Assembly: GCF_003344625.1 (NCBI RefSeq)
Contig: NZ_QPKJ02000003.1
Span: 310,001 to 374,000, forward strand
Direction: 5' to 3'
Length of the DNA: 64,000 nt
Origin: Solirubrobacter deserti
GTDB lineage: Bacteria; Actinomycetota; Thermoleophilia; Solirubrobacterales; Solirubrobacteraceae
The number at the start of each line of letters is the position of its first letter. Positions within the stretch are counted from its first letter, which is position 1. The notes under the pieces are model-generated. The model worked only from the letters and a program-made list of their open reading frames with translations, had not been told where the DNA came from and searched no databases. This document shows positions 1 through 64,000 of the stretch, in pieces. The position numbers were made by a program, and so were the translations under genes.

Positions 1-756
1 CTCCCGCTCACGTTCAAGCAGTTCCACTCCATGCAGCGGCTCGCGCATCTCCAGCCGGAGATGAAGAAGCTGCAGGACAAGTACCGGAACGACAAAGAGC
101 GCATGAACCAGGAGATGATGCGCTTCTACCGGGAGAACAAGGTGAACCCGTTCGCCTCGTGCCTCCCGATGGTCGCGCAGTTCCCGGTCTTCATCGCGCT
201 CTACTACATGCTGCGCGTCGACCTCCGGTACGACATCTGCCCGAGCATCAACACGGGCCGGCCGGAGCCGATCCCCTGCGGCTCCACCGACGCGTCGCAG
301 TTCTTGTTCATCAGCGACCTGACGGACAAGGCGACGGGTGGGACGCTCGCGATCCTGATCGTCCTCTACGTCGGCTCGCAGCTGCTCTCGACGCTGCTGA
401 TGTCGACGACGACGGACCGCACGCAGCGGATGATCTTCCTCGCGCTGCCGTTCATCTTCGTCCTGTTCGTCATCCAGTTCCCGGCGGGCCTGCTCGTCTA
501 CTGGATCACGACGAACCTGTGGACGATCGTCCAGCAGGCGATCATCAAGAAGCGGCTCGGCCCGATCCGCCCGCCCCTCGCGGAGGGCGAGAAGCCGCCG
601 GGGTTGTTCGACGCCTTCAAGCAGGCGAGCCAGAACACGTCGGCCGCGCCGGAGAAGAAGCCGAAGACGCGGACCGCGGAGCCGAAGGGCAAGCCTTCGG
701 GCCCGCCGCCGGCGTCGCCGCGTAAGAAGAAGAAACGATCCGGGAGACGTCGATGA
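1..756 (+). CDS. yidC: Membrane protein insertase YidC/OxaI (5' partial)
   Basis: Inserts and folds inner-membrane proteins, alone or with SecYEG. The reading frame is already open at base 1, where residues LPLTFKQFHSM match the cytoplasmic helical hairpin of the YidC core, so the N-terminal part lies outside the window. Visible are the remaining core membrane helices (for example the stretch around 100-170 of the displayed part) and a long basic tail rich in Lys, Arg and Pro that likely contacts ribosomes. The stop codon overlaps the next start (ATGA at 753-756), so translation is coupled to jag. The yidC-jag-rsmG-parA-parB order is the classic origin-proximal block of Gram-positive bacteria. 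Confidence 0.93.
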   Translation, partial: LPLTFKQFHSMQRLAHLQPEMKKLQDKYRNDKERMNQEMMRFYRENKVNPFASCLPMVAQFPVFIALYYMLRVDLRYDICPSINTGRPEPIPCGSTDASQFLFISDLTDKATGGTLAILIVLYVGSQLLSTLLMSTTTDRTQRMIFLALPFIFVLFVIQFPAGLLVYWITTNLWTIVQQAIIKKRLGPIRPPLAEGEKPPGLFDAFKQASQNTSAAPEKKPKTRTAEPKGKPSGPPPASPRKKKKRSGRRR

Positions 757-1211
757 GCGATTCCGCCGACCGCGTGCGGGACCTGCTGGAACACGTGAGC
801 GAAGCGCTCGCGCTGGATGCGGACGTCGTCATCGAGGAGGAGGGCCGGATCATCAAGGCCACGCTCGAAGGCGACGACCTCGGCTTGTTCATCGGCCGCC
901 ACGGGCAGACGATCGACGCCGTCCAGCACCTGGCGTTCAAGACCGCGACGCGGGACCAGCCGCCGTCGGCGGGCGTGCGCGTGGTCGTCGACGCGGCCGG
1001 TTACCGCGACCGCCGCGAGCAGGCGCTGCAGCGCCAGGCCGACGAGGCCGCCGAGAAGGCGGCGAGCACCGGCCGTCCCGTCGCGCTCGACGCGATGAGC
1101 GCCACGGAGCGCAAGGTCGTGCACGAGTACCTGAAGGATCGCGAGGACGTCGAGACCTACTCCGAAGGCACGGAGCCGGACCGGCACCTCGTCGTCGCAC
1201 CGCTCGACTGA
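753..1211 (+). CDS. jag: RNA-binding protein Jag/KhpB (KH and R3H domains)
   Basis: 152-residue RNA-binding protein of the Jag/SpoIIIJ-associated family. The KH_II core shows the nucleotide-loop signature IGRHGQTIDAVQHL near residues 48-61, and the C-terminal half (ALDAMSATERKVVHEYL) is the R3H domain. The N-terminal Jag_N domain found in Bacillus homologues is absent, as is common in actinobacteria. It partners with KhpA in other bacteria to bind many transcripts and influence cell-wall growth. Start ATG overlaps the yidC stop. Its stop lies one base before the parS palindrome that also covers the start of rsmG. Confidence 0.92.
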   Translation: MSDSADRVRDLLEHVSEALALDADVVIEEEGRIIKATLEGDDLGLFIGRHGQTIDAVQHLAFKTATRDQPPSAGVRVVVDAAGYRDRREQALQRQADEAAEKAASTGRPVALDAMSATERKVVHEYLKDREDVETYSEGTEPDRHLVVAPLD

Positions 1212-1227
1212 CGTTTCACGTGAAACA
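1212..1227. promoter_or_regulatory. parS: parS centromere site 1
   Basis: The 14-base perfect palindrome GTTTCACGTGAAAC (1213-1226), with A at 1227, matches 15 of 16 positions of the universal parS consensus TGTTTCACGTGAAACA. Only the first base differs (C for T). It lies in the jag-rsmG junction and contains the GTG start codon of rsmG (1220-1222). ParB, encoded 1.8 kb downstream, is the expected ligand. Confidence 0.95.
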
Positions 1228-1885
1228 CCTCGAGGACGTCGCGCCCGCGCACGCGGTCGAACCGCTGGCGCGCATCCTCGAGCTGCAGGCCACCGATCCG
1301 ACCGCGTCCACGACGGTTCGCGATCCCGGGGAGGCGGTCGGCCGGCACGTCGCCGACTCGCTGACCGCCCTCGCGCTGCCCGTCGTGGCGAGCGCCCGCC
1401 GCATCGCCGATCTCGGCTCGGGGGCCGGTTGGCCCGGCCTGGCGCTCGCGGCGGCGCTGCCAGACGCGCACGTGTGGCTCATCGAGAGCGCGATCCGTCA
1501 CTGCCGATACCTCGAGCGCGCGGTCGAGGTCGGAGAGCTCGCAAACGTGACGGTCGTCCATGCCCGGGTCGAGGAGTGGTCCGGGGAGCACGACCTCGTG
1601 ACCGCACGGGCGCTCGCGGCGCTGCCGGTGCTGGTGGAGTACGCGGCGCCGTTGCTGCCGATCGGCGGCCACTTCGTCGGCTGGAAGGGCGCTGTGTCCC
1701 CGGAGGAGGCCGCGGCCGGCGCGAAGGCCGCGGCGATCGTGGGGCTGGAGTCGACCGCGGTCGTTCCTGTGGTCCCGTACGCGGGCGCGCGCGACCACAC
1801 GCTGCACGTGTTCCGGAAGGTCGCCGAGACGCCCGAGCGCTTCCCGCGCCGTGCCGGCATGGCGACCAAGCGGCCGCTAGCTTGA
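1220..1885 (+). CDS. rsmG: 16S rRNA (guanine-527-N7)-methyltransferase RsmG
   Basis: SAM-dependent methyltransferase that modifies G527 of 16S rRNA; loss in other bacteria gives low-level streptomycin resistance. 221 residues. The sequence shows RHVADSL near residue 42 and the SAM-binding motif ADLGSGAGWPGLALA near residues 67-81, both diagnostic. The basic C-terminal tail is normal. The GTG start at 1220 lies inside parS site 1, so the ribosome start and the ParB target share bases. No better in-frame start is available upstream. The gene ends convergently with, and overlaps by 9 bp, the minus-strand membrane protein at 1877. Confidence 0.93.
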   Translation: MKHLEDVAPAHAVEPLARILELQATDPTASTTVRDPGEAVGRHVADSLTALALPVVASARRIADLGSGAGWPGLALAAALPDAHVWLIESAIRHCRYLERAVEVGELANVTVVHARVEEWSGEHDLVTARALAALPVLVEYAAPLLPIGGHFVGWKGAVSPEEAAAGAKAAAIVGLESTAVVPVVPYAGARDHTLHVFRKVAETPERFPRRAGMATKRPLA

Positions 1886-2194
1886 GAGCCGTTCGCGCGG
1901 CCGGCGGTAGTGGCGCCACCAGTACGCGAGCATGACCGGCGGGCCGAACACGCCCATGAGGACGCCCCACATGGCCTTCTGCTCCTGATCGAGCCCGCGT
2001 CGCAGGACGTCCCGGATGTAGACCGCGCCGAGCGCCACGGTCGTCGCGAACGCGAACAGGTGCGTTCCGATCACCCAGGGCGAGAAGAGCCGGTCGTCTT
2101 GGCTGATCCACGCAAGCACGAACAGAACGGCGAAGACGGCCATGGAGAGCAGCACGAAGACCGTTGCGAGCAGGACGAGCCAGCGCATCGGCAT
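1877..2194 (-). CDS. Small membrane protein of unknown function
   Basis: Predicted 105-residue protein starting MPMRWLVLLATVF. Two hydrophobic segments (about residues 5-28 and 40-60) and a third shorter one (about 76-92) are followed by a basic tail (YWWRHYRRPRERLSS). I do not recognise the family. An upstream in-frame extension is possible to 2275, but part of it would be translated parS sequence, so the internal ATG at 2194 (or 2188) is preferred. It sits between rsmG and parA on the opposite strand, and its promoter region must overlap parS site 2. Confidence 0.6.
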   Translation of the reverse strand: MPMRWLVLLATVFVLLSMAVFAVLFVLAWISQDDRLFSPWVIGTHLFAFATTVALGAVYIRDVLRRGLDQEQKAMWGVLMGVFGPPVMLAYWWRHYRRPRERLSS

Positions 2195-2204
2195 GCGGAT
2201 ACCC

Positions 2205-2220
2205 CGTTTCACGTGAAACA
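2205..2220. promoter_or_regulatory. parS: parS centromere site 2
   Basis: CGTTTCACGTGAAACA, again 15 of 16 matches to the parS consensus with the same perfect 14-base core (2206-2219). It lies 45 bp upstream of the parA start, in the divergent gap between parA and the small membrane gene, and 993 bp from site 1. ParB bound here is placed to touch the parAB promoter. Confidence 0.95.
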
Positions 2221-2264
2221 TCGCTGTCGATCCGACCGACCCCGTCGCTAGCGTCGAAGTCCGA

Positions 2265-3020
2265 ATGGGCACCATCTACGCGATCGCCAACCAGAAGGGC
2301 GGGGTCGGCAAGACGACCACCGCGGTCAACGTGGCCGCGTGCATCGCCGCTGCCGGCTACGAGACGCTCGTCGTGGACGTCGATCCCCAGGGCAACGCGA
2401 CCGTCGGCCTGGGCGTCGCGCGCGAGGGTGCCGGGGTCTACGACGTCCTCGCGGGGGACGTTTCCGCCCGGGAGGCCGTCCGCACGACGGACATCGAGCG
2501 CCTCTCGATCCTCGTGTCCACCCCGGATCTCGCCGGCGCGACCATGGAGCTGCCACGCCTCGCCGGCTCCGAGCGGCGCCTGCGCGAGGCGCTGGACCCG
2601 CTGCGCGAGGACTTCGCGTTCATCCTGCTCGACTGCCCGCCGTCGCTCGGGCCGCTGACCGTCAATGCGCTCGTCGCCGCCGAGCGCGTGATTGTCCCGG
2701 TCCAGACCGAGTACTTCGCGCTCGAGGGCCTCGCCGGCCTGCTGGACACGCTCTCGCTGATCCAGCGCGAGCTCAACCCCCGGCTCACGGTCGCGGGCAT
2801 GCTGCTGACGATGCACGACGCGCGCACGAAGCTCGCCCAGGATGTTGAGCGCGAGGTCCGTGCCCACTTCCCGGCGCTCGTGTTCGACACCGTGATCCCG
2901 CGCAACGTTCGGCTCGGCGAGGCGCCGAGCTACGGCATCCCCGTCATCCATCACGATCCGCACTGCTCGGGGGCGGAGGCCTACTTCGAGCTCGCCAAGG
3001 AGGTGGCCGCACGTGGCTGA
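2265..3020 (+). CDS. parA: Chromosome partitioning ATPase ParA/Soj
   Basis: Segregates newly replicated origins by ATP-dependent nucleoid binding and ParB-stimulated hydrolysis. 251 residues. It starts MGTIYAIANQKGGVGKTTT with the deviant Walker A motif KGGVGKTT (residues 11-18), followed by the DPQGNATVGLG switch near residue 42 and Walker B LLDCPPSLG near residue 125. There is no N-terminal HTH, so this is the chromosomal Soj type rather than plasmid ParA type Ia. It overlaps parB by 8 bp, indicating one operon. parS site 2 in its upstream region suggests local ParB binding at the promoter. Confidence 0.96.
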   Translation: MGTIYAIANQKGGVGKTTTAVNVAACIAAAGYETLVVDVDPQGNATVGLGVAREGAGVYDVLAGDVSAREAVRTTDIERLSILVSTPDLAGATMELPRLAGSERRLREALDPLREDFAFILLDCPPSLGPLTVNALVAAERVIVPVQTEYFALEGLAGLLDTLSLIQRELNPRLTVAGMLLTMHDARTKLAQDVEREVRAHFPALVFDTVIPRNVRLGEAPSYGIPVIHHDPHCSGAEAYFELAKEVAARG

Positions 3021-3891
3021 TCGTCCTCGCGGGATGGGGCGCGGGCTCGCGGCCATCCTCACCCCGACGGAAGGCACCGGCGCCGCGCCCGAGCTGCGCA
3101 AGCTGCCGATCGAGCTGATTTCGCCGAACCCACGCCAGCCACGCCAGCTGTTCGACGAGGAGTCCCTGCTCGCGCTGTCGGAGTCCGTCAAGGAACGCGG
3201 CGTGCTGCAGCCGGTGCTGGTCCGTCCGTGCGCCGGCGGCTCGTATGAGCTGATCGCGGGCGAGCGGCGTTGGCGCGCGGCCCAGCTCGCCGGCCTGGAC
3301 GTGCTGCCGGCGGTCATCGCTCCCCACGAAGACCTCGAGTCGCTCGAGATCGCGCTGATCGAGAACATGGCCCGCGAGGACCTGAACCCGATCGAAGAGG
3401 CCCGCGCCTGCTCGCTGCTGGTCGACGAGCTCGGCCTCACGCGCGAGGAGGTCGGCCGTCGCGTCGGGCGCTCCCGCGTTGCCGTCTCCAACCTCCTGCG
3501 CCTGCTCGACCTCCCGGACGAGGTCCTGGACCTGTTGATCGACGGCGCCCTCACCGAGGGCCACGGCCGCGCGCTGCTGATGGCGCCCGACCACTCCGAC
3601 CGGCGGCGCCTCGCCCGGACCGCCGTCGAGGAGGACTGGACCGTGCGCGAGACCGAGGCCCAGGCCCGCGCGACGGCCCGCCCACCGGAGGCCGCACCGA
3701 AGGTCACGCGGATGATCCACCCGGACCAGGAAGAGGCCGCGACCCGCCTCGGCGACGCCTTCCTGAGGGCCTTCGGAGCCGACGTGAAGGTCAAGCCGCG
3801 CGGCACCGGGTACACCGTCGCGCTCTCGTTCTCGTCCCTGGACGAGGCGCTGGAGCTGGTTGAGAAAGTCGGTGCGCGCCCGCGCCTCTAG
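3013..3891 (+). CDS. parB: Chromosome partitioning protein ParB/Spo0J
   Basis: CTP-dependent DNA clamp that loads at parS, spreads, and recruits ParA and SMC. 292 residues from a GTG start inside the parA end. Residues 1-12 carry the short RGMGRGLAAIL segment typical of the ParA-stimulating N-terminus. The ParB/Srx CTP-binding region follows, with NPRQPR near residue 36 and GERRWRAAQLAG near residue 80. ENMAREDLNPIEEA begins the HTH linker, and the helix-turn-helix is near residues 148-170. The C-terminal dimerisation domain follows a linker. Two candidate parS sites lie in the same locus. Confidence 0.95.
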   Translation: MADRPRGMGRGLAAILTPTEGTGAAPELRKLPIELISPNPRQPRQLFDEESLLALSESVKERGVLQPVLVRPCAGGSYELIAGERRWRAAQLAGLDVLPAVIAPHEDLESLEIALIENMAREDLNPIEEARACSLLVDELGLTREEVGRRVGRSRVAVSNLLRLLDLPDEVLDLLIDGALTEGHGRALLMAPDHSDRRRLARTAVEEDWTVRETEAQARATARPPEAAPKVTRMIHPDQEEAATRLGDAFLRAFGADVKVKPRGTGYTVALSFSSLDEALELVEKVGARPRL

Positions 3892-3913
3892 GGTCGCTAT
3901 CATGCGCCGTCGC

Positions 3914-3987
<74 letters not shown>

Positions 3988-3993
3988 CTCGCG

Positions 3994-4013
3994 AGCCCCG
4001 CCCCGGCGGGGCT
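3994..4013 (+). terminator. Hairpin terminator after tRNA-Ile
   Basis: AGCCCCGCC (3994-4002) and GGCGGGGCT (4005-4013) form a 9-bp stem as drawn, with a four-base loop more likely in practice, followed by TTGTCGTTCT. It starts 7 bp after the tRNA end, fitting intrinsic termination of the parAB/tRNA transcript. Confidence 0.75.
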
Positions 4014-4063
4014 TTGTCGTTCTCGGTTGCACGCGCACCGTCAACCGGAATACGGTCGGTCGC

Positions 4064-5461
4064 ATGACCGTCCTCCGCGCCGCCCTCGCCTCCGTCCTTC
4101 TGCTGTTGTTGCCGGCCTCGGCGATGGCCGGAGGGGTTCGCGTCGACGCGAACGGCGTGATCGTCGTCACCGGCGACGTCAGCGGCGAGAGCATCGTGGT
4201 CGGCTGGGACGGCGAGGACCACTACGTGGAGTCCGATCGCGGCCTCACGGTCGGTGGTGGCGACTGCACGCCCGACGGGTCGAACCACGTCGACTGCACG
4301 GGCACGGCGTTCAACGTGTCGTTCATCGGCGCCGGCAGCTTCTTGGACGCCTCGCAGGTGAGCTCGTCCGCGCGGCTCACCGCGACCGGCAGCCCGGGCG
4401 CGGACGAGCTCGTCGGCACGCCCAACGACGACACCATCAGCGGCATCGAGGGCGACGACTCACTCTGGGGCGGTGGCGGCAACGATGCGCTCAACGGCGG
4501 AGCGGGAGCCAACACGTTCAACGACGGTGACGGCACCGACGTGTCGGCCGGTGGTCCGCACAACGACACCTTCAACGTCGGCCAAGGCCGGGACACCCTG
4601 CAGCCGGGCGACGGCTACGACGTCATCAGCTACTCCACCCGCCTCGTCGGTGTGACGATCACGCTCAGCGGCGGGGCCGACGACGGCGAGCCGGGGGAGG
4701 GCGACGACGTGGGCGCCGTCGCCGAGCAGGCCGACGGCGGCAGCGGCAACGACGTGCTCGCCGCCAACAACCTCGGCAACACGCTCAACGGCGGCGCCGG
4801 CAACGACGCGCTGATCGGCGGCACGGCGGAGGACCGGCTGGTCGGCAATGAGGGGGACGACTCGATCGACGCGCGCGACGGCCGCTTCGACTCGGTCGAC
4901 TGCGGGCCGGGCAACGACGTCGTGTTCGCCGACCCCGCGGACCTGACCCAGAACTGCGAGGTCGCGCCTGACGCGGACGGCGACGGCTACCTCGCCAACG
5001 TCGACTGCGCGCCGACCGACCCGGCGATCCACCCCGGCGCCGGCGAGGTCATCGGCAACCCAGTGGACGAGGACTGCAAGGACGGCCCGCTCTACGCGCG
5101 CGTCGTCTCACCCGTCGGCTACAGCATCAAGCGCGAGGGCAGCCGCAACCGGATGCGGTTCACGAAGCTCACCGTCGGCGAGATCAAGCCCGGCGACACG
5201 ATCGAGATCCGCTGCTCGACCAAGGCGCGCGGGTGCCCGTTCACGCGCAAGACGGTCACCGGCAAGAGCAAGCGCACCGTGAGCGTGCTCACGCACTTCA
5301 AGAAGCGCTACCTGCGCCGCGGCGCGGTGGTCGAGATCCGGACGCTGCGGCCGAACGAGATCGGGTCGGTGCGGCGGCTCACGGTCGGCCGGCGCGGCGC
5401 GGTCAAGTCCGAGACGCTGTGCCTGAACGTGGGCGCCAGCGCACCGACCCGCTGCGCCTAG
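4064..5461 (+). CDS. Secreted RTX-type calcium-binding repeat protein
   Basis: 465 residues with a signal peptide (MTVLRAALASVLLLLLPASAMA). A lead domain is followed by hemolysin-type nonapeptide repeats (GDDSLWGGGGNDALNGGAG, near 140, and GGSGNDVLAANNLGNTLNGGAGNDALIGG, near 230, written here only as landmarks in shorter form: GGxGNDxLxGG). Around residue 300 comes DADGDGYLANVDCAPTDPAI, a MopE-like motif, ending VDEDC. The last 110 residues form a basic Ser/Thr/Arg-rich module with four cysteines. RTX repeats fold on Ca2+ binding, so this is probably an extracellular or cell-wall protein. No type I exporter lies beside it. It ends convergently with the SDR gene (3-bp overlap). Confidence 0.82.
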   Translation: MTVLRAALASVLLLLLPASAMAGGVRVDANGVIVVTGDVSGESIVVGWDGEDHYVESDRGLTVGGGDCTPDGSNHVDCTGTAFNVSFIGAGSFLDASQVSSSARLTATGSPGADELVGTPNDDTISGIEGDDSLWGGGGNDALNGGAGANTFNDGDGTDVSAGGPHNDTFNVGQGRDTLQPGDGYDVISYSTRLVGVTITLSGGADDGEPGEGDDVGAVAEQADGGSGNDVLAANNLGNTLNGGAGNDALIGGTAEDRLVGNEGDDSIDARDGRFDSVDCGPGNDVVFADPADLTQNCEVAPDADGDGYLANVDCAPTDPAIHPGAGEVIGNPVDEDCKDGPLYARVVSPVGYSIKREGSRNRMRFTKLTVGEIKPGDTIEIRCSTKARGCPFTRKTVTGKSKRTVSVLTHFKKRYLRRGAVVEIRTLRPNEIGSVRRLTVGRRGAVKSETLCLNVGASAPTRCA

Positions 5462-6141
5462 GCCTCCTGCGCCGTCGGGCGCACGAGGATCTCGTTGACA
5501 TCGACGCGGGCGGGCTGTGAGACGGCGTACAGCACGGCCCGCGCGATGTCGTCGGCCTCGAGCCGGCCCTCGGACGGGTTGTCGAAGAACGGGGTCTCGG
5601 TGCCGCCGGGCGAGATCAGCGTCGTGCGGATGCCGGTGCCGTTGAGGTCGATGCGCACGGCCTCGGCCATCGCCGTCACCGCCCACTTGGTCGCGGAGTA
5701 CAGGCTGCCCGGCATCACGCGCCGCCCGGCGACCGAGCCCGTCAGCAGCACGTGCCCGCGCGACTCCTTCAGCGCCGGGATCGCGGCCCGGACGGTGTAG
5801 GCGGCGCCAAGGACGTTCGTCAGCACCATCGCGCGCCAGTGCTCGGGCGTCTCGTTGAGCCACCCGCGCGCGGCGCCGAAGCCGGCGTTCGCGAACACGA
5901 CGTCCACCTGTCCGAACGCGTCCAGCGCCGTCGCGATCAGCGCCTCGTTGGCGTCCCACTCGGTGACGTCGGTCTCGACGGCCAGCGCGCCGTCCCCGAG
6001 GTCGGACACGAGCGCGTCGAGCTTGTCCTTCGAGCGCGCGGCCAGCACGACGCGGTAGCCGGCCTCGACGGCGCGGCAAGCGGTGGCGGCGCCGATGCCG
6101 GAGCTGGCGCCGGTGATGACGAAGACGGGGGAGTCGGCCAT
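5458..6141 (-). CDS. Short-chain dehydrogenase/reductase
   Basis: Classical NAD(P)-dependent SDR, 227 residues from the ATG at 6141. A GTG six codons upstream is an alternative, but MADSPVFVITGASSGIG matches the usual family start. Cofactor motif TGASSGIG, NAG motif (FANAGFG), catalytic Ser (LLTGSVAG) and YxxxK (YSATKWA) are all intact. Arg residues following the first strand (LAARSKDK) suggest NADPH preference. The substrate cannot be read from the sequence. It is followed 42 bp upstream on the same strand by an aldehyde dehydrogenase gene, so the two may be co-transcribed. Confidence 0.85.
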   Translation of the reverse strand: MADSPVFVITGASSGIGAATACRAVEAGYRVVLAARSKDKLDALVSDLGDGALAVETDVTEWDANEALIATALDAFGQVDVVFANAGFGAARGWLNETPEHWRAMVLTNVLGAAYTVRAAIPALKESRGHVLLTGSVAGRRVMPGSLYSATKWAVTAMAEAVRIDLNGTGIRTTLISPGGTETPFFDNPSEGRLEADDIARAVLYAVSQPARVDVNEILVRPTAQEA

Positions 6142-6183
6142 GGCCGGGACGCTACCCACGCGTCCCGGCCAGGCGCACCGGGA

Positions 6184-7569
6184 TCAGACGCCGGCGACCT
6201 TGAACGTGCGGATGTTGGTGAACTCGTGCATCCCGACGCTGGCGAGCTCGCGGCCGTAGCCCGAGCGCTTGATGCCGCCGAACGGCAGCCGCGGGTCAGA
6301 CGCGACGAGCGCGTTGACCGACACCAGGCCGGACTCGATCCGCCGCGCGACCGTTTCCGCGCGCTCGGTGTCGGTGCTCCAGACCGTGGCGCCGAGCCCG
6401 TAGCGGGTGTCGTTGGCCAGCTCGACCGCCTCGTCCTCAGTTTCGAACGGCGTGATCGCGACCACCGGGCCGAACGTCTCCTCGGTGAAGGCGGTCATGC
6501 CGGGCTTGACGCCGGCGAGCACGGTCGGGGCGAAGAAGAAGCCCGGGCGATCCAGTCGCTGCCCGCCCGTCTTGAGCTCGGCGCCCTCGGCGACGGTCGC
6601 CTCCACCTGGCGCTCCAGGTTCTCGAGGATGTCGAGCCGGGCGAGCGGGCCGAGCTGCGTGCCGTCCTCGGTCGGGTCGCCGATCTTGACCGCCTCCAGC
6701 GCCGCGACGAGCTTGGTCTGGAACGTGTCGACGACGGACGCGTCGACCAGGAAGCGCTTCGGCGCGATGCACGTCTGGCCCGCCGTCATCAGCCGCCCGG
6801 TGACGGCGTGCTGGACGGCGAGGTCGAGGTCGGCGTCGGCGAGCACGACGAACGGGTCCGAGCCGCCCAGCTCGAGGACGCTCTTCTTGAGCGCCTTGCC
6901 GGCCTCCGCGGCCACGAACGCGCCGGCGCGCTCGGAGCCCGTCAGGGTCACGGCGGCGACGCGCGGGTCGGCGATCAGCTGCGCCGACACCTCCGGCACG
7001 CGCTCCGACCCGACGATCAGGCTCGTGAACAGGCCCGCGGGCGCGCCGGCCGCCGTGAACGCGTCCTCGAGGGCGAGCGCCGTACCCGAGACGTTCGGGG
7101 CGTGCTTGAGCAGCGCCGCGTTGCCCGCCAGCAGTGCCGGGCCGGCGAAGCGGATGACCTGCCAGAACGGGAAGTTCCACGGCATCACCGCGAAGATCAC
7201 GCCGATCGGCTCGTAGGTGACGACGTGGCGACCGGCCCCGGCGTCCACCTCGGTGTCGGCCAGCATCGCGGGGCCGGCCTCCGCGAAGTACTCCAGCGCC
7301 GACGCGCTCTTCTCGATCTCGAAGCGGGCCTCGGCGAGCGGCTTGCCCATCTCGGAGACGACGAGCCGCGCCAGTTCCTCGGCGCGCTCGCGCAGGACCG
7401 CGGCTACGGCCACCAGCAACTCGGCGCGCTCGGCGACGGGCCGGCGCCGCCAGTCGCGATACGCCGCATCGGCGGCGGTCAGCGCGGCCTCGATCTGCTC
7501 CGGCCCGTGCTCCGGATAGGTCGCGACTTCCTGCTCGGTCGTGGGATCGACGACAGTGACAGCGGACAT
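6184..7569 (-). CDS. NAD(P)-dependent aldehyde dehydrogenase, succinate-semialdehyde dehydrogenase-like
   Basis: 461 residues from the ATG at 7569, which starts MSAVTVVDPTTEQEV. An ATG 12 bases upstream is also possible. The ALDH fold is complete: MPWNFPFWQ, the catalytic Glu in LELGGSDPF near residue 227, the catalytic Cys in TAGQTCIAPKR near residue 260, and the late EETFGPVVAI and PFGGIKRSGYGRE motifs. The overall pattern resembles succinate-semialdehyde dehydrogenases of the GabD/YneI group, but the substrate is inferred. The gene diverges from the peptide-exporter operon. Confidence 0.85.
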   Translation of the reverse strand: MSAVTVVDPTTEQEVATYPEHGPEQIEAALTAADAAYRDWRRRPVAERAELLVAVAAVLRERAEELARLVVSEMGKPLAEARFEIEKSASALEYFAEAGPAMLADTEVDAGAGRHVVTYEPIGVIFAVMPWNFPFWQVIRFAGPALLAGNAALLKHAPNVSGTALALEDAFTAAGAPAGLFTSLIVGSERVPEVSAQLIADPRVAAVTLTGSERAGAFVAAEAGKALKKSVLELGGSDPFVVLADADLDLAVQHAVTGRLMTAGQTCIAPKRFLVDASVVDTFQTKLVAALEAVKIGDPTEDGTQLGPLARLDILENLERQVEATVAEGAELKTGGQRLDRPGFFFAPTVLAGVKPGMTAFTEETFGPVVAITPFETEDEAVELANDTRYGLGATVWSTDTERAETVARRIESGLVSVNALVASDPRLPFGGIKRSGYGRELASVGMHEFTNIRTFKVAGV

Positions 7570-7619
7570 TTGGCTCCTCACCTGCGCGGCAAACGATTAC
7601 CGCCAAGGCTATCGCGCCG

Positions 7620-7648
7620 CGTGAGAAGTCTCTCATGGCCTCCTCACG
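7620..7648. promoter_or_regulatory. Inverted repeat in divergent promoter gap
   Basis: CGTGAGAAG (7620-7628) and CTCCTCACG (7640-7648) are inverted copies with one mismatch, separated by 11 bases that themselves contain GTCTCTCATG. The spacing of about two helical turns between half-site centres suits a dimeric repressor. It lies between the aldehyde dehydrogenase and the peptide/exporter operon and could act on either. No matching regulator is evident. Confidence 0.35.
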
Positions 7649-7710
7649 GTCGGCTTACGGCCCGCGGGGATTCTCCTTCCCACACCGCAAACGACCCAAG
7701 GGAGAACCCC

Positions 7711-7854
7711 ATGGCTCACCGGTCCTTCAAGGCCATCACCGCCGCGTCGCGCATCACCGCCAGCGCCGCGTCGAACTCCAACGACAGCAACTCCGGGCGT
7801 CGCCGCCGTCGCCGTCGGCGTCGCCGCCGCGCCCGCAACCGCTCCAACACCTAG
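7711..7854 (+). CDS. 47-residue peptide with polyarginine tail
   Basis: Short reading frame with an excellent ribosome site (AAGGGAG at 7698-7704, 6 bases before ATG). The N-terminal half is MAHRSFKAITAASRITASAA; then comes an Asn/Ser/Asp stretch, a run of 11 consecutive Arg, and ARNRSNT. The Arg run uses mixed codons (cgt, cgc, cgg), so it is not a simple triplet slip. There is no classical signal peptide. It ends 10 bp before the ABC exporter start and appears to be the first gene of a five-gene operon. The layout (small peptide, exporter, modifying enzyme) resembles exported peptide systems, but the family is unknown to me. A DNA-binding or RNA-binding role for the basic tail is the main alternative. 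Confidence 0.6.
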   Translation: MAHRSFKAITAASRITASAASNSNDSNSGRRRRRRRRRRRARNRSNT

Positions 7855-7864
7855 CCGGAGCGGC

Positions 7865-9586
7865 ATGGGCCTGCTCGACCGCCTCAGCGCCGCGCTCGCG
7901 CCGGCCGCGGACGACGACCAACTGGTCGCCGCCGCGCCGGCGCAGCGGGTGCGCACGATCCTCCGCCGCTTCTGGCCGTTCGCTCGCCCCTTCCGCAGGC
8001 GTTGGCTGCTGGGGCTGCTGCTGGCCGCTGCGTTGCCGGCGGTCGAGGCGGTCGAGATCTGGCTGTTCAAGTCGGTCGTGGACGACGTGCTCGTTCCCGC
8101 CGACCTCGCCGCGCTGTGGCCGCTGGCCGCCGCGATGGCGTCGCTCGCGCTGGCCGGCGCGCTGCTCTCCTTCGGTGACGAGTACATCGCCACGTGGGTC
8201 GGGGAGCGGTTCACCGTCGCGGTCCGGGCCGCGGTCTTCGACCACCTGCAGCGGCTCGAGCCCGACGCGCTCGACCGCCGCCGTCACGGAGACGTCCTCT
8301 CCCGGCTCTCCGGCGACCTGCACGCCATAGAGACCCTGCTGCTGTCCGCGCTGGCCGAGGCCGTCCAGGCCGCCGCGCGGCTGCTGTTCTTCGTCGCCGC
8401 GTTGTTCGTGCTCTCGTGGAAGCTCGCGCTCGTCTCGCTGATCGTCGTCCCACCGCTGTGGTTCGCGGCACGCCACTTCGGGCGCCTGGCGCGCCGTGCC
8501 GCGCGCGAGCGCCGCCGTCGCAGCGGCACGGTCAACACCGTGCTCGAGGAGGCGCTGGCCAACAGCGCGCTGGTGCAGGCCGCCAACGCGCAGGCCCACG
8601 AGCAGGCGCGCCTGCGCCGGGAGGCCGAGGGCGCGTCCGAGGCCGAGCTCGCCGGCACACGCATCGCGGGCCTGTTCGCGCCCGTCATCAACCTGATCGA
8701 GCTGCTCGGCGCGATCGTCATCATCGCGCTCGGCACGTGGGCGCTCAGCTCGGGCGACCTCACGCTCGGCGGGCTGCTCGCGTTCCTCGCCTACCTGTCC
8801 CAGTTGTACCGGCCGCTGCGGGACCTCACGCGCCTGTACACGAGCGTGTTCGAGGCCACGGCCGGCGCCGAGCGTGTGATGGAGCTGCTGGACACGCAGC
8901 CGCGCGTGGTCGAGCGCCCCGGTGCCCACGACCTCGTTCGCGCCGCCGGTCGGCTGGAGCTGCGCGGCGTGCACTTCGCCTACGACCGTCTGGCGCTCGC
9001 GGACGCTTCACTGGTCGTCCCGCCGGGCCGGTTCGTCGCGCTCACGGGCGCGAGCGGCGCGGGGAAGTCGACCGTGGCCAAGCTCGCCGTGCGCTTCCTG
9101 GACCCCGATGCGGGCACGGTCCACCTCGACGGCCACGACGTGCGCGACCTCACGCTGCAGTCGCTGCGCCGCAACGTCGCGCTCCTGCTGCAGGACGCGC
9201 CGCTGCTCGACGGCACGATCGCCGACAACGTCGCCTACGGCCATTCGGACGCCACCGACGCCGACGTCCGCCGGGCGCTGGCGGTCACGGGCCTCGACCT
9301 CGATCCCGCCACGCCCGTCGGCCAGAAGGGCCGCGCGCTCTCCGGCGGCCAGCGCCGGCGCGTCGCGATGGCGCGCGCGCTGCTGCAGGACGCGCCCGTG
9401 CTGATCCTCGACGAGCCCACCGCCGGGCTCGACCCCGACGCGGCGCGCGAGTTGATCGCCCCCCTGCGGGCCATCGCGCGCGACCGCGCGACGCTCCTGA
9501 TCACCCACGACCCCGTCCTGGCCGAAGCGGCCGACGAGGTCATCGTCCTCGACGGAGGCCGCGTGCAGTGCATGGCTACGCGATGA
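7865..9586 (+). CDS. ABC exporter, fused permease and ATPase
   Basis: 573 residues: an N-terminal membrane domain with six predicted helices (about residues 45-320) fused to one nucleotide-binding domain. Walker A is TGASGAGKSTV (near 392), signature LSGGQRRR (near 495), Walker B VLILDEPTAGLD (near 516), and the His switch is in LITHDP. This is the ABCB half-transporter architecture, working as a dimer to export lipids, drugs or peptides. There is no C39 peptidase domain. It starts 10 bp after the Arg-rich peptide and ends in an ATGA overlap with the kinase gene. The peptide is a possible cargo by position only. Confidence 0.88.
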   Translation: MGLLDRLSAALAPAADDDQLVAAAPAQRVRTILRRFWPFARPFRRRWLLGLLLAAALPAVEAVEIWLFKSVVDDVLVPADLAALWPLAAAMASLALAGALLSFGDEYIATWVGERFTVAVRAAVFDHLQRLEPDALDRRRHGDVLSRLSGDLHAIETLLLSALAEAVQAAARLLFFVAALFVLSWKLALVSLIVVPPLWFAARHFGRLARRAARERRRRSGTVNTVLEEALANSALVQAANAQAHEQARLRREAEGASEAELAGTRIAGLFAPVINLIELLGAIVIIALGTWALSSGDLTLGGLLAFLAYLSQLYRPLRDLTRLYTSVFEATAGAERVMELLDTQPRVVERPGAHDLVRAAGRLELRGVHFAYDRLALADASLVVPPGRFVALTGASGAGKSTVAKLAVRFLDPDAGTVHLDGHDVRDLTLQSLRRNVALLLQDAPLLDGTIADNVAYGHSDATDADVRRALAVTGLDLDPATPVGQKGRALSGGQRRRVAMARALLQDAPVLILDEPTAGLDPDAARELIAPLRAIARDRATLLITHDPVLAEAADEVIVLDGGRVQCMATR

Positions 9587-10344
9587 TCGCCCACCTCAAC
9601 CGCTCCAACCGGTACGACACGTACGAGGTCTGGAGCGAGGAGCGGCTGTGCTCGTGCGTGGCCAAGCGGCCGCGGCCCGACGCCCCGCGCAAGACGGCGG
9701 CCGACCTGCGGCTGGAGGGCGAGCGCCTGATCGCGCTCGCCCACCCGCACATCGTCCGCGGCTACGAGCTGCTCGAGACCGACGACGGCCCGACGCTGAT
9801 CATGGAGACGCTCGACGGCGAGACCGTCGCGCACCTGCTCGCGGGCAGGCGGCTGGACACCGACGAGGTCGCGTGGCTGGGCCTGCAGGTCGCCAGCGCG
9901 CTGCGATACCTGCACGGCCGCGGGCTCCTGCACGTCGACGTCAAGCCGGGGAACCTGATCGCGACCGGCGGCCGCGCCGTGCTGATCGACCTCTCGATGG
10001 CCCGCCCGCCCGGGCGCTATCGGCGTGGGCTCGGCACCTGGTGCAACCTCTCGCCCGAGCAGGCCCGCGGCGACGAGCTCACCGCCGCGGCCGACGTCTG
10101 GGGCCTCGGCACCGTCCTGCTCGAAGCCGCACACGGCGCGCCCGCGTTCCCGCAGCAGGAGCCGGAGTTCCCGCAGCTCGTCTTCCCGCCGCCGCTTGTG
10201 GACGGCCCGCTCGGCGACGTCATCGCCGCGTGCCTGGCCTTTGACCCCTTCGACCGCCCGACCCTGCCCGAACTCGCCGCCGCGCTGCTCCCCCACGCGC
10301 CCGGCGCCCGACCCTGGAGTGACCCGTGCGCCGCTACATCCTGA
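9583..10344 (+). CDS. Serine/threonine protein kinase (short, soluble)
   Basis: 253 residues from the ATG overlapping the exporter stop. Hanks-type kinase signs: invariant Lys in CVAKRP (residue about 24), catalytic loop HVDVKPGNL (HRD-type with V for R), the metal-binding Asp in IDLSMARPPG (DLS instead of DFG), an activation segment with GTWCNLSPEQA, and ADVWGLGTVL. Glycine-rich loop features are weak and there is no transmembrane or PASTA region, so it is a compact cytoplasmic kinase, probably active. Its operon place between an exporter and surface-type proteins suggests it acts on operon products; this is inference. Confidence 0.82.
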   Translation: MIAHLNRSNRYDTYEVWSEERLCSCVAKRPRPDAPRKTAADLRLEGERLIALAHPHIVRGYELLETDDGPTLIMETLDGETVAHLLAGRRLDTDEVAWLGLQVASALRYLHGRGLLHVDVKPGNLIATGGRAVLIDLSMARPPGRYRRGLGTWCNLSPEQARGDELTAAADVWGLGTVLLEAAHGAPAFPQQEPEFPQLVFPPPLVDGPLGDVIAACLAFDPFDRPTLPELAAALLPHAPGARPWSDPCAATS

Positions 10345-10856
10345 CGATCGCCGGCTGTCTGATCGTGCTCGGAGGCGTCTGGGCCCTGATCGACCGCGCG
10401 AGCGGCTCCAGCACACCCGCGCCGATCCAGCTCAACGTCGCCGACGAGACCGTCACCGCGACGCCGACGCCGACCCCCACGGTCACACGGACCCCGACGC
10501 CCACGCCGCGCGGCGAGCGCCGCGCGAGCCGGGACCGCGACCGTGAGCGTCCGCGCCGCACCCCGACCCCCGCGGCGACCCGGTCCGCGCCCAGCCGCGC
10601 GGCGACCGCTCCGACGGCCGAGCCCCGTCCCCAGCGCACGGCCACGCCGCGCCCGCGCCCGCAGCGCACCGCTCCCCCGCGCCCGCGGCCCCGCCGCACC
10701 GCCACGCCGGCGCCCACCCAGGCCGCTCCGCCGCCGCCCGCACCGACCGCCGCTCCCCCGGCGCCGACCGGCGACGACGATGACGACGATGACGACGACG
10801 GCGGCGCACCCGAGGTGGACGACGACGCCGGCGAGGGTGACGACGATGATGACTAG
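10326..10856 (+). CDS. Membrane-anchored Pro/Thr/Arg-rich protein with polyaspartate tail
   Basis: 176 residues from a GTG start overlapping the kinase end by 19 bp. Residues 5-23 form a single membrane helix. The next 120 residues are low-complexity: TPTPTP blocks, then Arg/Pro-rich segments. The last 30 residues are acidic, with a run of nine Asp and further DDD/DDDDD blocks. No folded domain is visible. The shape (anchor, extended stalk, acidic tip) fits a cell-surface protein. The polyacidic tail is charge-complementary to the polyarginine peptide at the head of the operon. Confidence 0.65.
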   Translation: MRRYILTIAGCLIVLGGVWALIDRASGSSTPAPIQLNVADETVTATPTPTPTVTRTPTPTPRGERRASRDRDRERPRRTPTPAATRSAPSRAATAPTAEPRPQRTATPRPRPQRTAPPRPRPRRTATPAPTQAAPPPPAPTAAPPAPTGDDDDDDDDDGGAPEVDDDAGEGDDDDD

Positions 10857-11130
10857 GCACGCGCTGATGGCGCTGCTGGCCGCGGCGCTACTGATCGCGA
10901 TCTTCGCGCTCTTGCGCACGGACGACGACGTCGCGGTGGACCGCTCGGAGCCCGCCGCGGCCGCCGCGATCGAGGCGGCGCGCGCCGTCGTCCCCGGCGA
11001 GCTCGTCGACGTGAGTCGCGACACCGACAGCCAGGACAAGTGGGAGGTCACGCTGCGCGCGCACGGCCAGGAGTACGAGGTCGAGCTGCTGCCCGACACG
11101 CTCGCCCTCCTGCGCATCGACTACGACTGA
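10846..11130 (+). CDS. PepSY-like membrane-anchored protein
   Basis: 94 residues; ATG at 10846 (or the adjacent ATG at 10849) overlaps the preceding stop. A membrane helix (HALMALLAAALLIAIFALL) is followed by a segment resembling a PepSY domain: EAARAVVPGELVDVSRD, then KWEVTLRAHGQEYEVELLPDT and IDYD. PepSY proteins often regulate extracytoplasmic proteases or sit beside two-component systems. Here a histidine kinase/response regulator pair converges on it. The family assignment is by pattern only. Confidence 0.6.
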   Translation: MMTRHALMALLAAALLIAIFALLRTDDDVAVDRSEPAAAAAIEAARAVVPGELVDVSRDTDSQDKWEVTLRAHGQEYEVELLPDTLALLRIDYD

Positions 11131-11160
11131 ACCTAAAGAGGGACTGTCCCTCTTTAAGTT
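11130..11160. terminator. Bidirectional terminator between peptide operon and response regulator
   Basis: TAAAGAGGGA (11134-11143) and TCCCTCTTTA (11147-11156) form a perfect 10-bp stem with loop CTG; flanking AAC/GTT adds outer pairs with one mismatch. A-rich and T-rich arms allow termination in both directions. The TAA stop of the minus-strand regulator (11154-11156) lies inside the stem. Confidence 0.75.
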
Positions 11161-11822
11161 CGCAGGCGGTAGCCCATCCCGCGCACGGTCTCGAAGCGCT
11201 CGGAGCCGAGCTTGCGGCGCAGGTAGCCGACGTAGACGTCGACGACGTTGGAGCCCGGGTCGAAGTCGTAGCCCCACACGTGGGAGAGCAGCTGCTCGCG
11301 GCTGAGCACCTGCCCGGGGTGGCGCAGGAACGTCTCCAGCAGCGAGAACTCCTTCGCCGTGAGCTCGGCCTCCTCCTCGTCGGCGGAGGCGCGGCGCGTG
11401 CGCACGTCGAGCGTGATCCCGCCGGCCGCCAAGACCATCGACGGCGAGCTCTCCCCGCCGCCCGCCTGGCGCAGCCGCGCCCGCACGCGGGCCAGCAGCT
11501 CGTCGAACACGAACGGCTTGGTGACGTAGTCGTCGGCGCCGAGGTCGAGGCCGGTGACCATGTCCTCGACCTCGTCGCGCGCCGTCAGCACGAGCACGGG
11601 CAGCCGCTCGCGGCGGGCCTGCAGCGCGCGCAGCACCGCGAATCCGTCCTGGCCGGGCAGGCCGATGTCCAGGATCAGGAGGTCGAAGTCGGACGCGCGG
11701 GCGAGGTCGGCGGCGCGCACGCCGTCCTCGCACACGGTGGTCGTGTACCCCGCGGCCTTCAGGCCCTTCACGAGGAACGACGACAGGCGCGGCTCGTCCT
11801 CGGCGATCAGGATGCGGCTCAA
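11154..11822 (-). CDS. OmpR/PhoB-family response regulator
   Basis: 222 residues starting MSRILIAEDEPRLSS from a TTG codon (11822-11820). The TTG overlaps the kinase stop as TTGA and is preceded by GGAGG at 11830-11834. Receiver domain: acidic pair EDE near residues 8-10, phospho-acceptor Asp in LLILDIGLPG, Thr in VLTARDE, and Lys in YVTKPF. The C-terminal winged helix (Trans_reg_C) runs from about residue 125, with SLLETFLRHPGQVLSREQLL and the late VDVYVGYLRRKLG. Longer in-frame versions exist upstream but would run through the kinase gene. The target genes are unknown. Confidence 0.9.
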   Translation of the reverse strand: MSRILIAEDEPRLSSFLVKGLKAAGYTTTVCEDGVRAADLARASDFDLLILDIGLPGQDGFAVLRALQARRERLPVLVLTARDEVEDMVTGLDLGADDYVTKPFVFDELLARVRARLRQAGGGESSPSMVLAAGGITLDVRTRRASADEEEAELTAKEFSLLETFLRHPGQVLSREQLLSHVWGYDFDPGSNVVDVYVGYLRRKLGSERFETVRGMGYRLRT

Positions 11823-13243
11823 CGGGAGACCTCCGGTCCAGAGAGGGGAACGACGACGGTGAAGGTCGAGCCGGCCCCGGGCTGGCTCGAGAGCGTGGCG
11901 CGCCCGCCGTGGGCGTCGGCGATCGCGCGGACGATCGCGAGCCCGAGCCCCGCGCCCTCGGAGCGACGGCGGCTGCCGGCGGCGCGCGCGAAGCGGTCGA
12001 AGATCCGGTCCTGATCCTCGCGCGCGACGCCCGGGCCGCTGTCGCGCACCCACAGCGACGCCTCCTCGCCGTCGACGCCCGTGCCGATCCAGATCGCGTC
12101 GCCGTCCTGGGTGTGCTGGACGGCGTTCTGCGCCAGGCCCATCACCGCCTGCGTGAGGCGCTGGCGGTCGGCGTGCAGGACGGCCTCGCCGCGCGCCTCG
12201 AGCGCCCAGCGGCGCTTGCCGAGCCCGGCGGCCTTGTCGAGCAGCTCGTCGGTGAGCGCGCCGAGCTCGACCTTGTCCACGCGCAGGAAGTCGCTGCGCT
12301 CGGCCTTGGCCAGCAGCAAGAGGTCGTCGACGAAGCGGCTCATGCGGTCCAGCTCGTCCGTCACCAGCGCGACCGTCTCGCGCCGCTCGTCGGGGTCATC
12401 GCCGAGCAGCTCGAGGTGGCCGCGGACGATCGTGATCGGGGTGCGCAGCTCGTGCGAGGCGTCGCTCACGAACGCGCGCTGGGAGGCGAACGCGCCCTCC
12501 AGCCGGTCGACCATCGCGTTGAACGTGCGCGAGAGCTCGGCGATCTCGTCCGAGCCGGAGACGGGGATGCGGCGTGTGAGGTCGGTCTCGGTGATCGAGC
12601 GCGCCGTGTCGTCGAGCGTGCGCAGCGGCGCCAGCAGCCGGCCCGCGACGACCCACGCGAGCGCGGACGCGATCAGCAGCACGGTGATCAGCACGAGCGT
12701 CGCGAGCTGGACGGCCTCCCACACGTCCTCGCGCTCGGCGCTCAGGGACGCCGCGACCACGAACACGCCGCGCGGGGTCGCGCCCGTGGCCTGGACGGGC
12801 ACGGCGAGGTAGCGGATGGTCTCCGTCGGCGTCTCGACCTCACCGCTCTCGGGGCGGCGCAGCTGGGCCCAGCGCTCGGCCTCGCCCCCCAGCGTGAGCT
12901 TGCCGCCGCCCACGCTGGAGCGCTCGTCGTAGTAGCGCCCCTCGTAGAACATCACGATCGTCTCGCCCGGCCCCGGGACGTTGCGCTGCTTGAACAGGTC
13001 GAAGATCGCCCGCAGGTTCGCGCCGAACGGGTCGCCCGTCTCTGGGTTCACGCCCGAGGCCAGCGACCGGAACTCCTCCACCTCCTGCTGCAGCGCCGCG
13101 TCCAGGCGGTCGTCGGAGCGCACGACCAGCACCTCGTAGATCGCGACCACCGACACGACGGTCGAGAAGGACATCAGGACGACGAACGCGGCGAGGATGC
13201 GCGTACGGGCACCGCCGAAGATGCGTCGCCGAAGTGCCGTCAA
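11819..13243 (-). CDS. Sensor histidine kinase with HAMP domain
   Basis: 474 residues from a TTG start. A membrane helix at about 15-38, an extracytoplasmic sensor region of about 130 residues, a second helix at about 173-198 and a HAMP linker come first. HisKA carries the phospho-acceptor His in SDASHELRTPITI, and HATPase_c carries GLAQNAVQHT (N box), DSGPGV (G1) and GAGLGLAIV (G2). It is transcribed ahead of its regulator, the reverse of the more common regulator-first order. The sensor domain has no family I recognise. It may read the state of the adjacent exporter/PepSY operon. Confidence 0.88.
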   Translation of the reverse strand: MTALRRRIFGGARTRILAAFVVLMSFSTVVSVVAIYEVLVVRSDDRLDAALQQEVEEFRSLASGVNPETGDPFGANLRAIFDLFKQRNVPGPGETIVMFYEGRYYDERSSVGGGKLTLGGEAERWAQLRRPESGEVETPTETIRYLAVPVQATGATPRGVFVVAASLSAEREDVWEAVQLATLVLITVLLIASALAWVVAGRLLAPLRTLDDTARSITETDLTRRIPVSGSDEIAELSRTFNAMVDRLEGAFASQRAFVSDASHELRTPITIVRGHLELLGDDPDERRETVALVTDELDRMSRFVDDLLLLAKAERSDFLRVDKVELGALTDELLDKAAGLGKRRWALEARGEAVLHADRQRLTQAVMGLAQNAVQHTQDGDAIWIGTGVDGEEASLWVRDSGPGVAREDQDRIFDRFARAAGSRRRSEGAGLGLAIVRAIADAHGGRATLSSQPGAGSTFTVVVPLSGPEVSR

Positions 13244-13285
13244 GGGCAGGAACGCTACGGCGCACGGCTAAGGAAGCTCTTACTC

Positions 13286-14284
13286 GTGCGCGCGTACCCA
13301 CGGATCCGCTTCATGGGCTCCAAGTACCGGCTGGCGCCGCGCCTGGCCGAGCTGTTCGCGACGCTTCCGCCCGGTGCGGCGATCGACGCCTTCAGCGGCA
13401 GTGGCGTGGTCGCGTACACGCTGAAGGCCGGCGGGCGCGAGGTGCTGGCCAACGACCACCTCACGTTCACCTCCACGCTGGCCGAGGCGCTGGTGGCCAA
13501 CGAGGGCGAGCGGCTCAGCGCCGAGGACGTCGAGCGGATCTGTTCCCCGAGCCGGGACGGGCGGGACTTCATCGCGCGCACGTTCGACGGGCTGTACTTC
13601 CCGCGCGAGGATCACGCGTTCCTGGACGCCGCCTGGTCGCACGTGGACGAGCTGGACGGGGCCAAGCGGGCGCTGGCGCTCAGCGCGCTCTGCCTCGCCG
13701 CCGCCCAGAAGCAGCCGCGCGGCGTGTTCACCGTCACCACCCCGCGCTACGACGACGGCCGCCGCCAGCTGCGGATGAGCCTCGAGCAGCTGTTCCGCGA
13801 GGCGGTGGCGCGCTGCAACGCCGCGGTGATCCCGGGCGCGGCGCGCGCCCGCTGCGGCGACGTCTTCGATCTGGACGAGCCGGCCGCGATCGCCTACCTG
13901 GACCCGCCCTACGCGCCGCCCCGCGACGACACGTGCTACGTCAAGCGCTACCACTTCCTCGAAGGGCTGGCCACGTACTGGCGCGGCCAGGAGATCATGT
14001 GGGAGACCCGCACGCGCAAGCTGGTCAAGCGGCCCACGCCGTTCGGGTCCAAGCGCACGGCGCCGCTCGCGCTCGACCGCCTGTTCGACCACTTCCGCTC
14101 GGCGGAGTCGCTCGTCGTCTCCTACGGCTCCAACGCCGCGCTGCCCGCCGACGAGCTCGAGGCGCTGCTGCGCCGCCACCGCCGGACCGTGACCCGCCAC
14201 GAGATCGCGCACCGGTACGCGTTCGGGACGCACCGGACCGCGGAGCGACGCGTGGCCACCGAGTACGTCTTCGTCGGCCGGTAA
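13286..14284 (+). CDS. D12-class DNA adenine N6-methyltransferase (Dam-like), orphan
   Basis: 332 residues from GTG at 13286 (an ATG at 13313 is the alternative; AAGGAA at 13270 favours the longer form). Family marks: FMGSKYRLAP near the start, SAM-binding DAFSGSGVVAYTLKAGG near residue 38, and catalytic YLDPPYAPP near residue 203, all intact. Motif order is that of alpha-class N6-adenine enzymes such as Dam and M.DpnII. No restriction endonuclease lies next to it, so it appears solitary. The GATC specificity of relatives cannot be assumed. Confidence 0.85.
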   Translation: MRAYPRIRFMGSKYRLAPRLAELFATLPPGAAIDAFSGSGVVAYTLKAGGREVLANDHLTFTSTLAEALVANEGERLSAEDVERICSPSRDGRDFIARTFDGLYFPREDHAFLDAAWSHVDELDGAKRALALSALCLAAAQKQPRGVFTVTTPRYDDGRRQLRMSLEQLFREAVARCNAAVIPGAARARCGDVFDLDEPAAIAYLDPPYAPPRDDTCYVKRYHFLEGLATYWRGQEIMWETRTRKLVKRPTPFGSKRTAPLALDRLFDHFRSAESLVVSYGSNAALPADELEALLRRHRRTVTRHEIAHRYAFGTHRTAERRVATEYVFVGR

Positions 14285-14307
14285 GCCTGCGGGGTAGACT
14301 CAGCCGA

Positions 14308-14799
14308 GTGCAGGAGATGGTGATCTACGGCGTGAGCTTCGACATGGTCGGCAAGCAGCCGATCGTGCTCCTGAAAGCCGTCGACACGAATAAGTTCCTC
14401 CCGATCTGGATCGGACATCCGGAGGCGGCGGCGATTCTGATGAAGCTGCAGGGGGCGTCGACGCCGCGGCCGATGACGCACGACCTGTTGTTCGACATGC
14501 TCGGCGAGCTCGAGGTCGCGTGCACGCGCGTCTCGGTCACCGAACTGCGTGAGAACACCTTCTACGCGTCGATCACCTTGTCAGTGAACGGACGCGAGGT
14601 CGAGATCGACTCCCGGCCCAGCGACGCGCTGGCCCTCGCCGTCCGCTCCGGCGCCCCGATCTTCGCGGCCGAGGACGTGATCGCGGAGTCCGCGATCGAG
14701 TTCGAGCACGAGGTCGAGGACACCGAAGAGGTCGTCGACAAGTTCAAGGAGTTCCTGGACCGCGTGACGCCCGAGGACTTCGCGGGCGGCGACACCTAG
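14308..14799 (+). CDS. Bifunctional nuclease (BFN/DUF151) family protein
   Basis: 163 residues from GTG at 14308 (ATG at 14317 is an alternative). The DUF151 core is clear: GVSFDMVGKQPIVLLKAVD, LPIWIGHPEAAAI, PMTHDLLFDML, and SRPSDALALAVRSGAPIF. An acidic C-terminal tail follows. Plant relatives have DNase and RNase activity; bacterial members are conserved in actinobacteria and some are linked to UvrB/UvrC-like motifs. Here the protein is a single domain. It ends convergently with the secreted protein gene. Confidence 0.88.
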   Translation: MQEMVIYGVSFDMVGKQPIVLLKAVDTNKFLPIWIGHPEAAAILMKLQGASTPRPMTHDLLFDMLGELEVACTRVSVTELRENTFYASITLSVNGREVEIDSRPSDALALAVRSGAPIFAAEDVIAESAIEFEHEVEDTEEVVDKFKEFLDRVTPEDFAGGDT

Positions 14800-16346
14800 C
14801 CCGACACGGGCGTCGCCTTCACGGAGATCTTCGCGGTCCGCAGCGCCAGATTCGGCGTGCCGCAGAACGGCGCGCGCGACTCGATCGTCCGCTCGCCGCC
14901 GGTCACCGGGAAGGTCTCGATCCAGGCGGCGTCGAAGGCCCGCTCGACCGCGGTGAAGCCGATCACCACCTGGTCGCCCTGGATCTCGCCGCCCACGGCG
15001 ACGATCGACGTGAACGTCCGCGTGCGCAGCATGTCCTTGCCACAGGAGTTCACCGCGGTTCCGTCCCACTCCGAGCCGGAGAAGGTGCCGGTCCCGGGCG
15101 TGGAGCCCTCGCCCGGCCCGGTCGTGAACGTGCCCGTGCCGGTCGCGAGCGTCTCCGCGATGCCCGGGCCCATCGACTTGCGGTAGTCGATCTTGATGTC
15201 GTAGCGGTAACGCTTCGGCTCGACCGGCGGGATGGTCGAGAAGATCGGCGGAATGCGGCCCGCCGGCGTCGTCGCGCCGATCACGGCGCAGGCGCCCGGC
15301 GTCCCGTGGATCCACTCGCCCGCCTGGTCGACGACGCCGACCTGCACGGTCGGCCCGCTCGCGCTCTCGGCGCTGATCGCGCCGCACCCGCTCGACATCC
15401 CCCAGCGCGCGTCGGTGACCGGCGTGCCGTCCTCGGCCAGCGCGCGCACGCTCCAGTCGGCGCGCCCGCCCTTGACCACCTTCTCCGGCGAGGCCGTGTA
15501 GTCGCGCTGCGCGCAGGCGTACTGATCGTGCCAGCGGACGTCGCCCTCCTTGAGCGCGGTCTTGATGTCGCTCAGCGCCCACACGGCGAAGCCGAGCAGC
15601 TTTCCGGCGACCTCGCGGTCCGTGTCGTCGCCGCGCGACCCTTTGGGGCCGCGCACGGTGAACTCGCGCAGCAGCGAGACGGGGTCCACGCCGACCGGGA
15701 TCGCCGACCTGGTCAGCGCGGTGCGATACGTGCGCGTCGGGTTGCGCTTGAGCACCTTGCCCGTCGCCGCGATCTCGACGCCGGACTTGATCGAGATCTC
15801 GCCCCGCAGCGGGGTGAGATCGAACGTGTGCGCCTTGGCGTCGACCCCGACGTGCCCGCTCCACGGCCCTTCGTAGCGCATCGTGATCAGCGTCCAGGTG
15901 CGCTTGCCCTGCTTCGCGTCGGCGAAGCCGAAGGTCATCGTCTCGTCGTACTTGGCGGGGACGTCGCCGTTGGCCTTCGGGCAGCCCGGCGCCTGATTGG
16001 CCCTCTTCGAGCCCATCGTGACGCCGTCGCCCGCCTGGTTGCGCAGCTCGACCGCGCCGTCGCTCTCGATGAGCTTGACGCCGGGCGGGAGCTCGGGACC
16101 CGCCTGCGCCGCCCGCGCGCCGAGCATCCGCATGGCCAGCGCCTCCAGACGACGATTCGGCTTGCCCTTGACGAGCCCCTTTAAGGCGGTCGGGCTCTCG
16201 GCCGGCAGGGACCTGGGCACGCACGCACGCGGCTTGTGCTTCGGTCCGATGGCGTCCGTGCCCTTGGGGCAGCGTGAAGCGGCGCCGTGGGCCGGCGCGG
16301 CCATCACGAGCGAGCCGAGGATGAAGAGCGAGAGCAGTCGCAGCAT
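14796..16346 (-). CDS. Secreted protein of unknown function
   Basis: 516 residues from the ATG at 16346, which places a signal peptide (MLRLLSLFILGSLVMAAPAHGAAS) at the N-terminus; an ATG at 16385 would add 13 residues. After cleavage there is CPKGTDAIGPKHKPRACV, then a Gly/Thr/Ser-rich region with seven or more cysteines. Two halves may be beta-sandwich-like: the middle contains MTFGFADAKQGKRTWTLITM and the end resembles IEGTFTTGPGEGS-type strands. I do not recognise a named family. No neighbour suggests a role. Confidence 0.65.
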   Translation of the reverse strand: MLRLLSLFILGSLVMAAPAHGAASRCPKGTDAIGPKHKPRACVPRSLPAESPTALKGLVKGKPNRRLEALAMRMLGARAAQAGPELPPGVKLIESDGAVELRNQAGDGVTMGSKRANQAPGCPKANGDVPAKYDETMTFGFADAKQGKRTWTLITMRYEGPWSGHVGVDAKAHTFDLTPLRGEISIKSGVEIAATGKVLKRNPTRTYRTALTRSAIPVGVDPVSLLREFTVRGPKGSRGDDTDREVAGKLLGFAVWALSDIKTALKEGDVRWHDQYACAQRDYTASPEKVVKGGRADWSVRALAEDGTPVTDARWGMSSGCGAISAESASGPTVQVGVVDQAGEWIHGTPGACAVIGATTPAGRIPPIFSTIPPVEPKRYRYDIKIDYRKSMGPGIAETLATGTGTFTTGPGEGSTPGTGTFSGSEWDGTAVNSCGKDMLRTRTFTSIVAVGGEIQGDQVVIGFTAVERAFDAAWIETFPVTGGERTIESRAPFCGTPNLALRTAKISVKATPVSG

Positions 16347-16385
16347 GAGACCAGCGACCGTAAACCGGCGCCCCGGCGCTGCCAT

Positions 16386-16399
16386 CCACCGCGCGGTGG
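16386..16399. repeat. Perfect 14-bp palindrome CCACCGCGCGGTGG
   Basis: CCACCGCGCGGTGG in the 63-bp gap between ddl (ending at 16410) and the secreted protein gene, both on the minus strand. It may be an operator or a weak hairpin; no T-run follows. Confidence 0.35.
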
Positions 16400-16409
16400 C
16401 TTCGTCTAT

Positions 16410-17360
16410 CTACAAGGACGTAGGGGCGCGCTGGACGGCCAGCTCCAGCACGCGCGCGACGAAGTCGTCGAAGCCGATCCCGGCCGCCTCGGCGGCCAGC
16501 GGCAGCAGCGACGTGTCCGTGAGGCCCGGGATCGCGTTGGCCTCCAGCACGGTCAGCTCGTCCCCGTCCGCCATCAGGTCCACGCGCGCGAAGCCCGAGC
16601 AGCCGAGCGTGTTCCAGGTGGCGACCGCGAGCTCCTGCGCGCGGGCCGTCACCGCCGCCGGCAGGTCGGCGGGGCAGACGAAGCGCGTGCGGCCGATCTC
16701 GTAGCGCGCCTCGAAGTCGTAGAAGTCCTCCTCGACCGGGATCGCCTCCACCACGGGCAGCGCCTGCGGCCCTGCGACGGACTCGATCACCGAGACGGCG
16801 AGGTCGCGCCCCGGCACGTAGCGCTCGAGCAGGACCTTGGAGTCGTAGGAGAAGGCCGAGACGAGCGCGTTCGGGACGTCCGCCGCCGTGCGCGCGAACT
16901 TGATCCCGAGCGCGGAGCCCTGGCCGGCGGGCTTGACGACGATCGGGAAGTCGAGCCGCTCCTCGATCGCCGGCAGCGCCTTCGCAGCGCCGAGCTCCCG
17001 GAACGCGGCCTGCGAGAACGCGTAGAAGTCGGGCGTGGGGATGCCGGCGTCGCGCAGCAGGTGCTTGGCGACGACCTTGTCCATGCAGCGGATGCAGGCG
17101 CCGGGCCGCGAGGCCGTGTAGGGCACGCCGACGAGCTCGAGCAGCTCCTGGACGGTCCCGTCCTCGCCGCCGCGGCCGTGCAGCGCGACGAACGCGACGT
17201 CTGGGCGCTCGGCCTGCAGGCGGTCCACGAGATCCGGGCCGACGTCGATGGCCAGCACGTCGTGGCCGAGCCGCGCGAGCGCGTCCTCGACGCGGGCGCC
17301 CGAGCGCAGCGAGACGGTCCGCTCCAGCGAAGCACCGCCCTTGAGCACCGCGACCTTCAC
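16410..17360 (-). CDS. ddl: D-alanine--D-alanine ligase
   Basis: ATP-grasp enzyme making the D-Ala-D-Ala dipeptide for peptidoglycan. 316 residues from GTG (17360), which overlaps the upstream aminotransferase stop (GTGA). Signs: VAVLKGGASLERTVSLRSG at the start, FVALHGRGGEDGTVQ near residue 60, VKPAGQGSALGIKFA in the ATP-grasp, and EANAIPGLTDTSLLPLAAEAAG near the end. The canonical GSS(V/S)GV loop is GSALGI here. Coupled translation with an aminotransferase may link amino-acid supply and wall synthesis, but the aminotransferase product is not known to be alanine. Confidence 0.9.
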   Translation of the reverse strand: MKVAVLKGGASLERTVSLRSGARVEDALARLGHDVLAIDVGPDLVDRLQAERPDVAFVALHGRGGEDGTVQELLELVGVPYTASRPGACIRCMDKVVAKHLLRDAGIPTPDFYAFSQAAFRELGAAKALPAIEERLDFPIVVKPAGQGSALGIKFARTAADVPNALVSAFSYDSKVLLERYVPGRDLAVSVIESVAGPQALPVVEAIPVEEDFYDFEARYEIGRTRFVCPADLPAAVTARAQELAVATWNTLGCSGFARVDLMADGDELTVLEANAIPGLTDTSLLPLAAEAAGIGFDDFVARVLELAVQRAPTSL

Positions 17361-18697
17361 GAGGCTTCCCGGCGGCGGAACTCGACGACGTCGGCGGTGC
17401 CGCGTTTGGGCGCCGGCTCCATCCCGGTCAGCGTGCCATAGAGCGCGACCTGCTCGGCGATGACCTTGCCGATCCGGCGGATGCCCTCGCGGATCTCCTC
17501 CTCGTTGACGCCGGAGAAGTTCAGCCGCATCTCGGACCCGCCGCGGCCGTCCAGATAGGCGGCGCGCCCGGGCACGAACGCCACGTTCTCCCGCAGCGCC
17601 CGCGCCAGCAGGTCGGTGGTGTCGATGTAGTCGGGCAGCTTCGCCCACAGGAACAGGCCGCCCTGCGGCTCCGTCCAGGTGGTCTCGGCCGGGAAGAACT
17701 CCTCCATCGCGGCGAACATCACGTCGCGCCGGCGCCGGTAGATCGAGCGCAGCTGCTTGAGGTAGGTGCGCCAGTCGCGGTGCTGAAAGTAGGCGCTGAC
17801 GAAGTACTGGTTCAGCGGCGACGAGCACAGGTCCGCCGCCTGCTTGCCGAGGTTCAGCCGCTCGAGAATCGGCTTCGGCGCGGCCGCCCAGCCCAACCGC
17901 AGCCCGGCCGAGAGGATCTTCGAGAACGTGCCCAGGTAGATGACGTAGCGGCCGCCGTCGAGCGAGTACAGCGTCGGCAGCGGGTCGCCCTCGTAGCGCA
18001 GCAGGCCGTACGGGTTGTCCTCGAGGATCACGAGCTCCTGCTCGGCCGCGATCCGCACCAGCGCGCGCCGGCGCTCCTCGGACATGGTCACGCCGCCCGG
18101 GTTCTGGAAGTTCGGGATCGTGTAGATGAACTTCGGCGTGCGGCCTTCGCGCTTGAGGCGCGCGAGCGTCTCCTCCAGCACGTCGATCCGCATGCCGTGC
18201 TCGTCCATCTCGATCTGCGCGACCTGGGCCTGGAACGAGTTGAAGCACGGCACGGCGCCGGGATACGTGGGCGCCTCGGCGACCACGACGTCGCCGGGAT
18301 CCAGGAACGCGCGGCACACGAGGTCGATCACCTGCTGGCCGCCCGTGGTCACCATCAGGTCGTCGATCTCGACCTCGGTGCCCTCGGCGGCCATCACCTC
18401 GACGATGCAGCGGCGGACGTCGTCGAGCCCGTCCGTCGGCCCGTACTGGAGCGCGGCGGCGCTGGAGTCGACGGCCACCCGGCTCATCAGCCACGCGAAG
18501 TCCTCGGCCGGGAACGTCGTCGTGTCCGGCAGGCCCGTTGCCAAGGAGATCACTTCCGGGCGGGCGGTCACGGCCATCATGTCCCGCATCGCCGACGACG
18601 TCATCCCGCGCGTGCGCTTCGCGAACAGGCCCCCGTACCGCTCGATCTCGTGAGCGCTGGAGGGAGGCCGGCCGGAGGGTGTCTCGTCTATCGTCAT
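17357..18697 (-). CDS. PLP-dependent class I/II aminotransferase
   Basis: 446 residues of the LysN/aromatic aminotransferase subgroup related to MocR enzymes but lacking the GntR DNA-binding domain. ISLATGLPDTTTFP, QYGPTDGLDDVR, VTTGGQQVIDL, YTIPNFQNPGG, the pyridine-binding DNPYG motif, the PLP-lysine in GTFSKILSAGLRLGW, and MRLNFSG near the end are all present. This subgroup includes 2-aminoadipate and branched/aromatic transaminases; the substrate is not resolved. It diverges from the DUF4126 gene (27-bp gap) and overlaps ddl by 4 bp. Confidence 0.87.
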   Translation of the reverse strand: MTIDETPSGRPPSSAHEIERYGGLFAKRTRGMTSSAMRDMMAVTARPEVISLATGLPDTTTFPAEDFAWLMSRVAVDSSAAALQYGPTDGLDDVRRCIVEVMAAEGTEVEIDDLMVTTGGQQVIDLVCRAFLDPGDVVVAEAPTYPGAVPCFNSFQAQVAQIEMDEHGMRIDVLEETLARLKREGRTPKFIYTIPNFQNPGGVTMSEERRRALVRIAAEQELVILEDNPYGLLRYEGDPLPTLYSLDGGRYVIYLGTFSKILSAGLRLGWAAAPKPILERLNLGKQAADLCSSPLNQYFVSAYFQHRDWRTYLKQLRSIYRRRRDVMFAAMEEFFPAETTWTEPQGGLFLWAKLPDYIDTTDLLARALRENVAFVPGRAAYLDGRGGSEMRLNFSGVNEEEIREGIRRIGKVIAEQVALYGTLTGMEPAPKRGTADVVEFRRREAS

Positions 18698-18724
18698 CGC
18701 CCGCTACCGAACGCTAGCGCGCCC

Positions 18725-19315
18725 ATGGACTATCTCCTTGCTCTCCTGCAGGGTCTCGGCATCGCCGCGGCGATCGGGATCCGACCTTTCCTGCCGGTGC
18801 TCCTCACGGGAGCGCTCGCCGCCGCCGACCTCGGACTCGACTTCGAGGGCACGAGCTTCTCTTTCCTGGAGCAGCCCGGATTCCTGCTGGCCATCCTCGT
18901 CCTGGTCGCCGTCTTCGGCGTGCTCGACCGCCGGCGCGGGGGCGACACGAGCGGACGTGACCCGTTGGTGATCGTGCTGCTGGTGCTCGCGCTCGCCCTC
19001 GGGGCGCTCGAGGCGGCCGGGTCGGTGGACGACATCTCGGCCGACTGGTGGCCCGGCATCCCCGTCGGCGCGGCCGCCGCCGCGCTCGGCTTCGCCGCCG
19101 CGCGCTCGCTGTTCGGCCGCGTGCGCGCCCGCCTCGACGCCGAGGCCCAGGGCGCGCTGCCCGTCTACGCCGAAGGCGCCGCGCTGCTCGCCGCCGGCCT
19201 CTCGATCCTCTTCCCGCCGCTCGCGGTCCTGATCCTCATCGGCCTCGCGTGGCTGATGCTGGGCGGCCGCCGCCGGCAGGGCGAGAAGTACGCGGGCCTG
19301 CGGATCCTCAGGTAG
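18725..19315 (+). CDS. DUF4126-family membrane protein
   Basis: 196 residues, MDYLLALLQGLGIAAAIGIRPF at the start, four or five predicted helices (about 5-28, 48-64, 80-98, 110-130, 155-185). The N-terminal GIRPFLPVLL pattern matches DUF4126 proteins. Function unknown. It is followed by an 80-bp hairpin-rich gap and then the phosphodiesterase-like gene on the same strand. Confidence 0.75.
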   Translation: MDYLLALLQGLGIAAAIGIRPFLPVLLTGALAAADLGLDFEGTSFSFLEQPGFLLAILVLVAVFGVLDRRRGGDTSGRDPLVIVLLVLALALGALEAAGSVDDISADWWPGIPVGAAAAALGFAAARSLFGRVRARLDAEAQGALPVYAEGAALLAAGLSILFPPLAVLILIGLAWLMLGGRRRQGEKYAGLRILR

Positions 19316-19318
19316 ATG

Positions 19319-19380
19319 CGCGAAGCCTCGCCCTTCGGGCTCGTTTCGCTGGGAGCAATCGCCCAGAGGGCGATTCTCCC
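19319..19380 (+). repeat. Two adjacent hairpins upstream of the phosphodiesterase gene
   Basis: The first hairpin is GCGAAGCCTCGCCC-TTC-GGGCTCGTTTCGC (19320-19349, imperfect). The second is GGGAGCAATCGCCC (19351-19364), loop AGA, then GGGCGATTCTCCC (19368-19380), perfect except for one bulged C. They fill almost the whole gap between the DUF4126 stop and the next ribosome site. They could be a terminator, a leader RNA, or a REP-like palindromic element. Confidence 0.6.
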
Positions 19381-19394
19381 GGATGGGGTGAGCC

Positions 19395-20861
19395 ATGCCT
19401 AAGAAGTTGGTCCTCGCGGTCATCGACGCGATGAAGCCCGCGATGCTCGAGCGGGCGGTCGCCACGGGCCGCGCGCCGACGCTCGCGCGGCTGATCGAGC
19501 AGGGGCAGTACACGGACGAGTGCGTCGCGGCGTTCCCGTCGGTCACGCCCGTGTGCGCGGCGTCGATCGCCACCGGGACGGGGCCCGCCGAGCACGAGAT
19601 CCCCGCGATGAACTGGTGGCACCGGGGCGAGGAGCGCTACGTCGAGTACGGGACGAGCTTCGGCGCCAGCCGGGCGTTCGGCATCCGCCAGTCGCTGACG
19701 GACACGATCTACAACATGAACCTCGAGCACCTGTCGCGGGACGTGCAGACGGTGTTCGAGACGCTCGACGACAAAGAGATCCGGACCGCGGGCACGACGT
19801 ACCTGATGTACCGCGGCCGCCACCGGCACGAGCCGTCGGTCAGCACGGCGCTCTCGCGCCTGGCGCACACGGCGTTCGGCCTGCCGACGTGGGGGCCGAA
19901 GGAGCTCTTCTACGCCGACATGTTCGCGTCGCAGAAGACGCCGTGCCGCTCGCAGCTCGGCCTGCCGGGCGTGCGCGACCAGCACTCGGGCTGCGTCGCC
20001 GAGGTGCTGGTGGAGAAGGACCTGTTCGACTTCCTGCTGCTGTCGCTGCCCGACAACGACACGCACTCGCACAAGTACGGCCCGTTCGCCCAGGTGGACT
20101 CGATCGCGGCGGCCGACAAGCAGATCGCGCGCATGATGGAGCCCGCCGGCGGCATCGACGCGTTCCTCGAGGACCACGCCGTGATCGTCTGCAGCGACCA
20201 CTCGCAGTCGAAGGTGGAGGGCGAGATCGACCTCTTCCGCGCGTTCGACGGCTTCGGCCTACGCGCCGCCCAGCGCACGCGCGAGGACGACGAGATCGCC
20301 GTCTGCCCGAACTCCCGCGCCGCGCAGGTGTACGTGCTCGACCGCGACAACCGCCGCAAGCTGATCCCGCGCATCGAGCGCACGCTGCTCGCGCTCGAGG
20401 GCGTGGACCTCGTGATGCGGATGGGCGACCACCCGGACGGCGAGGCGATCGTGCGCGGCGAGCGTGCCCGCGGCGTCAAGGAGGTCCGGTTCGCGCCGCG
20501 CGGGGACCTGGTCGACGCGCGCGGCGCCCGCTGGAGCGTCGAGGGCGACCTCGATCTGCTCGGCCTCAAGATCGAGGACGACCAGATCCGCTCCGCGACC
20601 TACCCGGACGCGCTGGGCCGCGTGTGGAGCGCGCTGCGCTGCCCGACCTCGGGCGAGGTGCTCGCCTCCGCGCGCCCCGGCTACGAGTTCCTGGACTGGG
20701 GCGGCGCCCACCACGTCGGCGGCGGCTCCCACGGCTCCCTGCACGCCAACGACTCCAACGCCGCCCTGATCTGGGCGGGCACCGGGCCGGAGAAGGCGTC
20801 CAAGGAGCAGTGGGCGCTGCGGGACATCACCCCGATGGTCCTGTCCCACTTCGGCCTCTAG
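19395..20861 (+). CDS. Type I phosphodiesterase / alkaline phosphatase superfamily protein
   Basis: 488 residues. The opening [25 protein letters not shown] gives the first metal-binding Asp. The nucleophile Thr lies in [17 protein letters not shown] near residue 52. Metal ligands are in [13 protein letters not shown] (Asp, His) and CSDHSQSK (Asp, His). [20 protein letters not shown] provides the last His. All match the nucleotide pyrophosphatase/phosphodiesterase family (PF01663). No signal peptide is apparent, so the enzyme is likely cytoplasmic. The substrate is unknown. Confidence 0.83.
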
Positions 20862-21595
20862 TCCAGCGGCGCGAAGACCGGTCCGCCCGCGCGGCGGGTG
20901 AGGGCCTGCTCGCCCTCGGTCGCGGTCATGCAGATCACCGACAGGCGGATGTGCGCGCTCACGCCCGACCGATTGAACACCCCGCCGGTCCACGCACGGC
21001 CGTCCTGGGACGGTCCGCTGCTGAAGATCGACACGTCGGCGTTGGCCGGCTCCACGAGCCAGCCGCCGCCCGTCGGCTTCTTGCCCTCCGGGCAGTAGAG
21101 GACACCGGTCACCCCGCCGCCGGCCACGACGTCGGTCTCGGCCGAGACGATCTGGTGGCCGCTGACGCCGGCGGGACCCTGCGGTCCGGGGGCGCCGGTC
21201 TCACCCCGCGGCCCGGTCGGCCCCGTGGCGCCCTGCGGCCCGGTCGCGCCCGTCGCCCCGGCCGCTCCCTGAGGCCCGGGCTCGCCCTGCGGCCCGGCAG
21301 GGCCCGTGGCGCCCTGCGGCCCGGCGGCACCCGTCTCGCCCCGCGGCCCGGGCTCGCCCTGCGGGCCGGCCGGGCCGGGCTGCCCCTTCTGGTTCCAGGT
21401 CAGCTTCGTCTCGAGCCCGGAGCACTTGCCCTGCAACCCGGACTTGCCGGGGTCGATCAGGCGGATCGTGCCGACCTCCTTGAGCATGCACGCGTGGATC
21501 GTCCCGTCCCCGCTCGGAATCGCGGCATATGCAATCCCCGCGGTCACGCCGAGCGCGACGACGGTTCCCACCATGGAGCGGCGCAGCACCTGCAT
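20858..21595 (-). CDS. Secreted collagen-like (Gly-X-Y) repeat protein
   Basis: 245 residues with a signal sequence ([24 protein letters not shown]). A short head domain ([17 protein letters not shown], with two Cys) leads to a 75-residue Gly-X-Y tract ([19 protein letters not shown] and similar), then a C-terminal globular domain with [16 protein letters not shown] and VICMTA. The head and tract resemble the protein at 46364-47044, so two paralogues exist in the window. Probably a trimeric surface or spore/wall protein. It faces the phosphodiesterase gene (4-bp overlap). Confidence 0.85.
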
Positions 21596-21650
21596 CGGGT
21601 CCTCCTCCGTCGGGTGTCCCTGCGACGCTCGCAGATCGAGCGCTCAGGCG

Positions 21651-22415
21651 TCAACTACCGCTGCGGAGAATCTGCGTGATGCGGGTCGCGCGCCGCCCCT
21701 CGGCTTCGATGTAGACGCCCATCAGCCAGGGGTCGACCTCGCTCGGCTCGTAGCGCATCGGCATGTGCGTGCGCATGACCGCGATCGACTGCTCCTTCTT
21801 CATGCCGATCACGCCGCCGCGCGCGCCGGTCATGCCGACGTCGGTGATGTAGGCGGTCCCGCCCGGCAGCACGCGGGCGTCCGCGGTCGGGACGTGCGTG
21901 TGCGTGCCCACCACCGCGGTGACCTTGCCGTCCAGGTACCAGCCGAGGGCGACCTTCTCGCTCGTGACCTCGGCGTGCATGTCCACGAGGATCAGGTCGG
22001 CGCGCGCGACCTCCTTGAGCGCAGCGTCGACGGCGACCAGCGGCGGGGAGCCCGCCTGCAGGTGGACGGCGCCCGACAGGTTCACGACGCCGAGCGTCTT
22101 GCCCCCGGCCTCGACGACCGTCGTCCCGCGCCCGGGCTGCGTGGGCAGGTAGTTGTACGGGCGCACGATCCGGCGCTCCTGTTCGAGATACGGCCAGATC
22201 TCGCGGTGGCGGTAGGTGTGGTTGCCGAGCGTGATGGCGTCGGCGCCGAGCCGCAGGATCTCGTCCGCCTCCTTGGGCGTGATGCCGATCCCGTGGGCGG
22301 CGTTCTCGCCGTTGACGACGACGAAGTCGGGCGCCAGCTCCTCGCGCAGGGCGGGGAGCAGCTCGCGCAGGACGCGTCGGCCGGCGCGGCCGACGACGTC
22401 ACCGATGAAGAGCAT
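21651..22415 (-). CDS. ymdB: YmdB-like metallophosphoesterase (TIGR00282)
   Basis: 254 residues. MLFIGDVVGRAGRRVL supplies the first metal Asp, then VVNGENAAHG, LGNHTYRHREIW and GTHTHVPTADAR, and DVGMTGARGGVIG, all family signatures with metal-binding residues intact. The Bacillus subtilis homologue YmdB cleaves 2',3'-cAMP-type nucleotides and affects biofilm switching. In this window it is a single gene, divergent from the PerM-type permease by 31 bp. Confidence 0.88.
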   Translation of the reverse strand: MLFIGDVVGRAGRRVLRELLPALREELAPDFVVVNGENAAHGIGITPKEADEILRLGADAITLGNHTYRHREIWPYLEQERRIVRPYNYLPTQPGRGTTVVEAGGKTLGVVNLSGAVHLQAGSPPLVAVDAALKEVARADLILVDMHAEVTSEKVALGWYLDGKVTAVVGTHTHVPTADARVLPGGTAYITDVGMTGARGGVIGMKKEQSIAVMRTHMPMRYEPSEVDPWLMGVYIEAEGRRATRITQILRSGS

Positions 22416-22446
22416 GCTGGTGATGCCCAGAAGCTATCGTCGGGGC

Positions 22447-23739
22447 ATGTCGCAGGAGGGTTCGCCGCCTCCGCCCACGTCCGCGCCCCCGCCAGTGCCC
22501 CCTGCCCGGGTGGAGCCGGTGCTCGTGCCGCGCTGGGTCCAGCTCGTGCTGCTCCCGGTCAGCATCGCGGGCGCCTACCTGCTGCTCTCGAAGGCCGGCC
22601 ACGTCCTGCTGCTGTTCACCATCGCGGGCCTGATCGCGCTGTTCCTGAACCCGCTGGTGACGCTCGTCCAGCGCGCCCGGCTCCCGCGCGGGCCGGCGGT
22701 GGCGATCGTGATGGGAAGCGTCGTCGCGCTGGCCGTCGGGCTCGGCTTCGTGCTCGCCGACCCGGTCTCCAGCCAGGCGACGTCGCTGCAGCGCGAGATC
22801 CCGGGCTACGTCGACGACGCCAACGAGTCGCTCGCCGACCTGCAGGACTGGCTGGACCGGCGCGGGATCGACATCCAGGTCAAGCAGGAGGGCGAGAGCG
22901 CGCTGCAGACGATCGGCGAGCGGCTCACGGGCGGCGCGGGTGAGGTCGTCGGCTTCACGCGCGACGCGGTCACGCGCCTGGTCGAGGCGAGCATCGCGCT
23001 GATCCTGATCATCGTCCTGGCGATCTACATGCTCATCTACGGCGACCGCATCGGCGCGATCGCCCGCGCCGTGGTGCCGCCCGGCGACGGCTCGCCCGAG
23101 GACGACTTCCCGACGCGCGTCCAGGGCGCGCTGTTCGGCTGGGTGCGCGGCCAGTTCCTGTTCTGCGTGATCATGGGCACGAGCGCGGGTCTGATGCTGT
23201 GGGTGCTCGGCTCGTTCGGGATCTTCCCCGAGGGCAAGGAGTACGCGATCGCGTTCGGCGTCTGGTTCGGGATCGCGGAGCTGATCCCGTACATCGGTCC
23301 GGCGATCGGTGGGTTCCCGCCCGTGCTGATCGCGGCGCTCAGCGACAACCCGCTCGACGCCGTCTGGCTGATCATCGCCTTCACCGGCCTGCAGCAGATC
23401 GAAGGGCACGTCGTCGCGCCCAACGTGTTCGGCTCGGCGCTGCAGCTCAACCCCCTGCTCGTCATCTTCGGGTTGCTCCTGGGCGGCGAGATCGCGGGCT
23501 TCATCGGCGCGTTCATCGCGCTCCCGCTGGCGGCGATCATGCGCGAGACGGTCGTCTACTTCCACCGCCACACGCGGTTCCAGCGCTGGGACCTGCCGGC
23601 GGCCGAGCCGCCACCGCCGAAGGAGCGCTGCCCGGAATGTGGTGCGTCGATCGCCCTGGGCGCCGAGGAGTGCCCGGCGTGCGGCACCGAGCTCGGCGGC
23701 GAGGGCGCGGCTGCGGCCTCGGCGACGGCTCCGGGATAA
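22447..23739 (+). CDS. PerM/AI-2E-family membrane protein with C-terminal zinc ribbon
   Basis: 430 residues starting MSQEGSPPPPTSAPPP, a proline-rich cytoplasmic lead. About seven or eight membrane helices follow, with the family's late motif GELIPYIGPAIGG-like (AELIPYIGPAIGGFPPVL near residue 277) and QQIEGHVVAPNVFGSALQLNPLLV. The tail after the last helix has RCPECGASIALGAEECPACGTEL, a four-cysteine zinc ribbon, then an Ala-rich end. Relatives export AI-2 or ions or are of unknown substrate; the ribbon is an uncommon addition. hemB starts 10 bp downstream. Confidence 0.82.
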   Translation: MSQEGSPPPPTSAPPPVPPARVEPVLVPRWVQLVLLPVSIAGAYLLLSKAGHVLLLFTIAGLIALFLNPLVTLVQRARLPRGPAVAIVMGSVVALAVGLGFVLADPVSSQATSLQREIPGYVDDANESLADLQDWLDRRGIDIQVKQEGESALQTIGERLTGGAGEVVGFTRDAVTRLVEASIALILIIVLAIYMLIYGDRIGAIARAVVPPGDGSPEDDFPTRVQGALFGWVRGQFLFCVIMGTSAGLMLWVLGSFGIFPEGKEYAIAFGVWFGIAELIPYIGPAIGGFPPVLIAALSDNPLDAVWLIIAFTGLQQIEGHVVAPNVFGSALQLNPLLVIFGLLLGGEIAGFIGAFIALPLAAIMRETVVYFHRHTRFQRWDLPAAEPPPPKERCPECGASIALGAEECPACGTELGGEGAAAASATAPG

Positions 23740-23749
23740 CCTCACCTTG

Positions 23750-24727
23750 ATGGCTTTTCCCGCCACCCGCCTGCGCCGCCTCAGGCAGACGAGCGTCCTG
23801 CGCGACCTCGTGCGCGAGACCGAGCTGCGCGTCTCCCAGCTCGTGTACCCGATGTTCGTCGTGGCGAACGGGCCCAAGCGCACGCCCATCCCGGAGCTCC
23901 CGGGGATCGACCACCTCAGCATCGACGGGGTGGTCGAGGAGGCCGGGATCGCCCAGGCGCTCGGCATCCCCGCCGTGCTGCTGTTCGGCCTGCCGGCCAG
24001 CAAGGACCCCGAGGGCACCGGCGCCTACGACGACGAAGGCGTGATCCAGCTCGCCACGCGGGCGATCAAGGCCGCTCACCCGGACCTTTTGGTCATCACG
24101 GACCTGTGCCTGTGCGAGTACACGTCGCACGGCCACTGCGGCGTGCTGCGCGACGACGGCGTCGTCGACAACGACCTCACGCTCGACCTGCTCGCCCGCA
24201 CGGCGGTCTCGCAGGCCGCGGCCGGCGCGGACGCGATCGCGCCCAGCGACATGATGGACGGGCGCGTCGGCACGCTGCGGGCCGCGCTCGATGAGCACGG
24301 CCTGTCCGAGACGCCGATCATCGCCTACAGCGCGAAGTTCGCCTCCGCGTTCTACGGGCCGTTCCGCGTCGCCGCGGACTCCACGCCCCAGTCGGGCGAT
24401 CGCAAGGGCTACCAGATGGATCCGGCCAACGCGCTCGAAGCGGTGCGCGAGGCCAAGCTCGACGTCCAAGAGGGCGCCGACATCGTCATGGTCAAGCCCG
24501 CGCTGCCGTACCTGGACATCATCCGGCGCGTCAAAGATGAGACGAACATGCCGGTGGCCGCGTACAACGTGAGCGGCGAGTACGCCATGGTCAAGGTGGC
24601 CGCCGCGCAGGGTCTGCTCGACGAGCGGGCGGCCGTGCTCGAGGCGCTCACCGGCATCCGCCGCGCCGGTGCCGACATCATCATCACCTACCACGCGAAG
24701 GACGTCGCCACGTGGCTCAACCCGTAG
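23750..24727 (+). CDS. hemB: Delta-aminolevulinic acid dehydratase (porphobilinogen synthase)
   Basis: Condenses two 5-aminolevulinate molecules to porphobilinogen. 325 residues from ATG at 23750. The zinc-type cysteine cluster DLCLCEYTSHGHCG lies near residue 117. Active-site Lys residues are in YSAKFASAFYGPFR (near 195) and MVKPALPYLDI (near 248). TPQSGDRKGYQMDPANALEA and GADIIITYHAKD complete the match. Overlaps the next gene by 16 bp, so the hem genes are translationally linked. Confidence 0.95.
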   Translation: MAFPATRLRRLRQTSVLRDLVRETELRVSQLVYPMFVVANGPKRTPIPELPGIDHLSIDGVVEEAGIAQALGIPAVLLFGLPASKDPEGTGAYDDEGVIQLATRAIKAAHPDLLVITDLCLCEYTSHGHCGVLRDDGVVDNDLTLDLLARTAVSQAAAGADAIAPSDMMDGRVGTLRAALDEHGLSETPIIAYSAKFASAFYGPFRVAADSTPQSGDRKGYQMDPANALEAVREAKLDVQEGADIVMVKPALPYLDIIRRVKDETNMPVAAYNVSGEYAMVKVAAAQGLLDERAAVLEALTGIRRAGADIIITYHAKDVATWLNP

Positions 24728-25791
24728 CCCGGTCCAAGGTCCGCTCCCGCAAGGACGGCTCGGCCGTGCCGCTGGACGAGACCGACAAGAAGCTCCTGAA
24801 CCTCATGCAGGGCTCGTTCGAGCTGCGGCCCGACCCGTTCGCGGGCGTCGCGGAGAAGGCGGGCATCGGCGAGGACGAGGTGCTCGAGCGCGTCCAGTAC
24901 CTGCTCGACAAGCGGATCATCCGCGAGATCACGCCGATCTTCGACACGCGCGCGCTCGGCTACGAGTCGATGCTGGTCGCGGCGAAGGTCGACGCCGAGC
25001 ACCCGCACCGCGCGGCGCAGTTCATCAACTCCCACCCGGGCGTCACGCACAACTACCTGCGCAACCACGAGTTCAACCTGTGGTTCACGCTCGCGGTCGA
25101 GCCCGACAGCCGCCTGGGTCTGGACGGCACGCTGGACGTGATGGCGGCCAAGACGGGCGCCGAGTCGATCCGCCAGCTGCCGACGCTGAAGCTGTTCAAG
25201 ATCCGCATGGACCTGGAGATGGAGGGCGGCACCGACGCGCTCAAGACCGCCGGCGAGGCGGTCGAGCCGATGGAGCTGGACCCGATCGAGCTCAACGACC
25301 TCGACGTCGCGGTCATCCGCGCCACCCAGGGCCCGATGGCGGTGCGCAGCGACGCCTACGCGCCGGCCGCCGAGAAGCTCGGGCTGCCCGTGGATCACGT
25401 GCTGGCCAGGCTGGCGTCGCTGCAGGAGCGCGGCGGGCTGCGCCGCGTGGCCGCGATCCTCTTCCACCGCCGCGCGGGCTTCTCCGCCAACGGCATGGGC
25501 GTGTGGGCGGTGCCGGACGGCGAGATCCTCGAGACGGGCCGCCGCATGGCCGCCTTCCGCGGCGTCTCGCACTGCTACCAGCGTCCCACCTACGCCGACT
25601 GGCCGTACTCCGTCTTCACGATGGCCCACGGCCGCTCGAAGGACGAGTGCGACGCGATCCTGGACAAGATCGCGGAGGACACCGGCATCTCCGAGCGCGC
25701 GACGCTGTACTCGAGCACCGAGTTCAAGAAGGTCCGGATGCTGTATTTCACGGACGACTTCAAGCGCTGGGAAGCCGAACACGGCGGATGA
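24712..25791 (+). CDS. Fused AhbA/AhbB-like siroheme decarboxylase (Lrp/AsnC fold)
   Basis: 359 residues from GTG at 24712. Two tandem Lrp/AsnC-like units are visible. Unit 1 (about 20-180): LDETDKKLLNLMQGSFELR, then IIREITPIFDTRALGY, and PGVTHNYLRNHEFNLWFTL, the AhbA/NirD signature. Unit 2 (about 190-355): LNDLDVAVIRATQGPM, LRRVAAILFHRRAGF, and HCYQRPTYADWPYSVFTMAHGR, the AhbB/NirL signature. In archaea, sulfate reducers and heme d1 producers this pair removes acetate side chains from siroheme. Position between hemB and hemL, with overlaps on both sides, supports a tetrapyrrole role rather than a transcription factor. An Lrp-type regulator is the alternative. Confidence 0.8.
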   Translation: MAQPVARSKVRSRKDGSAVPLDETDKKLLNLMQGSFELRPDPFAGVAEKAGIGEDEVLERVQYLLDKRIIREITPIFDTRALGYESMLVAAKVDAEHPHRAAQFINSHPGVTHNYLRNHEFNLWFTLAVEPDSRLGLDGTLDVMAAKTGAESIRQLPTLKLFKIRMDLEMEGGTDALKTAGEAVEPMELDPIELNDLDVAVIRATQGPMAVRSDAYAPAAEKLGLPVDHVLARLASLQERGGLRRVAAILFHRRAGFSANGMGVWAVPDGEILETGRRMAAFRGVSHCYQRPTYADWPYSVFTMAHGRSKDECDAILDKIAEDTGISERATLYSSTEFKKVRMLYFTDDFKRWEAEHGG

Positions 25792-27074
25792 GCGCCTCCT
25801 CGCTGTCGGACACGCGCTCGGCCGAGCTCTACCGGCGGGCGCTGCACGTGCTCCCGGGCGGCGTGAACTCGCCCGTGCGCGCGATGCGCGCGATCGGGCG
25901 CGATCCGATCTTCGTGGAACGCGCGTCCGGCGCCGAGCTCACGGACGTCGACGGCAATGTCTACGTCGACTACGTCTGCTCCTGGGGACCGCTGATCCAC
26001 GGGCACGCGCACCCGGAGATCCTGACCGCGGTGACCGACGCCGCGGCGCTCGGCACCTCCTACGGCGCTCCCACCGCCGGCGAAGTCGAGCTGGCGGAGG
26101 CGGTGAGCGCGCGCATGCCGTCCGTGGACATGCTGCGGATGACGTCCTCCGGCACGGAGGCGTCGATGAGCGCGATCCGGCTCGCGCGCGCCGTGACCGG
26201 GCGCGAGAAGCTGCTCAAGTTCGCCGGCGCCTACCACGGCCACGTGGACGGGCTGCTGGCCGCGGGCGGCTCCGGCCTCGCCACGCAGGGCATCCCGGCC
26301 TCTCCTGGCGTGACCGAGGGTGCCGCCGCGGCGACGATCGTCGTGCCCTGGAACGACGCCGAGGCCGTCCGCGCCGCGTTCGCCGCGCACGAGTTCGCGG
26401 CCGTGCTCGTCGAGCCCTATCCGGCCAACATGGGCCTGATCCCGCCCGCCCCCGGCTTCCTCGAGCTGCTGCGCGATCTGTGCACGGGCTACGACGCGCT
26501 GCTCGTCTTCGACGAGGTGATCACGGGCTTCCGCGTGGCGCCCGGCGGCGCGCAGGAGCTCACGGGCGTGCTGCCGGACCTGACGATCATGGGCAAGATC
26601 ATCGGCGGCGGGCTCCCGGCGGCGGCGTTCGGCGGCTCCGTGGCGCTGATGGAGCGGATCGCGCCGGCCGGCGACGTCTACCAAGCGGGCACGCTGAGCG
26701 GCAACCCGCTCGCGGTCGCGGCCGGGCGCGCGACGCTCAACCTGCTCGACGAGCAGGCCTACATGTCGCTGGCCAACACGACCCACGCGCTCGCGCAGGG
26801 CCTGCGCGAGGCCGCCGGCGACCGCCCGGTCTCGGTCACCTCGACCACCGGCCTGGTGACCGTCTTCTTCGCCGCCGAGCCGCCCACGGACTACACGAGC
26901 GCGGCCGCGTGCGACCTCGAAACCTACGGCGCCTGGTGCCGCGCGCTGCTGGCGCGCGGGGTCTATCCGCCCGCGTCGCAGTTCGAGGCCTGGTTCCCCT
27001 CCACGGCGCACACGCCCGACCACATCGCCCGCACCGTCGAGGCGGCCGCGGCGGCGTTCGCGGAGGTCTCGTGA
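25788..27074 (+). CDS. hemL: Glutamate-1-semialdehyde 2,1-aminomutase
   Basis: PLP enzyme converting glutamate-1-semialdehyde to 5-aminolevulinate in the C5 route. 428 residues, starting MSASSLSDTRSAELY; ATG overlaps the previous stop (ATGA). PGGVNSPVRAM, DYVCSWGPLIHGHAHP, SSGTEASMSAIRLAR, FAGAYHGHVDG, VFDEVITGFRVAPGG, and the PLP-lysine in IMGKIIGGGLPAAAFGG are intact. Serves as donor for hemB two genes upstream. The enzymes that precede it (GluTR/hemA) are not in the window. Confidence 0.95.
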   Translation: MSASSLSDTRSAELYRRALHVLPGGVNSPVRAMRAIGRDPIFVERASGAELTDVDGNVYVDYVCSWGPLIHGHAHPEILTAVTDAAALGTSYGAPTAGEVELAEAVSARMPSVDMLRMTSSGTEASMSAIRLARAVTGREKLLKFAGAYHGHVDGLLAAGGSGLATQGIPASPGVTEGAAAATIVVPWNDAEAVRAAFAAHEFAAVLVEPYPANMGLIPPAPGFLELLRDLCTGYDALLVFDEVITGFRVAPGGAQELTGVLPDLTIMGKIIGGGLPAAAFGGSVALMERIAPAGDVYQAGTLSGNPLAVAAGRATLNLLDEQAYMSLANTTHALAQGLREAAGDRPVSVTSTTGLVTVFFAAEPPTDYTSAAACDLETYGAWCRALLARGVYPPASQFEAWFPSTAHTPDHIARTVEAAAAAFAEVS

Positions 27075-27126
27075 GAGGCGACGCCCGCCCGGCGGGCTCG
27101 CACTCGCGCACGTGGAGGGACGCAAC

Positions 27127-27567
27127 GTGAGTGCCTTGCAACGGCTCGCCCAGGAGCTCCGGACCGAGGGCGGCATCCTCGCGGGCACCGTCGCCGACGA
27201 GGGCGGCCCGCAGCCCCACGGCGACGCGGTCGCGCCCAAGGGCGAGGACTATCCGCTGCTCGTGGAAGCCATCCGCGAGGGCTACCTGCAGCACTACGGC
27301 GCCGGGCGCGTCGTGCAGCCCGCCGACCCGGACCTCGCGCTGCTGGCCGGCGACCGGCTGTACGCGCTCGGGCTCGAGCGGCTCGCCGCGCTCGGGGACC
27401 TCGCCGCGGTGGCCGAGCTGGCGGACGTGATCGCCCTGTGTGCGCAGGCGCACGCTGAGGGCGATCCCGAGCGCGCCGAGGCGATCTGGGCGGCTGGCGC
27501 GCGGGCCGTCGCGGCCGGTCCGTCACCTGACCACGAGGCCGCCAAACGTCAGTGGCGCGGCGCCTGA
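27127..27567 (+). CDS. Conserved-looking helical protein of unknown function
   Basis: 146 residues from GTG at 27127, preceded by GGAGGGA at 27114-27120. A start at 27112 is in frame but lacks a good ribosome site. Mostly Ala/Leu/Glu helices: LQRLAQELRTEGGILAGT, then GDYPLLVEAIREGYLQHY, and a repeat-like tail ALGDLAAVAELADVIALCAQAH. No signal peptide or membrane helix. It lies between hemL and the Rieske gene in the same direction, so it may be linked to either heme or cytochrome assembly. I do not recognise it. Confidence 0.65.
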   Translation: MSALQRLAQELRTEGGILAGTVADEGGPQPHGDAVAPKGEDYPLLVEAIREGYLQHYGAGRVVQPADPDLALLAGDRLYALGLERLAALGDLAAVAELADVIALCAQAHAEGDPERAEAIWAAGARAVAAGPSPDHEAAKRQWRGA

Positions 27568-27617
27568 AGTTCCCGGCGCACCGTCCTTGACCCGTCGAGC
27601 GATATCGTTCCAGCCCC

Positions 27618-28307
27618 TTGCCTGAGAGTCGCAAAGAGCCGAAGTCCAAGTACACGGCCGACCGCAACATCCCCGGCGCCTTCGAAGGCGAGACGGTCAC
27701 GCGGCGCCGGTTCATGACCATGACCACGCACGCCGCGGGCGGAATCGCCACCGCGGCGGTGCTGTTGCCCGTGCTCGGCTTCGCCGCCGGCTCGGCCATC
27801 TTCGAGCGCGCCCCCGTGATCTGGACGCCGATCGGGCGCCCTGAGGACTTCCCGGACGACGACTACCTCCCGCGCGTCGTCACGCTCACGCAGGGCATCG
27901 GCGAGGTCGGCAAGGCGACGGTCTATGTCCGCCGCTGGAACCCGGAGTACGACGAGCAGGAGGGCATGCCCGCCCCGCCGGAGACGGACGCGCCCGTGAT
28001 CGCGCTCTCCAGCCGCTGCATGCACCTCGGCTGCCCCGTCCGCTGGACGGGCGCGGCGGACCGCTTCATCTGCCCGTGCCACGGCGGCGTCTACGGCTTC
28101 AACGGCGAGGTCGTCGGCGGCCCGCCGGTGCGCCCGCTGGACCGCTTCTACACGCGTCTGCGCAACGGCCAGGTCGAGGTCGGCCCGCGCTACTCGGTCA
28201 ACTCGGAGTTCAAGCGGTTCCCGAGCTTCCGTGACCCGGGTCAGCCGCTCGACGGCATCGGCCAGTACCTCTACCCCGGGCGCTTCTCGACGCCCAAGAA
28301 CCCATGA
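27618..28307 (+). CDS. qcrA: Rieske iron-sulfur subunit of menaquinol-cytochrome c reductase
   Basis: 229 residues from TTG. N-terminal twin-arginine motif TRRRFMTM (residues 28-35), then a helix at about 40-60 that stays as an anchor. Rieske cluster ligands: C134-M-H136-L-G-C139 and C152-P-C154-H155. Proteins of this type are exported folded by the Tat system, encoded 4 kb downstream (tatA, tatC). Carries the 2Fe-2S cluster moving electrons from menaquinol to the c-heme. Overlaps qcrB (ATGA). Confidence 0.93.
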   Translation: MPESRKEPKSKYTADRNIPGAFEGETVTRRRFMTMTTHAAGGIATAAVLLPVLGFAAGSAIFERAPVIWTPIGRPEDFPDDDYLPRVVTLTQGIGEVGKATVYVRRWNPEYDEQEGMPAPPETDAPVIALSSRCMHLGCPVRWTGAADRFICPCHGGVYGFNGEVVGGPPVRPLDRFYTRLRNGQVEVGPRYSVNSEFKRFPSFRDPGQPLDGIGQYLYPGRFSTPKNP

Positions 28308-29107
28308 AGCTGCCGACTCTTCCCAAGCCTCCCGTCCCGAAGCGCTTCCAGGACAAGCCCGCCCGTCCCGGCGGTGCCCCGAAGCCGACCAAGCTCGAGC
28401 AGGTGCGCGAGGGCGGCATCTCGGCGGCGGACTGGGTGGACGAGCGCACGTCGCTGTCCGGCGGCCTGCGCTGGATGATGTTCCGAAAGGTCCCGAAGGG
28501 GACCAACTGGTTCTACACGCTCGGCTCGGCGACGATGTTCGCGTTCGTCTCGCAGGCGATCACCGGCGTGTTCCTGGCGATGTACTACGTGCCCTCCGCC
28601 ACGCAGGCGTACGAGTCGGCGCGCCACATCTCCAACGACGTCTTCCTCGGCGAGTTCGTGCGCGGCATGCACAAGTGGGGCTCGTCGGTGATGGTCATCC
28701 TGATCTTCCTGCACATGGCGAGGACGTTCTTCTTCGGCGCGTACAAGTACCCGCGCGAGCTGAACTGGATCATCGGCGTCGTGCTCGTGATCCTCACCTT
28801 CGTGATGTCGCTGACGGGCTACCTGCTGCCGTTCGACCAGCGCTCCTACTGGGCGACGATCGTGGCCGCGAACATCAACGGCACGGGTCCGCTGGTCGGT
28901 CCCTTCCTCTCGGACTTCCTGCGAGGAGGTGGTGACTTCGGCGCCACGACCTTGTCGAGGTTCTACGCGATCCACATGATGCTCGTGCCAGGGTTGATCG
29001 CCGCCTTGATCGGCGCCCACCTGTACCTGGTGGCCAAGCTCGGCACCACGGCGCCGCCGTGGCAGCGTGCCGAGGTCGACGAGAAGCTTCGTGAGGAGCA
29101 GGTCTAG
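28304..29107 (+). CDS. qcrB: Cytochrome b6-like subunit of the bc complex
   Basis: 267 residues with a proline/lysine-rich cytoplasmic head of about 60 residues and four core helices. Heme-ligand His pairs are seen as H-x13-H (GMHKWGSSVMVILIFLHMAR) and H-x14-H (IHMMLVPGLIAALIGAHLYL), the b6-type spacing. WYF-like and PFDQRSYWATIV segments agree with the quinol site. The C-terminal helices of a full cytochrome b are absent and supplied by the next gene, as in Bacillus. Stop codon at 29105-29107 is followed directly by ATG. Confidence 0.94.
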   Translation: MKLPTLPKPPVPKRFQDKPARPGGAPKPTKLEQVREGGISAADWVDERTSLSGGLRWMMFRKVPKGTNWFYTLGSATMFAFVSQAITGVFLAMYYVPSATQAYESARHISNDVFLGEFVRGMHKWGSSVMVILIFLHMARTFFFGAYKYPRELNWIIGVVLVILTFVMSLTGYLLPFDQRSYWATIVAANINGTGPLVGPFLSDFLRGGGDFGATTLSRFYAIHMMLVPGLIAALIGAHLYLVAKLGTTAPPWQRAEVDEKLREEQV

Positions 29108-29854
29108 ATGAACCAGCGCGAGAAGGAGGAGTACCTCCGCGAATACGCGCTCCTGAAGGCGAAGGGCAAGCCGTTCTTCCCCTACGCCGTCGCCAAGGAC
29201 GCGGTGATGATGGTCTTCGTCATGGCGACGATCATCGCCATGTCGATCGTGCTGGGCGCCGAGCTCGGCCCGAAGGCCGACCCGACGACCACCACGTACG
29301 TCCCGCGCCCGGAGTGGTACTTCTTCTTCCTCTTCGAGCTGCTGCGCGTGATCAAGCCGCCGGAGCTGGTGCCGTTCGCGACCGTCGGCGTGCCGACGAT
29401 CTGCATGATCATGCTCTTCCTGCTGCCGTTCATCGACCGCGGGCCGGAGCGGCGCCCCGAGCGCCGGCCGATCGCGACGATCTCGGGCATCCTGGTCATC
29501 CTCGCCATGGGCTACCTCACGTACCTGGGCGCGGCCGCCGGCTCCCCGAACGACATCGAGCTGGCGACGGCGCCGGAGTTCGAGCGCGGCAAGGTCGTGG
29601 TGGCCCAGTCCGGCTGCCTCGCCTGCCACAAGATCGGCGAGAACGGCGGTGACCTCGGCCCGCACCTGACCGAGATCGGCGCGGTGCTGGACAAGGGCGC
29701 GATCCGCCGCACGCTGGACAACCCCACGGCGCCGATGCCGTCGTTCGCGGGCCTCCCCGAGGAGAAGAAGGCCGCCATGGTGGACTACCTGGCGTCCCTC
29801 AAGGGCGAGGACGCGAGCCGCATCCAGCGCGACAACGTCGAAGCGACGAAGTAA
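29108..29854 (+). CDS. qcrC: Subunit IV/cytochrome c fusion of the bc complex
   Basis: 248 residues. The first 140 residues are subunit IV-like: PRPEWYFFFLFELLRVIKPPE (68-88, with the PEWY quinol-oxidation motif) and two or three helices. The rest is a c-type cytochrome domain: heme motif C170-L-A-C173-H174, and a likely Met ligand in APMPSFAGLP near 208. This arrangement matches Bacillus QcrC. It follows qcrB without a gap. Together with qcrA and qcrB it forms a menaquinol-oxidising complex. Confidence 0.92.
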   Translation: MNQREKEEYLREYALLKAKGKPFFPYAVAKDAVMMVFVMATIIAMSIVLGAELGPKADPTTTTYVPRPEWYFFFLFELLRVIKPPELVPFATVGVPTICMIMLFLLPFIDRGPERRPERRPIATISGILVILAMGYLTYLGAAAGSPNDIELATAPEFERGKVVVAQSGCLACHKIGENGGDLGPHLTEIGAVLDKGAIRRTLDNPTAPMPSFAGLPEEKKAAMVDYLASLKGEDASRIQRDNVEATK

Positions 29855-29867
29855 GGTCCGACGGCGC

Positions 29868-30548
29868 ATGGCCGCCGGCACCGGCACTCTTCCCGCAGAC
29901 TCCGTGCGGGCGATGTTCGATCGCATCGCCGGGGTCTACGACGTCATGAACACGGTCATGACCGCGGGCCTGCACCATCGCTGGCGCGCGCGGGCCGTCG
30001 ATCTCGCGCGCGTCGGGCCGGGGACGCGCGCGCTGGACGTCGCGGCCGGCACGGGCGACCTGGCGATCGAGCTCGCCGCGCGCGGCGGCGACGTCGTCGG
30101 CTCCGACTTCTCTCCGGGCATGTTGGACATCGCCCGCCGCAAGGCCCCCGGGCTGACCTGGGAGCAGGCGGACGCGATGGCGCTGCCGTACGCCGACAAC
30201 ACGTTCGACGCCGCCACCGTCGGGTTCGGCGCGCGCAACTTCGGCGATCTGCCGCAGGGCCTGCGCGAGATGGTGCGCGTCGTCAAACCCGGCGGGCGCG
30301 TGGTGATCCTCGAGATCACCACGCCGCAGAAGCCGCCGCTGTCGACCTTCTTCTCCGTGTGGTTCGATCGTTTGGTGCCGCTGCTCGGCCGCTTCGACGA
30401 CGCCTACACGTACCTCCCCGCCTCGGTGAAGCGCTTCCCGGGCCCGGAGCCGCTCGCCGGCGAGCTCGTCGCCGCGGGTTGCAAGGACGTCGGCTGGATC
30501 CTGACCGCGGGCGGGATCATCGCGATCCACCACGGGACCGTCGCATAG
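29868..30548 (+). CDS. menG: Demethylmenaquinone methyltransferase (UbiE/MenG)
   Basis: SAM-dependent C-methylation of demethylmenaquinone, the last menaquinone step. 226 residues. FDRIAGVYDVMNTVMTAGLHHRWR at the start is the family signature, then LDVAAGTGDLAIEL (SAM motif I), ADAMALPYADNTFDAATVGFGARNF, and KPGGRVVILEIT. Fits its place beside the bc complex and a prenyl synthase. Confidence 0.93.
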   Translation: MAAGTGTLPADSVRAMFDRIAGVYDVMNTVMTAGLHHRWRARAVDLARVGPGTRALDVAAGTGDLAIELAARGGDVVGSDFSPGMLDIARRKAPGLTWEQADAMALPYADNTFDAATVGFGARNFGDLPQGLREMVRVVKPGGRVVILEITTPQKPPLSTFFSVWFDRLVPLLGRFDDAYTYLPASVKRFPGPEPLAGELVAAGCKDVGWILTAGGIIAIHHGTVA

Positions 30549-30594
30549 TGGCCGCTCCGGCGACCCGACGCACACTCGGACGAGCGCAGGCGGC

Positions 30595-30660
30595 GCCTGG
30601 CGGTGTCCTCGCCTGGGGCAAGGGCACCACCCTGGCTCCCAGGCTGCGTCCTTGCCAGGC
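30595..30660 (+). ncRNA. Possible structured leader RNA before the prenyl synthase
   Basis: Nested inverted repeats: outer GCCTGGC (30595-30601) with GCCAGGC (30654-30660), inner GCCTGGG (30611-30617) with CCCAGGC (30638-30644), and an apical AGGG/CCCT pair. The 163-bp gap between menG and the start of the prenyl synthase contains no other gene. It may be a terminator-antiterminator or a leader; no known riboswitch family is recognised. Confidence 0.35.
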
Positions 30661-30711
30661 ATCCACCTGCATCTCGCCCGAGCGTACGCCGGGCCACCGG
30701 AGCGACCACTA

Positions 30712-31686
30712 GTGGCTTCAGCGGAGGCCGTCGCCGCGGTTGTCGAAGCCGGTGGAGCCCACGTTCCCGGGCTCATGGACGCGCTCGAGGCGCGGCTGCG
30801 GGTGGTGGCGAAGTCCCACGGGGAGACGCTCGGCGAGCACGCCTGCGCGACGATCGAGGCCGGCGGCAAGCGCCTGCGGCCGCTGCTGGTGTTCGTCGCC
30901 GCCGGGCCGTCGCCCGCGGGGCACGACGCCGCACTGCGCGCGGCGGTGGCGGTGGAGCTCGTCCACTCGGCCACGCTCGTCCACGACGACGTGCTCGACG
31001 CGGCCGTGCTGCGGCGGGGCCGGCCGACGATCGCCGCCTCGGCCGGGCGCGCGATGGCCACGGCGACGGGGGACCTGTTGTTCTCGCGCGCGTTCGCCGA
31101 GCTGGCCGGAGGCGGCTCGGCGGAGCCCGTGCGCGTCTTGTCCGACGCGTCGTCCGCGCTGGTCGAGGGCGAGTTGCTCCAGCGCGAGGACGCCTGGAAG
31201 CTGCAGACCACGCGCGAGCGCTACCTGCGCCGCTGCGACCTCAAGACGGCGCGGCTGTTCCGCGCCGCGTGTGAGCTGGGCGCGCTGGCGGGCAGCGGGA
31301 ACGTCGGGCTGCTGGGCGAGTTCGGCGAGCGCATCGGGCTCGCGTTCCAGTTGCTCGACGACGTGCTCGACGTGAGCGGGCCGGCCGAGCGCACGGGCAA
31401 GCACCGCGGCACGGACCTGCTCGACGGCACGGTCACGCTTCCGCTGATCCTCGCGCGCGAGCGGGACCCGGAGCTGGCGCAACTGGACCTGCGCGCGGTG
31501 CGCACGCCGGAGCAGGCCGAGGGCGTGTGCGACGCGATCGCCGCGACGGGCGCGCTCGAAGAGGCGCGCCGGATCGCGCTGGAGATGGTCGCCGAGGCGA
31601 AGGCCGATCTACCGGCGCTGCCCGAGCCTTCGCAGCAGGCAGCGCTCGAGTTGGTGGCCGACGGCGTCGTCGACCGCTACCGCTAG
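30712..31686 (+). CDS. Polyprenyl diphosphate synthase (menaquinone side chain)
   Basis: 324 residues from GTG at 30712 (GGAG at 30699-30702). A TTG at 30652 would add 20 residues but would run through the hairpin structure upstream. First Asp-rich motif VHDDVLD (near residue 96) and second LLDDVLD (near 220) chelate Mg2+. EAGGKRLRPLL and GKHRGTDLLDGTVTLP also match long-chain prenyl synthases. The likely product is the all-trans side chain of menaquinone, given menG next to it; chain length cannot be read with confidence. Confidence 0.88.
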   Translation: MASAEAVAAVVEAGGAHVPGLMDALEARLRVVAKSHGETLGEHACATIEAGGKRLRPLLVFVAAGPSPAGHDAALRAAVAVELVHSATLVHDDVLDAAVLRRGRPTIAASAGRAMATATGDLLFSRAFAELAGGGSAEPVRVLSDASSALVEGELLQREDAWKLQTTRERYLRRCDLKTARLFRAACELGALAGSGNVGLLGEFGERIGLAFQLLDDVLDVSGPAERTGKHRGTDLLDGTVTLPLILARERDPELAQLDLRAVRTPEQAEGVCDAIAATGALEEARRIALEMVAEAKADLPALPEPSQQAALELVADGVVDRYR

Positions 31687-32114
31687 AAATCCTCGGGGAG
31701 GATGGCGCCGGCCTCGAGGGCGGCGGCGAAGCGGTCGGCTTCGGCCTCCATGTTCGCCTGCACGAGGCGGCGGAGGTCCTTCACCATCGCGTCGGTGCCG
31801 AGGTCCAGGTGCTCGTCGAAGCGGTCGACGGTCGCCTGGTCGTAGGTGCCGATCTCGTTCCACTCGCAGTTCGGGCAGCGCAGCTCGACCTCCCAGTGCG
31901 TCGGGGAGGCCTCCTCCCAGTCGACCGGGTAGACGAGGTCGCGGTCGCAGTCCGGGCAGACGCTCAGGTCGACGTCCGGCTCCTTGGCGGGCGTCGCGGC
32001 CTGGCCGGCCGCCTCGGCGGCGAGGGGCTCGAAGTAGACGACCTCGATCTGCCGCCCCGAGGGCAGCGTGACGCGGCGAACGTACTGGCCGTTGGAGTTG
32101 GTGGGCTGGCTCAT
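31683..32114 (-). CDS. Zinc-ribbon protein of unknown function
   Basis: 143 residues from ATG at 32114. Starts MSQPTNSNGQYVRRVTLPSG, then a strand-rich unit, a four-Cys ribbon (CPDCDRDLVYP and CPNCEWNEIG, about 21 residues apart), and a helical acidic C-terminal half (FDEHLDLGTDAMVKDLRRL, NMEAEADRFAAALE). The start was chosen because an upstream in-frame stretch would cross into tatA. It lies convergent to the prenyl synthase (4-bp overlap) and divergent from tatA. The family is not recognised. Confidence 0.7.
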   Translation of the reverse strand: MSQPTNSNGQYVRRVTLPSGRQIEVVYFEPLAAEAAGQAATPAKEPDVDLSVCPDCDRDLVYPVDWEEASPTHWEVELRCPNCEWNEIGTYDQATVDRFDEHLDLGTDAMVKDLRRLVQANMEAEADRFAAALEAGAILPEDF

Positions 32115-32268
32115 GAGCGTGGAGGTCGTTCCGGGAGGTTGGTAAGCGACTTGCCCCCCGGTATTCGGCCTCGCGTTCACGAACTTGACCGAACGGCGAC
32201 GCGAGATACCGCTAGCCTTGCGTCGAGGGACGTCACAGTCCAACCAGAACCCCTGCGGAGAGAAGTCG

Positions 32269-32541
32269 ATGCCTTTCAACATCGGACCCTTGGAGCTCGC
32301 GATCGTGTTCGTGATCGTGCTCCTGATCTTCGGGCCCAAGCGCCTGCCCGGTCTCGGGCGCCAGCTTGGTACCGGGATGCGCGAGTTCAAGGAGTCGATC
32401 ACCGGCAAGGGTGGCCGGGACGAAGACGACGAGGACTACCGCGAGGACCGGCACAAGGTCGAGTCCGCGCTCGGTCGCCCCGAAGGCGAGAAGGCCCCGC
32501 TCGCGGACGAGCCGGTCGCCCGCGAGAAGTCGCAGCTGTAA
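32269..32541 (+). CDS. tatA: Twin-arginine translocase subunit TatA
   Basis: 90 residues starting MPFNIGPLELAIVFVIVLLIFGPKRLPGLGRQLG, the TatA hallmark: one N-terminal helix, FGPKRLP hinge, then an amphipathic helix and an acidic tail (REDRHKVESALG). GGAGAGAAG lies just upstream of the ATG. Forms the protein-conducting oligomer for folded Tat substrates such as the Rieske protein encoded upstream. tatC follows after 26 bp; no tatB is seen, typical of Gram-positive systems. Confidence 0.94.
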   Translation: MPFNIGPLELAIVFVIVLLIFGPKRLPGLGRQLGTGMREFKESITGKGGRDEDDEDYREDRHKVESALGRPEGEKAPLADEPVAREKSQL

Positions 32542-32567
32542 GCGGCGCCTGACGCCCGTAGCACCCT

Positions 32568-33566
32568 ATGGCGAGCACACTGCGAGCGGTCGCGCATGAC
32601 GACCGCCTGAGTCTCGTCGAGCACCTGACGGAACTTCGCGTCAGGATCGTGATCTGCCTCGCGGCCTTCGTCGCCGCGACGGCGCTGTGCATGGTCTTCA
32701 ACCAGGACGTCCTCGACGTGCTCAACAAGCCGTTGACGGAGACCGTGGACGCGGGCAACCGCGACCCGATCCAGCAGGGCGCGAGCTACGACCAGGACGT
32801 GGCGAAGACGATGCAGCTCAACGCGGCGCTGTACCGCGTCCTGCTCGCGCGCGAGGACGAGCCCCCGGTTCGCAAGGCCCTGCTCGACGCCGCGCGCGAG
32901 AACGAGCGCGTCGCCAAGCTCGCGCCGGAGATCAGCGCGCGCAAGCCCGTGACGCTGGGCGTCTCGGAGCCGTTCCTGCAGACGCTGAAGGTGAGCGCCT
33001 ACGCCGGTCTGCTGATCTCGCTGCCGATCATCCTCTTCCAGATCTACGCCTTCGTGCTGCCGGCGTTCTCTCCCCGCGAGAAGCAGATCGCACTCCCAGC
33101 CATGTTGGTAGTGCCGTTCCTGTTCATCGGGGGAGTCGTGTTCGGCTACTTCACGGTCGTCCCGCGGGCGATCGAGTTCCTCCAGAACTTCAACACCGAC
33201 GCGTTCGACGTGCTCATCCAGGCGCAGCCGTACTACCGGTTCGTCCTGATGCTCCTGATCGCGATGGGCCTGCTTTTCCAGATTCCCGTGGCGATCGTGG
33301 CCGTTACGCGCGTCGGCATCGTGACCACCGCGCAGCTCCGGCACAACCGTCGTTACGCGATTCTCGCGATCGCCGTGACGGCCATGCTGCTGCCCGGCCA
33401 GGACCCGATCACGATGGGAATGATGATGGCCCCCATGTACGTTTTGTTCGAGGCCTCTATTCTGTTCTCCTGGCTCCTTGACCGGCGCGCCGGGCGCGCC
33501 GCCCCTGATGACCTCGAGGATTTAGAGGACGCTGAGCCAGAGCACGTCACCATCGATCGGGACTAA
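32568..33566 (+). CDS. tatC: Twin-arginine translocase subunit TatC, with large first-loop insertion
   Basis: 332 residues. SLVEHLTELRVRIVICL (residues 15-32) is the family signature. SEPFLQTLKVSAYAGLLISLPIILFQIYAF and FVLPAFSPREK, VFGYFTVVPRAIEF, and LLPGQDPITM follow. Between helix 1 and the SEPF motif there are about 65 extra residues (50-115), rich in charged helix (ALLDAARENERVAKLAPE), compared with about 250-residue TatC proteins. The C-terminal tail is acidic. Recognises twin-arginine signals; couples with tatA. Confidence 0.93.
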   Translation: MASTLRAVAHDDRLSLVEHLTELRVRIVICLAAFVAATALCMVFNQDVLDVLNKPLTETVDAGNRDPIQQGASYDQDVAKTMQLNAALYRVLLAREDEPPVRKALLDAARENERVAKLAPEISARKPVTLGVSEPFLQTLKVSAYAGLLISLPIILFQIYAFVLPAFSPREKQIALPAMLVVPFLFIGGVVFGYFTVVPRAIEFLQNFNTDAFDVLIQAQPYYRFVLMLLIAMGLLFQIPVAIVAVTRVGIVTTAQLRHNRRYAILAIAVTAMLLPGQDPITMGMMMAPMYVLFEASILFSWLLDRRAGRAAPDDLEDLEDAEPEHVTIDRD

Positions 33567-33580
33567 CTCGCACCAACGCC

Positions 33581-34291
33581 ATGCTGTTCGATCTCAGAAG
33601 CGGCGCTCGCCGCCGCACCGTCAAATTCGTATATGGAGGGCTCGCGCTACTGATGTTCGCGGGCTTCGTGTTCTTCGGAATCGGATCGAGCGGTCTCTCC
33701 GGCAGCATCGGCAACCTGATCACGGACGACACCGGCAGCGGCAACGGCGCCGAAGAGGCCGTCGATCGCGCCTCCGCCCAGGTGCGCGCGGCTGACGCCA
33801 AGACCAAGGCTACGCCGACCAACGCCGCCGCGTGGGCCGAGCTCGCCATGGCCCGCTACCGCCTCGCCCAGCTCGGCGACAACATCGATCCCGCGGCCAG
33901 CTACACCGCCGAGGGCCGCCGCCAGCTCACCGCCGCCGGCGCCGCCTTCGACAAGTACGTCGCGCTCGACCCGCCGCAGCCCGACGAGCGCCTCGTCCGC
34001 AACATGACGCAGGCCTACCTCGCGATCGAGCAGCCCGCCAAGGCCGTCACGGCCCAGGAGATGCTCACCGAGATCGAGCCGACGGACAACACCTTCTCGA
34101 ACCTGGCCATCCTGGCCTACCAGGCCGGCCAGACCCGCAAGGGCGACCTCGCCTCCGCCAAGGCCGTCGAGCTCACCGAAGGCGCGGACGAGAAGAAGGA
34201 GCTCAAAGAGCAGCTGGACCAGGCCAAGTCCCAGTCCGCGCTCCAGCAGATCCAGGAAGTCGCCCCGACTCCCACGCCGACCGTCGGCTAA
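33581..34291 (+). CDS. Membrane-anchored TPR-like protein
   Basis: 236 residues with one helix near 17-36 (FVYGGLALLMFAGFVFFGIG). A TPR-like array follows: NAAAWAELAMARYRLAQLGD, AFDKYVALDPPQPDERLVRNMTQAYLAIEQPAKAV, and later NTFSNLAILAYQAGQTRKGDLASAKA. The C-terminal tail is PTPTPTVG. Likely anchored in the membrane with a helical repeat domain for protein contacts. It follows tatC by 14 bp on the same strand; a chaperone-like role in Tat or cytochrome assembly is only a guess. Confidence 0.7.
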   Translation: MLFDLRSGARRRTVKFVYGGLALLMFAGFVFFGIGSSGLSGSIGNLITDDTGSGNGAEEAVDRASAQVRAADAKTKATPTNAAAWAELAMARYRLAQLGDNIDPAASYTAEGRRQLTAAGAAFDKYVALDPPQPDERLVRNMTQAYLAIEQPAKAVTAQEMLTEIEPTDNTFSNLAILAYQAGQTRKGDLASAKAVELTEGADEKKELKEQLDQAKSQSALQQIQEVAPTPTPTVG

Positions 34292-34322
34292 CCCAAGCTG
34301 CGCCGCTATTATTGGCGGCCGC

Positions 34323-34395
34323 GCCCTTGTAGCTCAATTGGCAGAGCAGCGGACTCTTAATCCGAAGGTTGAAGGTTCGATTCCTTCCGGGGGCA
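34323..34395 (+). tRNA. tRNA-Lys (anticodon CTT)
   Basis: 73-nt cloverleaf. Acceptor GCCCTTG (34323-34329) pairs with CGGGGGC (34388-34394) including two T-G wobbles; discriminator A34395. D-arm AGCTCAATTGGCAGAGC, anticodon loop CTCTTAA with anticodon CTT, T-arm GAAGG-TTCGATT-CCTTC. CCA is not encoded. Confidence 0.96.
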
Positions 34396-34400
34396 TGTAA

Positions 34401-34426
34401 CGAAACCGCGCTACGGCGCGGTTTCG
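34401..34426 (+). terminator. Terminator after tRNA-Lys
   Basis: CGAAACCGCGC (34401-34411), loop TACG, GCGCGGTTTCG (34416-34426): an 11-bp perfect stem 5 bp after the tRNA. It also faces the end of the minus-strand gene at 34431, so it may act in both directions. Confidence 0.8.
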
Positions 34427-34430
34427 GCGT

Positions 34431-35144
34431 TTAACGACGGTTCCACGCGCGGTGGGCCAGCGGATAGGCGATGCGCCGCATCCCGTTGATCACGCCGACC
34501 GGGGCCAGCCCCCCTCCTCCGCTGCCCGGCTGGAACAACATCGCGTCGTACTCCGGCGGGAGCTCGTCCTCGATCCATAGCTCGGCCACCGGGGTAAAGC
34601 GCCGGAACGGGCGCGCCACGGCCAGCGCGAAGCGCAGCTCGCCGGTCGCTGCCGCCGCGCGCAGGCGTGTGAGCTGGTCGCCGGCGGCCGGCCGCGGAGA
34701 CTCCGGACTGGGCAGCGCGCCCACGATGAACGTCTCGCCGCCGGCCCGGAAGGGCGTCGCCGACGTGTACGGACGAGCCTGCGCGTCGCGCGTGGGCAGG
34801 ACGATGTGGTGCAGGACGGGCCGATCCGTCGACGTGGTGAGCAGGAGGTCCTGGTGCTCACCCTCGCCGTACGCGTCGCACACGCGAAGCGCCAGGCCGA
34901 ACAGGTCCGGCATCCGGTCTGGCAGCCCCAGGCCGCGCGAGAAGCGGACGACCGCGGCGTACTCCGCCGGCCGGCTCAGCAGCTCGGCCGCCTGCGGGGC
35001 CGCCGCGGCGCCGGGGACGACCAGCCGCGCCGAGAAGACGACGCCCGACGGGTGCAGCGCCTTGCCGCGGCGCAGTGCGGCGCCGGCCGCGAACAGCACG
35101 CCGAGCGCGGTGCCGCCGACACGGGCGATCGTGGTGCGGACCAT
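34431..35144 (-). CDS. Catalase-fold protein, probably non-catalytic
   Basis: 237 residues. LHPSGVVFSARLVV, YAAVVRFSRGLGLPDRMPDLFGLALRV and QDLLLTTSTDRPV recall the heme-binding beta-barrel of catalases, and similar actinobacterial proteins are listed as catalase-related. The classical catalase active-site His-Asn pair and heme Tyr region are not recognisable, and the length is half that of a catalase. An N-terminal hydrophobic stretch (about 5-24) may be an anchor. The function is unknown. It is convergent with tRNA-Lys. Confidence 0.55.
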   Translation of the reverse strand: MVRTTIARVGGTALGVLFAAGAALRRGKALHPSGVVFSARLVVPGAAAAPQAAELLSRPAEYAAVVRFSRGLGLPDRMPDLFGLALRVCDAYGEGEHQDLLLTTSTDRPVLHHIVLPTRDAQARPYTSATPFRAGGETFIVGALPSPESPRPAAGDQLTRLRAAAATGELRFALAVARPFRRFTPVAELWIEDELPPEYDAMLFQPGSGGGGLAPVGVINGMRRIAYPLAHRAWNRR

Positions 35145-35161
35145 CCGTTCGCACTACCCAG

Positions 35162-35263
35162 CTACAGCGGCAGGGGCAGCGCCACGCCGGCGATCACGGG
35201 CGCACAGATGACCGCGAGCATCCCAACGCGCGGCGCCGGGCGCACGTGGCGGTCAGTGGACAC
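35162..35263 (-). CDS. Possible 33-residue single-helix peptide
   Basis: GTG-initiated frame in the divergent gap between the catalase-fold gene and the 110-residue gene. Residues 14-33 form a hydrophobic helix (MLAVICAPVIAGVALPLPL). There is no ribosome site. It may be a real small membrane protein or just high-GC open frame. Confidence 0.2.
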   Translation of the reverse strand: MSTDRHVRPAPRVGMLAVICAPVIAGVALPLPL

Positions 35264-35299
35264 GCGCGAGATCCGGGCGCGAGTGGGTAGCGTCCCGGC

Positions 35300-35632
35300 A
35301 TGAGCGGTGGGTTCCCCCATGTGCATCTCGGCCCGAACGCCGAGGCGGAGCCGGGCTCGGTTCCGCGGTCGTACCGCCTGACGGTGCTGCTCGAGCGAGT
35401 CACGGAGTGGGAGGCCGTCGCCATCGCCCGAGAAGTTGCCGACGTGCTGGCCGCCGCGGGGATCGCGATTCGCGGCGAGGATGAGACCGTGCGGTCGGTG
35501 ATCGGCGTGCAGCCGCATCCGTGGCCGGTCGGCCCGGCGACCGCCGAGGAGCTGATCGGAGCTGAGCACATCCTCGTGCCCAAGTCGGTGCCGCAGACGC
35601 CGGATCTGTCGCAGGACTACAGCCCGAACTGA
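35300..35632 (+). CDS. Small protein of unknown function
   Basis: 110 residues starting MSGGFPHVHLGPNAEAEPG. Core YRLTVLLERVTEWEAVAIAREVADVLAAAG, then HPWPVGPATAEELIGAEHILVP. Soluble, no cysteines, mixed strand-helix. I do not recognise the family. It lies alone between divergent neighbours and 33 bp before the ABC ATPase, on the same strand. Confidence 0.6.
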   Translation: MSGGFPHVHLGPNAEAEPGSVPRSYRLTVLLERVTEWEAVAIAREVADVLAAAGIAIRGEDETVRSVIGVQPHPWPVGPATAEELIGAEHILVPKSVPQTPDLSQDYSPN

Positions 35633-35665
35633 CACAACAACGCGACCCTGCGCCATGTTTGGTGG

Positions 35666-36502
35666 GTGGACGGGCTCGTCGTCGAGGATCTGATCAAGCG
35701 CTACGGCAGCTTCACGGCGGTGGACGGGCTGTCGTTCGCGGTGCCGCGCGGCAGCGTGTGCGGCTTTCTCGGCCCGAACGGGGCGGGGAAGACGACGACG
35801 CTGCGCATCCTGTTCGGCCTCTCGCGGCCGACGAGCGGACGCGCCGAGGGCCACGGCCGGATCAGCGGCATCCTCGACCGCGACGGGTTCCATCCCGCCC
35901 GCAGCGTGTGGAACGAGCTGAGCCTCGCGGCCGCGCGCGCCGGCCGGCGCGACGCCGACATCGACGCCGCGCTCGCGGCGGCGAACCTGAGCCACGCGGC
36001 GGACAAGCGCGTGGGCGAGTGCTCGCACGGCACCCGGCGAAGGCTGAGCCTCGCCGCGGCGCTGATCGCGGCGCCGGATGTGCTGTTGCTCGACGAGCCT
36101 GCGAGCGGACTGGACCCCCACGCGCTACGGGCGCTGCGCGAGCGCCTCCAGCAGCACGCGAGCGAAGGCGGGACGGTGCTGCTCTCCAGCCACGTGCTGG
36201 AGGACGTCGCCGCGACGTGCGACCGGGTCGTGGTGGTCAATCGCGGCCGACGCGTGGCCGAAGGCGACCTGCAGGCCATGCTCGCGCAGCGCATCCGCCT
36301 CCGCTCACCCGAGCCGGAGAAGCTGCTCGGCGCGATGAACGGGTTCGAGGTCACGCGCGACGGCGCCGACACGCTGATCGTCGCGGGCGCGGACCCTGAC
36401 GCCGTCGGCCGCGCGGTGCGCGACAGCGGCGCGGTCCTGCACGAGATGAGCACCCAGGGCGCGCTGGAAGCGCTCTACGTCGGCCTCACGGAGGCGTCAT
36501 GA
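35666..36502 (+). CDS. ABC transporter ATP-binding protein
   Basis: 278 residues from GTG. Walker A GPNGAGKTTTLR (near 37), Q-loop region weak, signature reduced to CSHGTRRRLSLAAAL (near 119) instead of LSGGQ, Walker B VLLLDEPASGLDPH (near 140), and His switch in LLSSHVLED. The C-terminal 70 residues resemble the extra domain of ABC-2-type ATPases (DrrA/NatA group). Partner permease follows with an ATGA overlap. The cargo is unknown; drug or lipid export and gene products of this type are usual. Confidence 0.88.
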   Translation: MDGLVVEDLIKRYGSFTAVDGLSFAVPRGSVCGFLGPNGAGKTTTLRILFGLSRPTSGRAEGHGRISGILDRDGFHPARSVWNELSLAAARAGRRDADIDAALAAANLSHAADKRVGECSHGTRRRLSLAAALIAAPDVLLLDEPASGLDPHALRALRERLQQHASEGGTVLLSSHVLEDVAATCDRVVVVNRGRRVAEGDLQAMLAQRIRLRSPEPEKLLGAMNGFEVTRDGADTLIVAGADPDAVGRAVRDSGAVLHEMSTQGALEALYVGLTEAS

Positions 36503-37215
36503 CGGTCGAGTTCGCCGCGCTGCGCGCCGTCCCGGGCTTCCGGCGTGCCCTCGCCCTCGCGCTCGCGTTCAGCGGCTTCCTCGCGATCTCCTACCTCGGC
36601 CTGAAGGATCTGCAGACGACGACGCTCACCGACGCCCGCAGCGCGCTCTCGTCCGGCGCGATCTCCGGCCTGGTCGTGATCGTGTACGCCGCCGCGACCG
36701 CCGGCGGCGAGGTCGCGCGCGGCGGACTTGCGCTGGCCCTGATCGCGCGGCCGGACCGGCGCGCGGCGGTCACCGATCGCCTGGGCGCGTACGCCCTCGC
36801 CGGAGCGGGCCTGGCGCTCGGCGGGGCGCTGATGGCCGCCGTGCTCACCTACGCGCTGCTCGGCTTCGGCGGCGCGGACCTGCCGGGGGCCGGTGACCTC
36901 CTGGCCCGCGTGCTCGGCACGGTCGTGTACGGCGCGCTCATGGGCGCGGCCGGTGCCGCCCTTGGCCTCGCCGCGCGCTCGGCCGCCCCGCCGGTGGTCG
37001 CGATCCTCGCCGTGCTGCTGTTCCTCGAGCCGCTGTTCGCCGGGCTGAGCGACCCGATCGCGCGCTGGGGGCCGGGCGGCGCGGCGGGCGCACTCACCGC
37101 CAGCGCCACCGAGGATCTCCCGCCGGCCTGGGCGGGTGCGCTCGCCCTGGCGGCCTACGCGGCGCTCGCCGCGCTGGTGGCGCACGCCCTCACCGCGCGC
37201 CGCGACGTACCCTAA
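36499..37215 (+). CDS. ABC-2-type permease
   Basis: 238 residues with six predicted helices (about 15-37, 53-75, 97-120, 132-160, 166-185 and 206-230), no large soluble domain, starting at the ATG overlapping the ATPase stop. Sequence is Ala/Leu/Gly-rich and not conserved enough for finer naming. Works with the upstream ATPase as a dimeric exporter. Ends 4 bp before the class IV aminotransferase start. Confidence 0.8.
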   Translation: MTVEFAALRAVPGFRRALALALAFSGFLAISYLGLKDLQTTTLTDARSALSSGAISGLVVIVYAAATAGGEVARGGLALALIARPDRRAAVTDRLGAYALAGAGLALGGALMAAVLTYALLGFGGADLPGAGDLLARVLGTVVYGALMGAAGAALGLAARSAAPPVVAILAVLLFLEPLFAGLSDPIARWGPGGAAGALTASATEDLPPAWAGALALAAYAALAALVAHALTARRDVP

Positions 37216-37219
37216 GCCG

Positions 37220-37990
37220 ATGCTCGCGAGCGTCGACGGCGCCATCGGGCCCGCGGGCGAGGCGCGGGTGCCCGTCACCGACGACGGGCTCCTGCGCGGC
37301 GACGGCGCGTTCGACGCCCTGCGCCTCTACGGCGGGCGCCCGTTCGCGCTCGACGAGCACCTCACCCGCTTCGAGCGCAGCTGCGCCGGGATCCGGCTCG
37401 AGTGCGACCACGCGGCGTTGCGGCGGGAGATCGCCGCGCTGCTGGAGGCGGCCGGGCCGGTGGACGGCGTCCTGCGCTTCTACGCGACGCGCGGCGGGCG
37501 CCGGATCGTCCTCGTACTCCCGCTGCCGCAGCGGCCCGCAGTCGCCCGCCTCGCGACGATCCGCTACGCGCCCAACCGCGTCACGGACGGTCTCAAGACC
37601 TTCTCGTACGCCGCCAACATGCTCGCGTCCCGGCTGGCGCAGGAACAGGGCTACGACGACGCGCTGCTCGTCACGCCGCACGGGCGCGTGCTCGAGGGCA
37701 CGACGTCCTCGTTCTTCTGGGTCCGGGACGGGGTGCTCCGCACGCCGCCGCTCGAGGACCGGATCTTCGGCTCGATCACGCGTGAGCGGCTGATCGCCGT
37801 CGCCGGCGCGATCGAGGAGCCGACGACCCTGGACACGCTGCACGGCGCCGAGGAGGCGTTCCTGGCCTCATCGGTCCGGGAGGTGCAGCCGGTCGCGGTC
37901 ATCGACGAGCTCCGGCTCGCCGCGACGCCCGGGCCTGTCACCCTGCACGCGCACGCGCGGCTGCGAGAGGCGATCGAACGTGAGCTCTAG
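37220..37990 (+). CDS. PLP-dependent class IV aminotransferase / aminodeoxychorismate lyase-like
   Basis: 256 residues. VPVTDDGLLRGDGAFDALRLYGG at the start matches class IV PLP enzymes. The PLP-lysine is in LKTFSYAANMLASRLA near residue 130. LVTPHGRVLEGTTSSFFWV and the late EEAFLASSVREVQPV complete the match. It could be a branched-chain aminotransferase, D-amino acid transaminase or aminodeoxychorismate lyase; sequence alone does not decide. Starts immediately after the ABC permease stop. Confidence 0.86.
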   Translation: MLASVDGAIGPAGEARVPVTDDGLLRGDGAFDALRLYGGRPFALDEHLTRFERSCAGIRLECDHAALRREIAALLEAAGPVDGVLRFYATRGGRRIVLVLPLPQRPAVARLATIRYAPNRVTDGLKTFSYAANMLASRLAQEQGYDDALLVTPHGRVLEGTTSSFFWVRDGVLRTPPLEDRIFGSITRERLIAVAGAIEEPTTLDTLHGAEEAFLASSVREVQPVAVIDELRLAATPGPVTLHAHARLREAIEREL

Positions 37991-38082
37991 CTCGCGCGCG
38001 CGCGAGCGTTGCCGCCGCACTGATAGTCCACGTACCAGACCGCGTGCTTCGAGGCGCGCACGATGCCTCGGATCAAACCCAT
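37987..38082 (-). CDS. Possible 31-residue peptide
   Basis: ATG at 38082, MGLIRGIVRASKHAVWYVDY then QCGGNARARAS and stop. It lies in the 112-bp gap between the class IV aminotransferase and the Gfo/Idh gene, on the opposite strand, with its stop inside the aminotransferase end. No ribosome site is seen. Amphipathic and cationic, so possibly real, but unproven. Confidence 0.25.
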   Translation of the reverse strand: MGLIRGIVRASKHAVWYVDYQCGGNARARAS

Positions 38083-38102
38083 GACTACGTATTACCACTG
38101 AT

Positions 38103-40404
<2,302 letters not shown>

Positions 40405-40409
40405 TCAGT

Positions 40410-41210
40410 CTACGGTGCCCTCCCGTAGCGGGGGCGATCGTCGTCCCAGTGCGAGTCGTCGAAGGGGTCCGGAGTGCTGGAGGCGGCCACGGGTTCCGGA
40501 AGGTTGAACTGCTTCTCGAGCCGCCGGTCGGAGCCGAACATCGGGAACGGGTCGCCGCACATCTCGTACAGGCGCGAGACCGTGCGGTCCCCGATCTGCT
40601 CGCGCAGCTCGTCGTCGCCGCCGGACGCGCCCGTGCCGATCAGGTTCGTGGTGACGATGATCGACCGCTGCTCCTCGTAGCGCGTGTTGACCACCGTGTA
40701 GAGCTGCTCGAGCACCCACGACGAGGTCTGCTCGGCGCCGACGTCGTCGATGTGCAGCAGATCGACGCTGCACAGCATGTCCACGAGCTGGCTGAGGCTG
40801 TGCTGCGCGTCGTCACGGAACGTCTCGCGCAGCATCGCCAGCAGGCGCGGGAGGCTGTAGATGGCGACCGTGCGGTCGGCCTCCATCGCGTGCTTGGAGA
40901 TCAGCATCGCGAGCGTCGTCTTGCCGGTGCCGGGCGGGCCGGTGAACCACATGCCGCGGCCCTCGTCGAGCTGGTCGCCGATTGAGCCGATGTAGCGGCG
41001 CACCTCCCGCACGACGTGCGGGTGCGCGCGCTCGAGCGACGGCAGCGGCTCACGGTCGAAGCCGACGCCGCGATAGGCCTTCGGGATCCGGCCCGCGATC
41101 GCCGCGGCGCGCTTGCGGGCGAGCCGCGAGGGCCGGCACGAGCACGGGTACGCCTTGCGCGCCTCTTCGTCGAACAGGAAGCCCGACCCGTCGCACTGGG
41201 TGCACTCCAT
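40410..41210 (-). CDS. DnaC/DnaI-type ATPase, putative replicative helicase loader
   Basis: 266 residues. N-terminal zinc site: MECTQCDGSGFLF with CxxC, then YPCSCRPSRLARKRAAA. AAA+ core: Walker A FTGPPGTGKTTLAML near residue 90, Walker B VDLLHIDDVGAEQTS near 152, sensor-1 IVTTNL, and Arg finger region near 208 (IGDRTVSRLYEMC). The ATG overlaps the dnaB stop (ATGA), so the two are translated together. DnaC/DnaI load DnaB onto DNA in other bacteria. Actinobacteria usually lack such loaders, hence interest. Confidence 0.87.
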   Translation of the reverse strand: MECTQCDGSGFLFDEEARKAYPCSCRPSRLARKRAAAIAGRIPKAYRGVGFDREPLPSLERAHPHVVREVRRYIGSIGDQLDEGRGMWFTGPPGTGKTTLAMLISKHAMEADRTVAIYSLPRLLAMLRETFRDDAQHSLSQLVDMLCSVDLLHIDDVGAEQTSSWVLEQLYTVVNTRYEEQRSIIVTTNLIGTGASGGDDELREQIGDRTVSRLYEMCGDPFPMFGSDRRLEKQFNLPEPVAASSTPDPFDDSHWDDDRPRYGRAP

Positions 41211-42598
41211 CAGTACCGATCGTCCCCGGCGTAAGACATGAAGCGCGGGAAGTCGCGCTGGAACGTGAGCTCGACCGTGCCCAGGCCGCCGTTGCGGTGC
41301 TTGGCGATGATCAGGTCGGCGATGCCCTCGCGCTCGGACTCCTTGTCGTAGTAGTCCTCGCGGTAGATGAACATCACCAGGTCGGCGTCCTGCTCGATCG
41401 CGCCCGACTCACGCAGGTCCGACAGCATCGGGGTCGGCGGCTTGCGCTGCTCGACGCCGCGGTTGAGCTGGGACAGCGCGATCACCGGTACCTCGAGCTC
41501 GCGCGCGAGGGTCTTCAGGCCGCGGGAGATGATGCCGATCTGCTCGACGCGGTTCTCGGGGCCGCCGCCGCCGGCGGACATGAGCTGCAGGTAGTCGATG
41601 ACGATCAGGCCGAGGCCGTCCGGGTTCTGCTGCAGGAGCCTTCTCGCCTTCGCGCGCACGTCCAGCACGGACAGGTCCGACGAGTCGTCGATGTAGAGCT
41701 TGGACTCCGACAGGCGCGCGGAGGCGGCCAGGATCTTGCCCCAACGCGCCTGCGGGACGCGGCCCTTGCGCAGATCGTCGCCCTTGATCGACGCCTGGGA
41801 GGCGATGAAGCGCTGCGCGAGCTCGCCCTCGGACATCTCAAGGCTGAACAGCGCGACGGCCTTGTTGGAGTTCAGCGCCGCGTTCTCGCAGAAGTTGGCC
41901 ATCAGCGCCGACTTGCCCATCGAGGGCCGGGCGGCGAGGATGATCAGGTTGCCGGGCTGGAAGCCGCCCGTGATCGCGTCCAGGTCCTCGAAGCCGGAAG
42001 GCGTGCCGGTGACCGGCGTGCCCTCCAGCGAGAGCTTCTGGAGCTTGTCGAGCTCCTCGTCGAGCACCATGTCGATGCCCTTGAAGTCCTTGCGGCTGTC
42101 CTCGTGCGCGACTTCGAGGATGAGCCGCTCGGCCTGATCGACGAGATCACGCGGCAGCGCCTCGTGGCCGTGGACGCGCTCCTGGATCTCATAGGAGGCG
42201 TGCAGCAGGCGGCGCAGCATCGCGTTCTCGCGCACGATGCGCGCGTACTGGCGGACATTGCCGATCGCGGGCACCGAGCCCGCGAGCGCCTCGATCGCGG
42301 CCGCGCCGCCGACGCTCTCCAGGTCACCCGCCTGCTTGAGGTGCTCGACGATCGTGAGCGCGTCGATCGGCTCGCCCATCGTGTTGAGGTCGAGCATCGC
42401 CTGGTAGATCCGGGCGTGGCTGGAGCGGTAGAAGTCCTGCGGCGTGAGCCGCTCGTCGATGATCAGGCCCGGGAGCGTCGTGTCCGAGAGCAGCACGGCG
42501 CCGAGGACGGACTGCTCGGCCTCCAGGTTCTGCGGCGGGGCGACCGGCGCGGGGCCGCCGCCGTTGAAGCCGTTGCCGTTGTGCGTGGGCGCGCTCAT
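41210..42598 (-). CDS. dnaB: Replicative DNA helicase DnaB
   Basis: Ring helicase unwinding the fork. 462 residues from ATG at 42598. N-terminal domain after PPQNLEAEQSVLGAVLLS. RecA-like domain: ILAARPSMGKSALMANF (Walker A, near 215), FSLEMSEGELAQR, VIDYLQLMSAGG (Walker B), and DLRESGAIEQDADLVMFIYRE with SKHRNG-type end. No intein is present. Longer in-frame extensions upstream run into the LuxR gene on the other strand. Coupled to the putative loader. Confidence 0.95.
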   Translation of the reverse strand: MSAPTHNGNGFNGGGPAPVAPPQNLEAEQSVLGAVLLSDTTLPGLIIDERLTPQDFYRSSHARIYQAMLDLNTMGEPIDALTIVEHLKQAGDLESVGGAAAIEALAGSVPAIGNVRQYARIVRENAMLRRLLHASYEIQERVHGHEALPRDLVDQAERLILEVAHEDSRKDFKGIDMVLDEELDKLQKLSLEGTPVTGTPSGFEDLDAITGGFQPGNLIILAARPSMGKSALMANFCENAALNSNKAVALFSLEMSEGELAQRFIASQASIKGDDLRKGRVPQARWGKILAASARLSESKLYIDDSSDLSVLDVRAKARRLLQQNPDGLGLIVIDYLQLMSAGGGGPENRVEQIGIISRGLKTLARELEVPVIALSQLNRGVEQRKPPTPMLSDLRESGAIEQDADLVMFIYREDYYDKESEREGIADLIIAKHRNGGLGTVELTFQRDFPRFMSYAGDDRY

Positions 42599-42671
42599 GC
42601 GGACAACCAAACCTAGCCGCGCCCTCGGACGAACACACGTTCGTCCCCGCAAGCTGCAAGGATTTCCGTCC

Positions 42672-45374
42672 GTGGCCGCCATCGATCCCGTCGTCGCGCC
42701 GAGCCCGGCGGGGTTGCTCCTCGAACGGGAGCGCCACGTGGAAGCGTTCACGGGTGCGCTCGAGGAGGTCGCGGGCGGAGCGGGGACGACGGTGCTGATC
42801 GTGGGCGAGGCGGGCGTCGGCAAGTCGATGCTGCTGCGTGAGCTCACGGGCCGCGCCGGAGGGCGGGCCACGGTGCTTCGCGCGCGGGGGGACGAGCTCG
42901 AGCAGGAGTTCCCATACGGCGTCGCGCGCCAGCTCCTGGAGCCGCTTCTGCGCACCCTGCAGGATGTCTGGGACGGGCCGGCCGAGCTGGCCCGATCGGT
43001 ATTCACGCCCGGCGCCGAGGGGCCCTCCGACGACCCCTCCTTCGCTCGCCAGCAGGGCCTGTACTGGCTCGTGGTCAACCTCGCGGAGCGGCTCGGACCC
43101 CTCGTCCTCGCCGTCGACGATGCCCATCGCGCCGACGAGCCCAGTCTGCGCTTCATGCGTTTCCTCGGCCACCGGCTCGACGGCCTGCCGGTGGCGCAGG
43201 TGCTGGCGAGCCGGCCGCTCGCGGAGATCGAGCACCGGCCCGCCCTGGCGGACATGCTCGAGGACCCGCTCGTGCAGACGCTCGCCGTCGATCGGCTGTC
43301 GCGTGAGGCCACTGCCGCCTTCCTGGAGCGGGCATGGCCGGAAGGCGCCACGCTCGCCGCGGTCTGCCACGAGCTGACCGGAGGCAACCCACTGATGCTG
43401 CGCGCGCTCGTCACGGAGGCGCGGGGCACCGTCGACACCGCCGCCGGGCTGCGGGCGCTGGGCGTGCGGCCGATCGGCCAGCGCGTACGGCGCGCCCTGG
43501 CCGGCGCGCCCGCCGGAGCGCTGGAGCTCGCGCAGGCGGTCGCGGTGCTCGGCGACGACACGCCGGCCGTGGAGGCGGTCGCGTTCGCGGGCGCCGACCC
43601 GATCGACATCCTGCTCCGCGCCGGCATCCTCGAGGAAGGGCCGCGAGGGCTGCGGTTCGTGCACCCGCTCGTGCGCACGTCGGTCTACCGGCTGCTCTCG
43701 CCCGTCGAGCGCGCCGCCGCGCACCTGCGCGCCGCGCGGACGCTTCACGCGCGCGGCGTGAGCGGCGAGCTGGTCGCGGCGCACCTGCTGCACACCGGCC
43801 CGGTGGGGGAGCCATGGGCGGCGCGGGTGCTCGACGAGGCGGCGGAGCGGGCCCTCGCGTCCGGCGCGCCCGAGTCGGCTGCGCAGCTGATCGCCCGGGC
43901 GCTCGAGGAGCCCGACGCCGGCGTCGCCGAACGCGCACGGCGCTTGGCCCGGCTCGGCGACGCGCAGTCCTCCGCCGGCGTGTCCGACGCCCTCGGCTCG
44001 TACGAGCGGGCGCTCGCGCTCACGCCCGGGGCGGTCGCGATCACGTTGCAGTACTCCGGTGCGCTGGCGATGGCCGGCCGGACGGTCGACGCCTTCGCGG
44101 TGCTGGACGGGGCGCAGCTGCCCGACGATCCGACCATCCGCGCCGCGTTGCACGCCGCGGCGCTGTTCACGGACTCGTCGGCGGCGCGCGAGCACCGCGA
44201 CGCGGTGGCCGCGCGCACGCCCGACGGGCCGTTGCTCGCGGCCACGACCGCGTACGAGCTGGCCATGCGCAACGCGCCGGTGGACCGGGTCGCGGCGCTG
44301 GCCGTGCCCGTGTTCGGCGGCGGCGCCCTGCCGCTCGAGCTCTCGACGACGATGGCGTACGGCTACGCAGTCTGGGCGCTGATCCTGAGTGAGCGCTTCG
44401 ACGTCGCGCGCGCGGAGCTCGATCGCGCGGTCGAGCTCGGCCGGCGTACGGGGACGCTCGTCGTACACGCGCTGGCGCTGCTGCTGCGAGCGGGAACGAA
44501 CCTGCGCGCCGGCGCGCTACAGGCGGCCGAGGCGGACGCGCAGCAGTCCCTCGCGCTCTCGGAGCACCCGTCGTGGCGGTTCGGCAACGCGGCGGCGATG
44601 CAGATCCTGCTCGCGCAAGGGCGGGTGCAGGAGGCCGCGGCCGCGGCGGCGCGGATCGACGCGCATACGGTCCAGGGCGTCTCGGTCGTCCTTCTGGCCG
44701 AGCAGGCCCGTGCCCGGGTGCTGCTCGCGCAGCGTCAGCCGGAGGCGGCGCTCGCGGCGGCGGAGGCGCTCGGCCGGCACGCGGCGCTGGCGCTGTTCGA
44801 CAACCCGGTCTTCCTGCCGTGGCGCGAGACGGCCGCGCTGGCCGCGGCCGCCGCCGGACGGCCCGAGCGTGCCGCGGCCCTCGCCGCCGAGCAGGTGGCG
44901 CTCGCGGGGGCCTACGGCGTGGCGGCCGAGGCGCGGTTGGTCGAAGCGCTCGTCGCGCGCGACGCCGAGCGCATCGAAGCCGCGGCCGCGGTGGACCGCC
45001 CGCTGGTGCGGGCGCGGGGGCTGTTGGCGCTCGGGCGGATGCGGCGCGTCGCCGGCAGCCTCACGGCAGCGCGGGAGCCGTTGCGGGAGGCGATGGAGCT
45101 GGCCTCGGCGTGCGGGGCGGTCGGGCTGGTCGACGAGGCGCTGGACGAGCTCGCGGCGGCGGGCGCGCGCCCGCGACGCCGGGCGGGAAGCGGGGCGCTG
45201 GCGCTCACGGCCGCCGAGGCGCGCGTGGCGCGGCTCGCGGCGGACGGGGCCAGCAACCGGGAGATCGCTCAGGAGCTGTTCGTCACGCTCAAGACGGTCG
45301 AGATGCACCTGAGCTCCGCGTACCGCAAGCTCGACATCTCGAGCCGCGCTCAGCTGGCCTCCAGGCTCGACTGA
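42672..45374 (+). CDS. LuxR-family LAL-type ATP-binding transcriptional regulator
   Basis: 900 residues from GTG at 42672 (AAGGA at 42658-42662). An ATG at 42597 is an alternative and would overlap dnaB's start. Walker A VGEAGVGKSMLLREL (near residue 42), Walker B LVLAVDDAHRADEP (near 145), a long alpha-helical TPR-like middle, and a C-terminal LuxR HTH: LTAAEARVARLAADGASNREIAQELF, TVEMHLSSAYRKL. LAL proteins often control secondary metabolite or sugar clusters. The target is unknown. 3' end overlaps the sigma-factor gene on the other strand by 25 bp. Confidence 0.87.
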   Translation: MAAIDPVVAPSPAGLLLERERHVEAFTGALEEVAGGAGTTVLIVGEAGVGKSMLLRELTGRAGGRATVLRARGDELEQEFPYGVARQLLEPLLRTLQDVWDGPAELARSVFTPGAEGPSDDPSFARQQGLYWLVVNLAERLGPLVLAVDDAHRADEPSLRFMRFLGHRLDGLPVAQVLASRPLAEIEHRPALADMLEDPLVQTLAVDRLSREATAAFLERAWPEGATLAAVCHELTGGNPLMLRALVTEARGTVDTAAGLRALGVRPIGQRVRRALAGAPAGALELAQAVAVLGDDTPAVEAVAFAGADPIDILLRAGILEEGPRGLRFVHPLVRTSVYRLLSPVERAAAHLRAARTLHARGVSGELVAAHLLHTGPVGEPWAARVLDEAAERALASGAPESAAQLIARALEEPDAGVAERARRLARLGDAQSSAGVSDALGSYERALALTPGAVAITLQYSGALAMAGRTVDAFAVLDGAQLPDDPTIRAALHAAALFTDSSAAREHRDAVAARTPDGPLLAATTAYELAMRNAPVDRVAALAVPVFGGGALPLELSTTMAYGYAVWALILSERFDVARAELDRAVELGRRTGTLVVHALALLLRAGTNLRAGALQAAEADAQQSLALSEHPSWRFGNAAAMQILLAQGRVQEAAAAAARIDAHTVQGVSVVLLAEQARARVLLAQRQPEAALAAAEALGRHAALALFDNPVFLPWRETAALAAAAAGRPERAAALAAEQVALAGAYGVAAEARLVEALVARDAERIEAAAAVDRPLVRARGLLALGRMRRVAGSLTAAREPLREAMELASACGAVGLVDEALDELAAAGARPRRRAGSGALALTAAEARVARLAADGASNREIAQELFVTLKTVEMHLSSAYRKLDISSRAQLASRLD

Positions 45375-45805
45375 AGCGCGCTGCGGGCGCGGAACAGCAG
45401 CTGCCCGGTCGCGTTCGGCGTCAGCCCGAGCGCCGCGCCGACCGCCTCGTGCGGCTGGTCCGCGTAGGTGGAGAGGAACACCGCTCGCCGCTGACGCTCC
45501 GGCAGCGCGCTGAGCGCCCGCCGGACGTCGGCGCGGCACACGACCGCCGTCGAGTGATCCTCCTGCGGCCGGTCCGGCCCGGTCGCGAGCGGCGCCCGGT
45601 GGCGCAGCGCGTTGCGCCGCGCCACCGTGGTCGCGTACGCCCCGAAGCCGGGGTCGTCGAGATCGAGTCGCGCGAGCGTGGCCAGGAGCGCGTCCTGGGC
45701 GGCATCCTGCGCCGCGTGCGGGCAGCGCGTGATCGACTGCGCGCGGCGCCGGAGCGGCTCGAAGTGCTGCTTATAGAGCGCGGTGACGATCTCGGGGTCG
45801 CCCAT
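45350..45805 (-). CDS. ECF-like sigma factor
   Basis: 151 residues from ATG at 45805. Sigma-70 region 2-like: VTALYKQHFEPLRRRAQSITRC, AQDAAQDALLATLARLD. Region 4-like: ALSALPERQRRAVFLSTYADQPHEAVGAALGLTPNATGQLLFRARSAL. Spacing is that of group 4 factors. No classical anti-sigma factor is adjacent, but the preceding 124-residue gene is translationally coupled (TGATG). It may control its own operon. Tail overlaps the LAL regulator end. Confidence 0.82.
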   Translation of the reverse strand: MGDPEIVTALYKQHFEPLRRRAQSITRCPHAAQDAAQDALLATLARLDLDDPGFGAYATTVARRNALRHRAPLATGPDRPQEDHSTAVVCRADVRRALSALPERQRRAVFLSTYADQPHEAVGAALGLTPNATGQLLFRARSALQSSLEAS

Positions 45806-46179
45806 CAGGCCACCATCACCGAGGCCGGGTCGGCGGGGTCGACGCGCACCGGGACGGTCGCTCCGGGCTGGAAGCCGCCGACCGCGAGGCGCGAGATCAC
45901 CTGCTGATGCGTGACGGCGTACGGCGCGCGGCCGTCGAGCGTGACCTCGAGGCCGAGCTCGACGAGCGGGTTGTCGTTGATCGACGTGCCCGTGTCGCGC
46001 AGCGTCGTGATCGTGGCGTGGCCTGGAAGGCCGTGCAGCGCGAGGTGCTGGGCGCGCTGCGCCTGCTCGGCGGCGCTGGAGGCCGTCGCGAGGCCGTCGC
46101 GCAGCGTCGCGCGCAGGCCCTGGCGGGGGGTCGAGTCGGCGAGCTGCTTGAACGCGCGCATGTCCTTGAGGAAGCCCAT
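45805..46179 (-). CDS. Unknown protein coupled to the sigma factor
   Basis: 124 residues from ATG at 46179, with AAAGGA upstream. Starts MGFLKDMRAFKQLADSTPRQG, an Ala/Gln helix, then a strand-rich unit: GLPGHATITTLRDTGTSINDNPLVELGL and APYAVTHQQVISRLAVGGFQPGATVPVRVDP. The latter pattern occurs in many actinobacterial proteins of unknown role. No membrane segment. Ends in TGATG overlap with the sigma gene, so it could be a regulator or partner, but it is not a recognised anti-sigma factor. Confidence 0.68.
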   Translation of the reverse strand: MGFLKDMRAFKQLADSTPRQGLRATLRDGLATASSAAEQAQRAQHLALHGLPGHATITTLRDTGTSINDNPLVELGLEVTLDGRAPYAVTHQQVISRLAVGGFQPGATVPVRVDPADPASVMVA

Positions 46180-46341
46180 ATGGTCCTTTCGGGGTGGAGG
46201 GTCTCCATCGTCCGCGCCGCCGGCGCGTCGCGCCACAGAGCCCCACCCGGGGGTTTCCCCTGCCTTTTAGGCCGGGCCAGGTCCAGGGTGGGGCGCGCGT
46301 AATGCCGTGGGCCGCTCGCGCCTTTCCTCCCCGACCTCCCC

Positions 46342-46353
46342 AAGTCGAAAGGA
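46342..46353 (+). promoter_or_regulatory. Leader motif AAGTCGAAAGGA shared with ssb
   Basis: The 12-base string AAGTCGAAAGGA occurs here and at 48141-48152, ahead of the collagen-like gene and ssb respectively. It contains the ribosome site (AAAGGA) and a constant 5' extension; possibly a shared leader feature, or chance. Confidence 0.4.
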
Positions 46354-46363
46354 ACTCCCCGAC

Positions 46364-47044
46364 ATGCGTACTTCAATCAAGGTGGCCGCGGCCACGCTGC
46401 TGCTCGCCGGCGCGGCCGCCGGCGTCGGCCAGGCCGCGATCTCCAATGACGGCGTCGTCACGATGTGCGTCAACAACGTCTCCGGCGCCGTGCGCGCCGT
46501 GGACCCGACCGGCGTGGCGCGCCCGTGCGCGAACACCGAGACGGTGCTGCCGATGAACCAGAAGGGCCCCGCCGGTCCGGCTGGGCCGCAGGGCCCGGCG
46601 GGTCCCGCGGGCGTGGCGTCGAAGCCGCACATGATCTCGCGCTGGGTGGCGTCCAACCTGGGCGTCGGGACGAGCTTCGGCGCGATCTCGAAGGTCGAGC
46701 TGGCCAAGGGCGCCTACCACATCACCGCCAAGGGCACCGCGTGGCTGCCGGAGCAGCCGTACGGGCGCGCGTGGGCGGCGGTCTCCTGCCAGCTGCGCAT
46801 CCGCCATCACGACGGCGTCTGGGACACGCTGGACGCCACGACGGTCGAGGTCAGCGATGAGGGTCCCGAGTACGGGACGTTCTCGATGCAGGGCCTCACG
46901 CGGGTCGTGACCGCCGATCCGGAGAGCATCCGCTTCGAATGCAAGGACGACGGCGGCCCGCAGGGTCAGTACGTGCTCCTGCGCAACCTGAACCTGCACG
47001 TGATGCCGATCGGCGACTACACGCAGACCCAGGAGATCTTCTAG
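46364..47044 (+). CDS. Secreted protein with short Gly-X-Y segment, paralogue of 20858-21595
   Basis: 226 residues: signal peptide MRTSIKVAAATLLLAGAAAGVGQA, then a head domain (VVTMCVNNVSGAVRAVDPTGVARPC with two Cys), a short NQKGPAGPAGPQGPAGPAG collagen tract, and a C-terminal beta-rich domain (SKPHMISRWVASNLGVGTSFG, SCQLRIRHHDGVWDTLDATTVEV). The head layout (C...RxVD...C...NQKGxxGPxGPQG) matches the other collagen-like protein. Probably an exported trimer-forming surface protein. It is opposite in direction to rplI and separated by a hairpin terminator. Confidence 0.82.
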   Translation: MRTSIKVAAATLLLAGAAAGVGQAAISNDGVVTMCVNNVSGAVRAVDPTGVARPCANTETVLPMNQKGPAGPAGPQGPAGPAGVASKPHMISRWVASNLGVGTSFGAISKVELAKGAYHITAKGTAWLPEQPYGRAWAAVSCQLRIRHHDGVWDTLDATTVEVSDEGPEYGTFSMQGLTRVVTADPESIRFECKDDGGPQGQYVLLRNLNLHVMPIGDYTQTQEIF

Positions 47045-47053
47045 GAGACGACG

Positions 47054-47080
47054 AAGCGCCGGCCTTTCGGGCCGGCGCTT
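47054..47080. terminator. Hairpin terminator between collagen-like gene and rplI
   Basis: AAGCGCCGGCC (47054-47064), loop TTTCG, GGCCGGCGCTT (47070-47080): 11-bp perfect stem 9 bp after the collagen-like stop and ahead of the minus-strand rplI end. Useful in either direction. Confidence 0.8.
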
Positions 47081-47124
47081 GAAACCTTCGCGGAAGTTCG
47101 AGCCCGTTCGGGCGCGAGTTCCGT

Positions 47125-47577
47125 CTACTGCTGCTCGACCACCATGGTCTTGACGGTCGCGGTCACGCCGTCCTCGACCTCGACCTCGATCATGCGCGTC
47201 CCGACGGTGCGGATCGGCTCCTCGAGGTGGACGTTGCGGCGGTCGATCGTGATGCCGCGGGCCTCCTGGATGGCGTCCGCGATGTCCTGCGTCGTGACCG
47301 AGCCGAACAGGCGGCCGTCGTCGCCCGCCTGGTGCGGGATCGTCAGCACGGTCTTGCTGAGCAGGGCCGCCGTCTCCTGGGCGGAGGCCAGCGCCGTGGC
47401 GGCGGCCTTCTCGGCGGTCTCGCGGCGCTTCTCGGCCGCGGCGATCGCGCCCTTGGTCGCCGGCTGGGCCAGCTTGCGCGGGATCAGGTAGTTGCGCAGG
47501 TAGCCCTTGGAGACGTCGACGACCGTGCCGCGCTCGCCGAGCGTCTCGTGGTCCTGCAGAAGAATGGCCTGAGGCAT
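47125..47577 (-). CDS. rplI: 50S ribosomal protein L9
   Basis: 150 residues. The N-terminal domain starts MPQAILLQDHETLGERGTVVDVSKGYLRNYLIPRKLA, the L9 signature. A long connecting helix (AAAEKRRETAEKAAATALASA) follows, with C-terminal domain containing RLFGSVTTQDIADAI. It ends at 47125 opposite the collagen-like gene. In most bacteria it follows rpsR; that order holds here on the minus strand, 19 bp apart. Confidence 0.97.
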   Translation of the reverse strand: MPQAILLQDHETLGERGTVVDVSKGYLRNYLIPRKLAQPATKGAIAAAEKRRETAEKAAATALASAQETAALLSKTVLTIPHQAGDDGRLFGSVTTQDIADAIQEARGITIDRRNVHLEEPIRTVGTRMIEVEVEDGVTATVKTMVVEQQ

Positions 47578-47596
47578 CGGTGTGGTGCCTCGCTAC

Positions 47597-47920
47597 CTAG
47601 CGGTCGCGCCCACGGCCGCCACGGCCGCGGCTCTCGCCCTCGTCCGGCCCGGAGCCCTCGCCGACGTACGGCAGCAGCGCCAGCTCGCGGGCGCGCTTGA
47701 CCGCGCGGGCGATCTGGTTCTGGTGCCGGCGGCAGGCGCCCGTGATGCGGCGCGAGCGGATCTTGCCGCGGTCGCTCACGAACTTCTTGAGCGCGTTGAT
47801 GTCCTTGTAGTCGACGAACTCGACCTTGTCGCGGCAGTACTGGCAGGACTTCCGGCGTCCGCCGCCCCCACCGGCCTTGCGATCACGCCGGCGCGTCGGC
47901 CGGCTGCGCTGCTTCGCCAC
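47597..47920 (-). CDS. rpsR: 30S ribosomal protein S18
   Basis: 107 residues: basic N-tail with Gly run, then [42 protein letters not shown] with the CxxC and later Cys of the zinc-binding C+ form, and an [14 protein letters not shown] tail longer than usual. Zn-binding paralogues with C- forms can exist elsewhere. Starts divergently from ssb, with 245 bp between. Confidence 0.95.
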
Positions 47921-48165
47921 TGTTACAAAACCTCTCTAGCTGCTGTCTCGCTTGTTTGCGCGCCTCGCGCGCGCGAGGCCAGACGCCGTGCGGGCGCCGG
48001 TCCGCACAGGGTAGCGAACCGGGTGAATTGCTTTCCGTCCGCTACGACGTGTAACGACTCTGCAAAGAAAGTGCGGATTAAGCGGCTACAGGAGCCGGTA
48101 CCTCCGACCCCGGACGTAGACTCGCCCTCCAAGACTACGAAAGTCGAAAGGAGCGCCAGCCCACC

Positions 48166-48669
48166 ATGGCGGCAACCAATATCAATCGCGTCGTCCTCAC
48201 GGGGAACCTGACGCGCGACCCGGAGCTCCGGTCGCTGCCGTCGGGCATGTCGGTGTGCAGTCTGCGGATCGCCTCGAACTCCCGCCGCAAGGAGAACGGC
48301 GAGTGGGTCGACAAGCCCAACTACTTCAGCGTCACCGTCTGGGGCGCCCAGGGGGAGAACTGCCAGCGGTTCCTCTCCAAGGGCCGGCCGGTCTGCATCG
48401 ACGGCCGCCTCGAGTGGCGTGAGTGGCAGGACCAGAGCGGCAACAAGCGTGAGGCGATCGAGATCGTCGCCGACGCCGTGCAGTTCCTCGGCGGCCGCGA
48501 GGAAGGCATGGGCGGCGGTGGCGGCTCGTACGCCGGCGGCGCCGGTGCCGGCAACGGCAACGGGTTCACCCCCCACTCGGACGTCCCGGCCGACGTGTCG
48601 GACTTCGGGCCCGCGCCCGTCGGCGGCGGGCGTCCGCCCGCGCCGGCGGACGACGACATCCCGTTCTAG
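48166..48669 (+). CDS. ssb: Single-stranded DNA-binding protein
   Basis: 167 residues with the OB-fold start MAATNINRVVLTGNLTRDPELRSL and YFSVTVWGAQGENCQRFL. A Gly-rich linker (GGGGGSYAGGAGAGNGNG) leads to the acidic tip DDDIPF that recruits partner proteins. AAGTCGAAAGGA lies upstream of ATG. In nearly all bacteria ssb is transcribed with rpsF and rpsR in one direction. Here it is on the plus strand while rpsF, rpsR and rplI are on the minus strand, so it has been inverted locally. Confidence 0.96.
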   Translation: MAATNINRVVLTGNLTRDPELRSLPSGMSVCSLRIASNSRRKENGEWVDKPNYFSVTVWGAQGENCQRFLSKGRPVCIDGRLEWREWQDQSGNKREAIEIVADAVQFLGGREEGMGGGGGSYAGGAGAGNGNGFTPHSDVPADVSDFGPAPVGGGRPPAPADDDIPF

Positions 48670-48698
48670 GCCGCGTCGCTTCGTCATTGAGATCAGCT

Positions 48699-48722
48699 CG
48701 GGCCGTCCTTTGGGGCGGCCCG
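48699..48722 (+). terminator. Terminator-like hairpin after ssb
   Basis: CGGGCCGTCC (48699-48708), loop TTTG, GGGCGGCCCG (48713-48722); 10-bp stem with one T-G pair, 30 bp after the ssb stop, followed by CGTTCGTT. It probably ends the ssb transcript. Confidence 0.65.
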
Positions 48723-48746
48723 CGTTCGTTAAACGGCGAGCACACC

Positions 48747-48849
48747 CACTGGCCGCGCGTCAAGCAACTCGTGCCCAGGCGTGCGCGGAGTACGGCGCGG
48801 TGGTCACGAGTGGCTTGACCCGCGGCGGCGGGTGCGCAACGTCCCAGTG
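48747..48849. repeat. Long imperfect palindrome in the ssb-rpsF gap
   Basis: GTCAAGCAACTCGTG (48759-48773) and CACGAGTGGCTTGAC (48805-48819) are inverted with one mismatch, enclosed by CACTGG (48747-48752) and CCAGTG (48844-48849). GCGAACGC-TCGC-GCGTTCGC (48861-48880) follows. The 320-bp gap holds no supportable gene. These are stacked inverted repeats of uncertain origin. Confidence 0.55.
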
Positions 48850-48900
48850 AGCCGGACTGCGCGAACGCTCGCGCGTTCGCCGCGGGGTTGGCGAGGGGCA

Positions 48901-48941
48901 ATCGGTCACTTGACCACCTATGCGGTGGTCAACTGACCGAT
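48901..48941. repeat. 18-bp inverted repeat upstream of the rpsF end
   Basis: ATCGGTCACTTGACCACC (48901-48918) and GGTGGTCAACTGACCGAT (48924-48941), inverted with a single C-C mismatch and a 5-base loop. Could be a further terminator for ssb or a regulator site. Confidence 0.6.
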
Positions 48942-48956
48942 CACCTCAGAAACAAC

Positions 48957-48980
48957 AAGGGCCGCCTCGCGGCGGCCCTT
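48957..48980 (-). terminator. Terminator of rpsF
   Basis: AAGGGCCGCC (48957-48966), loop TCGC, GGCGGCCCTT (48971-48980): 10-bp perfect stem. On the minus strand it is followed by TTGTTGTTT, a good U-tract. It lies 10 bp after the rpsF stop. Confidence 0.82.
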
Positions 48981-48990
48981 CTCAAGCGCT

Positions 48991-49371
48991 CTAAGCCTCG
49001 GCGGGCTCGGCTTCCGGAGCAGTCGCCTCCGGGGCCGGCTGGGCCGAGGGGCGGAGATCCGGCGGGTCGGGCGTGCCCGGCCGCAGCTTGATGATCCGGT
49101 GGCGCAGGACGCCGTCCGTGATCTTGAGGTTGTGGTCGAGCTGCTCGAGCAGCTCGTTCGCGCCCCTGAACTGAATCAGGTGGTAGTCAGCCTCAGCCTT
49201 CTTGCGCACCTCGTAGGCAGCCTGGCGAGTACCCCAGTCATGCCGTCCGATGAACTCGCCGGTGCGGTCGATGAGGTCTGCGACGTCCGCCACGATCTGC
49301 TCGCGACGCTCGGCCTCGACGGCCGGGTCCAGCAGGAGCGTGAGGTCGTAGATGTGCTTTCCGCTCGCCAT
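48991..49371 (-). CDS. rpsF: 30S ribosomal protein S6
   Basis: 126 residues from ATG at 49371; an in-frame start at 49392 is less likely. IYDLTLLLDPAVEAERREQIVAD, GRHDWGTRQAAYEVRKKAEADYHLIQF and DHNLKITDGVLRHRIIKL identify S6. The C-terminal tail is Pro/Glu/Ala-rich. In canonical operons it is followed by ssb and rpsR; here the next minus-strand ribosomal gene (rpsR) is 1 kb away with an inverted ssb between, and its own terminator lies directly behind it. Confidence 0.95.
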   Translation of the reverse strand: MASGKHIYDLTLLLDPAVEAERREQIVADVADLIDRTGEFIGRHDWGTRQAAYEVRKKAEADYHLIQFRGANELLEQLDHNLKITDGVLRHRIIKLRPGTPDPPDLRPSAQPAPEATAPEAEPAEA

Positions 49372-49431
49372 TGCGGTGGCAGAGAGTAGCAACGTGGGGC
49401 GAACGCGCCCGACCCAAACCCTACGGGAGGT

Positions 49432-50097
49432 ATGGGACGGAACCTGCTGCGCCGGATCCGCTGGGGCAACGTCGCGCTCGCGGCTGGGGCGTTCGCGACG
49501 CTGACGCTCGGCGTCGCGTGGGCCCTGACGACCTCGACGGCACCGCCGCTGCCCGCCGCCGCCGCGCGGCCGCTGGTCGCCGACGAGCCGATCCCGACGC
49601 TGGCGCCGCGCGCGACGGTGGGGGACGAGGAGAAGACGCGCGACGAGGGCGGCGACGGGTCCGCGGCGGCCGCGGCACGCAACGGGGAGGACCAGGACGC
49701 GGAGAAGCGCCGCGGTGGGGAGACGCGGGCGCCCGGGGCCCGGGGCGGCGCGAGGAAGCGTGCGCCCGCGGGCGAGGAGCGCGGCGGCGGCGAGGAGAAG
49801 CGCGGCGGCGGCGAGAGGCGCGGCGGCGGGGAGCGCGGCGGCGGCGAGGAACGCGGCCGCGGCGGAGAACGCGGCGGCGGCGGAGAACGCGGCGGCGGCG
49901 AGGAACGCGGCGGCGGCGAGGAACGCGGCGGCGGCGAGGAACGCGGCGGCGGCGAGGAACGCGGCGGCGGGCCCGTGGCGACGCCCGCGCCGACCGTGGC
50001 GCCGGCTCCGCGCGTCGTCGCGCCCGCGCCCCGCCGGCCTCGGCCGACCGAGACGCGGCGGCCGAGTGGGGAGTTCGGGTTCGAGGGGTCCGGCTAG
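49432..50097 (+). CDS. Membrane-anchored low-complexity protein with GGGEER repeats
   Basis: 221 residues. Residues 12-33 form a helix (WGNVALAAGAFATLTLGVAWAL). A Pro/Ala/Thr stretch follows, then a long Glu/Gly/Arg region whose last part contains at least four perfect copies of the six-residue unit GGGEER (18-bp DNA unit, about 49896-49970). The C-terminal segment is Pro/Ala/Thr-rich. GGGAGG lies only one base before ATG, so the start may be leaderless or uncertain. The repeat can expand or contract by slippage. Function unknown; disordered surface or stalk region is likely. Confidence 0.6.
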   Translation: MGRNLLRRIRWGNVALAAGAFATLTLGVAWALTTSTAPPLPAAAARPLVADEPIPTLAPRATVGDEEKTRDEGGDGSAAAAARNGEDQDAEKRRGGETRAPGARGGARKRAPAGEERGGGEEKRGGGERRGGGERGGGEERGRGGERGGGGERGGGEERGGGEERGGGEERGGGEERGGGPVATPAPTVAPAPRVVAPAPRRPRPTETRRPSGEFGFEGSG

Positions 50098-51563
50098 CTC
50101 GTCGGGGTGCGGGCGCCGGAGTTCTTGGCGCGGATGTCCGCGATCTGCTCGTCGATCCAGTCGCCCGGGTCGCGGGAGGTGACGATCTCCTTGAGGCCCT
50201 TGGCGCGGCGTTCGCGCTCTTCAGGCTTCATGACCAGCGCGGCGTGGATGGCGTCGGCGAGCTCCTGGACGTCGAACGGGTTCACCGAGATGGCGAACTC
50301 GCCGAGCTCCTCGTGGGCGCCGGTGTTCTCGCTCAGGATCGAGACGCCGTGGCGCTCGTTCACCAAGGGCCCTTCCTTGGCCACGAGGTTCATGCCGTCG
50401 AACATCGCGTTGACCATCATCACGTCGTAGTGCTTGTAGGAGGCGACGGCCTCGTCGAGGTCGTCGCGCAGCTTGAGGTCGATCGGCATCCAGTCGGGCG
50501 TGCCGTGGCGGTGGTTGACGACCGCCACCAGGGCCTCGATCTTCTCCAGGTACTCGGCGTACTCGGGCACGTCGGTCCGCGAGGGCATCAGCTGGGCGGT
50601 GAAGGTGATCTTCTCGGCGAACTCGGGGTGTTGCTCGAGGAAGATGTCGAAGGCGGTGAAGCCGCGCAGGACGTTCTTGGACAGGTCCGCGCGGTCCACG
50701 CGCAGGATCGAGTGCTCGCGCCGGCGGGCCAGGACCTTCTCCTCGAACTCGCGCACGCGCGGGCGCCGGCCGACGTTCTGCGTGGCGTCGTAGTCGATCG
50801 GGAGCGGGTAGGAGCGCACCCACACCGGGCGATCGCCGCAGAAGACCACGCCGTCGTCGAAGGACACCTCGAGGTCCATCAGGTCGCGGCAGCACTGCAG
50901 GAAGTTGCGCTGGTAGGACTTGGTGTGGAAGCCGATGATGTCGTTGGCCAGCAGCCCGTTGTAGATCTCCTCGCGGATGCGGCTGGGCAGCACGCGCCAG
51001 GCGTCCGGCTGGGTCCACGGGATGTGCACGAAGTGGTGCAGGAACACGTCCGGCCGGGCCTCGCGGACCATCCCGGGCAGGGTGTAGAAGTGGTAGTCGT
51101 GGACCATCACGACGGGCTCTTCCTGCCCCCCGATCTCGTCGATGACGGCGGTCGCCAGGTCGCGGTTGACCGCCTGATAGCCGAGGTCGAAGGCGTCGAC
51201 CTCGTGGCGGCGGATGTCCGGCGCGTTGCTCTGGTCCCAGAGGTAGTGCTGGATGAACCAGAGCATCGGGTTGGCGATGATGTTGTAGAAGCGGTCGTAG
51301 GCCTCGCCGTCGCTCTCGATGAACTTCACGCGGAAGGAGCCGCCCTCGGGCGCCTCGACCTCGAACGGCTTACCGCCGTGCTCGCGCGCGACTTCGACGT
51401 CCTGCTCGGTCATCGCGGACGCGATCCAGATCGCATCGCGGTGGGACGCCAACCCCGTCAACGCGGTGACGAGGCCGCCCGTGCCGCGCTTGACCGAGCC
51501 GTCCTCCTGGTAGGTGACCGGTCCGCGGTTCGAAACCAGGACCAGTGGCCGCTGCTCGCTCAT
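50094..51563 (-). CDS. otsA: Trehalose-6-phosphate synthase
   Basis: GT20 enzyme joining UDP/GDP-glucose and glucose-6-phosphate. 489 residues. LVLVSNRGPV at the start, GGLVTAL loop, WFIQHYLWD, VMVHDYHFYTLPGMVREARPD, FVHIPWTQPDAWRVLP, DYDATQNVG, and VNAMFDGMNLVAKEGPLVNERHGVSILSENTGAHEEL near the donor site are present. No otsB is adjacent. Some members of this family make glucosylglycerol phosphate, which cannot be excluded. Trehalose would suit osmotic or drought stress. Confidence 0.88.
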   Translation of the reverse strand: MSEQRPLVLVSNRGPVTYQEDGSVKRGTGGLVTALTGLASHRDAIWIASAMTEQDVEVAREHGGKPFEVEAPEGGSFRVKFIESDGEAYDRFYNIIANPMLWFIQHYLWDQSNAPDIRRHEVDAFDLGYQAVNRDLATAVIDEIGGQEEPVVMVHDYHFYTLPGMVREARPDVFLHHFVHIPWTQPDAWRVLPSRIREEIYNGLLANDIIGFHTKSYQRNFLQCCRDLMDLEVSFDDGVVFCGDRPVWVRSYPLPIDYDATQNVGRRPRVREFEEKVLARRREHSILRVDRADLSKNVLRGFTAFDIFLEQHPEFAEKITFTAQLMPSRTDVPEYAEYLEKIEALVAVVNHRHGTPDWMPIDLKLRDDLDEAVASYKHYDVMMVNAMFDGMNLVAKEGPLVNERHGVSILSENTGAHEELGEFAISVNPFDVQELADAIHAALVMKPEERERRAKGLKEIVTSRDPGDWIDEQIADIRAKNSGARTPTS

Positions 51564-51617
51564 CTGGCCTGAAGATATCCACCGAGCGCGAACGGCAACC
51601 GTTCGTACACCGGACGC

Positions 51618-53072
51618 TTACGTCGGGAGCACGAGCGCGAACGTCGTCTTGCCCGGATTGGAGCGCACCATCAGCTCCCCCTGCATGCGCTCGGCGAGCT
51701 CGCGCGCGATCGCCAGCCCCAGGCCGGCGCCCTGCGCCTGCTCGTTGGAGGTGAAGAACGGCTCAAAGATGTGCGGCATGTTCTCGCCGTTGATGCCGGG
51801 GCCGGCGTCGGCGACCTCCAGCCGGACGTGCCCGTTGGACCGCTCCGCCGACACGCGCACGCCCGTTCCCGGCGGCGTGTGGCGCAATGCGTTGTCGAGC
51901 AGGATGCGCAGTACCTGGGCGACGCGCTCGGGGTCGCACTCGAGCTCGATCGGCTCGCGGTGCAGGTCGAGCTCGACGTCGGACTCGTGCCGTGCCGCGG
52001 CCGGCGTGAACTCGGCGGCCACCTCGCGCGCGAGCTGGCCGACGTCCGTCGGTTCGGGCCGGAGCTCCAGCGCGCCCGCCTCCAGCCGCGACAGATCCAG
52101 CAGCTCGACCGCCAGGTTGCGCATCCGGTCGACCTGCCCGCGGATCTGCTCCAGGAACGCGCGCCGCGTCTCCTCGTCGAGGTCCTCGTCGGCGAGCAGC
52201 TCGAGGAACCCGCCCAAACTGAAGATCGGCGTGCGCAGCTCGTGCGAGGCCGACGCGATGAACTGCTTGCGCGCCCGGTCCAGCCGCGCGAGCTGGTCCT
52301 GCATGTCGTTGAACGCGGCCGCGAGCCGGCCCAGCTCGTCGTCGGAGTCGGCCTTGATCGGCTGCGAGAAGTCCCCGGACGCGACCTTGCGCGCCGCGCG
52401 TTCGAGCCGCTTGACGCGCGCGGCCAGGGCGCGCGCCACCAGGTAGCCGGCCAGGATCGCGATGACCAGCGCGATGCCGCCCGCGAGCAGCACCTGGCGC
52501 CGGATCAGCGAGACGTTGTCGGTCACCTCGTCGAGCGAGCTGACGAAGACCGCGTAGTACGGGCCCTCCTCGGACCCCTCGAGCTCCTCGTCGACGATCG
52601 GGGTCGCGGCGAGCGCGAAGCGGCCGGTCGGCGCGGTGATCGTGCGCGACGACAGGCGGCCCGTGCGGACCGTCTCGTCGGTCACGCCCTGCACGTCGGC
52701 GCTCGCCGCGCCGCCGTCCGGCGTGGTGTCGTAGTAGGCGAACAGGCCGTCCTCGCCGCGTGCCATCACGATGATCTCGGTGCCGATGCGCTCCGCGAGC
52801 TGCCGGATGGGACGCGTCTTCTCGGCCTTGATCTTGACCTCGTCGGGTGTCTCGCCGTCGTCGAGGAACGGGGTCTCGCGCGGCGGCCGCAAGGACCGGC
52901 CGATGCTGGCCGCGTACTGCGTCGCGGTGCCACGCGTCTGCTCGACGCGCTGCGACGTCAGCGACGCCTCCAGCCGCGGCGTCACCGACAGGTAGATGGT
53001 GCCGATCGCGCCGATGATGATCAGCGCGAAGATGAGGGCCAGCCGGTTGCGCAGCGAACGCAGGCCGGGCAC
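51618..53072 (-). CDS. PhoR-like sensor histidine kinase
   Basis: 484 residues from GTG. TM1 (about 10-30), a 165-residue extracytoplasmic domain, TM2 (about 193-214), HAMP, HisKA with FIASASHELRTPIFSLGG, and HATPase_c with LRILLDNALRHT, DAGPGING and GAGLGLAIAREL. The order is regulator first, then kinase, with 3 bp between. The sensor region is not a recognised family. The neighbours do not reveal the signal. Confidence 0.89.
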   Translation of the reverse strand: MPGLRSLRNRLALIFALIIIGAIGTIYLSVTPRLEASLTSQRVEQTRGTATQYAASIGRSLRPPRETPFLDDGETPDEVKIKAEKTRPIRQLAERIGTEIIVMARGEDGLFAYYDTTPDGGAASADVQGVTDETVRTGRLSSRTITAPTGRFALAATPIVDEELEGSEEGPYYAVFVSSLDEVTDNVSLIRRQVLLAGGIALVIAILAGYLVARALAARVKRLERAARKVASGDFSQPIKADSDDELGRLAAAFNDMQDQLARLDRARKQFIASASHELRTPIFSLGGFLELLADEDLDEETRRAFLEQIRGQVDRMRNLAVELLDLSRLEAGALELRPEPTDVGQLAREVAAEFTPAAARHESDVELDLHREPIELECDPERVAQVLRILLDNALRHTPPGTGVRVSAERSNGHVRLEVADAGPGINGENMPHIFEPFFTSNEQAQGAGLGLAIARELAERMQGELMVRSNPGKTTFALVLPT

Positions 53073-53075
53073 GCG

Positions 53076-53786
53076 CTACCCCTCTTCGTCGCGGAAGCGG
53101 TATCCGACGCCGCGTACCGTGAACAGGTACTCCGGCTCCTTCGGATCCGCCTCGATCTTCTCCCGCAGATGGCGGATGTGCACGTCGATGGTGCGCGGGT
53201 CCCGGTAGGCCGAGTCACCCCACACGCGCGCGAGCAGCATGTCGCGCGTGAACACGCGGCCGGGCGAGCGGGCCAGCGCCGCGAGGATCTCGAACTCGAC
53301 GTAGGTCGTCGAGATCGTGTCCCCGTTGCGCGAGACGGTGCGCTTGCCCGGGTCGATCTTCAGGCCCCGCACCTCGATCGGCCGCTCGTCGTCGGAGTCT
53401 TGGCGCGCCATCCCCGAGCGCCGCAGCGCGGCCTTCACGCGCGAGCGGAACTCGCGCATCGAGAACGGCTTGGTGATGTAGTCGTCGGCGCCCAGTTCGA
53501 GCCCGAGGACCTTGTCGATCTCCTCGGATTTGGCCGTGAGCATGATGATCGGCACGGTCTCGCCCTTGGCGCGCAGACGCCGGCAGACCTCGAGCCCATC
53601 CATGCGCGGCAACATCACGTCCAACACGACCAGGTCGAAGATCTGCTCGTCGAACCGTTCAAGCGCCTCGGGTCCATCCGCGGCCTGAACCACCTCGTAG
53701 CCGTCCCGTTGCAGGGGGAACGAAAGCAGCGTCTGAATGGGCTGCTCGTCGTCAACCAACAAGATCCTCGGGGCCCGATCGGTCAT
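53076..53786 (-). CDS. OmpR/PhoB-family response regulator
   Basis: 236 residues from ATG at 53786. Receiver: ILLVDDEQPIQTLL, phospho-Asp in LVVLDVMLPRMDGLEVC, Thr in MLTAKSEE, and Lys in ITKPFSMREF. Winged-helix effector: EFEILAALARSPGRVFTRDMLL, SAYRDPRTIDVHIRHLREKIE and VRGVGYRF. Partner is the kinase at 51618-53072. PhoP/MtrA-like by overall pattern, but not assignable. Confidence 0.9.
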   Translation of the reverse strand: MTDRAPRILLVDDEQPIQTLLSFPLQRDGYEVVQAADGPEALERFDEQIFDLVVLDVMLPRMDGLEVCRRLRAKGETVPIIMLTAKSEEIDKVLGLELGADDYITKPFSMREFRSRVKAALRRSGMARQDSDDERPIEVRGLKIDPGKRTVSRNGDTISTTYVEFEILAALARSPGRVFTRDMLLARVWGDSAYRDPRTIDVHIRHLREKIEADPKEPEYLFTVRGVGYRFRDEEG

Positions 53787-53833
53787 GTTCAAGCAACAGA
53801 CAGCTTAGTTGCGGACTTACGCAAGGCATTAAC

Positions 53834-55666
53834 GTGGTTCGCGTGCTGGACGCCCGCGTCTACCGGACCGCGTTCCTTCCCGCGCTGCTCGCGCTGTTCC
53901 TGGCCGCCTTCGCGCTGCAGGACCGCCCGACGCCGGGACGCTCCGCGCAGCCCGCCGACGCATTCAGCACCGAGCGCGCATTCGGGACCGCGCGCGACCA
54001 GGAGCCGGGCACGCTGCAGGGCCTCGCGGCGGAGTTCCCGGACCGTGCGCCCGGCTCGGCCGGCGACGCCGCACTCGCCGAGTACGTGGCGCAGGACCTC
54101 GCGGAGCCGTGGGCGCCGGGCCAGCGGCCCGCGTTCACGGTCCGCCGCACCACGACCGCGAACGGCCTGCAGACCGTGATCGCGACGCGTCCGGGCCCGT
54201 CCAGCCGCCGGATCGTCGTGGTCGCCGACCGCGACTCGCTCGGCCGCGCCGAGCTCTCCTCCACGGCGGTGCTGCTCGAGCTGGCGCGCGTGTTCAAGTC
54301 GCGCGAGCTGCGCAAGACGCTCGTGATCGTCTCGACCACGGGCGGGCGAAGCGGGTTCGAGGGCGCACGCGAGTGGGCGCGCGGGGAGGATCCCGACACG
54401 ATCGACGGCGTGATCGTGCTCGGCGACGTGGCGAGCAACCAGCTCGACAAGCCGTGGGCGGTCGGCTGGACGGGCACGTCGCGCTCGGTCCCGCTCGGCC
54501 TCGAGCGCACGGTGCAAGCCGCGTTGCGGCGGGAGACGCGGGCCGACCCGGGCGGCGCGCACGCCACCGGCCAGTGGATCCGGCGCGCGCTGCCGGTGAC
54601 GTTCTCGGCGCAGGGCCCGATCGCCGAGCAGGGCCTGCCCGCCGTGCTGATCTCCGCCTCGGGTGAGCTCGGGCCCGAGCCCGACGCGACCGTCTACCGC
54701 AAGCGCCTGCGCGCGTTCGGGCGCTCCGCGGTGGTCGCCGTCGACGCGCTGGACGCCGTCGGCCGCCGCGACGCGCCCGCCTTCGAGGGCGCGCCGAGCG
54801 GCATCGTCACGCTGCGCAACGTGATGGCTGACTGGAGCGTGCGGCTGCTCGTCGGCGCGCTGCTGCTGCCGGTCCTGCTGGCCGCGCTCGACGCGTACTT
54901 CCGCGCGCGCCGGCGCCACGTGCCGATCGTGCCCTGGCTCGGCTGGCTGTTGGTCGCGGCTGTCCCGCTTCCGGTGGCGTGGCTGTGGCTGCGCGCGCTG
55001 TCGGCGACGGGCCTGCTGGACGCGCCCGCGGGGCTCGTCGACCCGGCGCGCTGGCCGGCCGGCACCAGCGGGATCGCGGCCGTGGTCAGCGCGGTCGTCG
55101 TCGCGGGCCTGGTGTGGTTCGGCGCGCGGGCGCTCGCGCGCGTCATCGGGTCGCGGCCGAGCGCCGAGGAGGTGACCAATGGCCGCCGCGGACCCGGCGC
55201 GCCCGGCGTGGAAGGCCTCGCGGTCGCCACCGGCGTCTGGCTGTGCGCGCTGGTGGCCCTCGTCTGGCTGCGCAATCCCTACGCCGCGGGCCTGCTCGTG
55301 CCCGCCGCGCACCTGTGGCTGTTCGCCGCCTCCGGCTGGCGCGGCTGGAAGGCGGTGACGGCACTCGGCCTCGGACTGCTCGTCCCGGTCCTGGCGGTCG
55401 TGCACTTGAGCTTCGCGCTGGAGCTGAACCCGCTCGAGCTCGGCTGGACGATGGCGCTCGCGGCCATGACCGGCGCGGGAGCGGGCTCCATGCTGCTGTT
55501 CGCGGGCCTGCTGGCGTCGTGCGCCGGCGTCGTGCGCGTGCTGCTCGCGCGCCGCCGGCTCGGCCCGGCCGACGGCAAGGGCGGAAAGCAGTTCGCCACC
55601 CGCGGCCCGCTCACCTACGCCGGTCCGGGCTCCCTCGGCGGCACGGAGTCGGCGCTGCGGCGATGA
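53834..55666 (+). CDS. Multi-pass membrane protein with degenerate M28 peptidase-like domain
   Basis: 610 residues. An N-terminal helix (about 12-28) leads to a 270-residue extracytoplasmic domain recalling M28 aminopeptidases: FPDRAPGSAGDAALAEYVAQDL, VVVADRDSLGRAELSSTAVLLELARVF, and STTGGRSGFEGAREWA. The metal ligands are missing: HxD is replaced by ADRD and the conserved DD/EE residues are not seen. The last 300 residues hold about seven helices. Probably a pseudo-enzyme or lectin-like receptor. It couples to the sortase gene (ATGA). Confidence 0.7.
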   Translation: MVRVLDARVYRTAFLPALLALFLAAFALQDRPTPGRSAQPADAFSTERAFGTARDQEPGTLQGLAAEFPDRAPGSAGDAALAEYVAQDLAEPWAPGQRPAFTVRRTTTANGLQTVIATRPGPSSRRIVVVADRDSLGRAELSSTAVLLELARVFKSRELRKTLVIVSTTGGRSGFEGAREWARGEDPDTIDGVIVLGDVASNQLDKPWAVGWTGTSRSVPLGLERTVQAALRRETRADPGGAHATGQWIRRALPVTFSAQGPIAEQGLPAVLISASGELGPEPDATVYRKRLRAFGRSAVVAVDALDAVGRRDAPAFEGAPSGIVTLRNVMADWSVRLLVGALLLPVLLAALDAYFRARRRHVPIVPWLGWLLVAAVPLPVAWLWLRALSATGLLDAPAGLVDPARWPAGTSGIAAVVSAVVVAGLVWFGARALARVIGSRPSAEEVTNGRRGPGAPGVEGLAVATGVWLCALVALVWLRNPYAAGLLVPAAHLWLFAASGWRGWKAVTALGLGLLVPVLAVVHLSFALELNPLELGWTMALAAMTGAGAGSMLLFAGLLASCAGVVRVLLARRRLGPADGKGGKQFATRGPLTYAGPGSLGGTESALRR

Positions 55667-56370
55667 GCGCGCCCGCCACCAAACGCTCGAAGGTGCGCGC
55701 GGCGCTGCGCGGGCTCTCCACCGCGCTGATCGTCTCGGGGACGCTGCTGCTGATCGACGCGGTCCTCACGCTCGTGTGGGAGGAACCGGTGTCCTCGCTG
55801 TACGCCGACTTCCAGCAGAGCGAGCTGTCCGGCGAGCTCGACCGGCTGGAGAAGCTGCCGCTGCCGCCGGTGGAGCGGCGGGCGCTGGTCAAGCTCCCGG
55901 ACCCGAAGCGCAAGCTCGCGTTCGCGGCGCGCTCGCTGAACCGCCGCACGGACGACGGCGACCCGGTCGGGAGGCTGCGCATCGACCGCATCGGGCTCTC
56001 GACCGTGTTCATCGAGGGCACCGACGCGGAGGAGCTGCGCCGCGGCCCCGGGCACTACCCCGCGACGGTGCTCCCCGGCCAGCGCGGCACGGTCGGCATC
56101 GCCGGCCACCGGACCACCTACGGCGCGCCGTTCCGCAAGATCGACAAGGTGCGCCGCAACGACGACATCGTCGTCACGATGCCCTACGGGCGTTTCACCT
56201 ACCGGGTCGAGCAGACCCGCATCGTCAAGCCGACCGACGTCTGGGTGGTGGACCGCCGTTCGTTCGATCGGCTGGTCCTGACGGCCTGTCATCCGTTGTA
56301 CTCCGCAGCCGAGCGAATCGTCGTGTTCGCGCGGCTCGTGCGCTCGCAGCCGCGGGGTGCGGCGGCGTGA
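55663..56370 (+). CDS. Class E/D-like sortase
   Basis: 235 residues, membrane helix (about 18-42), then sortase core. Catalytic His in IAGHRTTYGAPF near residue 146, catalytic Cys in LVLTACHPLYSAAE near residue 207, and Arg in RIVVFARL. LTAC replaces the usual TLxTC. Class E sortases of actinobacteria attach proteins with LAXTG signals. No LPxTG-type substrate is visible in the window. Translation coupled to the upstream M28-like gene. Confidence 0.86.
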   Translation: MSAPATKRSKVRAALRGLSTALIVSGTLLLIDAVLTLVWEEPVSSLYADFQQSELSGELDRLEKLPLPPVERRALVKLPDPKRKLAFAARSLNRRTDDGDPVGRLRIDRIGLSTVFIEGTDAEELRRGPGHYPATVLPGQRGTVGIAGHRTTYGAPFRKIDKVRRNDDIVVTMPYGRFTYRVEQTRIVKPTDVWVVDRRSFDRLVLTACHPLYSAAERIVVFARLVRSQPRGAAA

Positions 56371-56423
56371 GCTGGGGCGATGACCCCATCGACCTTTGTC
56401 CGACCAAGGACGAAGAAGCTCAC

Positions 56424-56657
56424 ATGACGGTGCTGGATACCCGATACGGGTCACGAGTCAGGGTGACGGGCCCGGCTCGTGATGGGAGTCGCCGGTTCGA
56501 CCGATCGGCCCCCATCGCTCCCTCCAAGGACGGTGCGGTGACCAAAGTGCAGCAGCTACGAGAGCGCATCCAGTGCGGGACCTACGCGGTCGACAGCGAA
56601 GCTGTCGCGGCGGCGATCCTCAAGCGCCTCCTCGGCAACGAGGAGGAGGCCAAGTGA
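56424..56657 (+). CDS. FlgM-like anti-sigma factor, orphan
   Basis: 77 residues from ATG at 56424. The last 35 residues (KVQQLRERIQCGTYAVDSEAVAAAIL) match the sigma-28-binding helix of FlgM. The first 40 are likely disordered, as in FlgM. No flagellar genes are seen in the window. It lies downstream of the sortase. Anti-sigma function toward another sigma factor is possible; the match is short. Confidence 0.55.
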   Translation: MTVLDTRYGSRVRVTGPARDGSRRFDRSAPIAPSKDGAVTKVQQLRERIQCGTYAVDSEAVAAAILKRLLGNEEEAK

Positions 56658-56699
56658 TGCACTGGCGCAACTGAGTTCGGCAGGGGCCGATCTTCGTTT

Positions 56700-57518
56700 T
56701 CAGTGTTCGAAGCCCCGCCAGGCCTGTGCGCCTGGTGGGGCTTCGGTCCATTCGACCCCTTCGCCGGCGACCACCTCGCCGATCCAGGTGAGCCCCGGCA
56801 GCGTGTCCGGGCCGCACACGAGCAGCTCGTAGTCCTCACCGCCGGTCGCGGCGAGCTCCACCGAGTCGACGCCCGGCGCCAGCGGCAGCCGGCTCGCGTC
56901 GAGCAGGAGGCCGACGCGGCTCGCCTCCGCGATCCGGTGCGCGTCCGACGCCAGCCCGTCGGACAGGTCCATCATCGCCGTGGCCTGTCCAGCGAGCGCC
57001 CGGCCCTCCTCCAGCCGCGGCCGCGGCCGCAGGTAGCGCTCGACCAGCGGGCCCGACCCGCCGCGCTCGAGCAGCGCCAGGCCCGCCGCGGACGCGCCGA
57101 GCGTCCCGGTCACGCCCACGCGATCGCCCGGTCGCGCGCCGTCGCGGCCCACGAACGCGTCCGGCGCGTCCGCCCAGCCCATCACCGTCACGGCGACGGT
57201 GAGCGCCGGCCCGCGCGCGAGGTCGCCGCCCGCGATCGTCACGCCGCACGACGCCGCCAGCGCCTCGGCGCCGCGATGCAGCGCGAGCACGTCGTCATCG
57301 CCCATTGACGGCGGGAGCACGACGGACAGGTACGCCTCGCCCGCCTCGCCGCCCATCGCGGCGATGTCCGAGAGCGCACCCGCGAGTGCGCGCCACCCCA
57401 CGTCCTCCGGGGTCGCCTGGCCGAGCCGGAAGTGTGTTCCGTCGACCATCACGTCGGTCGAGACGGCGCACGCCCCGCCCGCGCGCACGACCGCGCAGTC
57501 GTCGCCGATCCAGCGCAC
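56700..57518 (-). CDS. thiL: Thiamine-monophosphate kinase (start codon uncertain)
   Basis: Phosphorylates thiamine monophosphate to thiamine diphosphate. 272 residues from GTG at 57518; [68 protein letters not shown] and TGGEDYELL are intact. The frame stays open upstream and encodes [20 protein letters not shown], which matches the normal ThiL N-terminus, but no ATG/GTG/TTG lies there. An ATC at 57581-57579 sits where the Met is expected. So the true start may be ATC, or the annotated form lacks 20 residues. Confidence 0.9.
56709..56744. terminator. 15-bp hairpin inside the thiL 3' end
   Basis: GAAGCCCCGCCAGGC (56709-56723), loop CTGTGC, GCCTGGTGGGGCTTC (56730-56744), with one G-T pair. 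It begins 9 bp after the thiL stop position on the minus strand, so it lies inside the thiL coding end. It could end the flgM transcript on the plus strand, or thiL. Confidence 0.55.
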
Positions 57519-57573
57519 GACCCGCTCCGAGCGGACGCTCAGCGCCCCCCGGATCGCCCGGATGAGGGCGAGC

Positions 57574-57792
57574 TCACCGATGGCGGTAGACGATCCGCGC
57601 GCGGTTGAGGTCGTACGGCGAGACCTCTACGCGCACACGATCGCCGGGCAGGATGCGGATGCGAAACCGCCGCATCTTGCCCGCCACGTGGCCGAGCACC
57701 TCATGGCCGTTGTCCAGTTGCACCCGGAACATCGCGTTCGGGAGCGCCTCGACGACTTCGCCTTCGAACTCGACCTTTTCTTCCTTCGGCAA
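57574..57792 (-). CDS. infA: Translation initiation factor IF-1
   Basis: 72 residues of S1/OB fold: [51 protein letters not shown] and [10 protein letters not shown], exactly the IF-1 pattern. Binds the ribosomal A site with IF-2 and IF-3. Lies 3 bp after the cold-shock gene and is followed by thiL, whose conserved N-terminus overlaps its end. Confidence 0.96.
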
Positions 57793-57795
57793 GAG

Positions 57796-57999
57796 CTAGA
57801 GGACCCGGACGTTCGTGGCTTGTGGCCCCTTGGCGCCCTCGCCGAGCTCGTACTCGACCTTCGCACCCTCAGCGAGCGTGCGGAACCCGTCACCGGCGAT
57901 GGCCGAGAAATGGACGAACGCGTCCTTGCCTCCGTCGTCGGGGGTGATGAAGCCGAAGCCCTTTTCGTCGCTGAACCACTTCACGACGCCCGTCGCCAT
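57796..57999 (-). CDS. csp: Cold-shock domain protein
   Basis: 67 residues. [34 protein letters not shown] contains both RNP-like motifs (KGFGFI and DAFVHF), the nucleic-acid-binding face of CspA proteins. Single-stranded RNA/DNA chaperone. Three base pairs separate it from infA, suggesting co-transcription of translation-related genes. Confidence 0.95.
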
Positions 58000-58063
58000 C
58001 TGACAGCACTCCTGTTAGATCCGGCCCTGACGGCGCAAGTTGTACCAGTCAGGCGGCCCCGTG

Positions 58064-60295
58064 TCAGCCGTCGCCGGGCGCTTGCGTGCCGCCGTTGCCG
58101 GGCGGACCCTGGGGCTGGGTCTCGTACGCGCCGGGATCGAACCGGGCGTCGTTGTCGCCGTTCCCGTTCCCGCCGCCGTTGCCGCGCTCGCCGTCACCGC
58201 CATCGCGGGGCTCCGGATCGGACGGCTGCTGGGTGGCCGGCGGCGAGGGCTGGGTCCCGGTGCCTGGCGTGGTGCCCTGCTCGCCCTCTCCGGCCTCGTC
58301 GTCGTCGAGGCCTTCCCGCGCGTACCTGCCCTGGAACGGCTGGCTGTTGAACGGCTCCTTGGGCGTCCGCCACTCGCCGCAACCGTTGGCGACGACCTTC
58401 TTCATGTAGTCGCCCCAGATCTGCGCCGGGTAGGTGCCGCCGTCGATGTTGGAGCCGAAGTACATGCCGTTCATCGAGATCTTGGCCGAGCCCGGGAAGC
58501 CGACCCAGACGGCGGTCGCGCGGCGCGGCGTGAAGCCGACGAACCACGCGTCGATGTTCTTGTCGGTCGTGCCCGTCTTGCCGCCCTGGTTGCAGCCCGG
58601 GATCTGCGCCTTGCCGCCCGTGCCGCCGGTGATGTTGGACGCGAGGATCTTCACGGCCTGGTCGGTCACGCCGTCCTCGAACGCCTTGGTGCGCTTGATC
58701 CGCCAGCGCTTGGGCAGCTTGATGCGCTCGCCGTTGCGCTCGATCTTCTTGATCACGCGCGGGCGGGTGCGGTAGCCGCCGTTGACGATCGTGGCGTAGG
58801 CGTTCGCCATCTCCAGCGGCGAGACGCCGTCCGTGAGGCCGCCCAGCGACTCGGCGCAGACGCCCAGCAGCTTGGACTTGATGCCCATCAGCCGCGCCGT
58901 CTCTTTGACCTTGTCCGGCCCCAGGTCGGACACGAGCTGGGCGTAGACGGAGTTGTCGGAGCGCGTCGTCGCCTCCGCCAGGTCCATCGTGCCCGCGCCG
59001 GACCCGCTGTAGGTCTTCAGCTCCCATGGAGTCTGCGGCGAGCCGCACGGCGGCTTGGTGATCCTCATCGGCGAGCGCGACGTGTAGGTCGTCGAGCTCG
59101 GGTTCACGCCCTCGCGAAGCGCCGCCATCAGCGCCATCGTCTTGAAGGCCGAACCGGGCTGGCGCTTGCCCTGGGCGGCGAGGTTGAACGTCGACTTGCC
59201 CTTCGAGCGGCCGTAGGTCTGCGTCGAGGCCATCGTCAGGATGTCGCCGTTCTTGGGGTCGATCGTGACGATCGCCGAGGACGGGCCGACACCGGCCAGC
59301 TGGCTCATCGCGGAGCGCGCGTACTGCTGGTACTTGAGGTTGATCGTCGTCGTGACCGTGAAGCCGCCGCGCCGCGTGGCGTCGAGGCCGTACTCCTTGA
59401 TCAGCTCGGACTTGACGAAGTCGAGCACGTAGCGCTCACGGGCCCGCTGGAAGTAGCGGTCCATGTCGAGCCCGAGGTCCTTCTTCATCTCGCGCTCGGC
59501 CTTCTCGCGCGTGATGTAGCCCAGCTCGGCCATCTTGCCCAGCACCTCGTTGCGGCGTGTCGTCGTGCCCTCCGGGTTGTTGACCGGGGAGTAGTCCGAC
59601 GGCGCCTGCGGCATGCCGGCGATCATCGCGGCCTCGCGCAGCGTCAGGTCCTTGACGTGCTTGTTGAAGTACAGGCGGGCGGCCGCGCCGGCGCCGACCG
59701 CGGTCTGGCCGCCGTAGGTGCCGTACGGGACCGTGTTGAGGTACTTGCCGAGCACCCACGCCTTGGAGTGCTCCTCCTCGAGCTGCTGGGCCAGCCGGGC
59801 CTCGCGGATCTTGCGCTTGTAGCCCTCGATGCCCGAGCGCGTCACATCCTGCGTGTACAGGTTGCGCACCAGCTGCATCGTCAGCGTCGAGCCGCCCTGG
59901 GTGTTCTCCGAGGTCGCGTTCGTGTACGCGGCGCGGATGATGCCCTCGTAGTCGACGCCCGTGTGCTTGTAGAAGCGCTCGTCCTCGATCGCGACGGTCG
60001 CCTGGTTGAGCACCTCGGGGAAGTCCTTGGCCTCGACCTCCTCGATCAGCTCGTCGTTCTGAATGAAGCCGAGCCGGGTGCCGTCGGCCGCGAGCACCTT
60101 GGTGAGCCCGCCCGGGTTGCGCGGCGTGTAGGTCGACAGCTCCGGCCCGTCGTTGGCCGTCCGGACGACCCAGCCCGCGGCCGCGAGGCCGGTGCCGACC
60201 CCGAGCAGGATCAGCAACAGGAAGGCCAACAGGAACCAACGACCGGCTCCGCCGCCCCTGCGGCGACGATGTCTGATGCGCGCAGAATGACTCAC
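58064..60295 (-). CDS. Class A penicillin-binding protein (bifunctional transglycosylase/transpeptidase)
   Basis: 743 residues. A basic head and one helix (about 20-43) come first. The GT51 domain has the catalytic Glu in AIEDERFYKHTGVD, GGSTLTMQLVRNLY and RKIREARLAQQLE. The transpeptidase domain has SAFKTM (SxxK), SDNSVYA (SxN), and GKTGTTD (KTG). The tail is long, Pro/Gly/Asn/Asp-rich. Makes and crosslinks peptidoglycan. Two copies of an NGxGNGxG-type tail may be disordered. Standing alone on the minus strand after csp. Confidence 0.93.
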   Translation of the reverse strand: MSHSARIRHRRRRGGGAGRWFLLAFLLLILLGVGTGLAAAGWVVRTANDGPELSTYTPRNPGGLTKVLAADGTRLGFIQNDELIEEVEAKDFPEVLNQATVAIEDERFYKHTGVDYEGIIRAAYTNATSENTQGGSTLTMQLVRNLYTQDVTRSGIEGYKRKIREARLAQQLEEEHSKAWVLGKYLNTVPYGTYGGQTAVGAGAAARLYFNKHVKDLTLREAAMIAGMPQAPSDYSPVNNPEGTTTRRNEVLGKMAELGYITREKAEREMKKDLGLDMDRYFQRARERYVLDFVKSELIKEYGLDATRRGGFTVTTTINLKYQQYARSAMSQLAGVGPSSAIVTIDPKNGDILTMASTQTYGRSKGKSTFNLAAQGKRQPGSAFKTMALMAALREGVNPSSTTYTSRSPMRITKPPCGSPQTPWELKTYSGSGAGTMDLAEATTRSDNSVYAQLVSDLGPDKVKETARLMGIKSKLLGVCAESLGGLTDGVSPLEMANAYATIVNGGYRTRPRVIKKIERNGERIKLPKRWRIKRTKAFEDGVTDQAVKILASNITGGTGGKAQIPGCNQGGKTGTTDKNIDAWFVGFTPRRATAVWVGFPGSAKISMNGMYFGSNIDGGTYPAQIWGDYMKKVVANGCGEWRTPKEPFNSQPFQGRYAREGLDDDEAGEGEQGTTPGTGTQPSPPATQQPSDPEPRDGGDGERGNGGGNGNGDNDARFDPGAYETQPQGPPGNGGTQAPGDG

Positions 60296-60310
60296 GGCGA
60301 ATCCCCGAGT

Positions 60311-61072
60311 CTAGTTCGATCCGGCCCGAAGCAGACCTTCTTTTCGTAAACGCGCGAGGCAGCGCCGGCGCAGATCGGCTTCCCGCGGCGCTCGATCAGG
60401 CGGTGCGACGGGGTCCGAGCCGACGCCCAGCCGCGTCCCCCAGGGCACGGCCTCGGCGATCGTCACCTCCTGCCCGGTCTCGTCCTCGAGCGCGGCGATC
60501 GCGGCCTCCGCGTCGGCCTCGGGCGGGATCCAGATGGAGACGTCGAGGCTCACGACGTCCACCACGAGCGTGTCGTTCTTGAGCACGCCGCCGGCCAGCT
60601 TCTCGTTCGGGATCACGATCCGCTGGTGGGTCGCGGTCTTGAGGATCGTGTAGTTCAACCGCACGTCCTCGACCACGCCGTAGTGGCCCTCGAACGTCAC
60701 CCAGTCGCCGACGCGAATCGGCTGCGTGACCGCGAGCATGATCCCGGCGACGAAGTTCGCGAGCACCTGGCGGGCGGCGAAGCCGATCACGGCCGCGGCG
60801 ATCGCGCCGGAGGCGAGCAGGCCGCGCGCGAGGTTGGAGATGCCGTCGAAGGCCGAGAGCGCGAGCGCGATCCCGATCAGCACGATGATCGCGTAGATCA
60901 GGCGGCGCACGAAGCGCAGACGGGTCGCGCCCTCGCGCGTGATCCCCGCCTTGTCGGAGATCTCGCGCGCGAGCCGGCCGCGGAACAGGCGGTCGAACAG
61001 CGTCGCGATCAGCAGCGCGAGGCCGATCGAGACGCCCGCGTTGATCCAGGTGGCAGTATCGACGGCGAACAT
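60311..61072 (-). CDS. mscS: Small-conductance mechanosensitive channel MscS
   Basis: 253 residues from ATG at 61072. Helices near 5-25, 50-75 and the pore-lining helix with GLLASGAIAAAVIGFAARQVLANFVAG near 85-115, the MscS signature. Then VTQPIRVGDWVTFEGHYGVVEDV and the beta domain. The ATG overlaps the plus-strand HAD gene's ATG within CATG. Releases solutes on hypo-osmotic shock. Its neighbour gene is divergent, so the two may share a promoter. Confidence 0.88.
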   Translation of the reverse strand: MFAVDTATWINAGVSIGLALLIATLFDRLFRGRLAREISDKAGITREGATRLRFVRRLIYAIIVLIGIALALSAFDGISNLARGLLASGAIAAAVIGFAARQVLANFVAGIMLAVTQPIRVGDWVTFEGHYGVVEDVRLNYTILKTATHQRIVIPNEKLAGGVLKNDTLVVDVVSLDVSIWIPPEADAEAAIAALEDETGQEVTIAEAVPWGTRLGVGSDPVAPPDRAPREADLRRRCLARLRKEGLLRAGSN

Positions 61073-61721
61073 GGTCCGGGCCATTCTGCTCGATGCCCTC
61101 GGCACGCTGATCGGCTTCGAGCCTCCGGCGCCCCATCTGCAAGCGGAGTTGCGGGCGCGCGGCCATGAGATCACGCGCGAACGAGCGCGGCGGGCGATCC
61201 GGGACGAGATCGCCTACTACCGCGCGCATCTGCACGAGGGCCGTGACCCGCAATCGCTGCACGAGCTGCGCGTGCGCAGCGCGGAGGCGATGGGGCTGGC
61301 GGTCCCGCTCGAGGTCGCGCTGGACGCGCTGCTGGCCTCGCTGCGCTTCTTCGCCTATCCCGACAGCGCGCCGGCGCTGATCGCCCTGCGCGAGCGCGGG
61401 ATCAAGCTCGTGGTGGTCTCCAACTGGGACTGGTCGCTTCACGAGCGGCTGTCGGAGACCGGGCTCACGCCCTTGCTCGACGGCGCGCTCGCGTCCGCGG
61501 AGGTGGGCTCGGCCAAGCCGGACGGCGCCATCTTCCGCGCCGCGCTCGAACTCACCGGCACGACGCCCGCGCAGACCTGGCACGTCGGCGACACGCCCGA
61601 GGCCGACGTGGAGGGCGCCCGCGCGGCGGGCATCCGGCCGATCCTGATCGCCCGCGAGGGCGAGCTCCCGCCCGGGGCGGTACGAACGCTGGCCGAGCTC
61701 ATACCCTTGGCCACGACTTGA
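61071..61721 (+). CDS. HAD-superfamily hydrolase
   Basis: 216 residues: MVRAILLDALGTLIGFEPP gives motif I (LDALGTL; the usual second Asp is Leu/Ala, DALGT type seen in haloacid-dehalogenase-like and related proteins), motif II VVVSNWDWS, motif III near KPDGAIF, and motif IV HVGDTPEADVEGARAAG. A phosphatase or phosphomutase-like role is typical; the substrate is unknown. ATG at 61071 overlaps mscS's ATG. Ends in a TTGA overlap with the CPBP gene. Confidence 0.84.
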   Translation: MVRAILLDALGTLIGFEPPAPHLQAELRARGHEITRERARRAIRDEIAYYRAHLHEGRDPQSLHELRVRSAEAMGLAVPLEVALDALLASLRFFAYPDSAPALIALRERGIKLVVVSNWDWSLHERLSETGLTPLLDGALASAEVGSAKPDGAIFRAALELTGTTPAQTWHVGDTPEADVEGARAAGIRPILIAREGELPPGAVRTLAELIPLATT

Positions 61722-62590
61722 CCCAGGACTCCCAGTACGGCGGCTGGCTCCCGCCCGAGACGCCCGAGCGGCCCCCGGAAGCCGCTCCGCCCCCGCCGCC
61801 GCCCGACCCGCACATCCCGCTGTGGGCCCCGTTCCTCGCCCTCGCGGCCGCGCTGACCATCGTGCTGATCATCGGCGGCACGGTGATCGCCGTGGTCTCG
61901 GCCGTCGACCCGAGCATCGAGGCCGACGACCTGCCCGTCGGCCTGACGCTCGCGCTCACCGCCTTCCAGAACATCGTCTTCGTGTTCGCCGCCTACATCA
62001 CGGTCAAGCTCGCGCTCGGCCGCACCACGCGCGCCGACTTCGGGCTCGTGCGCGTGCGCCGGATCGGGGAGGCGGCGGGCTGGGCGGTGCTCGTCTACGT
62101 CGGCTTCTGGATGGTGACCGCGCTGCTGGCGGGCATCTTCGGCCAGCCCGAGGAGCAGCAGCTGGTGACCGACGTCAAGAACGAGGACTCGCTCGCCGTG
62201 CTGATCGCCTACGGCGTCACGATCTGCCTGATCGCGCCGATCGTGGAGGAGCTGTTCTTCCGCGGGTTCATGTTCGGCGCGCTCGCCCAGCGCCTGGGCC
62301 CGTGGTGGGGCATGGCGATCACCGGCGTGGTCTTCGCCGTCGGCCACGCGCCCGCGCCGGCGATCTCGCTGATCGCGCTCGGCGTGTTCGGAGTGGGGTT
62401 GTGCCTCCTTTACTGGCGAACACAGTCCATAGTTCCGTGCATGGCCTTGCACGCCCTCAACAATGCGATCACCTTCGGGGTGACGAGAGACCTCGATCCG
62501 GCGCTGTTCGCCGCGGTCGTCGTCGGCGCCGTCGGTACGGTCTCGGCCGGCGCGCATGCGCTGTCCTCCCGGCGAACGGTGGCTGCATGA
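61718..62590 (+). CDS. CPBP-family intramembrane metalloprotease
   Basis: 290 residues from TTG. A Pro-rich head, then seven or eight helices. The ABI/CPBP motif PIVEELFFRGFMFGAL (near 175-190) supplies the EExxxR and the conserved FxxxH in GVVFAVGHAPAPAIS. A second His lies in ALHALNNAITFG. Type II CAAX-prenyl-protease-like; roles include peptide immunity and signalling. Ends coupled to the L,D-transpeptidase gene. Confidence 0.88.
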   Translation: MTQDSQYGGWLPPETPERPPEAAPPPPPPDPHIPLWAPFLALAAALTIVLIIGGTVIAVVSAVDPSIEADDLPVGLTLALTAFQNIVFVFAAYITVKLALGRTTRADFGLVRVRRIGEAAGWAVLVYVGFWMVTALLAGIFGQPEEQQLVTDVKNEDSLAVLIAYGVTICLIAPIVEELFFRGFMFGALAQRLGPWWGMAITGVVFAVGHAPAPAISLIALGVFGVGLCLLYWRTQSIVPCMALHALNNAITFGVTRDLDPALFAAVVVGAVGTVSAGAHALSSRRTVAA

Positions 62591-63546
62591 AGCGGACCGG
62601 GTTGGCGCTCGTCGCCCTCGGTGCCGTTCCCGCCACCGCTTCCGCCCAGACGCCGCCGGCTCCCGCTCCCGTTCCGGCCACCGCGACGCTGTCCGTGACC
62701 GCCCAGGACACGCTCGGCGGCGCCGCGCTCACCGGCCGCTCGTTCACGGCGCGGGTCGTGATGAAGCCGTACGTCCCGAACGAGACGGCGGTCCTGCGGG
62801 TCTATCGCGGCAAGAAGAAGATCCGCGTCAAGACGCTGGCGTTCAAGCCCGTCAACGGCGGCGCGGCCGGCGTGGCCACGCTCAAGGTCAAGTCGGCCAA
62901 GGCCGGCCGGCTCTCGCTGCGCGCCTCCCACCGCGCCACGCCCGCGCTGGCGACGGCCGTGGCCAAGACGGTGCGCCTGGACGCCGTGCGGCCGTACGCG
63001 GCCCGCGGCTCCCGCGGCGCCGCGGTGCGCATCCTGCAGTCACGGCTCGCCGCGATGAAGTACGTGGTCCCGCGCACGGGCGTCTACGACAGTGGCACCG
63101 CCAACGCGGTCATGGCCTGGCGCAAGATGACCGGGATGGCGCGGACCTACACCGCGACGTCCGACGTCTTCAGCGGGCTGCTCGCCGGCAAGGGCAAGTT
63201 CAAGGTCCGCCACCCCGGTGACGGGCGCCACGTCGAGGCGCGCATCAGCAAGCAGGTGTTCGCGCTGATCGACGGCGGCAAGGTCCAGCGCATCTACCAC
63301 ACGTCCACGGGCGCGCCCGCCACGCCGACCGTGCGCGGCAAGTTCCGCGTCTACCGCAAGGACCCGGGCACCAACGCCAAGGGCATGGTCGACTCGGTGT
63401 ACTTCATCCGCGGCTACGCCATCCACGGCTACGTGTCCGTGCCGCCTTACAACGCGAGCCACGGTTGCCTGCGCGTCCCGATCCCGAACGCGCGGGAGAT
63501 CTACAACTGGCTTCAGCTCGGCAACGTCGTCTGGGTGGAGGAGTAG
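62587..63546 (+). CDS. L,D-transpeptidase (YkuD) with peptidoglycan-binding domain
   Basis: 319 residues. Signal peptide MKRTGLALVALGAVPATASAQ, then a beta domain, a peptidoglycan-binding repeat (GSRGAAVRILQSRLAAMKYVVPRTGVYDSGT) and the YkuD catalytic domain. The active site IHGYVSVPPYNASHGCLRVP near residues 282-301 includes the catalytic Cys. Forms 3-3 crosslinks or attaches proteins to the wall. Coupled to the CPBP protease. Its end overlaps the minus-strand ligase gene by 34 bp. Confidence 0.9.
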   Translation: MKRTGLALVALGAVPATASAQTPPAPAPVPATATLSVTAQDTLGGAALTGRSFTARVVMKPYVPNETAVLRVYRGKKKIRVKTLAFKPVNGGAAGVATLKVKSAKAGRLSLRASHRATPALATAVAKTVRLDAVRPYAARGSRGAAVRILQSRLAAMKYVVPRTGVYDSGTANAVMAWRKMTGMARTYTATSDVFSGLLAGKGKFKVRHPGDGRHVEARISKQVFALIDGGKVQRIYHTSTGAPATPTVRGKFRVYRKDPGTNAKGMVDSVYFIRGYAIHGYVSVPPYNASHGCLRVPIPNAREIYNWLQLGNVVWVEE

Positions 63547-64000
63547 CCCCAGGACTCAGCGGCCAGGCGGGAAAGCACCTCGTGCATCCCGCCGGCGGCG
63601 TGGGCCGCGCGCATGCGGTCCGCGCCGCCGCCGTCGCGCAGGATGCGCTCGACCTCCTCGAGCGCGTCCTCGCCGTGCAACTCTGACGCGTAGCCGCGGG
63701 CGAGCGCGAGCGCGTCGGCGCCGACCTCCCGCATCGGGCGGATCGCGCCGCGCCACCAGACCGTCGCGTCGAGCCCGTCGCGCGCGGCGCGGAAGGACGA
63801 CTCCATGATCCCCTCGGTCGGCGGTGCGGCCTCCTCCTCACCGTTCGCGCAGGCCACGGCCAGCGCGTGCACGAGCGCGGCGATCCCCGTCGCCGACTCG
63901 AGCCGGCTCTGCGCGTCCATCGCGCGCACCTCGATCGTGCCGAGCCGCGGGCTGGGTCGGATGTCCCACCACAAGTACGTGTAGTCAGGGGCCTCGGCCG
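63513..64000 (-). CDS. Carboxylate-amine ligase / glutamate-cysteine ligase (GCS2) family (5' partial)
   Basis: The gene continues beyond the right edge; the frame is open at 64000. Visible residues include YTYLWWDIRPSPRLGTIEVRAMDAQ, a core motif of GCS2-type ATP-dependent ligases (YbdK, EgtA), and a helical C-terminal part ending in SYSSTQTTLPS-like tail. It may make gamma-glutamylcysteine or related thiols; actinobacteria use EgtA in ergothioneine and GshA-like enzymes. The substrate cannot be set from this fragment. It converges on the L,D-transpeptidase. Confidence 0.82.
   Translation of the reverse strand, partial: AEAPDYTYLWWDIRPSPRLGTIEVRAMDAQSRLESATGIAALVHALAVACANGEEEAAPPTEGIMESSFRAARDGLDATVWWRGAIRPMREVGADALALARGYASELHGEDALEEVERILRDGGGADRMRAAHAAGGMHEVLSRLAAESWGYSSTQTTLPS

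Follow-up and report, generated by a model that had tools for sequence, protein, structure and literature searches.

Low-complexity peptides with a conserved leader, encoded beside an ABC exporter and usually a Ser/Thr kinase, in Solirubrobacter, Streptomyces and Rubrobacteraceae

In a 64,000-nucleotide stretch of the Solirubrobacter deserti genome (the window), a short ORF with a polyarginine run heads an overlapping or closely spaced row of five genes, followed by an ABCB-type exporter, a Hanks-type kinase, a membrane protein ending in polyaspartate and a PepSY-like protein (Table 1). This raises the question of whether the ORF is a real gene and, if so, what the exporter and the kinase do with its product. 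Coordinates and spacing, re-read in the sequence, confirmed the row described in the initial annotation, as well as a 47-residue peptide with exactly 11 consecutive Arg and a ribosome site. A gap of 10 bp separates the peptide stop from the exporter start, the reading frames of exporter and kinase share 4 bp, and the kinase/anchor and anchor/PepSY-like frames also overlap. The two-component genes on the minus strand do converge on this operon, as had been described, and a relative (L179) retains the two-component pair but lacks the whole stretch from peptide to PepSY-like gene.

Table 1. Features of the peptide operon and its flanks, in positions of the window
Feature	Position	Strand	Basis
Candidate response regulator operator: palindrome TGAGA-N4-TCTCA (7622-7635), then two repeats resembling a half-site, spaced by about 11 bp	7622-7659	+	
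Ribosome binding site of the peptide, AAGGGAG	7698-7704	+	Read in sequence
47-aa peptide	ATG 7711, stop ends 7854	+	Sequence and family comparison
ABCB-type half-transporter exporter	7865-9586	+	Pfam PF00664, PF00005
Compact Ser/Thr protein kinase, 253 aa	9583-10344	+	Pfam PF00069
Membrane-anchored protein, Pro/Thr-rich stalk, poly-Asp tail	GTG 10326-10856	+	Sequence and locus comparison
Small membrane protein, PepSY-like domain	10846-11130	+	Pfam, below cut-off
OmpR-type response regulator (RR)	about 11154-11822, TTG start assumed	-	Pfam
Sensor histidine kinase (HK)	11819-13243	-	Pfam and genome comparison

The peptide consists of a leader (MAHRSFKAITAA), a Ser/Asn/Thr segment, the 11 Arg and the tail ARNRSNT. 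Its polyarginine codons are mixed (CGC/CGT/CGG), codons 1-39 show nine synonymous and two non-synonymous changes between sister species (L065 and L066), and similar ORFs recur before related exporters; the ORF is therefore more than a chance frame. A strict pattern, namely a ribosome-site-led ORF with the leader FxxxxPA just upstream of the exporter, was found at 61 of 80 exporter loci against 6 of 2484 control windows (7 of 2467 when controls were read exactly like the target). Fifteen more of the 80 have a low-complexity ORF that fails the pattern, and at four (L096, L097, L110, L135) no peptide was accepted. Absence of the small ORF upstream of the exporter in relatives, the outcome named beforehand as fatal to the proposal, is thus not what we found. 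Nor does the peptide lack a leader, as had been thought, since the N-terminal consensus M-x-x-F-S-x-L-x-P-A is conserved across the family, which is distributed over many actinobacteria of soil, among Streptomyces, Rubrobacteraceae and the kin of Solirubrobacter. Change outside the leader is fast, and single-peptide queries retrieve few relatives: a genome search with the polyarginine peptide gave mostly low-complexity chance matches and just three at E < 1e-8, one of them the window itself. The peptides scanned matched no Pfam or NCBIfam family and were annotated as "hypothetical protein" wherever a protein search gave them a name. We found no account of this peptide-exporter-kinase combination in the literature searched, which took in few subscription papers and no preprints. 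Given the peptide family and its pairing with the exporter, peptide, exporter and kinase form an undescribed system, and a broader one than first supposed. By comparison it has the layout of a RiPP in the broad sense, with a ribosomal precursor of conserved leader and variable core beside a putative modifying enzyme and an exporter.

Past the leader, the tails are highly variable (Arg-rich, His/Asp/Gly-rich, Gly/Tyr-rich or Lys/Pro/Ala types), and polyarginine, taken at first for the defining feature, is the tail of some lineages only. Of 82 peptides, 43 have a tail with at least 15% His, and 16 to 22 of the 80 loci have ferric-reductase, FMN-binding and ApbE genes upstream, as would suit an exported metal chelator, His/Asp-rich in Streptomyces, in which phosphates added by the kinase serve as further ligands. 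However, polyarginine and Lys/Pro/Ala tails are expected to bind metals poorly and those genes are not clustered at the remaining loci, so we regard a role in metal handling as distinctly unlikely.

The exporter has the Pfam domains ABC_membrane and ABC_tran, with otherwise only P-loop type matches; a match to a cyanophycin-ABC model (310 bits, cut-off 880) was judged to be general ABC similarity. It lies beside a leader peptide, as C39 bacteriocin exporters do, but double-glycine bacteriocin export was rejected: a Pfam search of the exporter found no peptidase C39 domain, the leader of the window peptide is not of the GG type, and the score against TIGR01193 is 176.5 bits (cut-off 523.85). 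By comparison of loci, the peptide family is constantly paired with the exporter, whereas the kinase has been lost repeatedly. Nucleic acids are bound by polyarginine chains and transporters are often regulated by protein kinases, so the peptide might instead be an intracellular, protamine-like nucleic-acid binder with unrelated neighbors, the kinase acting on the exporter or on something else. This is very unlikely, considering the conserved leader, the retention of the peptide beside the exporter at loci without a kinase, and the way in which peptide Ser/Thr follow the presence of the kinase.

The window kinase (Pkinase, E = 3.3e-24) has by sequence the Lys, Glu, HxD..N (here HxDxKxxN) and Asp of an active Hanks-type Ser/Thr kinase but no GxGxxG loop; the catalytic Lys, Glu, HxD..N and Asp are invariant in 29 aligned kinases, in which the GxGxxG loop is replaced. 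Reading a first set of loci gave us the idea of comparing kinase presence with peptide Ser/Thr. In that set, at most one Ser/Thr remained after peptide residue 10 at 11 of 16 kinase-less loci and at none of 66 kinase-bearing ones; in a second set the figures were 7 of 7 and 0 of 17 (Fisher, 2.9e-6), with kinase absence judged at the locus for these seven. Peptides without the exact leader were chosen by eye in both sets, and of tandem peptides (L094, L206, L210, L217) only the exporter-proximal one was counted. The first set leaves out loci with a contig end or a broken or variant kinase (L101, L105, L128, L130, L131), the four without an accepted peptide, three others where no peptide was found (L203, L214, L215) and repeat contigs of L102 and L106 (L208, L213). 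The second set took 40 of 43 close matches listed, the remaining three (L104, L142, L145) belonging to the first; 15 of the 40 were dropped as repeats, nine pattern-failing peptides were read by eye, and L277 was excluded as the same record as L110, judging by the peptide region. Less similar kinases (L074, L075, L077-L084), for which the stretches examined held no exporter of the family, were not counted; the kinases of L073 and L076 each lie at the end of a contig that shows no exporter.

In a regression corrected for the exporter tree (102 loci, excluding the long branches L216-L218 and L158), Ser/Thr after residue 10 varied with the kinase (p = 1.8e-8; Brownian, 6.6e-4), while neither the Ser/Thr content of the leader (p = 0.97) nor Arg+Lys (p = 0.96) nor length (p = 0.33) changed. 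Without the kinase the Asp+Glu fraction was higher (tree-corrected p = 8e-4), a rise spotted after six residues had been tried; when residues were counted in the first set, it fell short of significance (p = 0.088). In leader-bearing rows of the first set the Ser/Thr effect was weaker (p = 0.0026; Brownian, 0.014), with at most one Ser/Thr in 5 of 10 kinase-less rows, and four kinase-less loci (L093, L138, L142, L151) keep three to five. A sign test on independent pairs was not significant for the first set alone (median p 0.125) and gave a median p of 0.031 for the eight pairs of both sets. Of the 16 kinase-less genomes of the first set, 12 were searched for such a kinase at other places (E up to 1e-40) and none had one, both controls being positive.

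Kinase loss and Ser/Thr loss might both be signs of decaying or fast-changing loci. Kinase-less loci do have diverse tails, some without leader (L106, L119, L129, L139, L158), and at L110 kinase and peptide are both broken. However, exporter and peptide frames remain open, the changes in composition described above are selective, and a separate kinase-less exporter subfamily, sampled at 20 of the listed places, is Ser/Thr-poor as well (at most one in 12 of 15 peptides), all of which makes drift highly improbable. Since Ser/Thr tend to vanish where the kinase is missing, the covariation suggests that the kinase modifies the peptide before export, and it supports the modification that the initial annotation had raised.

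These comparative results (the peptide family, its pairing with the exporter, the covariation, and an operator shared among loci, described below) underlie our main reading, to which we give a probability of roughly 0.6: a leader-guided, low-complexity peptide, phosphorylated by the kinase and exported by a dedicated ABC transporter, where phosphorylation, export and purpose are what we infer. The leader would mark the peptide for the exporter, the kinase would phosphorylate Ser/Thr after the leader and so place negative charge on an Arg- or His-rich chain, and the exporter would then carry the peptide across the membrane. If true, this adds a class of kinase-modified, exported peptides across the three groups, and a test bed for bacterial charge-writing on a disordered peptide and for its export.

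Class III and IV lanthipeptides (LanKC/LanL; RamS-RamC-RamAB of SapB) are alike in their small leader-bearing precursor, Ser/Thr kinase acting on it, ABC exporter and actinobacterial host, RamS and RamAB being the parallel SapB precursor and exporter. Library matches of the window kinase include the kinase domain of LanL, and that of VenL phosphorylates VenL's precursor (PMC2843593). We rejected this class because the window has a stand-alone kinase instead of a LanKC/LanL lyase-kinase-cyclase, scores far below the lanthipeptide cut-offs (LanL, 56.1 against 650 bits; LanKC, 23.5 against 575), and a peptide with no Cys to form lanthionine rings with Ser/Thr (Cys is absent from 52 of the 62 peptides that fit the pattern, and 10 have one). 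With phospho-Ser/Thr lyase and cyclase missing, Cys mostly absent and the kinase standing alone, phosphate would remain on the product.

Stand-alone kinases also phosphorylate a precursor Ser in lasso peptides (paeninodin, PadeK/ThcoK; PMC9266682), there a single C-terminal one and here many Ser/Thr along the chain; the window kinase is, in comparison, of the Hanks type, and no lasso B/C maturation protein was found among eleven window genes scanned with Pfam (4064-14799, leaving out 5458-6159). In Bacillus spore coats, a dedicated Ser/Thr kinase, CotH, phosphorylates the serine-rich repeat surface proteins CotG and CotB (PMC7821199). The Pfam match of the window kinase is to Pkinase, with none to CotH. 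CotG and CotB are larger and spore-specific, and we know of no ABC exporter in their module. SRPK phosphorylates Ser in Arg-rich protamines and SR proteins and so sets their charge; these are eukaryotic and nuclear and are not known to have an exporter. An anti-phage defense role was discarded, the kinase and ABC matches to defense models being partial and general and the peptide, anchor and PepSY-like protein having none.

The last two genes of the operon were tested as core parts of the system and dropped. The PepSY match of the small protein is below the curated cut-off (21.5 against 24 bits), and the poly-Asp protein, which has no Pfam family, goes in Solirubrobacter and related bacteria with the cassette of two-component genes. 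Binding of the peptide by the acidic protein, as originally worded, is unsupported, since short-tailed acidic relatives of the anchor occur without any peptide in three cassettes (L186-L188), and we keep it only as a possibility, in which the co-made anchor may retain polyarginine peptides at the cell surface. A poly-Asp-tailed anchor does lie at or near eight polyarginine loci, which together with the hypervariable tails and the resemblance of poly-Arg and His-rich chains to membrane-active peptides would fit a secreted, bacteriocin-like antimicrobial, detoxified in the producer by the kinase, with the anchor as immunity sponge. This is unlikely: many tails are near neutral in charge, no such anchor was found in the Streptomyces loci scanned (the scan, incompletely sensitive, missed L072 and L098, both found by reading), and two-component and sigma-factor partners are equally consistent with envelope control.

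Envelope-type regulators (OmpR-type, ECF sigma) link our main reading to a possible surface product. It could be extended, tentatively and with the odds against it, to a new class of surface peptides: sticky, low-complexity, cationic or His-rich chains kept soluble and harmless inside by a dedicated kinase that puts negative charge on Ser/Thr (partly replaced by Asp upon kinase loss), exported under FSxLxPA guidance and forming outside a charge-balanced coat or condensate, docked in polyarginine lineages on the poly-Asp anchor. Such peptides would be a bacterial equivalent to the chemistry of protamine, silaffin or CotG.

The OmpR-type response regulator probably controls the peptide operon, which the two-component system would turn on in Solirubrobacter and its relatives. 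Of 16 peptides checked, 11 are preceded by the candidate operator with at most one mismatch, against 61 of 3200 random stretches; it was not found before the peptides of L069, L071, L072 and L091. The window copy has no mismatches and is one of four genome-wide matches at up to two. The same operator precedes anchor-HK-RR operons, and close relatives of the histidine kinase occur in 8 of 61 genomes (its own included), seven of which carry the peptide module.

Sequence reading and Pfam searches confirmed the gene content of the five-gene run described in the initial annotation: a small peptide, an ABC exporter (ABC_membrane plus ABC_tran), a protein kinase, a membrane-anchored poly-Asp protein and a PepSY-like protein (a sub-threshold PepSY match). 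No family above the curated cut-offs of Pfam or NCBIfam was found for the peptide or the poly-Asp protein, and NCBIfam and PADLOC scans returned nothing beyond general ABC and kinase similarity. In sequence, the exporter comes closest among solved structures to P-glycoprotein/MsbA-type exporters and the kinase to PknB (1.5e-17). Over the query length, the exporter does not differ from the one in Solirubrobacter deserti CPCC 204708 (L085), which places the window in this species or a near twin.

Coordinates of features in the window and in loci of other contigs or genomes (L-numbers)
Locus	Coordinates	Strand	Feature
Window	4064-5461		Protein with RTX calcium-binding repeats and weak MopE-type metal-binding motif
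Window	7622-7635		Operator candidate
Window	7711-7854	+	Peptide
Window	7865-9586	+	Exporter
Window	9583-10344	+	Kinase
Window	10326-10856	+	Poly-Asp anchor
Window	10846-11130	+	PepSY-like protein
Window	~11154-11822	-	Response regulator (RR)
Window	11819-13243	-	Histidine kinase (HK)
Window	13280-14799		D12-class adenine DNA methyltransferase gene, then bifunctional-nuclease-domain gene, adjoining HK
L123	3964-4743		Redox-gene example
L127	4742-5545		Redox-gene example
L130	598-1950		Redox-gene example
L128	5731-5916		Peptide, MAG labelled Nitrospirae
L163	2612-2767		Peptide, MAG labelled Nitrospirae
L133	8651-10055		ECF sigma and zinc-finger anti-sigma genes
L195	1588-2842		Secreted repeat protein and apparent cell-wall enzyme
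L200	2122-3024		VTC-domain gene running into CotH-like start

Using the kinase as query against 61 genomes of the order (its own counted), we found a close kinase adjoining an exporter at eight loci in seven other genomes, and the proposed small ORF before such pairs held up: an Arg-rich ORF lies directly before the exporter at 8/8 loci, in every case behind a ribosome-site-like stretch. One locus (L072) has two such ORFs in tandem, and the chain of another (L071) consists of Arg-Thr-Gly repeats, identified by eye in the printed sequence. Over codons 1-39, two sister species are separated by 9 synonymous but just 2 non-synonymous substitutions, the pattern expected of a real gene.

Scanning GTDB species genomes with an alignment of the exporter membrane domain gave 119 relatives, of which the best 80 were retained. 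A strict leader pattern (FxxxxPA within residues 1-16 of a 30-125-codon ORF that is preceded by a ribosome site and lies in the 700 bp upstream of the membrane domain), defined after the sequences had been inspected, was present at 61 of these 80 loci. Elsewhere in these loci, counting both strands, it occurred in 6/2484 windows of 700 bp, and a control handled exactly as the target gave 7/2467. At 15 of the 19 misses there is a low-complexity ORF at the same place without the exact leader, including three Solirubrobacter peptides with the variant FKAI[TS]AA; L110 has lost the peptide start, and L096, L097 and L135 have no acceptable peptide ORF before the exporter. Among the best 80 and further loci, each lineage has its own kind of tail. 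Poly-Arg is found in Solirubrobacter and its relatives, in Nocardioidaceae MAGs and in the family containing the Rubrobacteraceae MAG L106 (L204-L207, L209-L212, assigned to it because L213 is the contig of L106). Many Streptomyces have His/Gly/Asp, and in MAGs labelled Nitrospirae a Ser/Thr/Gly tail closes with a hydrophobic stretch that contains Cys; Gly/Tyr and Trp-His-Lys tails also occur. Where the source of the protein search names these peptides, it calls them "hypothetical protein".

The exporter or a second subfamily was found in 18/396 genomes sampled across the phylum and in 105/392 genomes of Streptomyces, the genus of L145 (E up to 1e-70 in both). The second subfamily (L216-L218, L289-L308; Streptomyces) has Lys/Pro/Ala-rich peptides of the type MSFHKIAPVKK...KRRPV.HKG (two in tandem in L217), detected with a slightly wider pattern at 15/20 fetched loci, and a kinase motif at 0/20.

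A kinase gene with HxDxKPxN lies downstream of the exporter at 59 of the best 80 loci. An alignment of 29 of these kinases shows no variation at the catalytic Lys, Glu, HxD, Lys, Asn and Asp, but in place of the glycine loop it has a motif resembling L-x-R-x-x-x-x-D-x-Y. The kinase is broken in L105 and L110, and some loci without it still retain peptide and exporter; a search covering the genomes of 12 of the 16 kinase-less loci revealed no close kinase in any of them (E up to 1e-40; both control genomes matched). Peptide and exporter therefore form the core.

If the kinase acted on the peptide, Ser/Thr would be expected to decay where it was lost. Counting after residue 10 in 66 kinase-bearing and 16 kinase-less peptides, we found Ser/Thr medians of 6 and 1, with at most one Ser/Thr in 0/66 versus 11/16 (Mann-Whitney 2.9e-8), irrespective of the cut residue (8, 12, 15). 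Correction for the exporter tree, with 78 rows, left p at 1.2e-5 (Brownian 0.001), weaker for leader-bearing rows only (p=0.0026, Brownian 0.014); on 7 independent pairs of this set alone, a sign test did not reach significance (median p 0.125). Because the idea arose from reading these sequences, a second set was drawn from another 40 Streptomyces loci, of which 25 were new and one was excluded, giving at most one Ser/Thr in 0/17 kinase-bearing versus 7/7 kinase-less peptides (Fisher 2.9e-6), with 9/24 peptides failing the strict pattern (variants such as L.NL.PA and FS.L.P[FKT]) and picked by reading the ORF listing. In a tree-corrected regression of both sets (102 loci, 19 kinase-less), peptides with the kinase have 3.8 more Ser/Thr (lambda 0.79, p=1.8e-8; Brownian motion p=6.6e-4), and no effect is seen on Arg+Lys (p=0.96), on length (p=0.33) or on Ser/Thr of the leader, residues 2-10 (p=0.97). 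Eight independent pairs on well-supported branches averaged 5.7 in the expected direction, 0 opposite and 2.3 undecided (sign test, median p 0.031). Exceptions are L093, L138, L142 and L151, which retain 3-5 Ser/Thr although kinase-less. The natural reading of these sequence patterns is that the kinase would phosphorylate post-leader Ser/Thr of the peptide.

The Asp+Glu fraction is higher without the kinase (p=8e-4, Brownian 0.0075), the Asp signal having been spotted among six residues tried and the first-set count not being significant (p=0.088); read naturally, acidic residues may partly substitute for phosphate where the kinase is gone. The leader is present at 10/16 kinase-less versus 61/66 kinase-bearing loci, and since most kinase-less loci retain it, the exporter is its more likely reader.

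The system would behave like a kinase-modified, exported precursor peptide. LanL kinase domains are reported to phosphorylate their own precursor (PMC2843593), lasso kinases a single precursor Ser (PMC9266682) and CotH Ser-rich coat proteins (PMC7821199). The system is not a class III/IV lanthipeptide, since its kinase has neither lyase nor cyclase and Cys occurs in only 10/62 listed peptides; nor is it a C39-exported bacteriocin, and no lasso genes are among the scanned window genes. Titles and abstract openings in the literature searches gave no description of this system, and the whole case for it is one of sequence comparison.

Eight poly-Arg loci at which the C-terminus was readable (window, L183, L184, L088, L089, L072, L098, L180) encode a lipoprotein or membrane-anchored protein whose tail is long and acidic. 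Gene content identifies L183 and L184 as other contigs of the sister-species genomes of L065 and L066, and L180 is another contig of the L092/L070 genome, with the protein beside HK and RR. A scan of the Streptomyces loci found none, but it also missed L072 and L098. The poly-Arg peptide of L108 bears its own acidic C-terminus, and such an HK was not found in its genome. Binding of the peptide is a reasonable candidate role for the anchor, but three paralogous cassettes (L186-L188), in which a short acidic anchor occurs without any peptide, count against a special link.

A TGAGA-N4-TCTCA site (at most one mismatch) occurs within 200 bases upstream of 11/16 peptides (window, L065, L066, L068, L088, L089, L090, L092, L098, L102 and the Nocardioidaceae MAG L112), compared with 61/3200 stretches of 200 bases picked at random from these loci, the nearest copy beginning 89-116 bases before the start codon. 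None was found by this search before the peptides of L069, L071, L072 (both) and L091, although L072 has an altered form, judged by eye. The same kind of site precedes anchor-HK-RR operons, including peptide-less paralogous ones (L180, L186, L187, L188), as expected of self-regulation. With a longer pattern and up to 2 mismatches, the window genome has 4 matches (reversed control 1), the peptide's site scoring best. HK relatives (E up to 1e-60) are present in 8/61 genomes, 7 of them among the 8 peptide-module genomes (own included); the eighth (L179) has RR-HK at the same position and lacks the whole peptide-to-PepSY block. Apparently the same D12-class methyltransferase sits beside HK in L179, L183 and L184.

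Streptomyces modules have an ECF sigma factor nearby in 40 and a zinc-finger anti-sigma factor in 45 of the best 80 loci (by clustering). The arrangement varies; in L093 and L142 these genes follow the exporter in the same direction. Upstream of the module, 22 of these 80 loci have a ferric-reductase-like gene, 16 an FMN-binding gene and 17 an ApbE gene.

Elsewhere in the S. taibaiensis genome (that of L066/L087), the L200 gene, whose CotH-like match is below the Pfam cut-off, begins ~600 bases downstream of an operator-like site (2 mismatches) and is possibly a second output of the same regulator; the VTC domain is a polyphosphate polymerase. Elsewhere in the window genome, a one-mismatch operator copy precedes the L195 genes; judged from sequence, the enzyme is apparently of the NlpC/P60 family. 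A zero-mismatch site in L191 has a downstream gene similar to that of L195.
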